From contig ONPG01000013.1 in the NCBI GenBank assembly GCA_900319645.1, positions 1-59,937 on the forward strand: DNA of 59,937 bases, in the 5' to 3' direction. This document shows, one piece after another, positions 1 to 59,937 of this stretch. The notes beneath the pieces are model-generated. The model did not search any database, was not told where the DNA came from, and worked only from the letters and a program-made list of their open reading frames with translations. The stretch is from an uncultured Bacteroidales bacterium. Lineage in GTDB: Bacteria; Bacteroidota; Bacteroidia; Bacteroidales; Paludibacteraceae. A program made the translations under genes and the position numbers. Position 1 is the stretch's first letter. Each line of letters starts with the position of its first letter.

Positions 1-975
1 TTTATTCCCCCACAACAACACTCTATCTATTACAGGTGTCTCTATTTGATGTGTTTGCGCCAAATCTTTTACGATCTGCAATCCATATGGAAAATCTTCC
101 GTGAAATATCGGCTCTCAAAATCCGGCACAAAGCCTTTCTCGGTCTGTTTCATCGGCGCTTTGATTGTTTGAAAAGCGACAATAGAGCGTAACTTACGCG
201 TCAAAGAGACCGCATCAGTACTTTCATAATAATCCAACACACTTGGTATTTTCACACCCACCTTACAGCATAACTTCTGAAACTCTTCATCCATCGCAAT
301 ATAAATCTCTGAACTATATTCATCCCATTGGGCATAAAAAAGCATTTGCTCTTTATACGCTTCTCCACTCCATTCATGCCACATTCCGTACAAACGAGCC
401 GGATGAAGTAACGGATTACTATTACTTAGCGATGCATCCAAATAATTCGACAGATGAGCAACAGGTGTTTGTAACCAATCCGCCCACATTGCCTCAAAAT
501 CCTCCGGCAAATTCTCCGTTGCCATATATAATTGCTGTTTGTATCCTAACAAATCAGCACTATGACCGTATTCGCGTACGCGTGCTATATAAGGTACGCG
601 CTGAAAACCATACAACGAAACCGAACTGGCGAATATCCGATGAGCCTGAAAGAAAAATCCTGTACTACTTACGATACTGCCTACCGCCTGATTCGTAACA
701 AATGGCGCTATCTGCCTCAAACTCTTCTCTATCAAAAATCCCGGCAGACAAAGCAAAACGATGTCGCTTTGAGGTATAACATCTTCTGCTCTATCAGAAA
801 CCTGCTCTAATACGCCTTCATAGACTTTTCCTTCTCCGTCAATAGCCTCAATTGATTTGCTCCATTGCTGCGGATGAGCCGTTAGCACACGTACTGCTAA
901 TTCGCGCGTATGAGACAACACACTCGCGACTACCAAACCTAATGCTCCTCCGCCACAGATACAAACTGTTTTCAT
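1..975 (-). CDS. Opine (octopine/nopaline) dehydrogenase-like protein, 3' end outside window
   Basis: The first 325 or so codons are present and the gene runs off the left edge. The start reads MKTVCICGGGALG, a Rossmann NAD(P)-binding glycine motif at residues 8-13, followed by a segment that resembles the octopine/nopaline dehydrogenase family. Known members reductively join an amino group of an amino acid to an alpha-keto acid, or act on related substrates; the substrate here is unknown. The ATG at 975 overlaps the stop codon of the upstream gene by four bases (ATGA), so the two are probably translationally coupled. Base composition looks more AT-rich than most of the window, as it does in the neighbouring fused gene, which hints at joint acquisition. 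The alternative is another NAD-dependent dehydrogenase with the same fold. Confidence 0.7.
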   Translation of the reverse strand, partial: MKTVCICGGGALGLVVASVLSHTRELAVRVLTAHPQQWSKSIEAIDGEGKVYEGVLEQVSDRAEDVIPQSDIVLLCLPGFLIEKSLRQIAPFVTNQAVGSIVSSTGFFFQAHRIFASSVSLYGFQRVPYIARVREYGHSADLLGYKQQLYMATENLPEDFEAMWADWLQTPVAHLSNYLDASLSNSNPLLHPARLYGMWHEWSGEAYKEQMLFYAQWDEYSSEIYIAMDEEFQKLCCKVGVKIPSVLDYYESTDAVSLTRKLRSIVAFQTIKAPMKQTEKGFVPDFESRYFTEDFPYGLQIVKDLAQTHQIETPVIDRVLLWGNK

Positions 976-2759
976 AATTCTCTTAGAGCTATCAACAACT
1001 GATTATTATCATCCGTGTCGCGTACTGCCAAACGGATATAATTGCCCTTGCATTTCTGTGAGCAGTCTTTGATCAAAATGCCGTACTCTCGCAGCAAACG
1101 GACTGCTAACTCGCGAGGTGTGAAGCGTTCCTTCACTTCGCATAATACATAGTTTGCCTCGCTCGGCAATACACGCAAATACGGTATATTTTCTAATGCC
1201 TTCACAAAATGGCTACGCTCCTCACGGAAAGCATCCATAGCCTGCCCATATACCTTCTCGTACTTGCCTATAATTTGCAAGAAAAACTCACCGAAAGAAT
1301 TGATGTTCCATATACTCATTTCGCGACGTAAGTTCATCATCAGACTTTGATTAGAAGTCGCCAATACGCCCAAACGCAGACCCGGCACGCCGTACGATTT
1401 GGAGATACTTTTCACTACTACCAAATGGTCGTTTTGAGACAAAACCGCATTCTTCAGGAAAGTAGGATGCTCGCTCGAGAAATCAATGAAACTCTCATCA
1501 ATCACCAACACTATCTCGCGCTTTTGACACCATTGTGCCAAACGCAAACAATCATTATATGGAATATAATTGCCTGTCGGATTATCAGGATTAATCAGCA
1601 CTAATGACCATATCTGCTTGTCGTCAAAAAATGCCATCAAATCATCCACCGTATAGCGAAAATCTGGTCGCTGCGGTTCGTACGCTACTACCTGTTCCTC
1701 CATCAACCGATTCGGGTATTCTTCAAAGGTCGGACGAACGATTCCGACTTTGCCTAACATCTGTGTCGTCAATGCCTTGATCAATTCAGCGGCTCCATTA
1801 CCTACTAAAATATACTCCTGTTTCACTCCAAAATCTTTGGCGGCTAACAGATTATTCACTTTCTGACCCGACGGATATTCTGTCAACAAACGCTCAAAAC
1901 TGGCGGCTAACTCATCTCTCAAACGCTGGTTCGGGAAATACGGATTCACCAAATAGCAGAAATCCAATAGATGTGGATACCGCCAATAACCGCCATAACG
2001 CGAACAAAGCAAATCATACTGCTTATCCGTAAAGATAGACTCTGCAATGTCCAAATCCTGAATATCATCTATCTCATACCATTGTTCTCCTTCCAAAGGC
2101 AACGCACGGAGTGTTGAGTTATCCAGCATCGTAATCACACGCAACACCTGCTCGTAGTATTCATTATTGCCCAATGCTAAACTATACGCTTCCAAAAACG
2201 GTACATACATATGCTCCGAGAATGCCTGCGAGAACTTATAGATATTCACCGTCTTGTAGTAATCCGGTATCTCTTCAAAGCGGAACTGGCTGTTCGGGAT
2301 GAAACGTTGAATGCGATTTTCTTCATCTATCGTCACGACAGTCCCGTCCATCCAACTCTCGTATTTATCAACTAAAGCCAAATCGGGATAAGGATGTTTG
2401 ACTAACTTGCTCAACACAGCATCTTCTATGATTATATCTGACTCTAAAAGCAAGGTATCTTGCTCACGCATATAATCCTTAGCCAGATACAAAGAATAGA
2501 TATTATTCGTCTTATCATAGATAGGATTTTCAACAAACACGATAGGTGTCTGAACGGATACATTAGCCAAGTACTCTTGCAACTCCGCGCCTTTATAACC
2601 GATAACGATAATTATTCGACTCAAATGAAGCGCGTCTAATTGTCGTAACACGCGCTCTATCAGTGTCTCGCCGCCAACACGAATCATACACTTCGTGTTT
2701 CCTTGCGTCAATTCTCCAAGGCGCTTTCCCATTCCCGCCGCTAAAATAATTGCTTGCAT
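972..2759 (-). CDS. Fused sugar/alcohol-phosphate nucleotidyltransferase and PLP aminotransferase
   Basis: Two enzymes in one chain of about 595 residues. Residues 1 to about 230 are a nucleotidyltransferase of the LicC/NTP-transferase type, starting MQAIILAAGMGKRLG with the following TKCM lysine region. Residues about 240-595 are a fold-type I class I/II aminotransferase of the HisC/CobD kind, with the Schiff-base lysine in SISKSYG near residue 454 and an arginine in GLRLG. The architecture recalls PntC, which makes CMP-aminoethylphosphonate, but the C-terminal half here looks like class I/II, not class V. A likely role is making and activating an amino-alcohol phosphate or phosphonate for a surface glycan; this is inference. 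An in-frame ATG at 2789 would add ten residues, but 2759 matches the usual start of the fold. It is coupled to the downstream opine-dehydrogenase-like gene. Confidence 0.75.
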   Translation of the reverse strand: MQAIILAAGMGKRLGELTQGNTKCMIRVGGETLIERVLRQLDALHLSRIIIVIGYKGAELQEYLANVSVQTPIVFVENPIYDKTNNIYSLYLAKDYMREQDTLLLESDIIIEDAVLSKLVKHPYPDLALVDKYESWMDGTVVTIDEENRIQRFIPNSQFRFEEIPDYYKTVNIYKFSQAFSEHMYVPFLEAYSLALGNNEYYEQVLRVITMLDNSTLRALPLEGEQWYEIDDIQDLDIAESIFTDKQYDLLCSRYGGYWRYPHLLDFCYLVNPYFPNQRLRDELAASFERLLTEYPSGQKVNNLLAAKDFGVKQEYILVGNGAAELIKALTTQMLGKVGIVRPTFEEYPNRLMEEQVVAYEPQRPDFRYTVDDLMAFFDDKQIWSLVLINPDNPTGNYIPYNDCLRLAQWCQKREIVLVIDESFIDFSSEHPTFLKNAVLSQNDHLVVVKSISKSYGVPGLRLGVLATSNQSLMMNLRREMSIWNINSFGEFFLQIIGKYEKVYGQAMDAFREERSHFVKALENIPYLRVLPSEANYVLCEVKERFTPRELAVRLLREYGILIKDCSQKCKGNYIRLAVRDTDDNNQLLIALREL

Positions 2760-2793
2760 ATCTCTTTTATTATATTTTTCTTTGTCCATTGTT

Positions 2794-2810
2794 CCGGCAT
2801 CTTATGCCGG
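2794..2810. repeat. Short hairpin between kdsD and the fused gene
   Basis: CCGGCAT, three bases, ATGCCGG: a perfect 7-base inverted repeat just upstream of the fused gene. There is no T-run, so it is not an obvious terminator. The gap 2811-2925 also holds short direct repeats built on TTTGCAC, and no TAnnTTTG promoter was found in it. Confidence 0.5.
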
Positions 2811-2925
2811 CTCGATGTCTATTGTTTGCACTTTTGCACTTTCAGTATTTCTCTTTATTTCGTATTGTGCTTGTTTTTAGACAATTATGTATAATAGTGC
2901 AAATAGTGCAAATATTCCTTGCATA

Positions 2926-3936
2926 TCAATGATAAAACCGTGTGCCGGGCAGACAGGAGAAGGAATCTATCACGCCCACTACCCTTTCTTCGTCGTCCAA
3001 GACAATCAACGTGTGGATTGAGTGATGGTTCATCTTCTCGCCGGCTTCGACGATCTTGGCGTCCTTGCTGATGGTCTTCGGGTTGGTGGACATAATCGCC
3101 GAAACAGGAGTGTTGAAGAAAGATTGCCCGAGGCGTTGCATCGCACGACGAATATCTCCATCCGTGATAATTCCTGCCAAAATTCCCTTTGTCCTTTGTG
3201 CTTCGTCCCTTTGTACCTTCTCAATGACAATACCTATACCCAATGTGCCTTTGGTAACAATCTCTATGGCTTCCGACATAGGCTGTTCAGGCGAAAGGAA
3301 GGGCAGGTTCTCCGTGAACATCACATCTTCCACTTTTGCCAGCAGTTTGCGTCCGAGGTCTCCTCCGGGGTGGAGCATCGCAAAATCAGTCGGTTGGAAA
3401 TGGTTGGCTTCCACCAAGGCGCAAGCGAGCGCGTCGCCCAACGCGAGTGTAGCGGTAGTCGAGGCTGTAGGAACCAGATTCAGCGGATCCGCCTCCGACT
3501 CCACAGAGATATTCAGATGCACTTCGGAATATTTCGCCAGCAACGATTCCTTATTGGAAGACATACCTACAATAGGAATCCGTTTTGCCTGGATAATCGG
3601 CAGGAAGCGAACCAGTTCCTCGGTTGCGCCGGAGTAAGAGATTGCCAGAACAAGATCGTCGGGACCTAACATTCCCAGGTCTCCGTGATACGCATCCAGG
3701 GGATTGAGGAAGAACGCAGGAGTACCCGTACTCGCCAGCGTGGCTGCTATCTTCGAGCCTATGTGCCCGGACTTGCCGACGCCGGTTACCACCACTTTGC
3801 CTTTGCACGCCCTGATCATCTCTACCGCGCGGAGGAAATTGTCGTCTATGCGTTCTTCCAACGCCATAACCGCATTTGCTTCGCGAATGAGGCAATCCTT
3901 GGCTCGTGCTACTATTTGGGTTTTGTTTTCTGTCAT
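2926..3936 (-). CDS. kdsD: D-arabinose-5-phosphate isomerase (KdsD/KpsF family)
   Basis: It interconverts ribulose-5-phosphate and arabinose-5-phosphate, the first committed step toward Kdo for lipopolysaccharide or capsule. The N-terminal half is a SIS domain (GVGKSGHIGSKIA; SYSGATEE) and the C-terminal half is a pair of CBS domains (GIITDGDIRRA; HTLIVLD). The length of about 336 residues is typical. I prefer the ATG at 3936 (MTENKTQIV); an in-frame ATG at 3960 lies inside a palindromic repeat that also occurs in non-coding places. Between the CBS strands GIGIVIE and GILAGIITDGD the protein carries the extra segment VQRDEAQRTKG, encoded by a repeat described separately. kdsC lies in the same operon, which supports a Kdo role. 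Confidence 0.92.
   Translation of the reverse strand: MTENKTQIVARAKDCLIREANAVMALEERIDDNFLRAVEMIRACKGKVVVTGVGKSGHIGSKIAATLASTGTPAFFLNPLDAYHGDLGMLGPDDLVLAISYSGATEELVRFLPIIQAKRIPIVGMSSNKESLLAKYSEVHLNISVESEADPLNLVPTASTTATLALGDALACALVEANHFQPTDFAMLHPGGDLGRKLLAKVEDVMFTENLPFLSPEQPMSEAIEIVTKGTLGIGIVIEKVQRDEAQRTKGILAGIITDGDIRRAMQRLGQSFFNTPVSAIMSTNPKTISKDAKIVEAGEKMNHHSIHTLIVLDDEERVVGVIDSFSCLPGTRFYH
3185..3217 (-). repeat. 33-base frame-locked insertion repeat inside kdsD
   Basis: The minus strand reads as heptads close to ACAAAGG and encodes K-VQRDEAQRTK-G. It is identical at 29 of 33 positions to a segment of rimO at 31760-31792 and sits in the same codon phase there. A more diverged relative is in ispD (5360-5391). 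Confidence 0.8.
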
Positions 3937-3951
3937 TTGTAATCGGGTTTG

Positions 3952-3971
3952 ATCCGCCATGCATGGCGGAT
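3952..3971. repeat. 20-base perfect palindrome ATCCGCCATGCATGGCGGAT
   Basis: It lies one base past the stop codon of the minus-strand glycosyltransferase and before kdsD. It belongs to a family with 6461-6480, 18468-18487 and 25914-25933. Arm bases differ between copies but mostly remain paired. Confidence 0.75.
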
Positions 3972-3972
3972 A

Positions 3973-5106
3973 CTATGATTTGATATTCAGGAATGCGCGG
4001 GTCATGTTCGACCAAGCGTATTTGGTTTTCTCTTTTTTCAGACATTCCGTATAGGCGGCTTGCCGGTTATTGGTGAAATAATCCAACAGGTCTTCGGCAA
4101 TAGCATCTGCTGTGGGTTCGCAGGCATAGCCCATCTGATGATCCGGCACTATCTCCGCCAGACCGCCCACGTTCGTCACCAGCATCGGTTTCTCGAAATG
4201 GAATGCCACTTGTGTCACGCCGCTCTGTGTTGCGGATTTATAGGGCTGCACGATGAGGTCAGCCGCTCCGAAATACTTGCGCAAGTCGGCGTCGGGGATA
4301 AACTCGTTGCGCAGGATCACCCGTTCTGTGAGACCGTTTGCCTCTATCTGCGCACGATATTTGTCTTCGTGTTCGTAGAACTCACCTGCAATAATCAGTT
4401 GCAGATCAGGCAGTTGGACTTTCACTTTGCCAAACGCATCGAGCAACAGATCCAGTCCTTTGTAAGCACGTACGAGCCCGAAGAACAACATATATTCCTT
4501 CTTCGGGTCAAGTCCAAGCGCCTTGCATGCCTCCGCTTTTGCCATCCGTTCGCCGTAATGGTCGTAAATGGGATGCGGAGAGGCTTTGGCGTTGGCTTTG
4601 GCATTGGCTTTGGCTATTTTCTCGATATCTTTTACCACACTCTCCGAGAGAGCCACAAAGCCGTTTTGGGACTTCACGAAATAAGGCGCGAAGAGTTTGT
4701 CGAGGATGGAAGGCTCATGCGGCATCATATTGTGTACCAGCGCGATCGCTTTCGTTTTGCCGTTCCGGCGTGCAATACGCGAGACGAGTCCGTAGGCGGG
4801 CGCAAAGAACGCCATCCAGTAACAGCATATCAGCAGATCGGGAGCCGCCTTGCGAATTGCGTTTCCCACGCGAATCCAGTTGAACGGATTGCAGGAATTG
4901 AGTTCACGGCGAATCGTGAGATCCTTAGGTGCCTGCTCGGACGAATACTGGGTTTTGCCCGGAAAAAGGAAAGAGGGATATTGGAGCGTGAAAGTCCATA
5001 GTTCGACCTCATGTCCTTCGGACAAGAACTGGCGTGCAAGCCTTTCGTTGAAAGCAGCAAGTCCGCCACGGTAAGGATATGTTGTGCCTAAAAGGATGAT
5101 TTTCAT
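3973..5106 (-). CDS. Glycosyltransferase, GT4-like (GT-B fold)
   Basis: About 377 residues. The N-terminus MKIILLGTTYPYRGG with GGLAAFNERLA resembles the glycine-rich acceptor-side motif of GT4 enzymes. The C-terminal half has the nucleotide-sugar site region (LFFGLVRAYKGLDLLLDAF; FEKPMLVTNVGGLAEIV). It probably adds a sugar to lipopolysaccharide or another surface glycan on the cytoplasmic side. The start is ATG 5106; the open frame extends to a TTG at 5112. Residues around 163-174 form an AKANAKANAKA linker encoded by a six-base tandem repeat, just before the SPHPIYD segment. It sits between ispD-like and kdsD genes in one operon. The acceptor and sugar cannot be told from sequence. Confidence 0.85.
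   Translation of the reverse strand: MKIILLGTTYPYRGGLAAFNERLARQFLSEGHEVELWTFTLQYPSFLFPGKTQYSSEQAPKDLTIRRELNSCNPFNWIRVGNAIRKAAPDLLICCYWMAFFAPAYGLVSRIARRNGKTKAIALVHNMMPHEPSILDKLFAPYFVKSQNGFVALSESVVKDIEKIAKANAKANAKASPHPIYDHYGERMAKAEACKALGLDPKKEYMLFFGLVRAYKGLDLLLDAFGKVKVQLPDLQLIIAGEFYEHEDKYRAQIEANGLTERVILRNEFIPDADLRKYFGAADLIVQPYKSATQSGVTQVAFHFEKPMLVTNVGGLAEIVPDHQMGYACEPTADAIAEDLLDYFTNNRQAAYTECLKKEKTKYAWSNMTRAFLNIKS
4582..4617 (-). repeat. Six-base GGCNTT tandem repeat inside the glycosyltransferase gene
   Basis: Six units (GGCTTT, GGCGTT, GGCTTT, GGCATT, GGCTTT, GGCTAT on the plus strand) encode alternating Ala with Asn or Lys on the minus strand. Because the unit is six bases, copy-number changes keep the frame. 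The same repeat is at 26568-26597 and 43861-43896. Confidence 0.8.
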
Positions 5107-5129
5107 TCTCAATGGTCAATTTATCAATT

Positions 5130-5822
5130 CTACAAGTCTTCGCGGTACGTTATTTTACGGTTTTGTTCATCTCCCTCCACAATAAAAACGGGATGCCTCG
5201 GTTCGTATTTGCGTACGATACCAACATCGTCCGTAGCGATTATTCCGTCTTCGGCAAGGGCCTTCATATACGCTCCGGAGACCAACTCAAACCGGAAAGC
5301 CTGTGGTGTCTGCGCGCGCATGTAAGCCGCCCTTTCCGGAACCGCACTCACAATCGCCTCTTTTATACCTTGTACCTCTTCCCTTTGTACCTTATACAGG
5401 GTATCGGTAACAGGAACCGCCACGGTAACCGCTTCGTGCTCTTCGAGCGCTTTGGCTATGTCCGAGAGGATACGCTGGCTGACGAAGGGGCGAGCCGCAT
5501 CGTGGAGCCAAAGGTTGAGTGCTTCGGACCGGTCCATATACGCCAAAATGGCGTGCCAGGAACTCTCCCAGCGCTCGTTGCCTCCGGGGATGATAGTGGT
5601 CACTTTTTCCCAGGAATTACGCTCCACCAAGGCTTTCGCTTCGTCCATCCATTCGGGGTGCATCACAACGGCAATCTCGTCAATACAAGACGCCTGTTCA
5701 AATGCGTCGATGGCGTGCTCCAGGATCGAGCGTCCGTCCGCAAGCGGCAAGAGCTGTTTGGGCGTGGAGCCTCCCACTCTGCTGCCTATTCCTCCGGCTA
5801 ATATAACTGCTATGTTGGTCAT
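5130..5822 (-). CDS. ispD: IspD/TarI family cytidylyltransferase
   Basis: About 230 residues that transfer CMP to a polyol phosphate. Visible motifs are ILAGGIGSRVGGSTPKQ (nucleotide binding), LHDAARPFV, TDTLYK and RAQTPQAF, all typical of 2-C-methylerythritol 4-phosphate cytidylyltransferase (isoprenoid synthesis). The LAGGIGSR form of the first motif is also common in TarI-type ribitol-5-phosphate cytidylyltransferases, and the surface-sugar operon makes that role possible. The start is ATG 5822; a GTG at 5831 falls at the edge of an 11-base repeat. Residues around 145-153 (VQREEVQGIK) are an extra loop encoded by a relative of the kdsD/rimO insertion repeat. The family is secure; the choice of substrate is not. 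Confidence 0.85.
   Translation of the reverse strand: MTNIAVILAGGIGSRVGGSTPKQLLPLADGRSILEHAIDAFEQASCIDEIAVVMHPEWMDEAKALVERNSWEKVTTIIPGGNERWESSWHAILAYMDRSEALNLWLHDAARPFVSQRILSDIAKALEEHEAVTVAVPVTDTLYKVQREEVQGIKEAIVSAVPERAAYMRAQTPQAFRFELVSGAYMKALAEDGIIATDDVGIVRKYEPRHPVFIVEGDEQNRKITYREDL
5360..5391 (-). repeat. Insertion repeat (kdsD/rimO type) inside ispD
   Basis: The minus strand encodes K-VQREEVQGIK in the same codon phase as the kdsD copy. The first 12 bases match the kdsD copy exactly; overall about 25 of 32 positions agree. It lies in a loop between TDTLYK and the RAQTPQAF motif. Confidence 0.65.
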
Positions 5823-5830
5823 CTTTCTCA

Positions 5831-5858
5831 CTCGTTTGTCTCTCGTTTGTCTCTCGTT
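5831..5858. repeat. 11-base tandem repeat (CTCGTTTGTCT), 2.5 copies
   Basis: Direct repeats with exact 11-base spacing directly upstream of ispD on the minus strand. They are adjacent to a second, unrelated 11-base repeat. Confidence 0.75.
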
Positions 5859-5869
5859 CTTGGTCCGTT

Positions 5870-5912
5870 AATCACCCATGAATCACCCATGAATCACCCA
5901 TGAATCACCCAT
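5870..5912. repeat. 11-base tandem repeat (AATCACCCATG), about 4 copies
   Basis: Three perfect units plus a near-complete fourth; the last overlaps the kdsC stop codon (5905-5907). The same unit is repeated five times at 27618-27672. Confidence 0.85.
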
Positions 5913-6429
5913 TGTTACGTGCTGCGAGGATAGTATCGGCTATCTCCCGAATGGCGCCTTCTCCTCCGGGTGTGGAGAGGATGCGAATATCGGCTTTCGC
6001 TCCGTTAGCCACGGAGAGCGCTTTGACTTCAGGACGGGCGTTGGGCGGACAGCAAGGGAAGCCGACCGCGGAGAGCAGTTCGACGTCGTTCACATCGTCT
6101 CCGACGTAGCAGACATTGTCCAATGTGATATCCAGTTTCGCGCAGATACGTTTGGCTGCTTCCAGTTTGGTGAGGGAGCCCTGACGGTCACGGGTTCCGA
6201 CGCCCAGATAGAGGAAATCCAATTTCAGTTTGTCGGCACGTGCTTTGACAATAGGCGATTGCTCGGACGTGAGTATTCCGCAAGGTATTCCCGCCTGACG
6301 CAACAACACGATACCCATTCCGTCATAGACGCAGAAACGCTTCATGGCATCGCCTTCGGCTGTGTAATACATACCTCCGTCCGTGAGGCAACCATCGACA
6401 TCCGTGAGGAATAATTTTACCGCTTTCAT
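5905..6429 (-). CDS. kdsC: 3-deoxy-D-manno-octulosonate 8-phosphate phosphatase (KdsC, HAD family)
   Basis: It removes phosphate from Kdo-8-phosphate. HAD motif I is FLTDVDGCLTDG (the second Asp is the acid/base), followed by ILTSEQS (motif II), the lysine in LTKLEAA and YVGDDVNDVELL (motif IV). The length of about 174 residues fits this short, cap-less, tetrameric class. I chose ATG 6429 (MKAVKLFLTDVDG); the longer frame from GTG 6453 would add eight residues encoded by AAATGTGAAAAT-type spacer repeats. Its operon partners kdsD and a glycosyltransferase support Kdo synthesis. kdsA and kdsB are not in this window. Confidence 0.92.
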   Translation of the reverse strand: MKAVKLFLTDVDGCLTDGGMYYTAEGDAMKRFCVYDGMGIVLLRQAGIPCGILTSEQSPIVKARADKLKLDFLYLGVGTRDRQGSLTKLEAAKRICAKLDITLDNVCYVGDDVNDVELLSAVGFPCCPPNARPEVKALSVANGAKADIRILSTPGGEGAIREIADTILAARNNG

Positions 6430-6460
6430 ATTTTCACATTTAGCCATTTTCACATTTGTG

Positions 6461-6480
6461 ATCCGCCAAAATTGGCGGAT
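6461..6480. repeat. Palindrome family member ATCCGCCAAAATTGGCGGAT
   Basis: Nine paired bases on each side of an AA centre. It lies three bases past the thiL stop codon, in the thiL-kdsC gap. Confidence 0.75.
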
Positions 6481-6483
6481 AGA

Positions 6484-7503
6484 TTATTCCTCAAAGGCGT
6501 TCCAGCCCTGGGCTTTGAGCGCCAGTTCCTCGCCGTTACGTCCAATGAGGTTGCACCCGTACTCAGGCTTGGTGATGTGACCGATGATATACAGGTCTTC
6601 AATAGGAATCAGTTTCTCGTAGTCGTCGAGCGCACAGGTGAAGAGCAGTTCGTAGTCCTCTCCTCCGTTGAGGGCACAGGTGACGATATTGAGGTTCATC
6701 TCCTCCGCCAGCGAAGCCGCCTGGAAATCAATCGGCAGTTTGTCCTCATAGACGCAACATCCGACTCCGGATTGCGAACAGATGTGCATGAGTTCGGAGG
6801 AAAGTCCGTCGGAGACATCCATCATCGCGGTGGGTTTGACCCCCGCCTTGCGGAGCGCTTCGATTATATCCCGTCTGGCTTCGGGTTTGAGCTGGCGCTC
6901 CAGGAGGTATTCCTTGCCGGTAAAGGCTTCCTGAGCTTTGTTGTCATCTCCCACAATCCGCTCACGCTCCAGGAGTTGAAGCCCCATATAAGCCGTTCCG
7001 AGATTACCGGAGACACAGATCAGATCGTTGAGTTTGGCTCCGTTGCGATAGACAATATCCTTCGCCGCGGCGGTACCGAGACAGGTGATCGAGATGGTCA
7101 ATCCGGTCATAGAGGCACAGGTGTCTCCTCCTACCAGATCCACTCCGTAACGCTCGCACGCCAGACGTATTCCGGCATAGAGCTGCTCCAGGTCCTCCAC
7201 GGAGAAGCGCTTGCTGATACCTAAGGAAACCGTGATCTGGGTCGGCGTACCGTTCATCGCGTAGATGTCCGAGAAATTAACGACCGCCGCCTTGTAGCCC
7301 AGATGCTTGAGCGGCACATACTCCAGATTGAAATGAACCCCCTCCAAAAGCATATCGGTGGTCATTAGCACTTTTTTGGAACCAAAATCCATCACAGCAC
7401 AATCGTCTCCCACCGATTTCTTGGTGGAAGGCTGAACCGTTTTGAGGTCTTTGGTCAGATGTTTGATGAGTCCGAACTCACCATATTTGGAAATCTCTGT
7501 CAT
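6484..7503 (-). CDS. thiL: Thiamine-monophosphate kinase
   Basis: It phosphorylates thiamine monophosphate to the active diphosphate with ATP. The 339 residues match the family length. Motifs are KSVGDDCAVMD and TDMLLEGVHF (metal and substrate binding), VNFSDIYAMNG, LVGGDTC and MMDVSDGLSSEL, in the order expected of the AIR-synthase-like fold. It is the first gene of the minus-strand envelope operon, and a -7 box lies 20 bases upstream. Its functional link to the Kdo genes is not apparent. Confidence 0.95.
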   Translation of the reverse strand: MTEISKYGEFGLIKHLTKDLKTVQPSTKKSVGDDCAVMDFGSKKVLMTTDMLLEGVHFNLEYVPLKHLGYKAAVVNFSDIYAMNGTPTQITVSLGISKRFSVEDLEQLYAGIRLACERYGVDLVGGDTCASMTGLTISITCLGTAAAKDIVYRNGAKLNDLICVSGNLGTAYMGLQLLERERIVGDDNKAQEAFTGKEYLLERQLKPEARRDIIEALRKAGVKPTAMMDVSDGLSSELMHICSQSGVGCCVYEDKLPIDFQAASLAEEMNLNIVTCALNGGEDYELLFTCALDDYEKLIPIEDLYIIGHITKPEYGCNLIGRNGEELALKAQGWNAFEE

Positions 7504-7523
7504 AAAAACACATAAATAGCATG

Positions 7524-7531
7524 CAAAGATA
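7524..7531 (-). promoter_or_regulatory. Probable thiL -7 element (TATCTTTG)
   Basis: The minus strand reads TATCTTTG, matching the Bacteroidota TAnnTTTG box, about 20 bases before the thiL ATG. No TTG is found at the usual upstream spacing, because that place is taken by heptad repeats. It may drive the whole minus-strand operon. Confidence 0.5.
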
Positions 7532-7542
7532 CTACAAATAAA

Positions 7543-7570
7543 TGAAAATTGAAAATTGAAAATTAAAAAT
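7543..7570. repeat. Seven-base tandem repeat (TGAAAAT), 4 copies
   Basis: Three perfect units and one variant in the divergent thiL-ruvA intergenic region. It is part of the set of heptad spacers in this window. Confidence 0.75.
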
Positions 7571-7622
7571 TTATCTTTTTATAGGAAAAAACACACTTTT
7601 TTAAGGAAAAACGCGTGCGCGC

Positions 7623-7653
7623 TTGCATATGTGAGAAAAAAGTATTACCTTTG
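7623..7653 (+). promoter_or_regulatory. ruvA promoter (TTG ... TACCTTTG)
   Basis: TTG at 7623-7625 and TACCTTTG at 7646-7653. The 23-base step from TTG to TA equals that of five other promoters in the window. The ruvA start is 54 bases downstream. Confidence 0.8.
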
Positions 7654-7706
7654 CGCGCTTTTTGTGTACAACCGGAAACGGTCCGGTATTACCACCAACG
7701 AAAATT

Positions 7707-8318
7707 ATGATAGAATATATTCACGGAAAACTGGCAGAATTGAACCCGACAGAGGCCATCATCGAGGCCTCGGGCATCGGTTACAACATAGCAATCGCCC
7801 TTCCCACCTACTCCGCCCTGGTGGGCAGCGAAGGGAAAGACATCATCCTCTACACGACTGAAATCATCCGCGAGGACACGCATGAGTTATACGGCTTCTC
7901 CAACCGCGGCGAACGGAGCATTTTTGAGATGCTGATGACGGTAAGCGGCGTGGGAGCCTCCACCGCCAGAATGATTATGTCCGCGTTCCAGGCAAGCGAG
8001 CTACGCACGCTGATTGCGACGGGCAACGCGAAAGGTTTGGCACAAGTGAAAGGCCTGGGTCCGAAGACCGCCCAGCGCATCATCGTCGATCTGAAAGACA
8101 AAGTGCTCAAACTGGATATTGACGGAAGCGGCAATCCGAACGAGCTGCCTATGGAGTTTGCTCCGGAAGACAATCCAGTCAAGAGCGAAGCCGTAAGCGC
8201 CTTGACGATGCTTGGATTTGCAGCCGCTGCAAGCGGCAAAGCCGTGGACAAAATACTGAAAGCCGATCCGACCGCCAGCGTGGAGGCTGTGATCCGCCAA
8301 GCTCTGAAAATGCTTTAA
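7707..8318 (+). CDS. ruvA: Holliday junction branch migration protein RuvA
   Basis: 203 residues. RuvA binds Holliday junctions as a tetramer and loads the RuvB motor. The N-terminal OB-fold starts MIEYIHGKLAEL. Two helix-hairpin-helix motifs follow (VSGVGASTARMIM; VKGLGPKTAQRIIVDLKDK), and a C-terminal domain that would contact RuvB (SEAVSALTMLGF). The frame is open upstream, but ATG 7707 gives the canonical N-terminus. sprA begins 25 bases downstream and has no promoter of its own, so the two may be co-transcribed. Confidence 0.96.
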   Translation: MIEYIHGKLAELNPTEAIIEASGIGYNIAIALPTYSALVGSEGKDIILYTTEIIREDTHELYGFSNRGERSIFEMLMTVSGVGASTARMIMSAFQASELRTLIATGNAKGLAQVKGLGPKTAQRIIVDLKDKVLKLDIDGSGNPNELPMEFAPEDNPVKSEAVSALTMLGFAAAASGKAVDKILKADPTASVEAVIRQALKML

Positions 8319-8342
8319 TAACTGAAAATCGGAAATTAGAAA

Positions 8343-11300
8343 TTGAAAGTCAGATATTATTACATAGTACTTATTAGTCTGTTACTATGGTTGCCGGAGG
8401 TGACCATGACTTTTTCCGCCCAAAACAAGCCCAAGACACTCAAGGAACTGATAGCCGAAGAGAAAGCGCAGAAAGAGGCTGAGAAAGCGGCAAGGGAGCA
8501 AGAGAAAGCGCAAGCAAGCTCTTCCAAGCCCACCCCGCAAGGGAAGGAGAAGAGTTCTACTACGGAAGCCACTACTCCCGAGGAGGCCGCAGACTACGTG
8601 ACACAAGCCGACTCCGCCATCTGGGCTCCGACCCAAGTGAAGAAATACGGCGCCAACGACTACGAGGAATGGGGCAAGCCGAAATCGTCTCTGGATTTAG
8701 CCGATCCGGACAACATCAGCACGACGATGGAATACGACCCCATCACGGGCGGCTATGTGATGCACACCCGTATCGGCGACACGGACATCACCACTCCGTA
8801 CATGCTCACGCAGGAGGAATACAACGCCTACAGCGAGCGGCAGATGATGCACAAATACTGGCAGCAGAAAATCGGCGAGGTGGAACACAACAACGAGAAG
8901 AAATTCGACATCACGGACATGAAATTCAATATCGGTCCGGCAGACAAAGTGTTCGGCCCCGGCGGCGTGCAACTGAAAATGCAAGGAAGCGCGGAACTGC
9001 TCTTCGGATTCAAACACCAATATATCGACAATCCGTCTCTCACGCAGCGCGCGCGAAACAATAATATATTTGATTTCGACGAGAAAATCCAAGCGAGCGT
9101 ACAAGGTAAAGTAGGTCAGAAACTGAATTTCAACCTGTCGTATAACACCGAGGCCAGTTTCTCGTTTGACCAGCAGAACCTCAAACTGAACTACAAAGGC
9201 GAAGAGGACGATATTATCCAGAGTATCGAAGCGGGTAACGTAACGATGGACCTGCCCAGTTCTCTGATACGCGGCAGCAAGGCTTTGTTCGGTATCAAGA
9301 CCAACCTGAAATTCGGCAAATTGAAGATTCAGGCGTTGATCAGCCAGCAAAACAGCCAAGCTCAGACCGTGAGCAGTCAAGGCGGCGCGCAGATGACGAA
9401 GTTCGATATCAGCGGCGACAGTTACGACGAGAACCGCCACTTCTTCCTCAGCCATTTCTTCCGCGACAAATTCGAGAGCGCCATGGAGAGCGTGCCGTAT
9501 ATAGCCAGCGGTGTGAAAATCAACAAGTTGGAAGTGTGGGTAACCAACAAACGCGGTACGTACGACCAGGCGCGTAACATCGTTGCGTTTGCGGACTTAG
9601 GCGAAAGCAACGAGCACACGCAGAACACATCGTGGGGCGGCGCTTCCGGCTCTCCGGCGGACAACAAAGCGAACAGCCTGTACGAGACCATTCGTACCAC
9701 CGAGTTCCGCAATATCCAGCAGACGAGTACGGTTCTGGAAGGTCTGAACGGCATGGAAGGCGGTAGCGATTTCGAGAAAATCGAGTCGGCTCGCCTACTG
9801 AGCAGCAGCGATTACACGCTGAACGCAGCCCTCGGTTACATCTCTCTGAAAGCGGCTCTGAACCAAGACGAAGTGCTCGCCGTGGCGTATGAGTACACCT
9901 ACAACGGTCAGGTTTATCAGGTGGGTGAGTTCTCGACGGACGGCAACGAGGAGCAGCGTGCTCCCGCCGCACTGGCATTGAAAATGCTGAAATCGAGCGC
10001 AAACGCTCCCAGCAAGAAAGGTCGCGGCACGTGGGACCTGATGATGAAAAACATCTACGCCCTCGGCGCCACCAGTATCTCCAGCGAGAAATTCGAGCTA
10101 TACATCACTTACCGCAACGACTCGGTGGGAACCGACGTGCAATACCTGAACGAAGGTCCTATCAACGGTAAGCAGTTGCTCCGCGTGCTGGATCTGGACC
10201 GCTTGGACCAGAAGAACAACGCCAGCCCTGATGGCCGTTTCGACTACTTGGAAGGTCTGACCGTCTATTCGAGCAACGGACGAATCATCTTCCCTATTCT
10301 GGAGCCGTTCGGCAGCAACCTGGCACGCAAGTTAGGCAATGACCCGCTGCTGGAGAAGAAATACTGCTTCCAAGAGTTATACGACTCGACGCTGGTAGTT
10401 GCTCAGGAGCTGAGCGAGAAAAACAAATTCCACCTTACCGGAAAATACAAAGGCACGAACGGAAGCGAGATCCGCCTGGGTGCTATGAACGTTCCCCGCG
10501 GAAGCGTGACGGTGACCGCCGGCGGCGCAACGCTGATAGAGAACGTCGATTACACCGTGGATTACACCATGGGAACCGTGACCATTCTGAACCAGTCGAT
10601 TCTGGAGAGCGGCACGAACGTGGACGTCAAACTGGAGAACCAGAGCACGTTCTCGATGCAACGCAAATCGCTGTTCGGCGCACACCTGGAATACGAGTTC
10701 ACCAAAGATCTGGTCATCGGCGGTACGATTATGCACCTGCGCGAACGTCCGCTGACCACCAAGGTCAACACCGGTATGGAGCCTCTGGCCAACACCATCT
10801 GGGGCGTGAACGGAAGCTGGAAGACAGAGATGCAGTGGCTGACGAACGCGATTGACAAGATTCCCTGGATCAACGCCACGGCTCCTTCCACCTTCCAGAT
10901 CAATGCCGAGTTCGCCCATCTGATCCCGGGTCACACACGTGACGTGGGCAGCGTGGGAACGGCATATATTGACGATTTTGAGAGCACTACGACCAATATC
11001 GACGTACACTACCCCAGTTACTGGTTCCTCGCCTCCACTCCGGCTGTGATGGACGAAGCGAAAGACATCAACCAAGTGACTTACAATAAAAACCGCGCAT
11101 TGTTAGCATGGTACGCCGTTGACCCTATTTTCGGCTATCCGCAGACCAACACGCCGGCACACATCCGTAACGACCTGGAGGCATTGAGCGACCACAGGAC
11201 CCGTATCGTTTATCAGGAGGAGCTCTACCCTAACCGTCAGGAAGCCAGCAACGTAGATACCAAGTTGACGATATTGAACCTGTCGTTCTACCCCGACGAG

Positions 11301-14300
11301 CGCGGACAATACAATATCTCGGCAAGCGAAATGGGCAGCAACGGCCGTCTGACCAACCCGAAGAAACGCTGGGGCGGTATGATGCGCAAACTGGATAATA
11401 CCGATTTCGAGAAAGCCAATATCGAATACATCGAGTTCTGGATGATGGACCCGGCTCTAACCAACCCCAACGGCTACGAAGGAGAGATGTACATCAACCT
11501 GGGTGACATCAGCGAGGATATTTTGCGCGACGGCAAGAAATCGTTTGAGAACGGTCTGCCCGTCAGCGATGCCGATATGGGTCGTCTGGACTCGACGGTT
11601 TGGGGATACGTGCCCCGCACGAACAGCACAGTAACCGCCTTCAGCAACGAGACCGGCTCACGCGCCAAGCAGGACGTCGGTCTGAACGGACTCAATTCCA
11701 TACAAGAGCAGAACTGGCCCGCCTACAAAACCTACGTTCAGGAACTGCGCAGCCGCGTAGATGCCAGCGTGCTCACCCAATGGGAGAGTGATCCGTTCTC
11801 GCCGCTCAACGACCCGGCTGGCGATAACTACCACTACTACCGCGGTACCGATTTCGACCAGAACGAAGTACCGATTCTGATGCGATACAAGCACTACAAC
11901 GGTACCGAAGGTAACTCGCCGGCTACCGAGCAGCAGACCGAGAGCTACGGAACAGCCTCTACCCTCCAACCTGATGTGGAGGACATCAACCTGGACAATA
12001 CGTTGAATGAATATGAGAAATATTACCAATACAAGGTAATCATTCGTCCGGACATGATGGAGGTCGGTCGTCAGCACATTACGGAGAAAAAAGTCCGCAA
12101 GGTCACTCTGCGTAACGGTACGACCGAGGATGTAACATGGTATCAGTTCAAGATTCCATTGCGCGGCGACAGCGCAACCGTACAAAAAGTCGGCTCTATC
12201 CGTAACTGGAAATCAATCCGTTTCATGCGTGTTTACCTCACCGGTTTTGAGCACGAGACACACCTTCGTCTGGGAACCCTCAATCTGGTACGCGGCGAAT
12301 GGCGTCAATACACCCGCGATCTGTCTCCGATAGGAACGAATGTCAACCCGAACGCCGAGCTGAACGTACAAGCTGTGAATATCGAGGAAAACTCGACCCG
12401 TACGCCTATCAACTACGTTCTTCCTCCGGGTGTGAGCCGCCAGACCGACCCGGGTCAGGCCCAGTTGATTGCCCAGAACGAGCAAGCCATGGTACTGCGC
12501 GTATCCAACCTCAGTCCGCACGACGCACGCGCTGTGTATAAGAACACAGGCTACGATATGCGCCAATACAAAAAACTGCAGATGTTCGTACACGCAGAGC
12601 AGATGCGTTCGATGGATCCCGACCTGAAAGACGGCGATCTGACCTGCTTCATCCGATTAGGAACCGACCTGCGCAACAACTACTACGAATACGAAATTCC
12701 TCTACACTTGACGGAGGACGGATTGTACAACAACAACTCCGAGGCCGACCGTCTGAAAGTGTGGCCGAAAGACAATATGTTTGATTTCCCGTTCACCGTG
12801 CTCACCAAAGCCAAAACGGCCCGTAACAAAGCCAAACGCGCCGGCAACACAGGTGTAGGCAACACGATCCCCTACGTGATTTATGACGACGAGTCCGGCA
12901 AACCCCAGAACAAGATTACGGTGATGGGTAACCCGACTTTAGAAGAAGTGGAGAGCATCATGATCGGTATCCGCAACAACGGTCAGCACGACGCGAGCGG
13001 TGAGGTCTGGGTAAACGAATTGCGTCTGAGCCAGTTCAATGAGCAAGGCGGTGTGGCAGCTATGGCAAACGCAGCCCTGGCAGTGAGCGACATCGCACAA
13101 GTGAACGTAGCCGGCCGTCTGGAAACAGCAGGATACGGATCTATCGAATCGAACGTACAGAGCAGGAACCTGGATAATTTCTACCAACTGTCCGTCAGTG
13201 CCGCCTTGGAGGCAGGACGTCTGTTCCCGGAGAAAGCCAAGATCCAGATGCCGTTGTACGCAGCCTACTCCAACCAGACGACTTCGCCCGACTACGACCC
13301 GTTGGACACGGATATCAAACTGTCGGAGACCCTGAGTACGTTTGAGACCAAGCACGAACGCGACTCCGTCAAGAACATGTCGAACACCGTACAGGAGTCC
13401 ACCTCGTTCTCTGTGACCAACCTGAAAGTGAATATCCACTCCAAGAAACGCGATATGTTCTACGACCCGGCTAACTTCGCCATCTCGGCCTCGTACAACA
13501 AGCAAAGCGAGCACTCGCCGGAAATGGAGACCAACTACACGACAGACACGAAGGGGTCATTCCAATACGCGTATAACTTCAACCCGAAGCCGTGGGAACC
13601 GTTTAAGAACGTAAAGAAAGTGGAGAAAGTAAAAGTGCTGAAAGAGGCGAATATCTACTATCTGCCTCAGTCGTGGGCATTCAACATGAACATGCACCGT
13701 ACGTTCAGCCACATGAAGATGCGTGACCTGGCAGGTGCATCAATAAACGCGATGGATCTCACCTACAGCAAAGACTTCACTTGGGACAGAAACGTAGATA
13801 TCAAATACGATCTGACAAAGAACATGAAGTTCTCGCTGCAAACGGCATTTAACGCCCTCATTGACGAAGGTAAATACACACCGGAGATACTGAAAGACCG
13901 CTATTTCGACAAAGAATTCAACCACGACAAATACGAGGCGTGGCGTGACACGATCCAGCGTTCGCTGGCGAAATTCGGTTCGCCATATACCTATCAACAA
14001 GTATTTACTGCGAGCTGGAATGTGCCATTCAACCGTATTCCGTATCTGGACGCTTTGAACGCCAATGCATCGTACAACGCCAACTACAACTGGACGCGTA
14101 CCGCCTCGCCAACCAAAGGCAAAAATATGGGTAATACCGTCAGCAGTTTGCAAAGCTGGCAGGTGGACGGTTCTATCAATTTCGAGACCTGGTATGGCAA
14201 ATCGAAATACTGGAAACAGATGACGCAACGCTACACGGGTCGTCAGACCCGCAGGGCATTCAAGCCGAAGACCTACACCCAGACGGTTAATCTGAAGAAA

Positions 14301-15932
14301 GGCGAACCGATAGAAGTGAGCCACCGACTCGCCAGCGAACTGCTGACGCTCAAGATCACCGACGCAGAGGGTAAGCCCGTTGCCGCCTCGTTTGTTCCGA
14401 ACGGAAGCAGCAAGATGACCATTACGCCGAAAGTGGATTGCGAAAACGCACTCGTTACCGTTACCACGCGTGACCCGAACGAGCGCACGCCAGCTCAGAT
14501 AACAGCGGATATGTTCGCCTACGTGGGTACTATGTTCCGCCGGTTGCAAGTCACGTACCGCGAGACGAACTCCATGACACTGCCCGGTTTCGAGCCGGAG
14601 GCAGGTTTCATGGGCCAGCGCAAAGCGGGCGGAGCCTGGGCCCCGGGTTATGATTTCGCGTTCGGATTTATTCCCAACAACATGATTGAACGCGCCAAGA
14701 CGCACGGATGGCTGTCCGGTGACACCACTGTGATCCAGCCTGCTTCGCGTGCTCATACCTCCGACCTGGACATCAAACTGACGATGGAGCCACTGCCGGG
14801 ACTGAAGATCCAGCTGAACGGCAAACGCTATATGGCACAATCGACGTCTATCATCTACAGCTACGACCAGTTGCAGGAGACGATGACAGGTTCGTTCAAC
14901 ATCACTCAGGTTGCCATCGGAACGATATTCTCACGTATCGGCAAGCAGGAAGAGAACTTCTCCAATACCGCTTACGACCGTTTCCTGGAGAACCGAAACG
15001 TACTCGCCGGACGCGTACAAGACCAATATACCGGCGTTACGCTTCCTTCCAGTGGATTTATGAGCAACATACCTCATGGCACCAAGTACGACCCGACCAA
15101 ACACGGCCGCATAAGCAACAACTCTGCGGATGTATTGGTTCCCGCCTTCCTGGCCGCCTACACCGGACGGAATGCCAGCAGCATCGGTCTGAACCCGTTC
15201 TTAGGTATATTGCAGATGCTGCCGAACTGGTCTGTCACCTTCGACGGTCTGGGCAAGTTGCCGTGGATACGCGACCATTTCAAGTCCGTGACGCTGACAC
15301 ACGCCTACACGTGTAAGTACGCCATCGGTTCGTACGGAAGCTATTCGACCTGGGTAGGCGTAGAAGGCGGCGGCAAGCAGATCGGTTTTGTGCGCGACGT
15401 AACGACCGACACTCCGCGTCCGAGTTCCGCCTACGACATCAGCAACGTGACGATTACCGAAGCGTTCTCACCTCTGATCGGTCTGAACATGACCATGAAG
15501 AACTCGCTTAGCGTAAAGGCAGAATACCGCAAGCAACGTAACCTGGCATTGAACGTGACCAGCGTACAACTGACCGAGGGTCACACCTCTGAGTTTGTGA
15601 TCGGCGGCGGCTACACCATCAAGAACCTCAATTTCATTGCCAAGAAACGTGACGGCGGGCAGAAGAAAGTCAGCAACGACCTGAAACTGCAAGTGGATCT
15701 GTCCTACAAGGACGTGAAGACCCTTCTGCGAAAAGTAGAGGAGAACATCACCCAGGCATCGTCCGGCAACAAAGTGTTTGCCATTAAGATCTCAGCCGAC
15801 TACGTGTTGAGCCAGAAAATCAACCTGCAACTCTTCTATGACCACCAGGGTACTACTCCTCTCATCAGCAGCAGTTATCCTGTCAAAGCAGACAATATCG
15901 GCTTGAACATCAAACTGATGCTCACGAGATAG
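8343..15932 (+). CDS. sprA: SprA/Sov, outer-membrane translocon of the type IX secretion system
   Basis: About 2529 residues, the expected giant size. SprA is the 36-strand barrel through which T9SS cargo crosses the outer membrane. An N-terminal signal segment (YYIVLISLLLWLPEV) is followed by a Lys/Glu/Ala-rich stretch (about residues 32-75) and then long beta-rich sequence. Recognisable parts include LNFNLSYNTEASFSFDQQ, GSVGTAYIDDFESTTTNID and a C-terminal beta signature ending in LNIKLMLTR. No ATG precedes the signal segment; TTG 8343, inside degenerate heptad repeats, is the likely start. Two proteins in this window carry C-terminal tails of the kind this system exports. Confidence 0.96.
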   Translation: MKVRYYYIVLISLLLWLPEVTMTFSAQNKPKTLKELIAEEKAQKEAEKAAREQEKAQASSSKPTPQGKEKSSTTEATTPEEAADYVTQADSAIWAPTQVKKYGANDYEEWGKPKSSLDLADPDNISTTMEYDPITGGYVMHTRIGDTDITTPYMLTQEEYNAYSERQMMHKYWQQKIGEVEHNNEKKFDITDMKFNIGPADKVFGPGGVQLKMQGSAELLFGFKHQYIDNPSLTQRARNNNIFDFDEKIQASVQGKVGQKLNFNLSYNTEASFSFDQQNLKLNYKGEEDDIIQSIEAGNVTMDLPSSLIRGSKALFGIKTNLKFGKLKIQALISQQNSQAQTVSSQGGAQMTKFDISGDSYDENRHFFLSHFFRDKFESAMESVPYIASGVKINKLEVWVTNKRGTYDQARNIVAFADLGESNEHTQNTSWGGASGSPADNKANSLYETIRTTEFRNIQQTSTVLEGLNGMEGGSDFEKIESARLLSSSDYTLNAALGYISLKAALNQDEVLAVAYEYTYNGQVYQVGEFSTDGNEEQRAPAALALKMLKSSANAPSKKGRGTWDLMMKNIYALGATSISSEKFELYITYRNDSVGTDVQYLNEGPINGKQLLRVLDLDRLDQKNNASPDGRFDYLEGLTVYSSNGRIIFPILEPFGSNLARKLGNDPLLEKKYCFQELYDSTLVVAQELSEKNKFHLTGKYKGTNGSEIRLGAMNVPRGSVTVTAGGATLIENVDYTVDYTMGTVTILNQSILESGTNVDVKLENQSTFSMQRKSLFGAHLEYEFTKDLVIGGTIMHLRERPLTTKVNTGMEPLANTIWGVNGSWKTEMQWLTNAIDKIPWINATAPSTFQINAEFAHLIPGHTRDVGSVGTAYIDDFESTTTNIDVHYPSYWFLASTPAVMDEAKDINQVTYNKNRALLAWYAVDPIFGYPQTNTPAHIRNDLEALSDHRTRIVYQEELYPNRQEASNVDTKLTILNLSFYPDERGQYNISASEMGSNGRLTNPKKRWGGMMRKLDNTDFEKANIEYIEFWMMDPALTNPNGYEGEMYINLGDISEDILRDGKKSFENGLPVSDADMGRLDSTVWGYVPRTNSTVTAFSNETGSRAKQDVGLNGLNSIQEQNWPAYKTYVQELRSRVDASVLTQWESDPFSPLNDPAGDNYHYYRGTDFDQNEVPILMRYKHYNGTEGNSPATEQQTESYGTASTLQPDVEDINLDNTLNEYEKYYQYKVIIRPDMMEVGRQHITEKKVRKVTLRNGTTEDVTWYQFKIPLRGDSATVQKVGSIRNWKSIRFMRVYLTGFEHETHLRLGTLNLVRGEWRQYTRDLSPIGTNVNPNAELNVQAVNIEENSTRTPINYVLPPGVSRQTDPGQAQLIAQNEQAMVLRVSNLSPHDARAVYKNTGYDMRQYKKLQMFVHAEQMRSMDPDLKDGDLTCFIRLGTDLRNNYYEYEIPLHLTEDGLYNNNSEADRLKVWPKDNMFDFPFTVLTKAKTARNKAKRAGNTGVGNTIPYVIYDDESGKPQNKITVMGNPTLEEVESIMIGIRNNGQHDASGEVWVNELRLSQFNEQGGVAAMANAALAVSDIAQVNVAGRLETAGYGSIESNVQSRNLDNFYQLSVSAALEAGRLFPEKAKIQMPLYAAYSNQTTSPDYDPLDTDIKLSETLSTFETKHERDSVKNMSNTVQESTSFSVTNLKVNIHSKKRDMFYDPANFAISASYNKQSEHSPEMETNYTTDTKGSFQYAYNFNPKPWEPFKNVKKVEKVKVLKEANIYYLPQSWAFNMNMHRTFSHMKMRDLAGASINAMDLTYSKDFTWDRNVDIKYDLTKNMKFSLQTAFNALIDEGKYTPEILKDRYFDKEFNHDKYEAWRDTIQRSLAKFGSPYTYQQVFTASWNVPFNRIPYLDALNANASYNANYNWTRTASPTKGKNMGNTVSSLQSWQVDGSINFETWYGKSKYWKQMTQRYTGRQTRRAFKPKTYTQTVNLKKGEPIEVSHRLASELLTLKITDAEGKPVAASFVPNGSSKMTITPKVDCENALVTVTTRDPNERTPAQITADMFAYVGTMFRRLQVTYRETNSMTLPGFEPEAGFMGQRKAGGAWAPGYDFAFGFIPNNMIERAKTHGWLSGDTTVIQPASRAHTSDLDIKLTMEPLPGLKIQLNGKRYMAQSTSIIYSYDQLQETMTGSFNITQVAIGTIFSRIGKQEENFSNTAYDRFLENRNVLAGRVQDQYTGVTLPSSGFMSNIPHGTKYDPTKHGRISNNSADVLVPAFLAAYTGRNASSIGLNPFLGILQMLPNWSVTFDGLGKLPWIRDHFKSVTLTHAYTCKYAIGSYGSYSTWVGVEGGGKQIGFVRDVTTDTPRPSSAYDISNVTITEAFSPLIGLNMTMKNSLSVKAEYRKQRNLALNVTSVQLTEGHTSEFVIGGGYTIKNLNFIAKKRDGGQKKVSNDLKLQVDLSYKDVKTLLRKVEENITQASSGNKVFAIKISADYVLSQKINLQLFYDHQGTTPLISSSYPVKADNIGLNIKLMLTR

Positions 15933-15967
15933 TTGATAATTGATAATTGACAATTGATAATTGACAA
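15933..15967. repeat. Seven-base tandem repeat (TTGATAA/TTGACAA), 5 copies
   Basis: It fills the whole gap between the sprA stop codon (15930-15932) and the next ATG at 15970. It also provides an in-frame TTG at 15961 that could be mistaken for a start. Confidence 0.85.
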
Positions 15968-15969
15968 TT

Positions 15970-16470
15970 ATGTTCAAGGTCGGAATCATAGGGCCGGAAG
16001 CAAGCGGGAAGAGCACGCTGGCAAGGTATTTGGCAAAGCGGTATCACGCCCTGTTAGTGAGCGAGTACGCACGCACTTATGTGGAGCAGAAAGGAACCAC
16101 AGATGTTTCCTATGACGAGCTCTGTGAGATAGCCCGATACCAAATCCATGAGATGACGGCTATCAACAGCCAGAGCTCTGATGATTGCGAGGTGGTATTG
16201 TTTGACACCGAACTGATTGTTACCAAGGTATGGTTTGAGTACGCTTTCGGATGTGTGCCGGAATGGCTGAACGAAGCGCTCCGCGCCTACCCTATGGATG
16301 TATATCTATTGACAAACCCCGACCTGCCGTGGAGGCAGGACGGGGCTCGTTATAATGGCAGCGATGCCATGCGTCAGGAACTCTTCATACGCTATGAGCA
16401 GGAGATACAAGCGCTCGATATTCCCTATTATATTATCACTCACATTTCCGCCAAGATGGTAGCGGAATAA
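15970..16470 (+). CDS. NadR-type nicotinamide-riboside-kinase-like P-loop ATPase
   Basis: 166 residues. It starts MFKVGIIGPEASGKST with a Walker A, then EYARTYVE and a DTELIVTKVW segment, as in the C-terminal ribosylnicotinamide kinase domain of NadR. The adenylyltransferase domain of full NadR is absent. The expected reaction is ATP-dependent phosphorylation of nicotinamide riboside, but stand-alone AAA_28 proteins may act on other substrates. ATG 15970 is preferred over the TTG at 15961. The 3' end overlaps the convergent pullulanase gene by 31 bases. Confidence 0.8.
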   Translation: MFKVGIIGPEASGKSTLARYLAKRYHALLVSEYARTYVEQKGTTDVSYDELCEIARYQIHEMTAINSQSSDDCEVVLFDTELIVTKVWFEYAFGCVPEWLNEALRAYPMDVYLLTNPDLPWRQDGARYNGSDAMRQELFIRYEQEIQALDIPYYIITHISAKMVAE

Positions 16471-18338
16471 GGTTCTACCGTCACTTTATTTGTCTGGAGC
16501 ACGCCTAAGCCGGCTACATTCGCTTCTCCGTCGTGTGCCAGCACGGTGTATTGCGCTTCGGGCACCTGCGTCTGCAAGGCATTGGCGGTACCATTCAGCA
16601 CAACAACCAGCGAACGGGCGGAATCTGTTCCTTCCAAGTCTTTGATACGATAGACGATCAATCCTTCATCAGCGGTAGAGAGAAACTCCACATGGCTGTT
16701 CACCGCCTCGGCAGAACCAAGACGGAAGCCTTTGTGCGCACGGCGGATAGCAATCATTTGCACATAGTAGTCGTGCAAGTCTTTGTAGAGTTGTTGGTTT
16801 TCCCACGGGATAATATTGATACTATCGGGACTCTGATAGCTGTTGTCTATACCTTTCTTCGTCCGGAAGAGCTCTTCACCGCCATAGATAAACGTCATAC
16901 CTTGCGAAACGAGCACCGCCGTTTGTGCCAATTTGTTCATGCGCAAGTGCGTGGATTCGGATTCGGAGGAAGCGCTGACCTCTATGCGATCGCGGAGGCA
17001 ATAGTTGTCGTGGCAGGTGATGTAGCTGACATGCTGCATCGGTTCGCCACTCCACCCTTCACCAAAGCGGTTGTTCTGATAATTGATACCTCCGACGAGT
17101 CCGAAGCAAACGGCATTGCGGTTGGCACTATTTCCTGAAGCGAATCCTCGTTCGGTATCAAAAGGAGAGCCGATCAGCGCATTGCGGATGTCATCGCTGA
17201 ACGCACCGACACGGGGCATCAGGTGTGTGAACTGCTTCATTGCCAATTTCTCATAGGGATAAGCCGGAGACATAGCCGCCCAGCCTTCACCGTAGGTAAG
17301 GATAGTAGGATCAATCTTATCGAGGGCAGCACGGATATGGCGCATGGTCTCCTGGTCGTGAATACCCATCAGGTCAAAACGGAAGCCGTCGATATGGTAC
17401 TCTCTCGCCCAATAAGCAACGGACTCGACCATAAAACGTCTCATCATCTCGTGGTCGCTTGCCGTCTCGTTGCCGCAACCGGAACCATTGGCGAAGGTGC
17501 CATCCGGGTTGAGGCGGTAGAAATAGTTCGGCACGACGCGTCCGAGTGCACAGCCCCTCGCATCGTAGGTATGGTTATAGACGACGTCCATCACCACGCG
17601 AATACCGGCTTTGTGGAGTGCATGGATCATCTCTTTCGCTTCGCGGATACGTACGGAGGGGTCATAGGGATCGGAGGAGTAGCCGCCTTCGGGGGTATTG
17701 TAGTTGACCGGATCGTATCCCCAGTTGTAGCGTCCCTTAGCAAGCGTAGTCTCGTCAATACTGCCATAATCAAAGAAAGGCAGGATTTGCAGGTGGGTAA
17801 TACCCAGTTGCTGCAGATAGGAGATAGCAGGTTTCTCCGTAAGCGCGAGGAACTTGCCTTTTTTCTTGATTTGGGCGTTAGGAGACATAGTGAAGTCCCG
17901 GAGGTGGGTCTCATAGACGACGATGTCGGTAGGATCCGGCATCGCGGGACGGACATCGGTGTCCCAGCCCTCCGGATCCGTTGTTTTCAGGTCGAGGATA
18001 GCAGCTCTTTGTCCGTTCACGCTGACCGCCTTGGCAAAGATACCCGGACTCTCGGGCGCCCACTCGCCATTCTGAAACGAACGGACGGTATAGAACTTAC
18101 CCGCCTGGTCGCCTTTGACCGAACCTGTCCAGAAATCGTTCTTTCCTTTCATGAGAGGAACCGTGAAATAGGAGTCTTCCTCCTGATAGATCCGTACCTC
18201 CATCTGCTCGGCACAATTCGACCAGAAAGAGAATCGGGTTTGTGAAGGACTGTAGAGACATTCGTTCTCAAGTGAAGGTTGCTTGGCCATGCAAGCTGTT
18301 AATGCTACAGTAAGCATCATAAGTGTTAGTTTTTTCAT
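16440..18338 (-). CDS. pulA: Lipoprotein type I pullulanase (GH13)
   Basis: 632 residues. It hydrolyses alpha-1,6 branches of pullulan, starch or glycogen. The N-terminal signal ends in the lipobox LTAC, so it should be a membrane lipoprotein. A CBM48-like beta domain (about 25-125) precedes the catalytic barrel: YNWGYDP (type I pullulanase signature), VMDVVYNH (region I), GFRFDLMGIH (region II, nucleophile Asp), TYGEGW (region III, acid Glu) and SYITCHDNYCLRD (region IV). It is the last gene of the starch locus, but a hairpin terminator and its own promoter separate it from the sus genes. Confidence 0.95.
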   Translation of the reverse strand: MKKLTLMMLTVALTACMAKQPSLENECLYSPSQTRFSFWSNCAEQMEVRIYQEEDSYFTVPLMKGKNDFWTGSVKGDQAGKFYTVRSFQNGEWAPESPGIFAKAVSVNGQRAAILDLKTTDPEGWDTDVRPAMPDPTDIVVYETHLRDFTMSPNAQIKKKGKFLALTEKPAISYLQQLGITHLQILPFFDYGSIDETTLAKGRYNWGYDPVNYNTPEGGYSSDPYDPSVRIREAKEMIHALHKAGIRVVMDVVYNHTYDARGCALGRVVPNYFYRLNPDGTFANGSGCGNETASDHEMMRRFMVESVAYWAREYHIDGFRFDLMGIHDQETMRHIRAALDKIDPTILTYGEGWAAMSPAYPYEKLAMKQFTHLMPRVGAFSDDIRNALIGSPFDTERGFASGNSANRNAVCFGLVGGINYQNNRFGEGWSGEPMQHVSYITCHDNYCLRDRIEVSASSESESTHLRMNKLAQTAVLVSQGMTFIYGGEELFRTKKGIDNSYQSPDSINIIPWENQQLYKDLHDYYVQMIAIRRAHKGFRLGSAEAVNSHVEFLSTADEGLIVYRIKDLEGTDSARSLVVVLNGTANALQTQVPEAQYTVLAHDGEANVAGLGVLQTNKVTVEPYSATILAEM

Positions 18339-18377
18339 GTATCAGACAGTTTGAATGAAGATTCATCAATTCGGGTG

Positions 18378-18408
18378 CAAAGTTAGCAATTTTTCTTGAA
18401 ATACACAA
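18378..18408 (-). promoter_or_regulatory. pulA promoter (TTG ... TAACTTTG)
   Basis: The minus strand has TTG at 18408-18406 and TAACTTTG at 18385-18378, with the 23-base step. The pulA ATG is 40 bases further on. Confidence 0.8.
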
Positions 18409-18426
18409 GAGGAAGGATAGAAAAAG

Positions 18427-18462
18427 ATACCAAAAAACGCCCCGAAGGACGTTTTTTGGTAT
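18427..18462. terminator. Rho-independent terminator behind the sus genes
   Basis: ATACCAAAAAACG, a 10-base loop, CGTTTTTTGGTAT: a perfect 13-base stem. On the minus strand it is followed by CTTTTTCT, so it ends transcripts from the SusE/F-like gene before pulA. T-runs on both sides could make it bidirectional. Confidence 0.85.
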
Positions 18463-18467
18463 TTTTG

Positions 18468-18487
18468 ATCAGCCAAGCATGGCTGAT
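18468..18487. repeat. Palindrome family member ATCAGCCAAGCATGGCTGAT
   Basis: Eight paired outer bases around a loop. The CGCC/GGCG arms of other copies are changed to AGCC/GGCT here, which keeps the pairing. It lies between the SusE/F-like stop codon and the terminator. Confidence 0.7.
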
Positions 18488-18514
18488 AGCATCAAAACTG
18501 ATGCGATTGACAGA

Positions 18515-19861
18515 TTAGCGAACCTGAGTACCCTGTACGTTGTACATCTTGTTGTCGCGAACGATGTAGAGAACACCGTCAACAACTACTTTCTGAGCCT
18601 TCTCGGTCAGAACAACGTTCTCGATGCCTTCAACCCAGTTAGCTTTCCATACGTAGTCTTCACCGCTGAGATCAATCTCAATCCACTTGCAAGGAGTGCC
18701 TTTATAAGTATCATCCTGCCAGAGTTGCTCGAATTTCATATTTGCGAGGCCCTCACCGCTGGCAGCATAAACGATCTCATTATCCCATGTACCAGCCTCA
18801 CGGAACTTGAACTCTTGGAATCCCATAACTTCAAGTTCAGCAAAGTACCAACCGGTATTAAGGAGTTCCATTGCAGTACCAGCCCAGCCATCGAACGTAC
18901 CGATAATCTCAACACCGGCTGCCGGAGCATTTGCAGGTGCATTAAGAGCAACAATCGTGTAATAAACGGTTGAGTCAAGCGGCTCAGGTTTCTCGCAGTT
19001 GTTCCATGAATACTTTGTAGGATCACCAAGGTCAAACAGAAGATTGGTTTCTTCACCGAGCACAATGTTTGCGCCATCATTATAAGCCTTCCATTCGTCA
19101 TTCTCTGCATCGTATTCTTTGAGCTCATTACTCCAGTCTGCTCCCCACTCAGCAGAGGAACGGAATTTGAAATCAGAACCCTCAGCAGCCCTGAAGCTGA
19201 TTTCGAATACAGCACCCGGGAGGTTAGCTTGCTGACGCTCAGCAGTCTTCAGCTCATCCATAGTCATAGCCTCTTGTGCCCAACCATTGAAGCCACCGGA
19301 GATAGCAGGAACGACATAGTCCTCCTCATTGCAGTCAGGAGAAACCAATGACACGGTGTAATCATGATAAACAGCGGTACAAGGATTGTTCTTCCAGCTC
19401 TTCACGTCAATAACAACGATACCAGCTCCAATGTTCTTGATGTCCACCTCAGTACCATTGTTAGCAGAAAGCAGCTCAGCAGTACCACGGATCAGTTCAG
19501 CGTCCGGACCGAGTTGGTAATCCCAGTTGAAATTTCCGCTACCGTCCAATTGGATCGGTTTAGCCTGAACACCACCATCTTTTGATTCAGCACCGGTTGT
19601 ATCGTTCCATGAAACGACATACCAACCTTCGAAATCTGCTACTGCTTGGAAGTCAAGAAGAGTAGCGTGGTCAGCAGCATTAGGCCAACCAGCATAAGTA
19701 CCATTCAGAACGATACCATTGCATGCGTCAGCGTAGATACACATCGTGTAAGTTCCGGTTGCATACGATGCCAAATCAGCATCCGAAGGAACCACTTCGC
19801 GACTTGCGAACATAGCAACGCTAATAAGAGCGGTTGCTACAAAAGCGAATAACTTTTTCAT
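18515..19861 (-). CDS. SusE/SusF-like carbohydrate-binding protein with T9SS sorting tail
   Basis: 448 residues. A signal peptide (MKKLFAFVATALISVAMFA) without a lipobox cysteine is followed by three beta-rich modules (about 25-165, 185-295, 305-410). They contain SusE/F-like phrases such as NGTYAGWP, GGFNGW and IGTFDGW. The end reads IENVVLTEKAQ then VRDNKMYNVQGTQVR, which looks like a Bacteroidales type IX C-terminal sorting domain. Position after SusD and before a pullulanase suggests starch binding at the surface. SusE and SusF are normally lipoproteins, so delivery by T9SS would be a different route. Specificity is inferred. Confidence 0.75.
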   Translation of the reverse strand: MKKLFAFVATALISVAMFASREVVPSDADLASYATGTYTMCIYADACNGIVLNGTYAGWPNAADHATLLDFQAVADFEGWYVVSWNDTTGAESKDGGVQAKPIQLDGSGNFNWDYQLGPDAELIRGTAELLSANNGTEVDIKNIGAGIVVIDVKSWKNNPCTAVYHDYTVSLVSPDCNEEDYVVPAISGGFNGWAQEAMTMDELKTAERQQANLPGAVFEISFRAAEGSDFKFRSSAEWGADWSNELKEYDAENDEWKAYNDGANIVLGEETNLLFDLGDPTKYSWNNCEKPEPLDSTVYYTIVALNAPANAPAAGVEIIGTFDGWAGTAMELLNTGWYFAELEVMGFQEFKFREAGTWDNEIVYAASGEGLANMKFEQLWQDDTYKGTPCKWIEIDLSGEDYVWKANWVEGIENVVLTEKAQKVVVDGVLYIVRDNKMYNVQGTQVR

Positions 19862-19922
19862 ACTTTTGTTAATTAAATTGTTAATAAAATTGGTTTATAA
19901 AATTGATTAATAAGGTACATTA

Positions 19923-21644
19923 TTAGTAACCTATTTCTTCGTTTAGACCTTTTAAGTTTTCATTGGCAGTAACATCCTTAGCCGGAATCGGATACACATT
20001 GTATTTCGCATCCTTGCCTGCTTTATGTCCTTCCCAAACCATAGTAGAGTTCGATCCTGCAAATTGTCCGAATCGGATCAAGTCGGTACGACGACGTCCT
20101 TCGCACCAGAACTCTTTCGCCCACTCAACCAACAGCGCATCATCGTCCAGCATAGTCACCTCCGGCGCGTTAGCACGACGGCGCAGGCAGTTAACAGCCT
20201 CTACAGCAGGAGCCGATTCGCCCGTACGGAAGCAAGCCTCGGCATAGGTCAGATAAGCCTCTGCCAGACGGAACAACGGAATATCGGTATCCGGCCATTT
20301 CGGTTCGCCAACAGGCGAAGCCCAAATCCACGGAGCTTCTACAATCGAGTCATTTCCGTTGGCGTCCTTCAGAGTAGTCGTCTCGGAGGTAGAATATACT
20401 CCGGTGAACTTAAGAACCGACCAAGAAGCATAGAAATCAGCTGCCTCGTTTCCGGTCAAAGCCATTTTCTTACCGGCAGTAGTCTTGGATGCCATGATAG
20501 CACGGTCATCCCCTAAAGCAACCGGCATCTGGTACTCATTGAGAGAGATGGAAGATGCTTTGTTTTTGTCCACCCAGTAATATACGAACTCAGGCGAAGA
20601 GCGGAAGCACGACCATGTATCCGTGGATCCGAAAGGCACGTAGTTCGCATCGCGTACTGCGCTGACAAGGAAACGTGAGCCACCCCAGTTCTGGGAATGG
20701 ATTGCATCCTGGTAAATCATGAAGATTGCCTCATCCTGTGCGCCGTTGTTATCGTTATCGCCCATGAAGAGCTGCTGGTAAGCCGAGTAGTACACATGGT
20801 CCGCGGTACGCTCTTTAGCCAAGTCAATAGCCGCATTTGCAGATTTGTCATATCCATGCAGTTTATAGGAGCTATCCATCAGTTTCTTCGCATACAATTT
20901 CGCATCCGCGTAGCGTGCTTCGCCATCGCGAGCGCCGAGTGCAGACTCATTATATACCTCCGCATTGAGGTACAGACGCATCAGCAGGAACCAAGCGCAA
21001 GCCTGATCAACACGGTATTTGTTGGTTCTCTGTCCGGCTTGGATGATGTGCGGATCGGAAGCCAATTCGAGACACTCCGTCTCCAGCCATGTGAACAAAT
21101 CCTTACGCGTGGTCGGCATCGGTTTGTTCGGCGAAACGGTCAGCGAGAACGGCACGCGGTAGAACATATCCAAGAGATAGTAGAAGTTGATTGCACGCAG
21201 CATACGGACCTCAGCACGCTGAGCCAGGGTCACGTCATCCGTATATTCGGTAGTCTTATCCAAGAAGGAATTGCAGAGCGTGATATCGAAGTTCAGACGG
21301 GAATAAAGTCCATAAACCAAGTCGTTACTCGAACTCCAGGTCAAGGTACGGATATCCGCCAACCCAACATCGTTCCAGATCCACCAACCTTCGTCGGTAC
21401 AGAACTCGTTCAGTTCCCAGAACATACGATAGAAGGAAGAAGTACCCTCATCAATACCATCTACATCTCCGTTACCATCCGGTCCTTTCTGTCCTGTGAC
21501 GCCAAAGGTAGCATAGCATTTAGCGAACACAGCATCTTTATTAAATGTGGTGTCTGTGTTAGGATCCAGCGGGGTTCTATCCAGCGAGCACGCTGTGAAA
21601 CCTAAACCTAATAAGGCCGCAAAGAATATTTTAGTGTATTTCAT
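19923..21644 (-). CDS. susD: SusD/RagB family outer-membrane glycan-binding lipoprotein
   Basis: 573 residues with lipobox FTACS and typical SusD sequence: MFWELNEFCTDEGWW early, LRAINFYYLLDMFYRVPF (TPR region), and C-terminal RLAEAYLTYAEACFRTG and KEFWCEGRRRTDLIRFG. SusD captures glycan at the surface and acts as the lid of the SusC barrel. It directly follows SusC (49-base gap) on the minus strand. The neighbouring pullulanase and maltose-type transporter indicate starch or malto-oligosaccharides. Confidence 0.93.
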   Translation of the reverse strand: MKYTKIFFAALLGLGFTACSLDRTPLDPNTDTTFNKDAVFAKCYATFGVTGQKGPDGNGDVDGIDEGTSSFYRMFWELNEFCTDEGWWIWNDVGLADIRTLTWSSSNDLVYGLYSRLNFDITLCNSFLDKTTEYTDDVTLAQRAEVRMLRAINFYYLLDMFYRVPFSLTVSPNKPMPTTRKDLFTWLETECLELASDPHIIQAGQRTNKYRVDQACAWFLLMRLYLNAEVYNESALGARDGEARYADAKLYAKKLMDSSYKLHGYDKSANAAIDLAKERTADHVYYSAYQQLFMGDNDNNGAQDEAIFMIYQDAIHSQNWGGSRFLVSAVRDANYVPFGSTDTWSCFRSSPEFVYYWVDKNKASSISLNEYQMPVALGDDRAIMASKTTAGKKMALTGNEAADFYASWSVLKFTGVYSTSETTTLKDANGNDSIVEAPWIWASPVGEPKWPDTDIPLFRLAEAYLTYAEACFRTGESAPAVEAVNCLRRRANAPEVTMLDDDALLVEWAKEFWCEGRRRTDLIRFGQFAGSNSTMVWEGHKAGKDAKYNVYPIPAKDVTANENLKGLNEEIGY

Positions 21645-21693
21645 ATCGCTATTTAATTTAAAAGTTTTCTATATTCCGTTAATCCACTAGTTA

Positions 21694-24600
21694 TTAGAAT
21701 TGGAGGCTGATACCCATCACAGTAGTCATGCTACGGGGATAGATATTATTGTCGATACCCCCTCCGACCTCCGGGTCGAGTCCCTTGTATGTAGAGAATA
21801 CGCAGGGGTTGGAAACTGTAACGTACGCACGTCCCTGCACTTTCGTCTTGTTGAAGCTATATCCGAGCGTGATATTATCGATACGGAGGAAAGAAGCTTT
21901 CTCTACAAAGAAGTCGGAAGCGTACCAGTTGGAGTTCTTAACCAATGCACCCTTGGAATCCACGCCGACTTCGTAAGCCTGTGTAGTCTCATTCCAAACA
22001 TATGTACGGATATCATCGCTACGCATGTTGTCTCCGTAATAGCAACTGAAAGCAGAAGTCAGGACAGAGTGATAACCGCCGTTCTGGTTCTGGTAAACCT
22101 TATCCGCCTCTACCCATTGGAGGTTGCCCGCCAAGACATCGTTGTACACATAGTTTCCGATATTCGAACGGAGGGTGATACCCAAGTCAAATCCATAGAA
22201 CTGGAACTTGGTTTGCAGACCCATTGTGACAGGCGCCGAGGGATTGTGGTAGATATACTTATCATTATCGTTGATTTGGCCATCCTTGTTACGGTCGATG
22301 AAATAATGACGTGTTACACCGTCTTCGTCGGTCATGGTTCTGGTCTCATACACGAGGAAGGAGTAAGCCGCTTCACCCACTTTATGCGCCTGGATCGTGT
22401 TACCGGTACCGGAGCTGATACCACCCGTCGGTACGAAGTAGTCCGGATCGTCGGAGAGCAGTTTGGTGATCTTATTCTGGTTCCAAGCTACGTTGTAGCC
22501 TAAATCCCACTTAAAGTTCTTCGTGTCCACGAGGACGGCGTTGATAGCGAACTCCACACCCTGGTTGTAGAGGCTACCGATGTTACCGAGCATCTGGTTC
22601 TTGAAGTTCGAGCCGGCAGACACATTGACCGTACTCAGCAGGTCTTTGGTACGACGATGATAGTATTCAATATTACCATTGATACGGTTGTTCAGGAAAG
22701 CAAAGTCAATAGCAATATTGCTGGAATATGTTTTCTCCCAAGTCAAGTCGGTATTATACACACCGGGCCGGCTGGTGTAATATACAGCATTGCCGTTAGC
22801 ATCTGTACCAGCATAGAGAGGATTGGATGTTCCTCCATCCAGAACGGGGTAGAAAGCGTGGTCTTGAGCCTTGGTGTAGGTAGGCAGATAATAATAGTCC
22901 ACACCTAAATCCTGCTGACCAGTGATACCATAGCCAAGACGAAGTTTGAGGTCGTTGATTGCATTCACATCCTTGAGGAATGTCTCTTTGATCTTCCAAC
23001 CGAGCGCAACAGACGGGAAGAGTCCCCAACGCGCATTCTGTCCTTTGGAGTTATACTTGGCGAAACGTGATGAAGCATCTGCACGGAAATTCACCGTAAC
23101 CAGAAGCTGATCCCAACCATTCCAGTTGATACGTGCAAGGGCTGACTGCAGTGCATTGTCCGTGATAAAAATATTGGTATATCTATTATAGGGTTGCCCC
23201 GCTAATGAAGCATCTTTGTTCGTGGTTTGGTAGAAGCCGGAACCATCGCTCTGGGTATGACGGTAGAAATATTGGTTTTCGTAACCTACCATTACATCAA
23301 AATGCTGTCTTTCCTCTTCCCAATCATGTCCGTATTGGGCGTAAGCCGAGAACTGCAGGTTATACTTGCTCATATCGCTCCAGCCGTTCCAACCGAAATA
23401 GTGGTTGTCGTAGCTATAGACAGGTATTACCGTTTTCTGCTTACCGTAGGAATAGTCCGCACCGAAGTTCGCATGGATATGCAGATCTTCGAGACCGTGA
23501 ATCTTATAGTCCGCCTCGATGTTTCCGACGAACGAGCCTGCATTCGAGCGGTCGTTCTTATGCGCCAAAGCAGCGGCGGGGTTACCGGTTGTCTGTGCAT
23601 TCGTTGTATAAGGCCATGCATCATCGTTATAGCCGGAGGGCGAGACTACGCGTTGGTAGTATCCGTCAAACCAGTTATCGAGCACGTTTTGAGGCACCAG
23701 AACATCTCCATTGGCGTTCACAGCCTGACCTTTAACAGGCATAGTAGGATCCATCGAAAGAGCCGCTCCAACGACTGAAGCCGGAAAGCGGTTGTAGATA
23801 TACATGCCTTTGGTATTGATATTGAATGCAAGGTGGTCGTCCAGGAACGAGGGGCTGAGGTTCACAGATGCAGTAACACGTTGCATTTGCGAAGTCTTTA
23901 TGGCACCGTTTTGGAGGGTGTAGCCCACGGATGCACGATACGGCATATCGACCACTTTGTTCTTCACGCCACCCATAATAGATATGTTATGGTCAGTGGA
24001 GACCGTGGTACGGTAGATCTGATCCTGCCAATCGGTGCTTGCGGTACCTAAGGTATTCGTTTTTTCCTCATTGTGACCTAAGGCGGTTGCATATCCGCGG
24101 AGCTGGTCTGCGGTGAGGACTTGCGTTCTATTAGTGAGAGTACCGATAGAGAGGTTACCGGCGTAACTTACCTTGGGTTTGCTACCTTTGGCACCTTTCT
24201 TGGTAGTGATAAGGATGACACCGTTAGAAGCACGGCTACCATAAATGGCAGTAGCGGAAGCATCCTTGAGGACGGTAAAACTCTCGATATCATTCGGGTT
24301 GACCATAGAGAGCGGGTTCGAGACACCCTGAATACCATTGTTATCCATAGCGAGCCCATCGATGACGATAAGCGGGCTGTTTGAGGCGTTGAGTGAAGCA
24401 CCGCCACGGATAGTGATAGAACCGGCACCACCCGGTGTACCATCTGCCGCCACGACATTCACGCCGGCAATCTTACCCTGAAGCATATCCTGGGCATTGG
24501 TTGTAAGACCTTTGTTCATATCATCGGGTTTGATAGCGGTTACGGAACCTGTGGCATCACCTTTCTTAACTACACCATATCCGACTACAACTACCTCTTC

Positions 24601-24909
24601 CAGCAACTCGGAGTCCTCACCCAGACGGACGCTCATGTTCGGCGCAGCCGCGAGTTCCTGGGTTTTATAACCCATATAGGAGATAGCGAGTTTGGCGCCG
24701 TTCTGTACGGTGAGGGTGAAGTTACCGTCGAAATCGGTAATCGTACCATTAGTTGTTCCCATTTCGAGAACAGAAGCACCAATAATAGGCTCTCCGTTCG
24801 CAGCATCTGTAACTGTACCGCTGGCAGTTACTTGCGCAAAAGCTGACATTCCCAGCACGAGGAAACACGAGATCAGCAGCGCGCGAAGATTGAATATATT
24901 GTTTTTCAT
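21694..24909 (-). CDS. susC: SusC/RagA family TonB-dependent transporter
   Basis: 1071 residues. A signal peptide is followed by a carboxypeptidase-regulatory-like domain (VTASGTVTDAANGEPIIGASV to about residue 95), a TonB-box-like EEVVVVGYG, a plug domain (GKIAGVNV; ASATAIYGSRASNGVILITTKKG) and a beta-barrel ending in an aromatic residue (TTVMGISLQF). It imports oligosaccharide across the outer membrane using TonB energy. It is paired with SusD downstream. The upstream lipoprotein gene ends six bases before it begins. Confidence 0.95.
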   Translation of the reverse strand: MKNNIFNLRALLISCFLVLGMSAFAQVTASGTVTDAANGEPIIGASVLEMGTTNGTITDFDGNFTLTVQNGAKLAISYMGYKTQELAAAPNMSVRLGEDSELLEEVVVVGYGVVKKGDATGSVTAIKPDDMNKGLTTNAQDMLQGKIAGVNVVAADGTPGGAGSITIRGGASLNASNSPLIVIDGLAMDNNGIQGVSNPLSMVNPNDIESFTVLKDASATAIYGSRASNGVILITTKKGAKGSKPKVSYAGNLSIGTLTNRTQVLTADQLRGYATALGHNEEKTNTLGTASTDWQDQIYRTTVSTDHNISIMGGVKNKVVDMPYRASVGYTLQNGAIKTSQMQRVTASVNLSPSFLDDHLAFNINTKGMYIYNRFPASVVGAALSMDPTMPVKGQAVNANGDVLVPQNVLDNWFDGYYQRVVSPSGYNDDAWPYTTNAQTTGNPAAALAHKNDRSNAGSFVGNIEADYKIHGLEDLHIHANFGADYSYGKQKTVIPVYSYDNHYFGWNGWSDMSKYNLQFSAYAQYGHDWEEERQHFDVMVGYENQYFYRHTQSDGSGFYQTTNKDASLAGQPYNRYTNIFITDNALQSALARINWNGWDQLLVTVNFRADASSRFAKYNSKGQNARWGLFPSVALGWKIKETFLKDVNAINDLKLRLGYGITGQQDLGVDYYYLPTYTKAQDHAFYPVLDGGTSNPLYAGTDANGNAVYYTSRPGVYNTDLTWEKTYSSNIAIDFAFLNNRINGNIEYYHRRTKDLLSTVNVSAGSNFKNQMLGNIGSLYNQGVEFAINAVLVDTKNFKWDLGYNVAWNQNKITKLLSDDPDYFVPTGGISSGTGNTIQAHKVGEAAYSFLVYETRTMTDEDGVTRHYFIDRNKDGQINDNDKYIYHNPSAPVTMGLQTKFQFYGFDLGITLRSNIGNYVYNDVLAGNLQWVEADKVYQNQNGGYHSVLTSAFSCYYGDNMRSDDIRTYVWNETTQAYEVGVDSKGALVKNSNWYASDFFVEKASFLRIDNITLGYSFNKTKVQGRAYVTVSNPCVFSTYKGLDPEVGGGIDNNIYPRSMTTVMGISLQF

Positions 24910-24915
24910 ACAGTA

Positions 24916-25878
24916 TTATTTTTTCAGGTTATGATAAATCGCACTATTGAGCGTAAAAGTACTATCCGTATAAGCGGATATTTGCAGCGTCTCATCCTCG
25001 CTGCCATCGTTGTGCTTGAAGATCACATCAAACGAGCCATCATTGACTTTTGCGAGGCTCCAATGGTTAGCCGTGTCCGCAAAGGCGCGGGTAGCAGGCT
25101 TTTCTTCAATCGAGAAAGTGATGATCGTATCATTCTTGGTAGCGTCCTGCACTTGCGGCAAGATCAGGGTATCCGGAGTAACAACATTCACCTGCTCTCC
25201 TTCGGACCAAGCCAAGGTCTTTCTGCTCGAAGCATCATCATAGAAGCGGAGATACGCAATCTTCTGGGAAGCGACACCCACAGCGATTTGCTCCTCATGT
25301 TTGAAGCGTCCGGTGATGGTGTCCACGATAATCTTCTTTCCCTCACGGTGGGTCTCATACCAAGTGGTATCCATCGTCCAATGATCCTGCATCACATAAA
25401 CCGGCTCATAAGCAGCCCAGTCCGAGTTAGCAATATTCGCAGAAACGGACGAAGCGATGTCAGCGAGCGCAGCCATCTCCGTCAGTTTGACCGTATCCGA
25501 AAGCGTAAAGACATTATTCAGATAAAGGACGTTCAGCACATCGTCGCCAGCGACGAGACGGGCTTTTCTACCTAACTTAGAAGCTGTAAAATCATCCCAC
25601 GCAAACGAATAAGTCTTTGACTCAAACGCAGAGGGAACACCATCTCCAAAGGAGAAGGTTTTCTTCTCAACCGTATTGTCCGCATGATTAAAATGGAATT
25701 GAATGACATCCATATTGTAGCCATTCACATTGACATGGCTGCAATACTCCAAACTTTGGAATGTCTCTTCCGAGATATTCTTCAGTTCGTTCTCAATGTC
25801 AATCTCATTCTTTTTACAGCCGGTAAAGGCTGTCATTATAGCCAACGCCATAATTAGAATTGTAGATTTGTTTTTCAT
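24916..25878 (-). CDS. Uncharacterised lipoprotein in the starch locus
   Basis: 320 residues that I do not recognise. The signal ends at FTGC, and the acidic stretch KKNEIDIENE after the cysteine resembles a Bacteroidota lipoprotein surface-export signal. The rest is mostly polar beta-type sequence with several Trp and Tyr (YEPVYVMQDHWTMDTTWYE), which would suit glycan binding, but no known module was identified. It lies between the MFS transporter (59-base gap) and SusC (6-base gap), so it is surely co-transcribed with them. Confidence 0.8.
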   Translation of the reverse strand: MKNKSTILIMALAIMTAFTGCKKNEIDIENELKNISEETFQSLEYCSHVNVNGYNMDVIQFHFNHADNTVEKKTFSFGDGVPSAFESKTYSFAWDDFTASKLGRKARLVAGDDVLNVLYLNNVFTLSDTVKLTEMAALADIASSVSANIANSDWAAYEPVYVMQDHWTMDTTWYETHREGKKIIVDTITGRFKHEEQIAVGVASQKIAYLRFYDDASSRKTLAWSEGEQVNVVTPDTLILPQVQDATKNDTIITFSIEEKPATRAFADTANHWSLAKVNDGSFDVIFKHNDGSEDETLQISAYTDSTFTLNSAIYHNLKK

Positions 25879-25913
25879 AATAGATTATTTTGTTGTTTTG
25901 TTTATTCGTTAGG

Positions 25914-25933
25914 GATCGCCCAATATTGGTCGA
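25914..25933. repeat. Palindrome family member (ATCGCCCA ... TGGTCGAT type)
   Basis: An imperfect member with one arm mismatch, four bases past the MFS stop codon. The bases after it (ATATTATTCC) resemble those after the 6461-6480 copy (AGATTATTCC), where the segment includes the thiL stop. Confidence 0.6.
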
Positions 25934-25937
25934 TATA

Positions 25938-27284
25938 TTATTCCTTCTCGCGAATGAGGAATACGGATGCGGCACCAAGGATGAGGAGAACACCGGCAAC
26001 CACCAACATTCCTGCTTGCACGTGTGCGCACACATATTTAAGGAGTACTCCTCCGCAGAGGGCTGCGACAATCTGCGGAATACAAATCGTGCAGTTGAAG
26101 AGACCGAGGTAATAGCCCATGTTGCCTCCCTTGATGGCGTTGGTGACGATCGTGAACGGCAGTGCCAACATAGCCGCCCAAGCAGCACCGATGAGTGCAT
26201 AGCTAAGCCAGAGCACGTACGGGTTGGAGACAAAGAAGATCGAGATAAAGCCGACTGCGCCAACGATCAGGGAAACGGCATAAGCACCTTTGTTGCCTGT
26301 TTTATGCTCGAGCCAAGGCAGAACCATCGCCCAGAGGAGCGATCCGACCGCCTGAACAGCGAAGCAGAGCCCCACCCAGTTGCCGGCAGTCTGGAAAGCT
26401 TCGTGCGCAGCGGAAGCGCCGTCCCAGCCGTAGCAGTTGGATGCTATAGCTCCGTTGGAATAGGTCCACATATACATGAAAGCCGCCCAGCAGAAGAACT
26501 GCACGAGACCAACAGTCCAGAAAGCGGAAGGAGCTTCTTGAAGCAGGGTAATGAAACCTTTCTCCTCGGCGTTGGCGTTGGCTTTGGCGTTGGCGTCAAT
26601 ACCGTGGAACTCAGCGTACTCCTCAGGATTCATCTCCTTGACGGTAGCAAACGTATAGAGACAGCAGAGGATGAGTATAGCCGCTCCGGCATAGAAAGAC
26701 CATTTGACAGAATCCGGGATAACACCCTCGGGAGCTGTATTGGCTATACCGATCCAAGTAAAGAAAATGGGGAAGACGTAGCCAACCAGCGAGCCAGCGT
26801 TGCAGAGCGCCGATTGAATGGCATAGGCAGTACCCTTCTGCTCCTCGTTGACCATATCGCCGACCATCATCTTGAAGGGCTGCATGGCTATATTAATAGA
26901 GGTGTCGAGGAACATGAGCGAGAAAAGCCCGAACCACATCGCGGCATTCAAGCCGAGGAAGGCCGCCTGGGTGAACGTGAAGTTACCTGCATTGGGCAAG
27001 AGTAGCATCACAGCCACCGCAATGAGCGCGCCCACGAGCAGATAGGGTTTACGACGACCGAGACGTGTCCAGGTCTTATCGGAATACTTACCCACCAAAG
27101 GCTGAACGATCATGCCCATGAGCGGCGGAAGGATCCAGAAGAAACTAAGCGTGTGGGGGTCAGCGCCAAGTGTGGCGAAGATGCGCGAGATATTGGCACT
27201 CTGAAGGGCGTACGCAATCTGGACGCCGAAGAAGCCAAAGCTCAAATTAAAGAGTTGCGCAAAAGATAAATTTTGTTTCTGCAT
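25938..27284 (-). CDS. MFS transporter, maltose/sucrose (SLC45/GPH-like) type
   Basis: 448 residues with about 12 hydrophobic segments. It starts QNLSFAQLFNLSFGFFGVQ, then PPLMGMIVQPLVGKYSDKTW and GRRKPYLLVGA, which are hallmarks of the SLC45-like maltose transporters in Bacteroidota sus loci. It would import maltose or maltodextrin from the periplasm by cation symport. The cytoplasmic loop near residues 229-238 contains DANAKANANAEE, encoded by the GGCNTT six-base repeat. It is the first gene of the sus operon, with a good promoter. Confidence 0.92.
   Translation of the reverse strand: MQKQNLSFAQLFNLSFGFFGVQIAYALQSANISRIFATLGADPHTLSFFWILPPLMGMIVQPLVGKYSDKTWTRLGRRKPYLLVGALIAVAVMLLLPNAGNFTFTQAAFLGLNAAMWFGLFSLMFLDTSINIAMQPFKMMVGDMVNEEQKGTAYAIQSALCNAGSLVGYVFPIFFTWIGIANTAPEGVIPDSVKWSFYAGAAILILCCLYTFATVKEMNPEEYAEFHGIDANAKANANAEEKGFITLLQEAPSAFWTVGLVQFFCWAAFMYMWTYSNGAIASNCYGWDGASAAHEAFQTAGNWVGLCFAVQAVGSLLWAMVLPWLEHKTGNKGAYAVSLIVGAVGFISIFFVSNPYVLWLSYALIGAAWAAMLALPFTIVTNAIKGGNMGYYLGLFNCTICIPQIVAALCGGVLLKYVCAHVQAGMLVVAGVLLILGAASVFLIREKE
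26568..26597 (-). repeat. GGCNTT hexamer repeat inside the MFS gene
   Basis: Five units (GGCGTT, GGCGTT, GGCTTT, GGCGTT, GGCGTC) encode the ANAKANA linker in a cytoplasmic loop. It is the same repeat as in the glycosyltransferase at 4582. Confidence 0.8.
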
Positions 27285-27360
27285 AGCAGTTTATCGGTTA
27301 AAACCACAATTAATAGTATTTTTTTCTTGAGTACAAGGACTCATTTATCAAAATCGGGCA

Positions 27361-27391
27361 CAAAATTACTACATTTTTTGCACATGCGCAA
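27361..27391 (-). promoter_or_regulatory. sus operon promoter (TTG ... TAATTTTG)
   Basis: The minus strand has TTG at 27391-27389 and TAATTTTG at 27368-27361, a 23-base step. The leader to the MFS ATG is about 70 bases. No operator-like repeat was recognised. Confidence 0.8.
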
Positions 27392-27617
27392 GAGTGAAGC
27401 GCATTTTTTTTATTTTTTTTCCGTTTTTTGGTTAAAAATGCGAATTTTTACACAAATCGCGTCAATTTTTCCACAAAAAGTGCAACAAATGTAGGAGGCA
27501 ATGGAACGATAATGGAGGGGAAAGGAGCTGGAAGGGAGTGGTCAAAGGGAGGGAAAGAAGAAGAAATGAGGTTGTGGTTAGGGCGTCAGTACGTTTCTCT
27601 CCCGTTACTCTCCGCAT

Positions 27618-27672
27618 AATCACCCATGAATCACCCATGAATCACCCATGTATCACCCATGTATCACCCATG
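27618..27672. repeat. 11-base tandem repeat (AATCACCCATG/TATCACCCATG), 5 copies
   Basis: Three AATCACCCATG units then two TATCACCCATG units. The first three are identical to the repeat behind kdsC at 5870-5912. Confidence 0.88.
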
Positions 27673-27746
27673 AAAAAGGGCTAAAAAGTAGATATTCCGA
27701 ATCCGATTCGGCGTAAAAGAAGAAGGGACAGGAGAGGAGGAAAAAA

Positions 27747-27774
27747 CTGAAAACTGAAAACTGAAAACTGAAAG
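27747..27774. repeat. Seven-base tandem repeat (CTGAAAA), 4 copies
   Basis: Same unit as at 32485, 43917 and 51082. Here it lies in non-coding DNA far from any start or stop codon. Confidence 0.8.
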
Positions 27775-27956
27775 AGACTGGAAGGGGAAAGGAGGAGGGG
27801 AAGCGGGATAACATCCCGCATATATATAAACAGAGGCCCTCCATACTGAAGGGAGAGAAAGGAGAAGAGGGCGTGGAGGGCGAGAGGATGTGGAGGTCGA
27901 GAGGGAGGACGGAGTATTAAGAAAAAGAAGAAAAATCAAAAAAAATGCACATAGAC

Positions 27957-27987
27957 TTGCGTATATGAAAAATAATTCGTATCTTTG
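27957..27987 (+). promoter_or_regulatory. recQ promoter (TTG ... TATCTTTG)
   Basis: TTG at 27957-27959 and TATCTTTG at 27980-27987. Transcription from here would give an unusually long leader of about 460 bases that includes both tandem arrays. Confidence 0.75.
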
Positions 27988-28073
27988 CACCCACGTTTGA
28001 TAAAGAAGGGAAAATAACGCATAAAAAACGAAAAATATATACAAACAAGGAAAAAGGTACATAACCAGGAAAA

Positions 28074-28113
28074 TGAAAGAGTGAAAGAATGAAAGAATGA
28101 GAGAGTGAGTGAG
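28074..28113. repeat. 8-base tandem repeat (TGAAAGAA-like), 5 copies
   Basis: Units TGAAAGAG, TGAAAGAA, TGAAAGAA, TGAGAGAG, TGAGTGAG in the recQ leader. Confidence 0.7.
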
Positions 28114-28167
28114 CGAGAATGAAAAGGCGGGATACTGAGAAACCGATATATCGACAGATCGAAGTAT

Positions 28168-28397
28168 CGAGATATCGAAAAGCAGGGAAACGAGATAGCG
28201 AGAGGCAGAAAAGCGAGATAGCGAGAGGCAGAAAAGCGAGATAGCGAAAGGCAGGGAAACGAGATTGCGAGAGGCAGAAAAGCGAGATAGCGAGAGGCAG
28301 AAAAGCGAGATAGCGAGAGGCAGGGAAACGAGATAGCGAGAGGCAGAAAAGCGAGATATCGAAAGGCAGGGAAACGAAATAGTGAAAGACAAGAAGC
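28168..28397. repeat. 23-base tandem array, 10 copies, in the recQ leader
   Basis: Units start at 28168, 28191, 28214 and every 23 bases to 28375. The consensus is CGAGATAGCGAGAGGCAG followed by AAAAG or GGAAA. Two unit variants are interspersed. There are no spacers, so it is not a CRISPR array. It ends about 58 bases before the recQ ATG. Confidence 0.9.
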
Positions 28398-28454
28398 AGA
28401 AATATCTTACATAAAAAAGAAATAAATCACAACAAAAAACGGACATATACATTT

Positions 28455-30638
28455 ATGGAAGTAACACACGAGCAATTAGTAGAAGCGCTGCGGACGTATT
28501 TCGGATTCGACACGTTCAAAGGCAATCAGGAGGCAATCATCCGAAATGTGATGAATGGCCACGACACCTTTGTATTGATGCCAACCGGCGGCGGGAAAAG
28601 TCTTTGTTATCAACTGCCATCCTTGGTGATGGAAGGTGTAGCGATCGTGATCTCGCCTTTGATAGCTCTGATGAAGAACCAAGTGGACGCTATGCGCAAC
28701 TACTCGGAAGAAGCCGGCGTAGCGCATTTCATCAATTCGTCTCTCAGCCGCGCTGAGATCAACGCTGTGAAAGACGACGTAGTAAGCGGCAAGACGAAGT
28801 TGCTGTATCTGGCTCCAGAGAGTCTGCAAAAGGCAGAGAACGTGGACTTTCTGAAAGGCGTGAAGATCTCGTTCTACGCCGTGGATGAGGCCCATTGTAT
28901 CTCGGAATGGGGTCACGATTTCCGTCCTGAATACAGCCACATCCGTTCGATGGTTCAGCGTATCGGGAAAGCTCCGATAATCGCCTTGACCGCGACCGCC
29001 ACACCGAAAGTGCAGAAAGATATTCAGAAGAACTTAGGAATGCCCGATGCGACGGTATTCAAGAGCAGTTTCAACAGGTCGAACCTCTATTATGAAGTTC
29101 GTCCGAAGACCGCAGATGTGGATAAGGATCTGATACGTTTCATCCGCGGAATGGAAGGCAAGAGCGGAATCGTTTATTGCCTTGCTCGCAAGGAAGTGGA
29201 AGATCTGGCACAAGTGCTTCAAGTAAACGGAATAAGCGCGCGTGCATATCACGCGGGTATGGACGCTCCTACTCGTAGTGCGACGCAGGATGCGTTCCTG
29301 ATGGAAGAGATACAGGTGATTGTAGCGACGATCGCTTTCGGAATGGGAATCGACAAGCCGGACGTACGGTTTGTGGTACACTACGACATTCCGAAGAGCC
29401 TGGAAGGCTATTATCAGGAGACAGGTCGTGCGGGTCGTGACGGCGGCGAAGGGCAATGTATCTGCTACTACTCGCCGGACGACATCGAACGTCTGAGACG
29501 TTTCCAGCAAGGCAAGACCCCGAAAGAGATAGGTATCGGCAATCAGTTGCTCTTTGAGACACAAAGCTACGCGGAGAGTACTATCTGCCGCCGCAAGCTG
29601 CTGCTTCATTATTTCGGCGAGGAATATGAGGAGGACAACTGCGGCAACTGCGACAACTGCCGCAAGGTATATAAACAAGTGGACGCGAGCGAGTTGCTTC
29701 AACTGGCATTGGAGACGATCCAACAGGTGAACGAGAAGCAGAAAGCCGAGCATATTGTAGATATTCTGCACGGCAACAAGACCGCCGAAGTGGTAAGTTA
29801 CCACCACGACGAGCTGGAGAACTTCGGCGCAGCCAGCGACGAGGAAGAGAGCACTCTGCACGCCATCATCCGCAGAGCGTTGTTAGTGGGAATGTTGAAG
29901 AAAGACGTGGATTCTTACGGCGACCTGAAGTTGACGAGCGACGGCAAGAAATTTATCCGCAAGCCGACCAAGTTCGAGGTTCCGATAGAGGTTCACGACG
30001 AAGAGGACGATATTATGGAAGGCGCAGGTGCCACCTGTGCAGCAGCCGACGAGGTGTTGTTCTCCATACTGAAAGATATCCGCCGCAAAGAAGCGAAGAA
30101 GAGCGACGTACCTCCGTTTGTGATCTTCCAAGACCCGAGTCTGGAGGCGATGGCGACCACCTACCCGATCACGATGGAAGAGCTGCTGACGATTCCGGGC
30201 GTAGGCGTAGCGAAAGCCAAACGCTACGGCGACGAGTTCCTGCGCGTTATTAAGGAATATGTGGAGGAGAACGAGATTATCCGCCCGGAAGACCTGCGGA
30301 TCCGTACAGTAGCCAAGAAATCCACCCGCAAGAAACAGATCATTCAGGCGATAGACCGCCGTGTAGATCTGGACGACCTGGCAGAAAGCAACGGCATGTC
30401 GATGGAAGAGATGCTGGACGAGCTGGAGGCGATCGTGTTCAGCGGGACAAAGATCAATATCAACTATTTCATTCAGGAAGTGGTGGACCCGGACGAGGAA
30501 GAAGAGATATACGAGTATTTCAAGAACGCCGACAACGACAGCATCAAAGCTGCGATGGAGGAACTGGGCGAGGATTACTACGACGAGATACACGTAAGGC
30601 TCGTGCGAATCAAGTTCCATTGCGATTTGGGGAATTGA
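28455..30638 (+). CDS. recQ: ATP-dependent DNA helicase RecQ
   Basis: 727 residues, a 3'-5' helicase for recombination and replication repair. Helicase domain 1 has Walker A PTGGGKSLCYQLP and the box DEAHCISEWGHDFRPEY. Helicase domain 2 has GIVYCLARKEVE and HYDIPKSLEGYYQETGRAGRDG. A zinc-binding RQC part follows (CRRKLLLHYFGE; NCGNCDNC), then an HRDC domain (ITMEELLTIPGVGVAKAKRYG). After this comes a roughly 120-residue extension with a helix-turn-helix-like DLDDLAESNGMSMEEMLDEL and an acidic segment. The leader is long and repeat-filled. Confidence 0.96.
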   Translation: MEVTHEQLVEALRTYFGFDTFKGNQEAIIRNVMNGHDTFVLMPTGGGKSLCYQLPSLVMEGVAIVISPLIALMKNQVDAMRNYSEEAGVAHFINSSLSRAEINAVKDDVVSGKTKLLYLAPESLQKAENVDFLKGVKISFYAVDEAHCISEWGHDFRPEYSHIRSMVQRIGKAPIIALTATATPKVQKDIQKNLGMPDATVFKSSFNRSNLYYEVRPKTADVDKDLIRFIRGMEGKSGIVYCLARKEVEDLAQVLQVNGISARAYHAGMDAPTRSATQDAFLMEEIQVIVATIAFGMGIDKPDVRFVVHYDIPKSLEGYYQETGRAGRDGGEGQCICYYSPDDIERLRRFQQGKTPKEIGIGNQLLFETQSYAESTICRRKLLLHYFGEEYEEDNCGNCDNCRKVYKQVDASELLQLALETIQQVNEKQKAEHIVDILHGNKTAEVVSYHHDELENFGAASDEEESTLHAIIRRALLVGMLKKDVDSYGDLKLTSDGKKFIRKPTKFEVPIEVHDEEDDIMEGAGATCAAADEVLFSILKDIRRKEAKKSDVPPFVIFQDPSLEAMATTYPITMEELLTIPGVGVAKAKRYGDEFLRVIKEYVEENEIIRPEDLRIRTVAKKSTRKKQIIQAIDRRVDLDDLAESNGMSMEEMLDELEAIVFSGTKININYFIQEVVDPDEEEEIYEYFKNADNDSIKAAMEELGEDYYDEIHVRLVRIKFHCDLGN

Positions 30639-30675
30639 CGGGGGTTAACGATTAACATATTACAATAATATTTGT

Positions 30676-31134
30676 ATGAGAATACAAAGCTTTGCAAAAG
30701 TATTGGTTCTGCTGATAGCCGGGGTGGTTTTGATGAGTTGCGCCCCAAACAAAATGAAAGAAGTCATGACATTTGAGATGTATGGCGATTGTATGGTTAT
30801 CGGTCCTTGGGAAGGCCCAATACCCTCCAAAGGAACTTCTATCATTCAAGTATTAAGACCCACGAAGAATGCAGAGAAAGGCTATTTGCAAGCATACAAT
30901 TTCCAATGGGAAACCGATTTTTCATACAAAGGAGACAGCATAGTATTTTCAACTCCCCGCCAAATCAAGCAAAATGCTTACGAAAAGCAAGTATTCAAGG
31001 CAAAAGGATGGATTTGCGGAGAAGACATATATATCCAATATGAATCGTCGGCAGAAGGAGTTGAAGGAACAATCCATTGTGAAGTATCAGGAAAAAAGAC
31101 AAACAATCCAAATAATGAATCTTCAATAGAGTGA
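30676..31134 (+). CDS. Small uncharacterised lipoprotein
   Basis: 152 residues that I do not recognise. A signal segment (VLVLLIAGVVLMSC) ends in a lipobox cysteine near residue 22. The mature part is short, with PWEGPIPSKGTSIIQVLRP and a polar C-terminus (KKTNNPNNESS). Codon use looks more AT-rich than in recQ or rimO, suggesting a newer arrival. Its TGA overlaps the GTG start of rimO (GTGA), so translation of the two may be coupled. No TAnnTTTG box was seen in the 37-base gap after recQ. Confidence 0.7.
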   Translation: MRIQSFAKVLVLLIAGVVLMSCAPNKMKEVMTFEMYGDCMVIGPWEGPIPSKGTSIIQVLRPTKNAEKGYLQAYNFQWETDFSYKGDSIVFSTPRQIKQNAYEKQVFKAKGWICGEDIYIQYESSAEGVEGTIHCEVSGKKTNNPNNESSIE

Positions 31135-32501
31135 GAAAAGGAGAGATAGATTTCATAACACTGGGATGCTCGAAGAATCTGGTAGATGCAGAGCGTGTGA
31201 TGCGGCAGTTGGAGGCGGCAGGTTGGAAATGTGTACATGATCCGGCAGAGCCGAAAGGGGAGATCTGCGTGATCAACACCTGCGGATTCATCGGCGATGC
31301 GAAGGAAGAGAGTATCAATATGATCCTGCAGATGGCGGAGCGGAAGAAAAAAGGGAAGCTCAGGAAACTGATCGTAATGGGCTGTCTGAGTGAGCGTTAC
31401 CGGGCGGAGTTGGAAGCGGAATTGCCGGAAGTGGATGCCTACTATGGTAAATTCGATTTTGAGAACCTCACCCTATCCCTCCCCACAAGGGAGGGGACAA
31501 ATAACACCTCAAATGACGCTATATGCTGCAAATCCTACGAACGGCATTTGACAACGCCGAAACATTACGCGTATCTGAAGATATCCGAGGGCTGTAACCG
31601 GATGTGCTCGTATTGCGCTATCCCGCTGATAACCGGCCGCCACACCAGCCGGCCGAAAGAAGAGATACTGGATGAGGTCAGATGGCTGGTGAGCCAAGGC
31701 GTGAAGGAAGTGAATGTGATCGCCCAGGACCTGAGCAGTTACGGGTTGGACCTGAATAAGGGACAAAGTGACGAAGGACAAAGGACAAAGGTCCATTTGC
31801 TGCCAGAGTTGATAGACGAGATGGCGCAGATAGAAGGCGTGGAGTGGATCCGGCTACATTACGCCTACCCGACCGACTTCCCTCAAGACCTGCTCGATGT
31901 TATGTTTAAACATAACAATGTGTGCAAGTATCTGGACATCGCTTTGCAACATTGTACGGACCATATGTTAGGTCTAATGAGACGGCATATAACACGCGCG
32001 GAACAAGATGCGTTGATCCGGACGATCCGCGAGAAAGTGCCGGGAATATGTATCCGCACGACGCTGATGGTAGGTCACCCGGGCGAGACGGAAGAGGATT
32101 TCGAGGAGTTGAAAGAATGGGTAAGAGAGATGCGATTCGACCGAATGGGAGCGTTCGCGTACTCGGACGAAGAAGGGACTTACGCCAACAAACATTACAA
32201 AGACGATATTCCGCAGGAAGTCAAAGAAGCTCGTTTAGCCGAACTGATGGCCATTCAGCAGGAGATAAGCGGCGAGCTGATGCAAGCCAAAACAGGCACG
32301 ACCGAACGCGTTATCATCGACAGGAAAGAAGGTGATTACTATATCGGACGCACCCAATACGACAGCCCGGAAGTGGATTGCGAAGTGATTCTAAGTACCA
32401 AGGGACAAAGTACCAAGTACAAAGTGGGCGAGTTCTATGATGTGAAGATAACCCGCGCGGAGGAATTTGACCTTTACGGGGAACTGAAAACTGAAAACTG
32501 A
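31131..32501 (+). CDS. rimO: Ribosomal protein S12 methylthiotransferase RimO, with repeat-encoded insertions
   Basis: 456 residues, a radical-SAM enzyme that methylthiolates an Asp of ribosomal protein S12. It has the N-terminal UPF0004 domain (ITLGCSKNLVDAE, NTCGFI, VMGCLSERY), the radical SAM cluster CNRMCSYC near residue 155, and a C-terminal TRAM domain. The start is GTG 31131, overlapping the previous stop codon. The gene carries several extra segments: about residues 112-133, with a CCCTCCC/GGGAGGG hairpin in the DNA; KGQSDEGQRTK near 210; TKGQSTKYK in the TRAM domain; and a C-terminal KTEN encoded by heptad repeat. All conserved catalytic motifs are intact. Confidence 0.94.
   Translation: MRKGEIDFITLGCSKNLVDAERVMRQLEAAGWKCVHDPAEPKGEICVINTCGFIGDAKEESINMILQMAERKKKGKLRKLIVMGCLSERYRAELEAELPEVDAYYGKFDFENLTLSLPTREGTNNTSNDAICCKSYERHLTTPKHYAYLKISEGCNRMCSYCAIPLITGRHTSRPKEEILDEVRWLVSQGVKEVNVIAQDLSSYGLDLNKGQSDEGQRTKVHLLPELIDEMAQIEGVEWIRLHYAYPTDFPQDLLDVMFKHNNVCKYLDIALQHCTDHMLGLMRRHITRAEQDALIRTIREKVPGICIRTTLMVGHPGETEEDFEELKEWVREMRFDRMGAFAYSDEEGTYANKHYKDDIPQEVKEARLAELMAIQQEISGELMQAKTGTTERVIIDRKEGDYYIGRTQYDSPEVDCEVILSTKGQSTKYKVGEFYDVKITRAEEFDLYGELKTEN
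31477..31495. repeat. G/C-rich inverted repeat inside rimO
   Basis: CCCTCCC, five bases, GGGAGGG in the variable stretch between YYGKFDFENL and TTPKHYAYLKISEGC. It is in frame and looks like an insertion into coding sequence. Confidence 0.6.
31760..31792 (+). repeat. 33-base frame-locked insertion repeat inside rimO (copy A)
   Basis: Encodes K-GQSDEGQRTK-V. It matches the kdsD copy at 29 of 33 bases with the same codon phase. It sits in a loop between DLSSYGLDL and LLPELIDEM. Confidence 0.8.
32394..32424 (+). repeat. Related insertion repeat inside rimO (copy B)
   Basis: Units AGTACCAA, GGGACAAA, GTACCAA, GTACAAA encode STKGQSTKYK in the TRAM domain. AAG-GGA-CAA-AGT is identical, in phase, to copy A. 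Confidence 0.65.
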
Positions 32502-32508
32502 AAGTTGA
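32482..32508. repeat. Heptad repeat (CTGAAAA) forming the 3' end of rimO
   Basis: It begins inside the last codons (E-L-K-T-E-N-stop), so the repeat provides both the C-terminal residues and the TGA. Degenerate units continue toward the HU gene. Confidence 0.75.
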
Positions 32509-32528
32509 AAATTCAGAATTAACGATAT

Positions 32529-32807
32529 ATGCTGACCAAAGATCTCATCAGCCGGATAGCCGAAGAAACCGGTCTGAGCAAAAAAAGAACCGAGCAGTTG
32601 CTCAACACCAGTAACGCAATCATGCGCGAGACGCTAATGGATGGCAACTCTATCCAGTTGTTAGGTTTGGGAACCCTGGAAGTGAGAGAGCGCAAAGGAC
32701 GCACGATCGTGCACCCGCGCACAGGCGAACGGACAGAGATTCCCGCCAAGAGCCAGTTAGCATTCAAGCCCGTAGCGAACCTGAAAAGCGAACTAAACAA
32801 CAAATAA
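32529..32807 (+). CDS. HU/IHF family DNA-binding protein
   Basis: 92 residues, a single HU domain: N-terminal helices (LTKDLISRIAEETGLSKKRTEQLL) and beta-arm sequence (LGLGTLEVRERKGRTIVHPRTGE). It should bind DNA as a dimer and shape the nucleoid. The next gene begins three bases after its stop codon and also encodes an HU domain, so the two could form heterodimers; that is inference. Confidence 0.93.
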   Translation: MLTKDLISRIAEETGLSKKRTEQLLNTSNAIMRETLMDGNSIQLLGLGTLEVRERKGRTIVHPRTGERTEIPAKSQLAFKPVANLKSELNNK

Positions 32808-32810
32808 ACT

Positions 32811-33947
32811 ATGGCAGACAACAAACTGAGTTGGACCGAATTGCGCAAAGCTTTAGCGTCGCGCGCAGCCACAAACGAGAAAGAAGCCAAACTGTTTCTT
32901 GACTCCCTAAACAAACAAATCGCGGAGGGTTTGAAGCAAGACAAACAGGTGAAAATCAACGGAATCGGTACATTCCGTATTCAAAGTGTTGCTCCCCGCG
33001 CCAGCGTCAATGTCAGCACAGGCGAACGGATCACTATCGAAGGGTACGACAAAGTCGTATTCACTCCGGAAGCCGGTATGAAGGAACTAATAGAACACAA
33101 TAATCCAATGAAAAAGAAAAACGCGAAAAGAAATGCAGCCGAAGTCAATCCACTGCAGAAACTGGGCGAACAGGCCGACGAGATTGTAGGTATTCTGTCC
33201 GATCTGGGTCAATCGCCGGTTGATGAGAAGAAACCCGCTGCGCAAGCCAAGGGCAAGAAAGCCGCGGCAGAAAAGACATCTTTCAAGAACGAAGTTGCCG
33301 TGGTAGCCGAACAAGCTAAAGAAGAACCGAAAGCACCGGTTGTCACGAAAAAGGCAGCGGCTCCCGAGAACGTGGTGGAGCAACCTGCTGAAAAACCCGT
33401 GGAGAAACCGATTGAGAAGAAAACAGAGGCTCCGAAAGCGGCTGAAGCTCCGAAAGCCACCGAGGCTCCGAAGAAAAAATACCATTTCCTTCGCGACACG
33501 ATTATCTGCGTAGTGATTCTGCTGCTGTTGCTGCTGGTAGGCTATTTCTTCCTGCGCCATCAGATAAGCGGTTGGTTAGATTCGCTGGACGAGCCCAAGC
33601 CTGTGAAGACCGAGCAGGTAGCTGTAGCGAAAAAGCAACCGACTGTGGTAGAGAAAACGCCCGAAGCGCCGAAAGAGATCGTTTACGACCGTCTGATTAC
33701 GACCGAGCCGATGCACAAACACAGCCGTTTAGCCTGGATGGCTTGGCGTTATTACGGCAACAAAGACCTGTGGGTTTATCTGTACGACGCGAACAAAGAC
33801 CACATTGTCAATCCCGACAAGATCACCACAGGTACGCCGATCCGTGTGCCGGATCTGACACCCGAGCAGAAAGACACGACGCTGGAGAGTACCCGTCAGA
33901 TATTGAAACGTCTGACCGAACAAGGAGAGGCCGCCAAGAGGCGATAA
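32811..33947 (+). CDS. HU domain - transmembrane - LysM-like fusion protein
   Basis: 378 residues with three parts. Residues 1-98 are an HU-type DNA-binding domain ([41 protein letters not shown]). Residues 100-225 are a low-complexity Ala/Lys/Glu/Pro linker. A single strong membrane helix (about 229-249, [17 protein letters not shown]) follows. Residues about 303-350 resemble a LysM domain ([37 protein letters not shown]). With the N-terminus in the cytoplasm, the HU part could hold DNA while the LysM-like part faces peptidoglycan. It is tightly linked to the HU gene and to uvrA. Confidence 0.85.
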
Positions 33948-33950
33948 GAG

Positions 33951-36695
33951 TTGAAAGACGAATTTATCCACATAGAAGGCGCCGATACCCATAATCTCAA
34001 GCACGTATCGGTAGATATCCCGCGCAACAAGCTGGTGGTGGTAACAGGTGTGAGCGGCAGCGGCAAGAGTTCGCTGGCGTTCGACACGCTGTATGCCGAA
34101 GGCCAACGCCGTTACGTGGAGAGCCTGAGCGCTTACGCCCGCCAGTTTATGGGGCGAATGCAAAAGCCGGAGGTGGAGAAAATAGAAGGTATTCCTCCCG
34201 CTATAGCTATTCAGCAGAAAGTGGGAAGCCGCAATCCGCGTTCGACAGTAGGCACCACGACCGAGATTTACGATTACCTCAAATTAATGTTCGCGCGCGT
34301 AGGCCACACGATCTCGCCCGTGAGCGGGGAAGAGGTGCGACGCAACACGATCCGGGACGTGGTCAACTATATGGAATCGCAGCCCAAAGGGACTCGGTTG
34401 TATTTGCTGAGTCCTATCGTGCTGGACGGCGAGCGCACCCTCCGTGAGCAATTAGCTATCTGGCAAGGACAGGGTTTCAGCCGACTGATGGTGGACGGCG
34501 ATACCGTGCGGATAGACGCCAACACGTGGCAGGACAAGGAAGGACACGAGATGTACCTGCTGGTGGACCGCATCGTGGTGGACCACGAACAGAGCACCAG
34601 CAACCGCTTTGCCGATTCGGTACAGACAGCGTTCTTCGAGGGCAAAGGCGAGTGCCAGGTGAACGTACAAGGCGACAAAATCAAAAAGAGCAAAGTGTTC
34701 AGCGAACGGTTTGAGGCGGACGGAATCAAGTTTGTGGAACCCAGCGAACATCTGTTCGATTTCAACAGCCCGATAGGTGCCTGCCCAGAATGTAAAGGCT
34801 CCGGACAAGTAGTGGGAATAGACCCGGATCTGGTGGTTCCCGACAAGTCCAAATCGGTCTATGAGGAAGCGATAGCGTGCTGGCACGGCGAGAAAATGAG
34901 TTTGTGGAAAGATGCGCTCGTGTTTAACGCCGCCAAGTTCGGATTCCCGATCCACACGCCGTTCTACGCCCTGACGCCCGAGCAGAAACACCTGATCTGG
35001 ACGGGAAACGAGTATTTCCAAGGTCTGAACGCTTTCTTCCACGAGTTGGAGGACAAGCAGTTCAGCAAAATCCAATACCGCGTGATGCTGGCTCGTTACC
35101 GCGGCCGGACCACGTGCCCTACCTGTGCAGGCTTGCGTTTGCGAACAGAGGCAAGTTACGTGTTAGTGAACGGGAAAAGTATTCAGCAACTGTGCTCGAT
35201 GCCGATCGTGGAACTGGCAGAGTGGTTCGACCACATTCAGTTGAACGAGACCGAACAGCAAACCGCAGAAATACTGCTGCACGAGATCAAGAGCCGCTTG
35301 CAATTTATGCAGGACGTGGGTCTGGGCTATCTGACACTCAACCGGATGAGCAACACGCTTTCGGGCGGTGAGAGCCAGCGAATCAACCTTGCCAAATCCT
35401 TGGGAAGCAGTCTGGTCGGCTCGCTGTACGTGCTGGACGAGCCCTCTATCGGCTTACACCCGCGCGACACGGAAAGGCTGATACACGTCTTGCGCCAACT
35501 GCGTGACCTGGGCAACACCATCGTAGTAGTTGAGCACGACGAAGATATTATTGCCGCAGCCGACCACATCATCGAGATCGGTCCGGCAGCCGGCCGTCAC
35601 GGCGGCGAAGTCGTCTATCAGGGCAAGCCCCGCAACGACTTGTTCCAATACCAGATTCCTGCTCAACGGCGCAAATGGAGCAACTATATTGAGATAGAAG
35701 GGGCGTGCGAGAACAACCTCGACAACCTGACCGTCCGCTTCCCGCTGAACGTAATGACCGTCGTCACGGGCGTGAGCGGCAGCGGCAAATCGAGTCTGGT
35801 GAGCCGGGTGCTCTACCCTGCCCTCAAGAAACACTACGGAGGTGTCTTCGCCGAACACACAGGCGATTATGGTCATCTGCGCGGCAGCCTGCATCTGGCA
35901 CACGACATCGAGTTTGTGGATCAGAACCCGCTCAGCCGAAGCACTCGCAGCAACGCAGTAACCTATCTCAAGGCGTACGATGAGATCCGTCGTCTGTTCG
36001 CCGAGCAACCGCTGAGCAAGCAACTCGGGCTGACCGCCGCCCATTTCTCGTTCAACACACCCGGTGGACGTTGCGAACAATGTCAAGGCGAAGGAACGAT
36101 TACCATTGAAATGCAGTTTATGGCGGACCTGATATTGGAGTGTGAACAATGCCACGGCAAGCGCTTCAAACAGGACATCTTAGACGTTCGCTACCGCGAT
36201 AAATCCATCTTCGATGTGCTCTGTATGACGGTCAACCAGGCGGTGGAGTTTTTCGGGCAGGATCCGGACTGCCGGAAGATTGTCAACCGGCTGAAGCCTT
36301 TGCAGGAAGTGGGAATCGGCTATATCCAGTTGGGTCAGAGCAGCAGCACCCTCTCGGGCGGCGAGAGCCAGCGTGTCAAACTGGCTTCATTCCTGGCGCA
36401 GGAGAACAGCCAGCCAACGATTTTCGTCTTTGACGAACCCACCACGGGCTTGCACCACAAAGACGTTAATGTGCTCTTAAGCGCGCTCAACCGGCTGATT
36501 AGCAACGGTCACACCGTCATCATCATCGAGCACAACCCGGCGGTCATCTTGGCTGCCGATCACGTGATAGACCTTGGACCCGAAGGCGGAAACCAGGGCG
36601 GACATATTGTGTGCGAAGGGACACCCGAGCAAATCGCACAATGCAAAGAGAGTTACACAGGAAAATATATACACAAAATATTACATTTATCATGA
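33951..36695 (+). CDS. uvrA: Excinuclease ABC subunit A
   Basis: 914 residues, the damage-sensing ATPase of nucleotide excision repair. It has two ABC modules with Walker [17 protein letters not shown] and [15 protein letters not shown], signatures LSGGESQRI and [10 protein letters not shown], and zinc modules CPECKGSG...CPTCAG and CEQCQGEG...CEQCHGKRF. No ATG lies before the first conserved motif; TTG 33951, four bases past the previous stop codon, is the likely start. The last four bases (ATGA) overlap the next gene. It is slightly shorter than many UvrA proteins but complete. Confidence 0.96.
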
Positions 36696-38668
36696 AACGC
36701 AATTTAAAAGAAATCGCAAAATCAGACATTTTCAGGCATTTGCCTTCCCACAGCTATTTACCTCGTTGGTGCGTGATGCTGATTGACATGACGCTGTGCG
36801 TCGTTGCCTTCTGGATCAGCATACTCATTGGCAGCGGCATTTTCGAGTACAAAGAGTTAGGACCGAACACGTGGTCGTTAGGCCAGCAGTGCACGGTGAT
36901 CATGTTTATCCAACTCGTGATGTTCTGGCTCTTCAGGACCTACAGCGGTATCATCCGCTACTCCACGTTTATTGACACGATCAAGGTCCTGATTGCCAAC
37001 CTCAGCACGGGTCTTATTGTACTGATTGTCAACCTAATTTTCCAGTTAAGCATCGGTTCGCACCCTATTCTCAACACGATTCTGCTCATTTATGTGCCGG
37101 TTGCGTTTATCCTGCTTTTCACGCTCCGTGTGACAGTCAAGACGCTGGGAGAATACGCCTCCCAGTTCGGTCAAGGCAGTCCCAAGGTGATGATCTACGG
37201 CACGCAGGTAGCCGGTATCGCTATCGCCAAGATGCTCCGTTCGGCGGGTAACGTGCCTTATCGTCCCGTGGGATTCATCGCCGACAAAGGACAATCGGAA
37301 GACTACGACCTGGTGGGCTTGCCCGTGCACAGACTGGACGAGAAATTATTCATCTGGATGGAGAAGAAAGGCGTGAAGAATATTATCGTTTCGCCTATCA
37401 AAATGCAGGAGATCAACCCAGCCAAAGATCTGCAGGTGTTTATCGACCATAATATCCATATTCTGACCACTCCGTATTTCACACAGTTCCACGATACCGA
37501 CCAGATCGAGTCGCAACGTATCGGCCGCATTGAGTCTATCCAGATTGAAGACCTGCTGGAACGTCCGCAGATACAGATTGAAATGGAGAACGTTCGCCAG
37601 ATTATTCAGAACAAAGTCGTTCTGGTGAGCGGAGCGGCAGGCAGTATAGGCAGCGAGCTGGTTCGTCAGATCCAGCAATACAATCCGCAGGTGACCATTC
37701 TGCTGGAGATGGCGGAGTCGCCTCTGCACGACCTGACGATGGATCTGAAGGCCAAATACCCCGAAGCACGTTTTATTCCAATTATCGCCGATGTCCGCAA
37801 CCGCAACCGTATCGAGCAGATCTTCAGCCAGATGCGACCCGATGTAGTTTACCACGCTGCTGCCTACAAACACGTGCCGCTGATGGAGGATTTCCCCAAC
37901 GAGGCTATCCAGGCGAATGTGTTGGGAACGAAGAATATGGCTGATATGGCCGTCCGCTACGGCGTACAACGCTTTGTGATGATCTCCACCGACAAAGCGG
38001 TCAACCCCACTAATATTATGGGAGCCAGCAAGCGTATTGCCGAGATTTACGTGCAGTCGCTGTTCAAGAAATTGGTGAAGGAGAATCCCGATTGCACCAA
38101 GTTTATTACCACGCGCTTCGGCAATGTGCTGGGCAGCAACGGTTCGGTTATCCCGTATTTCAAGAAACAAATTGCGGCGGGAGGACCCGTCACAGTGACC
38201 CACCCGGATATCATCCGCTATTTCATGACAATCCCCGAGGCTTGCTGCCTCGTAATGGAGGCGAGCACGCTCGGTCAGGGAGGCGAGATCTTCATCTTCG
38301 ATATGGGTCAGCCCGTCAAGATTGCCGACCTGGCGAAAAACATGATCCGCCTCGCCGGATTCACACCGAACAAAGATATTGACATCGTCTTCACCGGTTT
38401 GCGTCCGGGCGAGAAACTATACGAAGAGCTGCTCAACCAAAAAGAGACCACCCTGCCTACCAGCAACCCTAAAATAATGATCGCACGCGTGCGCGAGTAC
38501 GATTTCGAGGCGGTGAGCAAGCAAGTGGAAGACCTCATCGAAACGAGTGCTGCTACGGCTACCACGAATCTGGCATCTACACCGTTCACTACCGTGCGAA
38601 AGATGAAACAGTTGGTGCCGGAGTTTATCAGCAACAACTCGATATACGAACAATTGGATAACAAATAA
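36692..38668 (+). CDS. CapD/FlaA1-like membrane nucleotide-sugar dehydratase/epimerase
   Basis: 658 residues from ATG 36692 (ATGA overlap with uvrA). Four N-terminal membrane helices (about residues 25-140) are followed by a nucleotide-binding-like domain (KVMIYGTQVAGIAIAKML) and an SDR domain (LVSGAAGSIGSELVRQ; STDKAVNPTNIMGASKRIAE). The Met in NIMGASK replaces the usual catalytic Tyr, as in the WbpM/PglF group of UDP-GlcNAc 4,6-dehydratases. It probably makes the first sugar of a capsule or O-antigen unit. The next gene starts within its stop codon (TAATG). Confidence 0.92.
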   Translation: MKRNLKEIAKSDIFRHLPSHSYLPRWCVMLIDMTLCVVAFWISILIGSGIFEYKELGPNTWSLGQQCTVIMFIQLVMFWLFRTYSGIIRYSTFIDTIKVLIANLSTGLIVLIVNLIFQLSIGSHPILNTILLIYVPVAFILLFTLRVTVKTLGEYASQFGQGSPKVMIYGTQVAGIAIAKMLRSAGNVPYRPVGFIADKGQSEDYDLVGLPVHRLDEKLFIWMEKKGVKNIIVSPIKMQEINPAKDLQVFIDHNIHILTTPYFTQFHDTDQIESQRIGRIESIQIEDLLERPQIQIEMENVRQIIQNKVVLVSGAAGSIGSELVRQIQQYNPQVTILLEMAESPLHDLTMDLKAKYPEARFIPIIADVRNRNRIEQIFSQMRPDVVYHAAAYKHVPLMEDFPNEAIQANVLGTKNMADMAVRYGVQRFVMISTDKAVNPTNIMGASKRIAEIYVQSLFKKLVKENPDCTKFITTRFGNVLGSNGSVIPYFKKQIAAGGPVTVTHPDIIRYFMTIPEACCLVMEASTLGQGGEIFIFDMGQPVKIADLAKNMIRLAGFTPNKDIDIVFTGLRPGEKLYEELLNQKETTLPTSNPKIMIARVREYDFEAVSKQVEDLIETSAATATTNLASTPFTTVRKMKQLVPEFISNNSIYEQLDNK

Positions 38669-39753
38669 TGATACAAGATTTCTTTTTCCAACACACCTAC
38701 CTCATCGGGATTATCAGTTTCCTGATCGGATGGATTGCAATGCCGTTTGTGCTCAAGATCGCCAAGACCAAAGGGTTTGTCGTCCGTCCCAACAAACGAA
38801 TGAGTCACACCGGTGAGGTGCCTAACATCGGAGGACTGAACATCTGTTTCAGTTTCCTGCTCTGCTATATGCTGTTTGAGTTCAACCAGATGGAGCAGAA
38901 CCAATTCTTCATGATCGGCATTTTAGCTATAATGACGATTGGCTTCATCGACGATGTGTTGGTGCTGACCCCTGTTGCCAAACTGCTTGGCGAGACGCTG
39001 GCTGGTATTGCCATGATCGGGTTTGCCGACCTCCGGATCACCCATCTGCATGGTTTGTTCGGAATAGAGCAGATCGGTATTATCCCCAGTTATCTCATTT
39101 CGCTTTTTATCCTCATTGCTATTATCAATGCCATCAATCTGATTGACGGAGTGGACGGTCTGGCAAGCGGATTAGGAATCCTCTATTGTTCGTTCTTTGC
39201 CGTTTGGTTCGGTTTGGCTGGCGAGCAGACGTGGTCGGTTCTCGCTATCTGCCTGATCGGAGCCTTGGCGGTGTTTTTCATTTTCAACGTCTTCGGCAAA
39301 CGCGGTAAGATTTTTATGGGCGATTCGGGCAGTCTGCTGCTCGGCTATATGCTCACGGCGTTTGTGTTCCGTTTCTGCGAACTGAACGCCTACCATCTGG
39401 TGCCCGAGTATCTTCACATGGATGCCGCGCCGGCAGTAGCTATCTGCGTGCTCACTGTGCCCTTGTTCGACACTATCCGCGTCAGTCTCACCCGAATCAA
39501 GAAGCACCGTTCCCCCTTCCTGCCGGACAAGAACCATATTCACCATCTGCTGCTCCGCACAGGATTGAACCATATCCAAACGACGTGCGTACTGTTGTCC
39601 GTCAGCCTGCTTTTCATCGCGCTGGCGATTATCGGACGCAACTGGAATATATGGGTGCTGCTTATTACGGACTTCGCCTTGGCTACGCTGCTCACGCTGC
39701 TCTTGTGGCGGATTATCAATCACCTAAACGCCCAGAACAATGATCAGCATTGA
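38668..39753 (+). CDS. WecA/TagO-like undecaprenyl-phosphate sugar-1-phosphate transferase
   Basis: 361 residues with about ten membrane helices. Motifs are RPNKRMSHTGEVPNIGG, GFIDDVLVL (metal-binding Asp pair), INLIDGVDGLASG and the cytoplasmic histidine motif LPDKNHIHHLLL. The enzyme places the first sugar phosphate on undecaprenyl phosphate to begin polysaccharide or O-antigen synthesis. It directly follows the CapD-like gene, whose product may be its donor. The 3' end overlaps the ABC-F gene by 14 bases. Confidence 0.93.
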   Translation: MIQDFFFQHTYLIGIISFLIGWIAMPFVLKIAKTKGFVVRPNKRMSHTGEVPNIGGLNICFSFLLCYMLFEFNQMEQNQFFMIGILAIMTIGFIDDVLVLTPVAKLLGETLAGIAMIGFADLRITHLHGLFGIEQIGIIPSYLISLFILIAIINAINLIDGVDGLASGLGILYCSFFAVWFGLAGEQTWSVLAICLIGALAVFFIFNVFGKRGKIFMGDSGSLLLGYMLTAFVFRFCELNAYHLVPEYLHMDAAPAVAICVLTVPLFDTIRVSLTRIKKHRSPFLPDKNHIHHLLLRTGLNHIQTTCVLLSVSLLFIALAIIGRNWNIWVLLITDFALATLLTLLLWRIINHLNAQNNDQH

Positions 39754-41533
39754 GCACCTGAGCATGGAGTTCTCGTCCCGCCCGGTGCTGGACGACGTGA
39801 CGTTCCTCATCAACCGCAAAGAACGGATTGCGCTGGTGGGCAAGAACGGTGCCGGCAAATCCACGCTGCTCCGGCTTATTGCCGGTGAATACCAGCCTAC
39901 CTCCGGGCGTATCAGCCGCGAAGCGGAAATGACGATTGGCTACCTGCCCCAGGTGATGCTTCACCAGGACGGGCGCACCCTGCGCGAAGAAATGCTGACA
40001 GTGGCGCACACCTCCGACGAGAACGAATTGGCGCGTTTTGTGGCGGAAATGGACCGCACGATCATCGGCTTGGGATTCGAGCGCAAGGATTTTGACCGCC
40101 AGTGCAACGAGTTCTCCGGAGGATGGCGAATGCGTATCGAACTGGCGAAGATTCTGCTGCAGCACCCGGACCTGCTCCTCCTCGACGAACCTACCAACCA
40201 CCTCGATATCGAGTCTATCCAGTGGCTCGAAGACTTCCTCAAGACCAGTCCGAGTGCCGTCTTGCTCGTCAGCCACGACCGCGCGTTTATTAATAATGTT
40301 TGCGCGCGCACGATAGAAATCACGCTCGGCAGGATTTACGACTACAACGTCAACTATGACCGCTTTGTCGAACTGCGCAAGGAGCGCCACGAGCAACAGG
40401 TGCGCGCCTACCAGAACCAGCAGAAGATGATTCAGGACACCGAGGATTTCATTGAGCGCTTCCGATACAAAGCTACCAAGGCGGTACAGGTCCAGAGCCG
40501 TATCAAACAGCTGGAGAAACTGGAGCGGCTGGAGGTGGATCTGGAAGACACGAGCCGGCTGAATCTGCGTTTCCCGCCCGCTCCGCGAAGCGGCGATTTC
40601 CCGCTTATCGTGGAGGACCTCAGCAAGAGTTTCGGCGAACACAACGTCTTCCACGACGTGACGTTCACGATACGCAGGGGCGAGAAAGTGGCGTTTGTCG
40701 GCAAGAACGGAGAAGGAAAAACAACGCTCGTCAAGTGTATAATGGGGCAGCTGGACTACCTCGGCACGCTCAAAGTCGGGCACAATGTCAAGATCGGCTA
40801 TTTCGCACAGAACCAGGCGGCGCTGCTGGACGAGAACCTCACTGTCTTTGACACCATCGATTATGTGGCGGTCGGAGATATCCGCACCAAGATACGGGAT
40901 ATCCTCGGCGCATTTATGTTCGGCGGCGAGGCGAGCGAGAAGAAAGTCAAAGTGCTGTCCGGAGGCGAAAGGAGCCGGTTGGCGATGATACGGCTGCTGC
41001 TCGAGCCCTGCAATCTGCTTATCCTCGATGAGCCGACCAACCATTTGGATATGCAATCCAAAGATGTGCTCAAAGCCGCCCTCGCGGATTTCAACGGCAC
41101 CGTCATCTGCGTCAGCCACGACCGCGATTTCCTCAACGGACTCGTCTCCAAAGTCTATGAGTTCGGAGGAGGAAGGGTCAAGGAACATTTAGGCGGTATA
41201 TACGATTTCCTGCGAGCCAAGAAGATCGACAGTCTCCAGGACCTGGAACGCAAAATCCCTAAGGACCTTAAAGACCTTAAAGACCCTAAGTTCCCCACAG
41301 ACTCCAAGCAGGACTACGCCGCCCAGAAAGCCGCGGCTGCCGAGCGACGCAAACGGGAAAAACAGATTGCCGATACCGAAGAGGCTATCGCACAACTCGA
41401 GGCACAGCAGGCTGAGATAGAGCAACAGCTGGCCTTCCCAGAGAACCAGACACCGGAGCTCTTCCAGAAATACGAAACGGTCAAGCACCAAATCGAACAG
41501 AAAATGTATGAGTGGGAGTTGCTCAGCGAATGA
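39740..41533 (+). CDS. ABC-F family ATP-binding protein
   Basis: 597 residues, two ABC cassettes and no membrane segment. Walker A GKNGAGKSTLL and GKNGEGKTTLV; signatures FSGGWRMRIELAK and LSGGERSRLAM; Walker B LLLLDEPTNHLD and LLILDEPTNHLD. An interdomain linker (about 240-300) and a charged coiled-coil C-terminus ([12 protein letters not shown]...) fit ribosome-associated ABC-F factors such as Uup or YheS. Before the coiled coil, KDLKDLKDPK is encoded by a 9-base tandem repeat (41264-41290). It overlaps the WecA-like gene, but the partnership is probably accidental. Confidence 0.93.
   Translation: MISIEHLSMEFSSRPVLDDVTFLINRKERIALVGKNGAGKSTLLRLIAGEYQPTSGRISREAEMTIGYLPQVMLHQDGRTLREEMLTVAHTSDENELARFVAEMDRTIIGLGFERKDFDRQCNEFSGGWRMRIELAKILLQHPDLLLLDEPTNHLDIESIQWLEDFLKTSPSAVLLVSHDRAFINNVCARTIEITLGRIYDYNVNYDRFVELRKERHEQQVRAYQNQQKMIQDTEDFIERFRYKATKAVQVQSRIKQLEKLERLEVDLEDTSRLNLRFPPAPRSGDFPLIVEDLSKSFGEHNVFHDVTFTIRRGEKVAFVGKNGEGKTTLVKCIMGQLDYLGTLKVGHNVKIGYFAQNQAALLDENLTVFDTIDYVAVGDIRTKIRDILGAFMFGGEASEKKVKVLSGGERSRLAMIRLLLEPCNLLILDEPTNHLDMQSKDVLKAALADFNGTVICVSHDRDFLNGLVSKVYEFGGGRVKEHLGGIYDFLRAKKIDSLQDLERKIPKDLKDLKDPKFPTDSKQDYAAQKAAAAERRKREKQIADTEEAIAQLEAQQAEIEQQLAFPENQTPELFQKYETVKHQIEQKMYEWELLSE
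41264..41290 (+). repeat. 9-base tandem repeat (GACCTTAAA), 3 copies, inside the ABC-F gene
   Basis: It encodes the repeated tripeptide D-L-K between the second ABC cassette and the C-terminal coiled coil. It is another in-frame low-complexity insertion in a linker. Confidence 0.7.
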
Positions 41534-41555
41534 GTGAAAATGTAACCCTGCGAAA

Positions 41556-42719
41556 ATGAGCAAATACGAAAATATGAACGATATCGTAAATTACCTCATC
41601 ACGTGGCTTTGCTACGGCGACGAAGAGGCCGCAAAGCGCGTGGTGTACACCGCCGACGAGAAAGAGTTGGAGCAGTACGACGTGATTATTGTGCCGAACG
41701 GCCATCTGGGCAACGACCTGGTGGTGCCCGAGTTGAAACACCCCGAGGTGGAGTTTCCCGCCAAAGGAAAAGCCGTGGTGCGGACCGACATCGTCTATGC
41801 CGCTTTCTTCTTCACCTCGCGGGCGGAGGAGCTGATGGTGACCGACCGGGACGAGCACGGACGTTTTGCGGCGCGGTTCTCTATCCTCTCGCAAAAAAGC
41901 CGCTTGCAGATTCCGCGTCTGGATGAATACGCACGTTTCCTGATGAAGATTCTGGATCTGCCGCTTCCGGAACCGGGTTTCAACCACATCTACCTCACGC
42001 ACGATGTGGACTCGATCAGCCAATACCGTCATCTGCGCGGAGCGGTCGGAGGCATCCTGCGGGGCGAAACAAAACAAGTTTGGCAGGCTCTGCTCGACCT
42101 GCACCGCGATCCTCTTTACACCTTCCCTTGGATTATCGACACCGACCGACAGGTCCCGCGTGCCGAGACGATCTATTTCATCAAGAACACTCCCGGCAAG
42201 GGCTACGACTACCCGCAATACCGCTTGTGGGGACGCGACTGGCGGCAACTCAAGAAACTGCTGCGCCACAACAATGCCTATCTCGGTATCCACGGCAGCT
42301 ACTACGGCTCTATTCCCCCTATCAAGTACAGCCGCATGTACCGTGCGCACTATCTGCGTTGCTCCATCGACCAGATGCAGCGCGTCGCGGACGCCGGCTA
42401 TACCGACGATTTCACTATGGGCTTTGCCGACCAGGCGGGATTCCGTCTGCAAACCACGCGTGCCGTGAGGTGGATCAATCCCAAGACGATGGAACTGACA
42501 CGCCTTACCCTGCACCCCTTGCTCGTAATGGACAACACCCTCTCGCAAACCAATTATATGAATCTGGGCGAAGACGAGTCGTATTTCCTCTGCGAGCGGC
42601 TCCTGGATAAAGTCAAGACACACCACGGCGATGTGTGTCTGCTGTGGCACAACAACAGTTTTGCCGACGACAGCTACCACCGTTCGCTCTATCCGAAGAT
42701 TCTGGAAATGCTCCGCTAA
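41556..42719 (+). CDS. Polysaccharide-deacetylase-like protein (DUF7033-type)
   Basis: 387 residues. An N-terminal roughly 130-residue region is followed by a fold resembling CE4 polysaccharide deacetylases: LTHDVDSI (metal-binding Asp/His), YLGIHGSYYG, FTMGFADQAGFR and LHPLLVMDN. The gene type is common in Bacteroidota surface-polysaccharide clusters, but its substrate is not known to me and activity is inferred. The start is ATG 41556 or ATG 41574 (MNDIVNYLITWL); the sequence between and before them contains GAAAATG-type repeats. It follows the ABC-F gene by 22 bases and precedes a glycosyltransferase. Confidence 0.75.
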   Translation: MSKYENMNDIVNYLITWLCYGDEEAAKRVVYTADEKELEQYDVIIVPNGHLGNDLVVPELKHPEVEFPAKGKAVVRTDIVYAAFFFTSRAEELMVTDRDEHGRFAARFSILSQKSRLQIPRLDEYARFLMKILDLPLPEPGFNHIYLTHDVDSISQYRHLRGAVGGILRGETKQVWQALLDLHRDPLYTFPWIIDTDRQVPRAETIYFIKNTPGKGYDYPQYRLWGRDWRQLKKLLRHNNAYLGIHGSYYGSIPPIKYSRMYRAHYLRCSIDQMQRVADAGYTDDFTMGFADQAGFRLQTTRAVRWINPKTMELTRLTLHPLLVMDNTLSQTNYMNLGEDESYFLCERLLDKVKTHHGDVCLLWHNNSFADDSYHRSLYPKILEMLR

Positions 42720-42745
42720 CCCCCACCGCTCCGTTTTTCCTGTCT

Positions 42746-43858
42746 ATGCTTCGTATCCTCGTTATCTCCGATCCGCCTGCTGCGCCCGGCTATCTGCCCC
42801 GGTTGCGATACCTGTGCGACTACCTGGTGCGACAGGGACACGTCGTCACGCTTCTCACCGAGGCGTACCAGCCTTTGGATTTCCGCCACTCCTACCCCAT
42901 CGAGACGATCGGGATGTACAGCGGCACGACGGCCGACTGGGCAGTCAAGACAGCCTGGACACTGCTCTCCGACTGGCACAACCGCGTCTTTGCGCAGCGT
43001 GCCATCAAGCGCCTGGAGGGAACCCAATGGGATGTGGTGCTCTGTACCGCATTCTCGGATTTTCCACTGGGAGCCGCCCAACGGATTGCGGACCACTACC
43101 ACCTACCACTGGTCTGCGACATCCGCGACCTGGATGAACAAGTCGAAGACTCGAAATACCAATATCACCACCGCACATGGTGGACGATGCCTTTCCGGCG
43201 CTTGTATCGGGCGGTCCATCTTCGCCGGCGTAACAATGTCCTGCGGGCGGCTGACGCCGTCACCACCGTCTCGCCTTGGCACGCGGAGTTCATCCGGCAG
43301 TTCAATCCCAACGTCAGCTTAGCCTATAACGGCTACGACGAAACTCAGTTCTATCCCGGAACGTCCTCCCTTTCCTCCTTCACCATTAGCTATATCGGTT
43401 CGCTTTTCGATTGGCAGCAGCCCTGGTTGGAACAACTCAAAGCGATTATCCGTGACCTGCAACTGCCGGTCGTGTTCGATTGCCACACCCCGTCGAACAA
43501 CCCTGTTCCCCACGACCGACTGGGTGATGCCATTCGCAGCAGTTCCATTATGTTGGTGCTCACCAATCCCAATACGCACGGAATGCTGACCACTAAGTTC
43601 TACGAGGCTTTAGGATGTGCCAAACCTGTGCTCTGTATTCCTTCCGACCAAGGCTCGTTGGCGGAACTCATTCGCTATACGAATGCCGGCATCGCCACCG
43701 ACGACCCGCAACTTATCCGTGCGTTTATCGAAGACCAATACCGCGAATGGCAAACCAACGGCTTCACCCGCCAACCGGTCGTCCACCGCGAAGAGTTCTC
43801 CCGTGAGACTCAAAGCCGGCAGATCGAGAAAGCCCTGAAACAAGCGGTGGGATTTTAG
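42746..43858 (+). CDS. Glycosyltransferase, GT4-like
   Basis: 370 residues from ATG 42746. The N-terminal half (MLRILVISDPPAAPGYLPRLRYLCDYL) and C-terminal half (ISYIGSLFDWQQPWLEQL; TTKFYEALGCAKPVLCIP) match the two Rossmann halves of GT-B enzymes, including the late donor-binding glutamate in KFYEALG. It probably extends the polysaccharide begun by the WecA-like enzyme. The open frame extends upstream into the deacetylase gene, but that part is not homologous. A GGCNTT hexamer repeat begins two bases after its stop codon. Confidence 0.85.
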   Translation: MLRILVISDPPAAPGYLPRLRYLCDYLVRQGHVVTLLTEAYQPLDFRHSYPIETIGMYSGTTADWAVKTAWTLLSDWHNRVFAQRAIKRLEGTQWDVVLCTAFSDFPLGAAQRIADHYHLPLVCDIRDLDEQVEDSKYQYHHRTWWTMPFRRLYRAVHLRRRNNVLRAADAVTTVSPWHAEFIRQFNPNVSLAYNGYDETQFYPGTSSLSSFTISYIGSLFDWQQPWLEQLKAIIRDLQLPVVFDCHTPSNNPVPHDRLGDAIRSSSIMLVLTNPNTHGMLTTKFYEALGCAKPVLCIPSDQGSLAELIRYTNAGIATDDPQLIRAFIEDQYREWQTNGFTRQPVVHREEFSRETQSRQIEKALKQAVGF

Positions 43859-43860
43859 TT

Positions 43861-43902
43861 GGCGTTGGCATTGGCGTTGGCGTTGGCTTGGGCTTTGGCC
43901 GT
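43861..43902. repeat. GGCNTT hexamer repeat right behind a stop codon
   Basis: GGCGTT, GGCATT, GGCGTT, GGCGTT, GGCTTG, GGCTTT and a degenerate unit, two bases after the TAG of the glycosyltransferase. This is the non-coding copy of the repeat in the genes at 4582 and 26568. Confidence 0.8.
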
Positions 43903-43916
43903 TGGCGCTTATTAAA

Positions 43917-43944
43917 CTGAAAGCTGAAAACTGAAAAGTGAAAG
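43917..43944. repeat. Seven-base tandem repeat (CTGAAAA/GTGAAAG), 4 copies
   Basis: Units CTGAAAG, CTGAAAA, CTGAAAA, GTGAAAG. It is almost the same string as at 51082-51102. Confidence 0.8.
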
Positions 43945-43967
43945 GGCTGCGAAGGGGGGGGCTATCC

Positions 43968-44000
43968 CGATATTGGCTCGATATTGGCTCGATATTGGAA
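43968..44000. repeat. 11-base tandem repeat (CGATATTGGCT), 3 copies
   Basis: Exact 11-base spacing; the third unit ends in AA. It is a third unrelated unit sharing the 11-base length. Confidence 0.82.
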
Positions 44001-44295
44001 CGATAAAGGCTTTGTCGAAAAAAGTTTAATTTTTTTTTAAAAAAAGAGGTAGGTAGCACATTCTGCCTTTTGGGGGTAGGGGGTGCATACTACTACCTAC
44101 TATGAAAAACTTAAAAAGAACTTTATTCCTTAGCTTCTTTTATTCTTTTTGGTTCTTTTTCTTTTTTCTTATTTATCAATCATAAATCTTCAATCTCCAA
44201 TCCCAAAAACTATTTCTATTAGGATTTTTGGACGACAAGAAGAAAGGATCATTTCCCTTATTTTTGGCAAATTTTAACCAAAAGCTTGAATTTAT

Positions 44296-44326
44296 TTGCA
44301 TATGTCGAATTTTTGTTGTATCTTTG
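44296..44326 (+). promoter_or_regulatory. Promoter of the S1/P1 nuclease gene (TTG ... TATCTTTG)
   Basis: TTG 44296-44298 and TATCTTTG 44319-44326 with the 23-base step. The nuclease ATG is 24 bases past the -7 box, so the 5' leader is short. It may also serve the genes downstream. Confidence 0.8.
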
Positions 44327-44349
44327 CACTCGATTTCAATTCAGACTTT

Positions 44350-45141
44350 ATGAAACGGATTGTTTTTCCCCTGGTTGCAGCAATTTGTCTGAGCCTGTAT
44401 TCCCTCCCTACCCTTGCCTGGGGGCAGGAAGGTCACCGTATAATAGCCAAGATAGCGTACGACCATCTTAACCAAGGAACGCGCAAGCGAGTGGACAAGA
44501 TTCTGGGCAAGCAGGGAATCATCTATTACGCCAACTGGGCGGACGAGATCAAGAGCGACACGATTTATCCGACGAGTTACGACTGGCATTTTCAGGATTT
44601 TGACGGCGGTCTGACCGACAGCATTGTGATGGCCTCGCTGCGCGATTATCCGAAAGAAGGCGGCAACCTGCTTCGCGTGACCGACAGTCTGATAGCCGTG
44701 ATCAAAGCCACGAAGCCGCAAGAGCTCGATCCGCACACGCTCCGGTTTGTCGTGCATCTGGTAGGCGACCGTTATTGCCCGATGCACACCGCACGCATGG
44801 ACGACAAAGGCGGCAACGCCATGAAGATGCAGTGGTTCGGACGCAACACCAACCTCCACTCGGTGTGGGACACCAAACTCATCGAATCGCAAGGATACAG
44901 CTACACCGAATACGCGCAGAAGATCACGCACACCTACACTCATCTGCGCCGAGACGTGGAGAAAATGAGTCCCGAGGAGCTGTTAGTGGGCAACTACCAC
45001 GTGACGGAGGCTATCTATACGTACCAGCAGAGCTGGGACGGCAACACCTATCACTATATCTATCGCTGGAAAGAGCCGATGGAGTGGCAGCTGTACAAGG
45101 CCGGAATACGCCTTGCCAAACTGCTGAACGAGATTCTATAG
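44350..45141 (+). CDS. Secreted S1/P1-type nuclease
   Basis: 263 residues. The signal peptide ends TLA-W, so cleavage leaves Trp24 as the mature N-terminus, as this family needs: its N-terminal Trp binds zinc. All other expected zinc ligands are visible: H29 in WGQEGH, the Asp of NWADEIK, the His of DWHF, HLVGDRYCPMH (two His and one Asp) and NLHSVWD. The family cleaves single-stranded DNA and RNA and 3'-nucleotides to 5'-products. A promoter lies just upstream, and a TonB-dependent receptor and OB-fold proteins follow. Confidence 0.94.
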   Translation: MKRIVFPLVAAICLSLYSLPTLAWGQEGHRIIAKIAYDHLNQGTRKRVDKILGKQGIIYYANWADEIKSDTIYPTSYDWHFQDFDGGLTDSIVMASLRDYPKEGGNLLRVTDSLIAVIKATKPQELDPHTLRFVVHLVGDRYCPMHTARMDDKGGNAMKMQWFGRNTNLHSVWDTKLIESQGYSYTEYAQKITHTYTHLRRDVEKMSPEELLVGNYHVTEAIYTYQQSWDGNTYHYIYRWKEPMEWQLYKAGIRLAKLLNEIL

Positions 45142-45146
45142 GGAAA

Positions 45147-45183
45147 AAAGGTCTTTAGCTTTCTTCGGGAGCTAAGGACTTTT
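45147..45183 (+). terminator. Hairpin terminator or attenuator after the nuclease gene
   Basis: A 14-base stem (AAAGGTCTTTAGCT with AGCTAAGGACTTTT, two G-U pairs in RNA) and a 9-base loop, followed by a T-rich tract. It starts six bases after the nuclease stop codon and 67 bases before the receptor ATG. No promoter box lies between, so it may only reduce read-through. Confidence 0.85.
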
Positions 45184-45213
45184 CTTTAATAACAAACAAT
45201 TTAAATTCAATTT

Positions 45214-47943
45214 ATGAAGCAATTCATTACACTACTTTTCTGCAGCCTGGTATGTGTGAGTATTCAGGCTCAGACGCAAAAAGTAAGCGGAACGGTACGC
45301 GACGCGAAGACAGGCGAAGAGCTCATCGGCGTTTCCGTACTGGAAGTCGGAACGACGAACGGTATCGTGACCGACTTGGACGGCAACTTCACCATTCAGG
45401 TACAAAAAGGATCGGAGTTGCAGCTCTCCTATGTGGGCTACCAGACGCAGACTCTTCCCGTGGACGGAAGCGACCTGGGCACAATCCGGATGTCGCCGGA
45501 AGCCATCACGCTGGAGGACGTGACGATCACCAGCCAGTTGGCCCGGACCCAGCAGACACCGGTTGCCGTGAGCCAGGTTACCGCCCTGGAGATCGAAGAA
45601 CGACTGGCAGGTCAGGAGTTTCCGGAAGTGCTGAAGAACACCCCGGGTGTACACGCCAACGGCCAAGGCGGCGGTTGGGGCGACAGCGAGATATGGATGC
45701 GCGGATTCGACAACACCAACATCGCCACAATGATCAACGGCGTGCCGATGAACGATATGGAAGGCGGTACGATCTACTGGAGTAACTGGCAAGGTCTGGG
45801 AGACGTGACCAGTGTGATGCAGACGCAACGCGGTATGGGCGCCAGCAAAGTGTCGGCTCCCTCTATCGGAGGTACCATCAATATCGTCACCCGCGGTATA
45901 GACGCCAAGAAAGGCGGTTCGCTGAGCTACTCGATGGGAAACGACGGCTACAACAAAGTATCGTTCTCGGTGAGCACCGGATTGCTGAAAAGCGGCTGGG
46001 CGATAACTGTGATGGCAAGCCGCACTTGGGGCGACGGATATATCCAAGGTACTGGATTTCAAGGATATAACTACTTCGCCAACATCTCCAAGCGAATCAA
46101 CGACAAGCATCAGCTCTCGCTGACCGGCTTCGGCGCTCCGCAGTGGCACTGGACCCGTCCGTCTGGCAACTCGGGTGCACTGACCCTGGCAGAGTGGAAC
46201 AACGTGCGCAAATATATGACCAACGGAATGGATTTCCGCCGCTACAACCCGTCGTACGGCTACGACAGCAAGGGCAAACAGAAAGGAACAAACTACAACC
46301 AATACCATAAACCCCACATCTCGCTGAACCACGTGTGGCAGATCGACTACAAATCGTCGCTCTCGACAGCCGTCTATGTGTCTATCGGCCGCGGATTCGG
46401 CAATACCGCCGAAGCCAGTCCGTATTCGGAATACGCCTATTCGGATCTGACCCGCGGAGCGTACAACGGCGTGCTGACCACCACTTTCCGCCGCGACGAC
46501 GGTTCGTTTGACTACGCCGCCGTAGAGGCACTCAACGCCGCCTCGACTACCGGTTCGCAACTCGTGCTGGCGGAGAACCGCAACGACCACAACTGGTATG
46601 GTCTGGTTTCGACCTACAACAACAAGTTCCTTGAGAACACGCTGGATCTGACCGCCGGTATAGACGTCCGTTACTATCAGGGTATTCACAGCGCTGTCAT
46701 TTCCGACCTGCTTTCGGGCGAGTACTTCATCGACGCCACACGCGCCAACTCGGTAGATCCGGCGAACAACGTGAACCGCAACGACCCGAACTGGACCTAC
46801 AAGAAACAGAACGTAGGCGAAGTCGTTTACCGCGACTACACCGGCCACGTGATGCAGGAAGGTGCGTTTGCCACCCTGGAATACACCAACAACGGTTTGT
46901 CCGCTTTTGTGAACGGATCGCTCAGCTACACCAACTACTGGCGTGTCGATCGCTTCTATTACGACGAGGCGCACAAGAAATCCGGCGTGATCGGCTATCT
47001 GGGCGGAACGATCAAAGGCGGCGTTAACTACAACTTCAACCCGAACCACAATGCGTTTGTCAACGTGGGCTTTATCAGCCGCGCCCCGAAATTCAACGGC
47101 GCCTTTATGACCTCGAACACCTCGCACGCGTTCAACCGCAACGCCAAGAACGAGAAGATAGCAAGTGTGGAGATCGGATACGGATTCCACAACAAGTTTG
47201 TGAATATTATGTTGAACGGCTACTACACACGCTGGATGGACAAGACGATGAGCCGCTCCACGACGCTGGACAACCAGTCGAACGGCTACATCAATATGAA
47301 CGGCGTCGGCGCACAACATATGGGACTGGAGCTGGAGTTCAAAGCCCGTCCGACCAAATGGCTTGACATCAGCGCGATGTTCTCCATCGGCGACTGGCGC
47401 TGGAAAGGCAAGGACGTAACCGGATATATGTTCGACGAACTGGGCAACGCCGTGACGAGCAAAGGCGAAGTGACCACTCCGTACTGCACCGACGAAGGCA
47501 AAGAGCACGCGTGGGCAATGATCGACGTAGATAACATCCGCGTCGGCGGTCAGGCGCAGACAACCGCTAACCTCGGACTGACCTTCAAACCGTTCAAGGG
47601 ATTCCGTATCGGCGGCGAATACACGCTCTACGACCGCAACTACAGCTACTACTCGTTCAGCGGCTCGAACCTCGTGACGGGAAAAACGGTACACATCGTG
47701 GCTCCCTACCGCTGCCCGATAGGCGGTTCGATGGACTTGCGCGCCAGCTATTCCTTCGATTTCGGCACTATCCGCGCTACGCTGGCAGCCAACGTGACCA
47801 ACGTCCTGGACCAGCACCACATCGAGAAAGCCTGGTCGGCTTCCACCGTCAGCCAATCCATTGCAGAGAACACCAAGGACAATATCTATTTCTTCTACAA
47901 CAAAGGTCGTCAGTGGAATATCCGTCTGAAACTGCAATTCTAA
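45214..47943 (+). CDS. TonB-dependent outer-membrane receptor (carboxypeptidase-regulatory domain type)
   Basis: 909 residues. A signal peptide (MKQFITLLFCSLVCVSIQA) is followed by a CarboxypepD_reg-like domain (KVSGTVRDAKTGEELIGVSV to about 90), a plug domain (EVLKNTPGVHANGQGGGWGDSEIWMRGFDN; SAPSIGGTINIVTRG) and a barrel ending in an aromatic residue (NIRLKLQF). No SusD partner follows; instead there is an OB-fold lipoprotein. It should import a bulky ligand by TonB energy. The nuclease before it and the OB-fold genes after it suggest nucleic-acid fragments as cargo; that is inference. Confidence 0.92.
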   Translation: MKQFITLLFCSLVCVSIQAQTQKVSGTVRDAKTGEELIGVSVLEVGTTNGIVTDLDGNFTIQVQKGSELQLSYVGYQTQTLPVDGSDLGTIRMSPEAITLEDVTITSQLARTQQTPVAVSQVTALEIEERLAGQEFPEVLKNTPGVHANGQGGGWGDSEIWMRGFDNTNIATMINGVPMNDMEGGTIYWSNWQGLGDVTSVMQTQRGMGASKVSAPSIGGTINIVTRGIDAKKGGSLSYSMGNDGYNKVSFSVSTGLLKSGWAITVMASRTWGDGYIQGTGFQGYNYFANISKRINDKHQLSLTGFGAPQWHWTRPSGNSGALTLAEWNNVRKYMTNGMDFRRYNPSYGYDSKGKQKGTNYNQYHKPHISLNHVWQIDYKSSLSTAVYVSIGRGFGNTAEASPYSEYAYSDLTRGAYNGVLTTTFRRDDGSFDYAAVEALNAASTTGSQLVLAENRNDHNWYGLVSTYNNKFLENTLDLTAGIDVRYYQGIHSAVISDLLSGEYFIDATRANSVDPANNVNRNDPNWTYKKQNVGEVVYRDYTGHVMQEGAFATLEYTNNGLSAFVNGSLSYTNYWRVDRFYYDEAHKKSGVIGYLGGTIKGGVNYNFNPNHNAFVNVGFISRAPKFNGAFMTSNTSHAFNRNAKNEKIASVEIGYGFHNKFVNIMLNGYYTRWMDKTMSRSTTLDNQSNGYINMNGVGAQHMGLELEFKARPTKWLDISAMFSIGDWRWKGKDVTGYMFDELGNAVTSKGEVTTPYCTDEGKEHAWAMIDVDNIRVGGQAQTTANLGLTFKPFKGFRIGGEYTLYDRNYSYYSFSGSNLVTGKTVHIVAPYRCPIGGSMDLRASYSFDFGTIRATLAANVTNVLDQHHIEKAWSASTVSQSIAENTKDNIYFFYNKGRQWNIRLKLQF

Positions 47944-47989
47944 GAAATAAGACGTTCAGAATCAATAACAAACAAAAATGCATATAATC

Positions 47990-49840
47990 ATGAAAGCAAA
48001 ATATATTCTTTTGAGCATCGTAGTTGTAATGGCTTCTTGTACGAACTATTTCGACGAGCATTTTATGGACAACAAGAATCCGCAGGTGACCGACATCCGC
48101 ACCAGTATGAGCTACACGCTGACCAGCGATGACGTGAACGCAGTGGGCAAGCAATGTACCTACAAAGGAAAAGACACGATTCCCTCAGTCTATGAGCAGA
48201 AAGCCCTTTCGCTCTGCACGCCGGAGGACTCCAGTGCCTACACCGAGTGGAAGAAAATAGCGTCACTCAAGGCGTTCACCGAGGACGCCAGCCCCGACAT
48301 CTACCTGCCGATGTTTATGGCCCAGAAATTCCCGTATCTGGACGCCGGCACGATGTGCAACGTGACCTACCCGCTCTACGAGGGCAAATCCGAGCGTCTG
48401 GAGCCGTTCAAATACGTGAGTCCCTATACGCTGACCGAAGACGACTACCGTGCTATCTGGCAGGGACGCGGAGCTTCGTATATCTCCGCCGGCAAAGAGG
48501 CGGATATTCCCGCTTTCCTCGCCGCCACCTTCCCCTTGGCTACAGAAGGCAAGATTATAGCCCTCACCTACGACTACAAGCAGGATGAGCCGGACACGGT
48601 GATCCCGTTCCTGCCTTACGCCTGCTCGGTGGGCGAACTGTTAGAGGCACAAGAGAAGAACGAACACCAGCTATCCGGACTGGTAGGAACCGTCAAATCA
48701 ACTATATACGGACGATTCTATCTGGTGGACGGCAACGACTCCATCTACGTCTATGGCGTCTTTGACGAAGAAGGCAACCGCGTTTGGAAAGACAAAGGCA
48801 TCCAGCAGGGCGACAGCATCACCATCAAAGGCAACTACTCCGCGGAAGCGGATGAGCCGCAGTTTGTCAATGGTGTGTATATCTCCCACAAGTCCTCCGC
48901 TCCGGCTTCGGCTCCGCGCAGAGTAAGTGCCTTGAAAGCGCAACAAACGAATGGACCCAAGACCGTGCTCTACCAACTGGTGGACGGCGAATGGAGTGTT
49001 TACCAAAACGAGCGTCTTACCGTAGCCGAGGCCCTGCAACCCGCGCTATACGAGCAAATGGGCTCAGAGGTCATTTCCGACCCGGCTACCACAATCGGCG
49101 ACTGGCTGCGACGCACCTATCTCTATCCGAAAGAGAAAGAGATATACCTGATCGCCTACAAGACATCGTCGGGCTACACCGCAGACGAGTGGACGTACGA
49201 CGGCACTGATTTTGTGATGAATACAGGATTCGTAGAGGACGTGATGTCGTTTGTGTTAGGCAACCAGTGGGTAGCCAATATCTCCACCTACTACACCACC
49301 CCGTTCGTGAACGACGGTCCCGCCGATTTCACGATGCAGACAGTAGCCTTGGACGGTCTGAGCTATATCTGGCGCTATCAGGCCGCCTACGGAATGACCG
49401 CCTCTGCCTATGTCAGCGGAACCAATCACCCCGTGGAAGGCTGGCTGGTATCACCGAAAATACGCCTGAAAAAGAGCACCGCGCCGGAACTGACTTTCTA
49501 CCACGCTGTGCGTTACGGCAATCCTGTCAGCAACCTGGACTGGCTGAAGGTGAGAGTGACCAATAACTACACCGGCGACGTGACCACCACCGAATGGCAG
49601 CACCTTGCTTTCCCAGACTCGATCCCGGACGGCAGCAACTGGACCTTCCGCAACGCGGGCAGGTTTGACCTGAGCGCCTACAACGGCGAGACCATCGTGA
49701 TCGCTTTTGAATACAACACCACTATCGGCGAAGTGCCTTCCGCTCCTACCTGGGAGATCCAGGACCTGCTCGTAGCCGAACAAGAGGAAGTGGACAAGTT
49801 TATTCAGGCAGGCAACGAGAAACGCGGCATCACTCAATAA
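47990..49840 (+). CDS. Surface lipoprotein with duplicated N-terminal module, OB-fold and MAM/choice-of-anchor-J-like domain
   Basis: 616 residues from ATG 47990, with lipobox MASC at about residue 17. The N-terminal part has two copies of a YTLT-x-DD-Y/V module (YTLTSDDVNAVG; YTLTEDDYRAIW), each followed by a FP...VTY segment. About residues 215-305 (LSGLVGTVKSTIYGRFYLVDG; GDSITIKGNYS) resemble the DUF5689/YhcR-type OB-fold that may bind nucleic acid. The C-terminal 200 residues (GWLVSPKIRLKKSTAPELTFYHAV; WEIQDLLVAEQEE) resemble a choice-of-anchor J/cleaved-adhesin jelly roll. It follows the receptor by 46 bases, so it may act as the capture lipoprotein that SusD would be elsewhere. Confidence 0.8.
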   Translation: MKAKYILLSIVVVMASCTNYFDEHFMDNKNPQVTDIRTSMSYTLTSDDVNAVGKQCTYKGKDTIPSVYEQKALSLCTPEDSSAYTEWKKIASLKAFTEDASPDIYLPMFMAQKFPYLDAGTMCNVTYPLYEGKSERLEPFKYVSPYTLTEDDYRAIWQGRGASYISAGKEADIPAFLAATFPLATEGKIIALTYDYKQDEPDTVIPFLPYACSVGELLEAQEKNEHQLSGLVGTVKSTIYGRFYLVDGNDSIYVYGVFDEEGNRVWKDKGIQQGDSITIKGNYSAEADEPQFVNGVYISHKSSAPASAPRRVSALKAQQTNGPKTVLYQLVDGEWSVYQNERLTVAEALQPALYEQMGSEVISDPATTIGDWLRRTYLYPKEKEIYLIAYKTSSGYTADEWTYDGTDFVMNTGFVEDVMSFVLGNQWVANISTYYTTPFVNDGPADFTMQTVALDGLSYIWRYQAAYGMTASAYVSGTNHPVEGWLVSPKIRLKKSTAPELTFYHAVRYGNPVSNLDWLKVRVTNNYTGDVTTTEWQHLAFPDSIPDGSNWTFRNAGRFDLSAYNGETIVIAFEYNTTIGEVPSAPTWEIQDLLVAEQEEVDKFIQAGNEKRGITQ

Positions 49841-49905
49841 ATCAAGCCTTTCAGGCTGTGGATTATTAAATATCAACTATTTATTATTCAAAAAAATTCA
49901 ATTTT

Positions 49906-51078
49906 ATGAAAAAAATTCTTCTTTTTTGCGCTGCTATGGTAGCAGCCTTCAACGCAAACGCAGCTATCACCGAGATGTCCTGCGCACAAGCCAAACAGTA
50001 CACGCTGGATAACCTCCAGGCTGGCGAGACGGGTACCGACTCCGTAGCCGTCACCGGTTACGTTACCTACACCAACGGAACCGTCAGCCGTGGTCAGCAG
50101 ACCTTCTGGCTTGATGACGAGAAAGGTAACACCCAGACCTTCCAGGCGTACTGGTGCAACCTGCCGACCGAAGAGGCCTTGAATGTCGGCGACAAAGTGG
50201 TTATCCGAGGTTTTCTGATGAACTACAACGGCACCACCGCCGAGATGAAAAACGGCGACACCGAGATCATCGAACGCGTAACCGTAAAACGTGACACCAT
50301 CGAGACAAGCGTTTGCGAAGCTATCGAAGAGGGTGAAGCACTCAACGACATGGAGATTACCGACGATTTCTTTATCGTGGAAGGCGTAGTAGCCAACGTC
50401 GGCTCGCAGATGAACCAGTACAAACAAGAGACGTTCTCGCTGGTTTGCGAAAGCAACGAGAAAGAGCTGAAAGTGTATAATATCCTGATGAAGGACAGTA
50501 TCGCCGCTGCTGTGGGCGACAAAGTGAGTGTATTCGGCAAGCTCCAGAACTACCACAACACCATCGAGATCATCAGCGGTAACGCAGAAGTGCTGGAGAA
50601 AGGCGACGTGCAGATCGACACCCTGACCGTGACCGTAGCCGAGGCTGTAGCAGCCGGTAAAGCACTGGAGAAAGGCAAGACCTCTGTAGCCGTTTATGTC
50701 GTAGTGGGCTACAACGACAGTATTGCCTTTGCGTTCAACGAGAGCTATAAAAATATGTCGTTCTATATGTGCGACGACCTGGCTAATCCTTCCTACGAGT
50801 TCGAGGCATACAAAGCATCGACCGAAGTGGACATCCCCGTTGGCACCAAAGTAGCCGTAATGGGTAACCTCTACCACTACTACAAAGAAGCCGATGGTGA
50901 CAAACCAGAGATTGATTTGGTAGAGATCAAGGACGGAACCGCTGTTATCGTAAACGACGAAGAAGCCATCGAGAACGTATCCAGCGAGAACAAGGCTGTT
51001 AAGGCTATCGAGAACGGACAAGTGGTTATTATCCGCAACGGTGTACGCTACAACGCTCTCGGTGTAGAAGTAAAGTAA
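49906..51078 (+). CDS. Secreted triple OB-fold-like protein with T9SS sorting tail
   Basis: 390 residues. The signal peptide ends FNANA. Three similar beta modules follow (about 25-125, 130-235, 240-345). Each has a V-x-G-Y/V-V start, a FWL/FSL/FYM-type strand and a late GDKV or GTKV turn, consistent with repeated OB-folds. The end, IENGQVVIIRNGVRYNALGVEVK split around I-I, resembles a type IX C-terminal sorting domain and matches the tail of the starch-binding protein (YN-x-x-G-x-x-V-K/R). No catalytic motif was recognised. Being exported beside an OB-fold lipoprotein and a nuclease, it could bind extracellular nucleic acid; that is inference. Confidence 0.78.
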   Translation: MKKILLFCAAMVAAFNANAAITEMSCAQAKQYTLDNLQAGETGTDSVAVTGYVTYTNGTVSRGQQTFWLDDEKGNTQTFQAYWCNLPTEEALNVGDKVVIRGFLMNYNGTTAEMKNGDTEIIERVTVKRDTIETSVCEAIEEGEALNDMEITDDFFIVEGVVANVGSQMNQYKQETFSLVCESNEKELKVYNILMKDSIAAAVGDKVSVFGKLQNYHNTIEIISGNAEVLEKGDVQIDTLTVTVAEAVAAGKALEKGKTSVAVYVVVGYNDSIAFAFNESYKNMSFYMCDDLANPSYEFEAYKASTEVDIPVGTKVAVMGNLYHYYKEADGDKPEIDLVEIKDGTAVIVNDEEAIENVSSENKAVKAIENGQVVIIRNGVRYNALGVEVK

Positions 51079-51081
51079 AAA

Positions 51082-51102
51082 CTGAAAACTGAAAAGTGAA
51101 AA
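51082..51102. repeat. Seven-base tandem repeat (CTGAAAA/GTGAAAA), 3 copies
   Basis: It starts three bases after a TAA stop codon. The third unit, GTGAAAA, contains the GTG start codon of the next gene. Confidence 0.78.
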
Positions 51103-51941
51103 GTAAACTTTTCTTTATAGCTGCTGTGTTGTGTCTGTGCCCGCTGAGTGCGGGTGCAGGCACTAACCTGCAGGTGTATTACGATTTCGGCTCGGTTGGC
51201 ACCGCCTGCGCCAACCAGCGATCGAACCGCGTCACAACCACATTGGAGTTGTTCTATCCCGACGCGTGGGGAAGCACCTTCGCCTTCGTGGATCTGGACT
51301 ACGCCATTCACCCTAACGACCCGAAAAACACACCGTTCCTTGCCTATAGCGAGATAGCCAGGTGCTTGAATTTCTGGCAAAAAACCGCCGCCAAAGACCT
51401 GAGCGTACAAGTGGAGTACAACGGAGGATTCGGTATCGGCAAACTAACTGACAACACGTTCTACGGCTACGGCATCAATCACGCTGCACTAGTGGGATTG
51501 AACTACTGCCTGCACACCGCCGACTACAAGAACATCTTCAACATCGAGCTGCTCTTCAAATACGTGGTGGACGATTATAATATGTGGCAGGTGAAGAAAT
51601 CCGGCAAATGGGTCAACCAATCCGGCAACCTCGTTCCGCTGCAGTTCACCTTTGTCTGGGGCTGCGACGATTTCTGTACCGCACCCGGACTGCGCTTCTC
51701 CGGATTCTTGGATATCTGGGGACAGAAACAAAGCGTTTACGACTACCGGACGGACACGTGGACCGACCCCACTAAACAATCGTTTGTCCTCATCAGCGAG
51801 CCGCAACTGTGGTACAACATCGGCAGGTGGTTCAAATGCCCTCACCTGAATATCGGCACAGAAATCGAGTTCAGTTACAATTTCGCCGGCAAAGGCTTTA
51901 TGTGCAATCCCTGCCTGGGTATTAAATGGTGCTTTGATTAA
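51096..51941 (+). CDS. Tsx/DUF5020-like outer-membrane barrel protein
   Basis: 281 residues. A signal peptide (KLFFIAAVLCLCPLSAGA) is followed by alternating beta-strand sequence (LQVYYDFG; TTTLELFYPDAWGSTFAFVDLDY) and an aromatic-rich end (CLGIKWCFD). This resembles the DUF5020 family, which I recall as related to the Tsx nucleoside channel; I could not test that here. The start is GTG 51096, inside a heptad repeat; no ATG lies before the signal peptide. If the Tsx relation holds, it would pass nucleosides across the outer membrane, fitting the nuclease locus. Confidence 0.7.
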   Translation: MKSKLFFIAAVLCLCPLSAGAGTNLQVYYDFGSVGTACANQRSNRVTTTLELFYPDAWGSTFAFVDLDYAIHPNDPKNTPFLAYSEIARCLNFWQKTAAKDLSVQVEYNGGFGIGKLTDNTFYGYGINHAALVGLNYCLHTADYKNIFNIELLFKYVVDDYNMWQVKKSGKWVNQSGNLVPLQFTFVWGCDDFCTAPGLRFSGFLDIWGQKQSVYDYRTDTWTDPTKQSFVLISEPQLWYNIGRWFKCPHLNIGTEIEFSYNFAGKGFMCNPCLGIKWCFD

Positions 51942-51942
51942 A

Positions 51943-53226
51943 ATGAAAAAAGGTCTTTGGGCGTTAAGTCCTATTGCAGCCTTGCTTGTGCTGCTGATTG
52001 TCAATTCGTTTTATTATGGAGGCGTAAGCAATGCGCCTTTGTTGTTTATTTTTGTGATGACCGCTATTATAGCAGTCTGGACCACCCGCGGCGTGCCCCT
52101 AAAAAAGCGTGTAGCTATCTTCTCGTCCGGCGCAGGCAGCAACAACCTGCTGCTGATGGTGTGGATCTTTATGTTCGCCGGTGCTTTTGCAGCGAGTGCC
52201 AAACAAATGGGTGCCGCCGACGCGATGGTGGACCTGACGCTCAGCCTACTCCCTGCGAGGTTTGCCTTGGTCGGGCTGTTTCTCGCCGCCTGCGTCACGT
52301 CTCTCTGTATGGGCACAAGCGTAGGTACCATCGTCGCCTTGATTCCTATTGCCGTTGGTATAGCCGAGCGCACGGAGATGGCGATGCCGATGATTGTGGC
52401 GGCCGTTGTGGGAGGAGCTTTCTTCGGCGACAACCTCTCTTTTATCAGCGACACCACGATTGTTGCCACACAGACCCAAGGCTGCAAACTGAGCGATAAG
52501 TTCCGGTTCAACATCAAGATGGTTCTGCCCGCCGCCTTGCTGGTCAGTGTGGCTTATATCCTGTTGGGGCAAGGTATCAGCGAAGCCCACCTCTCCGACT
52601 CGATTCAGGTCTGGAAAATTATTCCTTACTTAGCCGTGCTTGTCTGCGCTGCAGCCGGAGTGAACGTGCTCCTCGTGCTGATTATCGGCAACGCCCTGAC
52701 CTGCTGCACCGGTATTTTTGACGGCAGCTATAACCTGATGGGGTGGATCGACAGTTCGCTGCAAGGCGTAATGGGGATGAGCGAACTGATTCTGATCTCG
52801 ATGCTGGCGGGCGGCATCTTCGCGATTATCCATCACAACGGCGGTTTGGATTTTGTGATCGACCGCATCACCCGTCGCGTGAAGAGCCGTGCCGGCGCGG
52901 AGTTAAGTATCTGCGTTCTGGTGGCTTTTGCCAATATCTGCACCGCTAACAACACGATTGCTATTCTCTCGGTGGGCGATATTGCCAGACGCGTGGCGGA
53001 GCAGTTCGACATCGACCCGAGGCGGAGTGCCAGCCTGCTGGACACCACTTCCTGCTGCGTGCAGGGCCTGCTGCCCTACGGCGCACAGCTGCTGATGGCA
53101 AGCGGATTGGCGGGTATCAGTGCAATGAATATTCTGCCGTATCTATACTACCCTGCTCTACTGGGTATCACCGTACTGGTGACGATTGCTATCCGAGGAC
53201 GAAAAAAACAGGATCCACAAGCGTGA
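51943..53226 (+). CDS. NhaC-type Na+/H+ antiporter family membrane protein
   Basis: 427 residues with about eleven hydrophobic segments. Typical stretches are VTSLCMGTSVGTIVALIPIAVGIA, GGAFFGDNLSFISDTTIVATQTQGC (family Asp/Thr motif) and FANICTANNTIAILSVGDIA. Members exchange cations or amino-acid-type solutes; the substrate here is unknown. ATG 51943 starts one base after the previous stop codon (a TTG at 51934 is possible), so it is co-transcribed with the Tsx-like gene. Its own stop codon lies in the loop of a terminator hairpin. Confidence 0.85.
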   Translation: MKKGLWALSPIAALLVLLIVNSFYYGGVSNAPLLFIFVMTAIIAVWTTRGVPLKKRVAIFSSGAGSNNLLLMVWIFMFAGAFAASAKQMGAADAMVDLTLSLLPARFALVGLFLAACVTSLCMGTSVGTIVALIPIAVGIAERTEMAMPMIVAAVVGGAFFGDNLSFISDTTIVATQTQGCKLSDKFRFNIKMVLPAALLVSVAYILLGQGISEAHLSDSIQVWKIIPYLAVLVCAAAGVNVLLVLIIGNALTCCTGIFDGSYNLMGWIDSSLQGVMGMSELILISMLAGGIFAIIHHNGGLDFVIDRITRRVKSRAGAELSICVLVAFANICTANNTIAILSVGDIARRVAEQFDIDPRRSASLLDTTSCCVQGLLPYGAQLLMASGLAGISAMNILPYLYYPALLGITVLVTIAIRGRKKQDPQA

Positions 53227-53239
53227 GTCCTGTTTTTTT
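53202..53239. terminator. Bidirectional terminator between the antiporter and infB
   Basis: AAAAAAACAGGA, a 14-base loop, TCCTGTTTTTTT: a perfect 12-base stem with A-run and T-run flanks. It overlaps the end of the antiporter gene and faces the convergent infB, so it serves both. Confidence 0.85.
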
Positions 53240-53259
53240 GCCCTAAATCGTCTGTTCTA

Positions 53260-55968
53260 TCAAAGCGTCTTTGCCACCTCAATCTCCTCGAACGACTCGA
53301 GCATATCGCCTACCTGCAGGTCGTCGTAAGCCTTGAGGCTCAAACCGCACTCGGTATTGACACCTGCCTCCTTGATATCGTCCTTAACGTGCTTGAGCGA
53401 TGCCAACTCTGCGGTCTTGATCACAATACCGTCGCGGATGACACGCACTTTGTTGCCACGTTTGATCTTTCCTTCGCGAACGATACAACCGGCAATCGTG
53501 CCCACCTTGGAGATGTGGAAAGTCTGCAGCACCTCGAGGGTGGCGGTCACTTCCTCTTTCACCTCCGGCGAGAGCATACCGGCCATCGCGTCTTTGAGCT
53601 CGTTGATAGCGTCGTAGATGATCGAGTAGATACGGATATCCACCTCTTCGGTCTCCGCCATCTTGCGTGCCGTTCCCGTCGGACGGACGTTGAAGCCCAC
53701 GATCATCGCGTCGGAAGCCGCAGCCAGCATCACATCGCTGTCGCTGATAGCACCTACCGCTCCGTGGATCACATTCACTTGGATATTCTCCGTCGAGAGT
53801 TTGATGAGCGAGTCCTTGATAGCCTCTACCGAACCATCCACATCGGCTTTGACGATGACGTTCAGTTCCTTGAAATCGCCGATTGCCATACGGCGTCCGA
53901 TCTCCTCCAGTCCAATATGTTTCTTCGTGCGGATCGATTGTTCGCGTTGCAGTTGCTCGCGTTTGGAGGCAATCTCGCGTGCCTCTTGCTCGGTCGGCAG
54001 CACATTGAACTCGTCACCTGCCTGCGGAGCTCCGTTCAGACCGAGAATCGAACACGGCTCACCCGGGTGTACCTCGGTGATTCGCTGACCACGCTCGTTG
54101 AACATCGCCTTGATACGGCCGTGATAAGTTCCCGCCAGCACGATGTCGCCCATGTGCAGCGTTCCGTCCTGAACCAACAAGGTAGCCACGTAGCCGCGTC
54201 CTTTGTCCAGCGAAGACTCAATCACCGAACCTTTAGCTCGACGTTTCGGATTGGCTTTGAGGTCGAGCATCTCAGCCTCCAGGAGCACTTTCTCCAGCAA
54301 CTCATAGACGCCGGTTCCCTTCTTCGCGGAGATCTCCTGGCACTGGTATTTGCCACCCCAATCCTCAACGAGAATGTTCATATTCGACAGTTGCTCGCGA
54401 ATCTTATCGGGGTTCGCACCGGGTTTGTCCACCTTGTTGATAGCGAACACCATCGGAACGCCGGCTGCTTGCGCGTGGTTGATAGCCTCTATGGTCTGCG
54501 GCATCACCGCGTCGTCGGCTGCGATGATGATGATTGCAATATCTGTCACCTTGGCACCGCGGGCACGCATCGCGGTAAATGCAGCGTGACCCGGAGTATC
54601 GAGGAAAGTAATATGCTGGCCGTTCTTCAGCTTGACGTTGTACGCACCGATGTGCTGGGTGATACCACCCGCCTCACCGGCAATCACGTTCGCGTTGCGG
54701 ATGTGGTCGAGCAACGAGGTCTTTCCGTGATCCACGTGACCCATTACGGTAATAATCGGGCAGCGAGGCTCTACATCTTCTTCGTTAACCACCTCGTCGG
54801 CATTGATCTCCTCCACTACATGCGCAGCCACGTACTCGGTTTGGAATCCGAACTCCTCGGCTACCAGATTAATGGTCTCGGCGTCAAGACGCTGGTTGAT
54901 AGACACGAACAGACCGAGCGACATACACGTACCGATAATCTTGTTCACCGGCACGTTCATCATATTTGCCAGGTCGTTGGCGGTCACGAACTCCGTCAGT
55001 TTGAGGATCTTGGATTGCTCTTGTGCCTCCATAACCTCGAGCTCGTGTTTCTCACGCTCCTGCTCACGGCGTTCGCGTTTGTACTTGGCGGAGTTGTTCT
55101 TGCCTTTCGGCTGTTGCAGACGGTTGAGCGTCTCCTTCAGAGCCTTCTCCACCTCCTCCTGCGTAGCCTCACGCGGTTTGTTGTTCTTCGATTTTTTACC
55201 GGCCTGGTTACGTTTGTCGTTCGGATCCACCTTCGCGGCACCGGAGCGGATACGCTCGCGTTTGCGGCGTTCTGCGGCTGCTGCCTGCTGCTGTGCCTGC
55301 TGGGCGGCCTGACGCTCCTCACGCTCTTTGCGTTTCTGCTCTTTGGTCTTCTTGGCAGGACGCGTCGAGGTGTCTATCGCATCCAGGTCGATCTTGCCGA
55401 TCACCTTCGGAGCGTTCTTCAGTTCGGGTTTGCCGAGCGTGAAGATCTCTCTTTTCTTCGGTTCCGTATGAGCCGGCTGGGGAGTGTTCTTGGCGGCCTC
55501 TTGCTTCTTGGCTTTCTCGGCGGCCTCTTTCTCCTCACGCGCCTTGGCGGCTGCTTTCTCGGCAGCGGCTTTCTCTGCGGCTTTGGCAGCTTCCGCAGCG
55601 GCTTTCGCGGCTGCTGCTTTCTCGGCTGCCTGACGCTCCGCCTCCGCTTTGGCTGCTGCCTCTGCGGCACGACGGGCGGCCTCTGCCTCAGCACGGGCAC
55701 GTTCCGCCGCCTCTTTCTCGGCTTTCGCCGCCTCAGCTGCCTGACGTACCGCCTCCTCTTTGGCTTGCCGCTCGGCTGCCTGACGATCGGCTTCCAGCTT
55801 GGTCGCCATATCGCGGTTGAACTCCTTGGCAAGCATCAGATACAGGTCGTCGTCTATGCGCACGTTGGGATCGGACTCAATAGAATGGCCGTGTTTCTCA
55901 CACCACGCCGTTAGCGTAGCCATTCCGATATTCAGTTCTTTACATGCTTTGATTAACTTTATTGCCAT
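53260..55968 (-). CDS. infB: Translation initiation factor IF-2
   Basis: 902 residues. It brings initiator tRNA to the 30S subunit using GTP. An N-terminal IF2-N region ([27 protein letters not shown]) precedes a long Ala/Glu/Lys-rich coiled coil (about 65-165), basic linkers and a second IF2-N motif. The G domain follows: [16 protein letters not shown] (G1), DTPGHAAF (G3), NKVDKPG (G4). Then come domains II-IV, ending EEIEVAKTL. It is the last gene of rimP-nusA-infB. The 148-base gap to nusA is filled with heptad-like repeats and no promoter was seen. Confidence 0.97.
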
Positions 55969-55977
55969 AATTTGATT

Positions 55978-56105
55978 TACGATTTTACGATTACGATTTT
56001 GCGATTTATTTACGATTTCTTTTATTGACGATTTATCACGAATAATCGATCAATTATTTCTATTGAACAATCAATCGTACCTCGTCAATCGTCCAATCGT
56101 CAATT
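55978..56105. repeat. Heptad-like repeats (TTACGAT; CAATCGT) between nusA and infB
   Basis: Near infB the units are TTTACGAT/TTACGAT; near nusA they are CAATCGT, ACCTCGT, CAATCGT, CCAATCGT. Spacing is seven to eight bases and more degenerate than at other sites. Confidence 0.6.
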
Positions 56106-56116
56106 AGGCCTCTGCC

Positions 56117-57373
56117 TTATTCTGCAAACTCTGCGGAGAGGATTCGGAGAACGTCGTCGATGGTCTCTTCCTCGAGGTCGGTCTTCTCCAGCAGTTCCTC
56201 CTTGCTCGTACCAAGCACATCCTTGGCGGTGTCGTAACCAACCGCTTTGAGTGCATCCAATACCCACTGATCGATTTCGTCGTTGAACTCGTCCAGATAG
56301 ATATCGTCCAGATCCTGGTCATCCATCTCGCGGTAAACGTCAATCTGGTAGCCGGTCAACATGCTGGCCAGTTTGATGTTGAATCCGCCCTTACCGATGG
56401 CCATAGACACCTCGTCCGGTTTCAGGAACACTTTTGCGGTCTTTGCCTCTTCGTCCAGCTCCATCGAACTGATCTTGGCGGGTGCCAGAGCACGTTGGAT
56501 AAACAGGTTCGGGTTCTTCGTATAGCTGATGACGTCGATATTCTCGTTGCGCAACTCGCGAACAATACCGTGAATACGCGCACCCTTCACGCCCACGCAG
56601 GCTCCCACGGGGTCGATACGCTCGTCGAACGTCTCTACTGCCACTTTCGCACGCTCACCCGGAATACGGGCGATGTTCTTGATGGCAATCAGACCTTCTT
56701 TCACCTCCGGCACTTCCTGCTCGAACAGACGTTGCAGGAACAGAGGACTTGTACGGCTGAGGATAATCTTCGGGTTCTGGTTCTTGTTGTCCACCTGCAC
56801 TACCACGCCGCGTACAACCTCACCTTTGCGGTAGAAATCGGTCGGGATCTGGTTCTGTTTCGGCAGATAGAGTTCGTTGCCCTCTTCGTCCAGCAGCAGC
56901 ATCTCTTTCTTCCAAACCTGGTAGAGCTCGCCGCTCACGATGTGACCGAGCATATCTGAGTACTTCAGGTAAAGGTTCTCCTTCTGCAACTCCAGGATCT
57001 TCGATGCCAGCGTCTGACGCAGGTTCAGGATCATTCGGCGGCCGAACGACGAGAACGGCACTTTGTCCGTCACTTCCTCGCCTATCTCCGCTTCCTCGTC
57101 CAACTGACGGGCATCGCTCAGCGCAATCTGCGTCTCGGGGTTGGCCACGTCGTCGTCCTCCATCACCAGACGGTTGCGGTAGATCTCCAGATCACCTTTG
57201 TCCGGGTTGATGATGACGTCGTAGTTGGCGTCGGAACCGTACATTTTCGCAATCACGTTGCGGAATGAATCCTCCAGCACATTGATGAAGGTCTGTTTGT
57301 CGATTTTCTTGAAATCTTTGAATTCGGAAAAAATGTCAATCAGGTTGACACTGTCTTGGTTTTTAATAGCCAT
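56117..57373 (-). CDS. nusA: Transcription termination/antitermination factor NusA
   Basis: 418 residues. The N-terminal RNA-polymerase-binding domain (VNLIDIFSEFKDFKKIDKQ) is followed by an S1 domain (GEVVRGVVVQVDNKNQNPKIILSR), then two KH domains (DPVGACVGVKGARIHGIVREL; MAIGKGGFNIKLASML), and a short acidic helical tail (DDQDLDDIYLDEFNDE; VLDALKAVGYDTAKDV). It binds RNA polymerase and nascent RNA to tune pausing. It follows rimP by 18 bases. Confidence 0.96.
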   Translation of the reverse strand: MAIKNQDSVNLIDIFSEFKDFKKIDKQTFINVLEDSFRNVIAKMYGSDANYDVIINPDKGDLEIYRNRLVMEDDDVANPETQIALSDARQLDEEAEIGEEVTDKVPFSSFGRRMILNLRQTLASKILELQKENLYLKYSDMLGHIVSGELYQVWKKEMLLLDEEGNELYLPKQNQIPTDFYRKGEVVRGVVVQVDNKNQNPKIILSRTSPLFLQRLFEQEVPEVKEGLIAIKNIARIPGERAKVAVETFDERIDPVGACVGVKGARIHGIVRELRNENIDVISYTKNPNLFIQRALAPAKISSMELDEEAKTAKVFLKPDEVSMAIGKGGFNIKLASMLTGYQIDVYREMDDQDLDDIYLDEFNDEIDQWVLDALKAVGYDTAKDVLGTSKEELLEKTDLEEETIDDVLRILSAEFAE

Positions 57374-57391
57374 TTGTGTATGTGTATTTTA

Positions 57392-57865
57392 TTAGAATTT
57401 CAAATCATATTTGACGTATTTCGGCTCGTCGTACCGCCACGTGCGGGTTACGATCTGTTTCACTTTGCGCTTCTTGCCTTCTACGGCTACCATCTCTTCG
57501 GAATCAATCGAGAAGGTCTCCTCGTCCACGCTCACTAACTGCCCTTTGTATTTCGTGCTCTTGCCTTCTGCATTTACCAGCACCTCTACGTCGTGACCGA
57601 GGTTTTTCTGGTATTGCATTTTGCTCTTGAACGGATCGGTCAGGCTCACGCTACCCACTTCCAGCGAATAATCGGGCTCCACGGCATCGAGTTTTTCCAC
57701 TAAATAGCGGTTCAGTTCAGCGCAGAAATCCACGTCAACGCCAGCCAGCCGGTCCACTTCCACCAGAATATCGTTGGACGCCGAAACGCTCAGCGTGATT
57801 AGCTCGTAATCGGTATCCTTCAGATACACGTTGATCCACTCTTTCAGCTCTTCTTTCAAAATCAT
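57392..57865 (-). CDS. rimP: Ribosome maturation factor RimP
   Basis: 157 residues. It aids late 30S assembly. An N-terminal alpha/beta domain (SASNDILVEVDRLAGVDVDFCAELNRYL; YSLEVGSVSLTDPF, the family's LEVSSPG-like segment in a divergent form) precedes an SH3-like C-terminal domain (TKYKGQLVSVDEETFSI). It is the first gene of the operon with nusA and infB, the usual order, behind a clear promoter and a structured leader. Confidence 0.93.
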   Translation of the reverse strand: MILKEELKEWINVYLKDTDYELITLSVSASNDILVEVDRLAGVDVDFCAELNRYLVEKLDAVEPDYSLEVGSVSLTDPFKSKMQYQKNLGHDVEVLVNAEGKSTKYKGQLVSVDEETFSIDSEEMVAVEGKKRKVKQIVTRTWRYDEPKYVKYDLKF

Positions 57866-57892
57866 AGATTCGGTTTTTGAGATAACAATAAT

Positions 57893-57934
57893 TCCTCTTT
57901 TTTATACGAAGAGGAGACCTTTTCGGGTCCCCTC
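57893..57934 (-). promoter_or_regulatory. rimP leader with two mutually exclusive stems
   Basis: In minus-strand RNA, stem 1 pairs GAGGGGACC with GGUCUCCUC (57934-57911, one G-U pair). Stem 2 pairs AAGAGGA-type arms at 57915-57909 and 57899-57893 (UCCUCUU with AAGAGGA). The arms share 57911-57915, so only one can form at a time. It lies between the promoter and the rimP ATG, as a regulatory leader would. Confidence 0.55.
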
Positions 57935-57949
57935 ATTCAATTCACGCTG

Positions 57950-57980
57950 CAAAGGTACGAAAAATTTTTCAATTACGCAA
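57950..57980 (-). promoter_or_regulatory. rimP-nusA-infB promoter (TTG ... TACCTTTG)
   Basis: The minus strand has TTG at 57980-57978 and TACCTTTG at 57957-57950 with the 23-base step. The leader to rimP is about 78 bases. Confidence 0.82.
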
Positions 57981-58065
57981 ATTTTACAGCATTTTTTTTG
58001 CTAATTTTCTATTTATAGCGGTTTCACAGCACTTTCCTTGCCGAAAAAAACCGCTTTTCCGAGGC

Positions 58066-58554
58066 TTAGTCGTTCATCAGACGGCCGTCTTCCCATTTCA
58101 GCGTCGGATAGGTCTCACGCAGATACTGAACCGATTGCTCGATCGTACTGCTGCCCGAGGTCGCGAACGGAATCAGCTGCTTGCCCTCCAACTGAGGCAG
58201 GTTGTTGTCTATCCACGAATTGATGATCCTCGGACAGATGCCCCACCAGATCGGGTAACCCACGTAAATCACGTCGTACGGCTGGATATTCGTGCATTGT
58301 TTGATAGCCGGACGAGCTTCCGGATCGGCCATCTCGATCGACGAACGCGATTGTTTGTTGCGCCAGTCTAAATCCGCGGCCGTGTATTTCTCCGACGGTT
58401 CTATCTCCCACAGATCGGCTTTCTGCTCTTTGGCAATCCGCCCTGCAGCGGCTTTCGTCGTTCCCGTGGCGGAGAAATACACCACGAGTGTCTTTGCCTC
58501 CACAACTCCTGCGGCCATCATTACAGCCGCTAAAATCATAAATAACTTCTTCAT
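58066..58554 (-). CDS. Exported flavodoxin-like protein
   Basis: 162 residues. It starts with a signal peptide (MKKLFMILAAVMMAAGVVEA), then a flavodoxin fold: phosphate loop VVYFSATGTTKAAA, a YVGYPIWWG strand-loop that would contact the FMN ring, and LIPFATSGSSTIEQS. Most flavodoxins are cytoplasmic, but this type with a signal peptide is found in Bacteroidota and is presumably periplasmic or membrane-tethered. Its partner is unknown. It lies 19 bases downstream of the deiminase-like lipoprotein gene and is probably in one transcript with it. Confidence 0.87.
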   Translation of the reverse strand: MKKLFMILAAVMMAAGVVEAKTLVVYFSATGTTKAAAGRIAKEQKADLWEIEPSEKYTAADLDWRNKQSRSSIEMADPEARPAIKQCTNIQPYDVIYVGYPIWWGICPRIINSWIDNNLPQLEGKQLIPFATSGSSTIEQSVQYLRETYPTLKWEDGRLMND

Positions 58555-58573
58555 ATGTGTTGGTTTTTATCGT

Positions 58574-59833
58574 TTACTTGCTACGTTGAAGCACCTGCGT
58601 CATACAATGAGCCGCGCCGTAACCGTCTATCAGGCTCTCCAGCGGGATCCACTCTACCGTCACTCCGGCTTTGCGGTATCTTTCCTGCAAAGCCTCGCTC
58701 TGACCTCCGACAGCCATTATATGCCGCGGAGCGATAGTTAGGAAATTGTTGGCATAGTGCAGTTCGTCCGCCTCGTCAATAGGGATTATCTCCATCCCGC
58801 GTTCGCGGATATACAACACAAACGACTTGTCTTCCTCTATCAGGCGGTATTCTTTTTCTCCCGCTGCACGACCGTAGATGTCGCAGGTCACATACTCCGG
58901 CTGGTCAGGTTGAGCCTCCAGACGGCTGCGTACCATCGTGCAAAGGTCGCGGTCAATAATATTGAAATGGGTGTCCAGGTGCATCTGCATCTGCCAGAAC
59001 TTGTGGTCGCGTACCACCACTACCGTATCGTGTCCGAAAGCATCGGCGGCCATCAGCTGACGGATTCCTTCGCGGTTCGTCCGCATTCCGCAGCCGATGA
59101 ACGAGACAGTCCCTGCCGGCAAATAATCGCCGCCTTCCAGCCGGCCTTCGCCCTCGATGTGCAAAATCGGCTGGAGCCCCAGATGCTTATAGCACACCTC
59201 TATGATGTCCGTCTCCGGCGCACGCTGCGAGGAATTCATGCGGCACATTACGTGTCCGCGAGGCGTCGTAATACTCTGGTCACGAGTAAAATAGAGGTTC
59301 ATCAGCGGGTTCTGGATATATTGCGCCTCGTAGCCGGTATTGTTATCCGTCCGGTATAGTTTTACCGTCGGCTGGAGCAATATACATCGGATCAAGTCTC
59401 CGCGGCTCATTTCCGAGATCGTCTGCTGCTTGTATTGCTCGGAAGCCTCCACATCCTCATCGGGAATAGCCGAAACGTCATATTTCAGCACGTTCGACGC
59501 CAGCGCACGAAGCGTGTCTATACCTGTTTCCATCAGTACATCCGTCACGTTGTGCACACAGATACCGTTTTTCTCCAGCAAGCGGATATACTCCCTGTGC
59601 TCAGCAGCTGCCTGGTCCACATCAAAATAATGTTCAAAAAGTCCCGCCGAAGGATGGATCACGCCGTTAAAGAGTTCCACTCCGGGTGTGTGAACCAGTA
59701 TTTCTCCGGCCTCGTTCCACTCTGCCTTCGGATAACTCATCTCGCCTTTTTGCTTAGTGCAGCAACCCGTTAGCCATGCGAGACATAATACCGCTCCTGT
59801 TACAATCAATACTTGGATTTTTTTCATATTCAT
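58574..59833 (-). CDS. Arginine-deiminase-family lipoprotein
   Basis: 419 residues. A signal with lipobox LTGC (and a second Cys) is followed by a guanidino-group-modifying fold: WNEAGEILVHTPG near the N-terminus, LYFTRDQSITT, GEGRLEGGDYLPAG, HLDTHFNIID (catalytic His region), and GYGAAHCMTQVL with the expected nucleophile Cys close to the C-terminus. The closest known function is arginine deiminase (arginine to citrulline plus ammonia). A lipid-anchored version would act outside the cytoplasm, which is unusual for ArcA. The start is ATG 59833 or 59827. No clear promoter was seen in the 104 bases before it. Confidence 0.88.
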   Translation of the reverse strand: MNMKKIQVLIVTGAVLCLAWLTGCCTKQKGEMSYPKAEWNEAGEILVHTPGVELFNGVIHPSAGLFEHYFDVDQAAAEHREYIRLLEKNGICVHNVTDVLMETGIDTLRALASNVLKYDVSAIPDEDVEASEQYKQQTISEMSRGDLIRCILLQPTVKLYRTDNNTGYEAQYIQNPLMNLYFTRDQSITTPRGHVMCRMNSSQRAPETDIIEVCYKHLGLQPILHIEGEGRLEGGDYLPAGTVSFIGCGMRTNREGIRQLMAADAFGHDTVVVVRDHKFWQMQMHLDTHFNIIDRDLCTMVRSRLEAQPDQPEYVTCDIYGRAAGEKEYRLIEEDKSFVLYIRERGMEIIPIDEADELHYANNFLTIAPRHIMAVGGQSEALQERYRKAGVTVEWIPLESLIDGYGAAHCMTQVLQRSK

Positions 59834-59937
59834 TTGGCTTTGTTCACTTATGTTTGTCGATTTGATTTTATCTTTATTTATCTCTTTGAGTGCTTTAACT
59901 CGTTAGAGTGAACAAAGAGTTAGTAAAACTCATCTGG

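Follow-up and report, generated by a model that had tools for sequence, protein, structure and literature searches.

How does the same short DNA sequence come to lie in frame within several unrelated genes of one genome, among them those for the enzymes KdsD, IspD and RimO? The question is raised by contig ONPG01000013.1 of an uncultured Bacteroidales bacterium (Paludibacteraceae), of which the whole analysed stretch of 59,937 nt is referred to as the window. kdsD (2926–3960, minus strand) encodes a KpsF/GutQ family sugar-phosphate isomerase that matches TIGR00393 above its cut-off and whose C-terminal part matches CBS-domain structures; within that part, from residue 248, it carries KVQRDEAQRTKG, encoded at 3185–3217 (minus strand). 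A second copy lies in rimO (31131–32501, plus strand; TIGR01125 above its cut-off) at 31760–31792, in a loop (L2) that reads GLDL-NKGQSDEGQRTKV-HLLPEL. A diverged copy at 5360–5391 (minus strand), reading YKVQREEVQGIKEA, is found in an ispD-like gene (5130–5831, minus strand), whose top NCBIfam match, TIGR00453, scores 161.1 bits, under its cut-off of 181.3. rimO has repeat-like sequence at four places, all on the plus strand: in addition to L2, there is a further copy in loop L3 (32394–32424, other codon phase, STKGQSTKYK), a GC-rich hairpin repeat in loop L1 (31477–31495, CCCTCCC-CACAA-GGGAGGG, in frame as LSLPTREGT) and an ACTGAAA heptad array at the gene end (32482–32511), which encodes the final residues and the stop codon (ELKTEN-stop).

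The original prediction, made from the window alone, held that these sites share one inserted 33-base element. Its count of 29 identical bases out of 33 between the kdsD and L2 copies is confirmed, as is, on recount, that of 25 out of 32 between ispD and kdsD. The L3 copy, taken to be a looser relative, in fact agrees with the kdsD copy at 25 of 31 bases and is no looser than ispD. All four copies were said to follow an AAG codon in one frame. This is true of kdsD, ispD and L2, which start at codon position 2, the codon that follows being the one after AAG, but the L3 copy, aligned in the common DNA register, begins at codon position 0 and is preceded by AAG only after a slide of one unit. The element was also described as heptad-based and non-palindromic, and we indeed find no hairpin: a search for inverted repeats of at least 3 bases in the kdsD and L2 copies gave none, the ispD and L3 copies have one 4-bp inverted pair each, and the four copies fold with minimum free energies of 0 to −4 kcal/mol. 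It is not, however, a pure heptad array, given that its four units with ACAAAG-like cores, about 30 bp in total, are spaced 8-7-7.

The genome-wide search proposed with the prediction shows that the element is widely dispersed. A 31-base IUPAC pattern, allowing up to 3 mismatches, matches 36 places in the 2.64-Mb genome; at the same tolerance the reversed pattern matches none, and neither does a 7-7-8 pattern in which the 8-spacing is shifted to the last interval. In an 860-kb sample (the window plus further stretches of the same genome), 13 of 22 ACAAAG chains are spaced exactly 8-7-7, none has the 8 last, and 17 lie in sense orientation within coding sequences (CDS). With at most 2 mismatches, the shorter word RACAAAGGACAAAGG has 176 matches and its reverse 19. 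Of the sampled genomes, 42 of 61 in the genus (this one included) contain the 8-7-7 pattern, as against 0 of 40 belonging to other families of the order; the 33-mer family is spread through the genome and, with matching this strict, confined to the genus. Copies from one genome barely exceed copies from different genomes in likeness (identity 0.818 versus 0.809, based on 120 of 134 matched 31-mers, with 0 of 200 label shuffles reaching it), so the ACAAAG consensus is common to the genus and not freshly amplified in each species. Within-genome homogenisation is present but tiny.

The segments could be insertions or ancestral loop sequence. In KdsD, for which 24 of 30 fetched loci were aligned, 13 of the 18 other congeneric rows covering the region have a short form, the remaining five (G021, G004, G022, G001 and G007) have other extra sequence, and the segment was sought in four aligned rows from other families and was absent from all four. 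The shortest form of IspD is seen in 12 of 24 other rows, and its loop contains AAAGGTG heptads in G030, G015, G006 and G036 and other repeats in G005 and G017. The solved structures of IspD (1vpa) and RimO (4jc0) are gapped at the insert sites. Neither an ancestral loop in distant orthologues nor absence of the 33-mer from the rest of the genome was found, and the short forms in KdsD, IspD and RimO orthologues support the predicted lineage-specific insertion; the inserts are lacking in the small number of aligned orthologues that come from other genera. An unbiased census of the genome's own insertions of at least 6 aa, relative to G028 (a congener without the element) and G062 (a genome from another family), finds clear period-7 sequence in 2 of 20 and 3 of 10, two of these five in one gene. 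Lag 7 has the highest z in both comparisons (2.7 and 2.8; insertions in the opposite direction, 0.7 and −1.5). With 5 of 30 clearly period-7, heptads explain a minority of indels.

RimO provides the most detailed record. The comparison covered 93 distinct genes, of which 30 are loci of the genus and the rest come from named metagenome-assembled genomes (MAGs), 63–84% identical, that are presumably congeners or near relatives. The relatives found through RimO are mostly uncultured Paludibacteraceae or Bacteroidales MAGs, and rumen or gut samples appear in many of their titles. L2 is empty (≤30 nt, usually 24–27) in 59 of the 93 genes, filled in 33 and scored as neither in one; 23 of the 33 filled loops carry 24–36 bp beyond the usual 24-nt empty site (range 18–111). 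Identity at lag 7 exceeds that of codon-shuffled sequence in L3 (0.593 versus 0.306, 62 loops, z 32), L2 (0.433 versus 0.279, 33 loops, z 15) and L1 (0.308 versus 0.261, 78 loops, z 10), with 0 of 200 shuffles reaching the observed value at any of them, and is 0.232 in 255 other RimO stretches. L1 also has a lag-9 excess (z 5.3), as do the control stretches (z 6.0). On a RimO tree built without the loops, many inner branches of which are weak, L2 requires at least 10 gain or loss changes and at least 27 changes of insert class, and L3 at least 38 class changes; the classes were assigned by regular expression, include ‘other’ and ‘short’, and contain some mislabels.

Close pairs of RimO genes illustrate the turnover. 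Between L073 and L067, L2 has gained 30 bp; the L3 loop is the same in both, and L1 differs. L2 is swapped between L072 and L157 (94.7% identical), in which L1 and L3 are near-identical, and between L149 and L177, in which the L3 loop is identical and L1 different. L160 and L168 (97.8% identical) differ by an extra insert of approximately 45 bp inside a hairpin-type L2, and the L3 arrays of L064 and L173, from sister species, differ in unit number. The loops thus differ between close species, and repetitive DNA appears to have been turned into protein again and again. The placement of the sites in loops, as predicted, is borne out for RimO by an AlphaFold model (mean pLDDT 85), in which they fall outside helices and strands, but only in part with low confidence: L1 and L2 include stretches below 50 (122–130 and 211–219), whereas L3 is confidently modelled between strands. 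A further low-pLDDT stretch (160–169) is not an insert. The predicted tolerance of in-frame sequence at these sites is probable, with the correction that the same loops take other repeats in other species. GC-rich repeats of the hairpin type (PTPNPSLKG or LPTREGT) lie in frame in L1 of the window (31477–31495; −14.5 kcal/mol) and in L2 of L144, L152, L160 and L177. In L2 of L168, L072 and L173, an element of about 45 bp with the core GATCGAGCA(G/A)AGCTCTTCACC is nested between the arms of a hairpin insert.

The genes that host the element read it in different ways. For 30 of the 36 copies, retrieved with flanking sequence, coding status was called by a dicodon score trained on the same genome. 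Twenty-four lie in called ORFs, 21 in sense and 3 in antisense, and the other six are unclear or non-coding; three of the 24 calls (L031, L047 and L054) are near a gene start and less certain, and could be upstream. Pfam or NCBIfam profiles identify among the hosts Dxs, chorismate synthase (AroC), a xylulokinase-like FGGY kinase (XylB), a DsbD-like protein, an OPT transporter, GH43, a SpoU methylase, RsgA, RibD and QueA. Many hosts are core enzymes, examples being Dxs, AroC, RibD, QueA and RsgA. The profile match spans the element in eight of the ten, the exceptions being GH43, where the element separates two domains, and the DsbD-like protein, where it precedes the domain that was matched. 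In a Pfam scan of 10 host proteins, L045 and L050 were without a family. rimO (L032, L036) and RsgA (L049, L060) hold two copies each, and RsgA has, besides a second element, a long chain that is in frame (VLSDQGQGTKDDGRWTKDKGQWTKDNG).

A single insertion frame had been predicted, and 16 of the 21 sense copies do share one frame, but all three forward frames (16/3/2) and antisense readings occur. The antisense readings are hydrophobic segments of the SFVLCTLSLCT type: judged by eye, L044 and L053 supply the hydrophobic stretch of signal peptides (MRKILSFVLCTLSLCTLSAA and MKKISLYFVLCTFVLLMVSCGG), and that of L050 is N-terminal and hydrophobic, its sense reading being doubtful because the antisense frame scores higher. 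Since a single DNA sequence is read in more than one frame and from either strand, the unit is DNA and not peptide. The one-frame preference is not explained by blind insertion and may come from gene-to-gene copying or a preferred junction.

The predicted 33-base element thus exists as a family, but it is just one of many period-7 families. Among array periods of 2–15 in the CDS of the 860-kb sample, 7 is the commonest (28 arrays in 759 kb; 0.0 in codon-shuffled sequence), though it is no whole number of codons, and 31 period-7 arrays occur in 102 kb outside CDS (period 11: 33). Unit types include AAAGTCG, AATGGAC, AATTATC and ACTGAAA. The same census found no period-7 array, in CDS or outside, in 200 kb each of G028 and G062. 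Scanned across gene borders, 26 period-7 arrays lie in CDS, 21 are intergenic and 34 straddle gene edges; they are hence denser outside genes. Of all possible heptads, half contain no stop on either strand, and such units make up 11 of the 26 CDS arrays, 6 of the 21 intergenic and 1 of the 34 edge-straddling arrays. A stop filter, with stop-free units in genes and others outside, was discarded, as the difference between CDS and intergenic arrays is just mild. Of 578 called genes, 74 overlap a 16-mer that is repeated at 4 or more places far apart, a count that includes ordinary paralogous words, and the word TCCCCACAAGGGAGGG of the L1 hairpin repeat occurs at 5 places in the 860-kb sample, 2 of them in CDS. 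AAAGTCR arrays are present in 26 of 37 genomes of the genus versus 1 of 24 outside, and AAAGGTK arrays in 23 of 37 versus 2 of 24. Such heptad pools are thus typical of the genus, although not wholly confined to it. For AAAGTC the reversed pattern does not serve as a null, because it reads as the CTGAAA family, which is common here. Outside the genus, G067, G070 and G084 have a few AAAGTCA or AAAGGTG arrays (6, 17 and 14 matches).

The window contains other repeats as well. Heptad arrays of the ACTGAAA/AAAGTGA type sit at gene ends (32482–32511 and 51072–51107), the first with the rimO stop codon itself inside it. An 11-bp unit (AATCACCCATG) is in tandem at 5870–5912 and 27618–27674, and period 11 is the commonest intergenic array period in the 860-kb sample (33 arrays, with 5 in CDS). 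Hexamer repeats of the GGCTTT/GGCGTT type at 4582–4615 and 26568–26596, with an array also at 43858–43907, are a further in-gene family that reads AKANAKAN in glycosyltransferase-like and MFS-like ORFs (named by eye), and related words occur at several places. A 23/69-bp tandem repeat (28168–28388) lies upstream of a helicase-like ORF (28455–30638, recQ-like by eye) and overlaps an ORF of doubtful coding value.

Families found in RimO, KdsD or IspD (with approximately 100 nt of flank) are commoner genome-wide in the genomes that carry them there (p = 0.012, 0.007 and 0.0001 for three families with 4, 5 and 9 carriers among 34 genomes, in counts that include the copy itself). An insert tends to be of the kind that its genome holds in abundance, and some rich genomes are without their own family in these three proteins (G034, 43 ACAAAG matches; G007, 146 AAAGTCG matches). 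Taken together, the genomes hold dispersed copies of irregular spacing that reside in frame in core genes, and loop inserts that recur, are interchangeable and turn over fast. We consider it probable (roughly 0.7) that a resident pool of period-7 DNA copies short patches around the genome and that in-frame, stop-free copies survive in tolerant loops. Under this model, a fast-changing pool of short repeats would copy patches, most often of 24–36 bp, between places in the genome, and insertion would be blind to coding. A copy would survive only if it is in frame, without stops and in a loop, or if its antisense reading falls at a place that calls for hydrophobic residues, for example the core of a signal peptide. 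Heptads of the ACAAAG and AAAGTCG types contain no stop in any of the six frames and could for this reason persist in genes. More tentatively, copying might proceed by template switching during replication or repair at short homology among the repeats, 7-nt slippage might change the unit number, and a dedicated reverse transcriptase or Y1 transposase might not be needed. Pairwise junctions in the nearest genomes are mostly too diverged to define, target-site duplication included.

Other explanations were weighed against copying from a pool. The dispersed copies and fixed structure would also fit an element moved by a protein, such as a Y1/RAYT transposase, a reverse transcriptase or another enzyme, in the manner of REP-like elements; the genome has one Y1_Tnp match (E 2.5e-6), and RVT_1 is present in the repeat-rich G015, G018, G008 and G030. 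However, RVT_1 was sought and not found in the genome's own draft or in the repeat-rich G034, G022, G035, G007 and G029, nor was Y1_Tnp found in the repeat-rich G034, G021, G015 and G026, although drafts can hide genes. Y1_Tnp is also frequent in other families, which do not have these repeats, and the elements form no hairpins. We regard a protein-moved element as unlikely, and rejected these two enzymes as the common machinery because each is missing from several rich genomes in a simple comparison of presence and absence in drafts. An artefact of assembly or binning might be suspected given that most of the genomes are metagenome-assembled, but the inserts are in frame in assemblies from different projects and one congener from the same collection lacks the repeats, which makes it hardly credible.

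Each loop array could instead have grown in place by 7-nt slippage, with the shared units reflecting shared composition. A heptanucleotide bias in bacteria has reportedly been described by Mrazek et al. Heptanucleotides are the commonest longer class of simple sequence repeat (SSR) in many bacteria, and a polymerase-footprint idea of slippage has been raised (PMC4679880, PMC4692102). The varying unit number in sister L3 arrays also fits slippage. Local slippage alone nevertheless leaves unexplained why 36 places share the irregular 8-7-7 spacing and none the 7-7-8 order; close pairs also hold unrelated families at L2, and the loop type tends to follow the family abundant in the genome. We find it improbable as the whole account. 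Selection on the peptide, with VQRDKVQSTK as a functional tag for binding or localisation gained by many proteins, would suit the frame shared by 16 of 21 sense copies. The same DNA is, however, read in the other two frames and as antisense hydrophobic segments, and in other species the same loop is filled by many unrelated peptides. Conservation at codon position 3 (0.866) comes close to that at positions 1 and 2 (0.915 and 0.872), although choosing the sequences by a DNA pattern biases them towards this outcome. Frame diversity and antisense use weigh against the tag, and we rate it as very improbable.

Copying from a heptad pool resembles several known systems without matching any of them. 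Cyanobacterial STRRs are tandem heptanucleotide repeats that are likewise dispersed in genomes, but they are chiefly non-coding. Rickettsia palindromic elements (RPEs) are palindromic, as their name says. RPEs are small repeats of about 150 bp in several families, which have inserted into unrelated ORFs without breaking the frame and persist there as translated peptides (PMC10969869). The parallel with RPEs drawn in the original prediction applies to the in-frame insertion in unrelated genes, but not to palindromy or length: the inserts here are mostly 24–36 bp, tandem-heptad and non-hairpin, and from one close species to another a loop may hold a different insert in place of the first. Heptanucleotide SSRs or LSSRs (TAACTGA in Beggiatoaceae, GGGAATC-type in Xanthomonas and Nostoc, with some examples in Bacteroidetes) are dispersed 7-nt arrays and mostly intergenic (PMC4679880, PMC4692102), and where TAACTGA sets fall in ORFs, most are terminal or belong to hypothetical proteins (PMC4679880). 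They share the 7-nt period, though the element here has one 8-spacing; the present case differs in that interior loops of core enzymes are filled and one family has a fixed 8-7-7 form. PARCEL repeats, too, are read as protein, and they are in flux both inside a genome and from one genome to another, but they have dyad symmetry and are described mainly from membrane and lipoprotein ORFs (PMC2996958), whereas here heptads occupy core-enzyme loops. In open-licence literature, covered by partly very general searches, we found no report of in-frame heptad elements in Bacteroidales core genes and no description of heptads making up the interior loops of core enzymes.

Repeats of a kind known as intergenic have here entered the interiors of core enzymes many times over. 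The 93 RimO genes with three loops each are natural replicates, so segment gain, loop tolerance and the favoured 7-nt unit become directly testable. Alignments and annotations of these rumen bacteria should be used with caution, given that they contain repeat-derived loops. We give even odds to the wider reading that this is a genus in which a genome-wide process continually writes heptad DNA into coding sequences, with loops and some signal peptides drawn from a shared pool. If so, the heptads would not be a set of isolated insertions but a standing mutational source of new protein segments.
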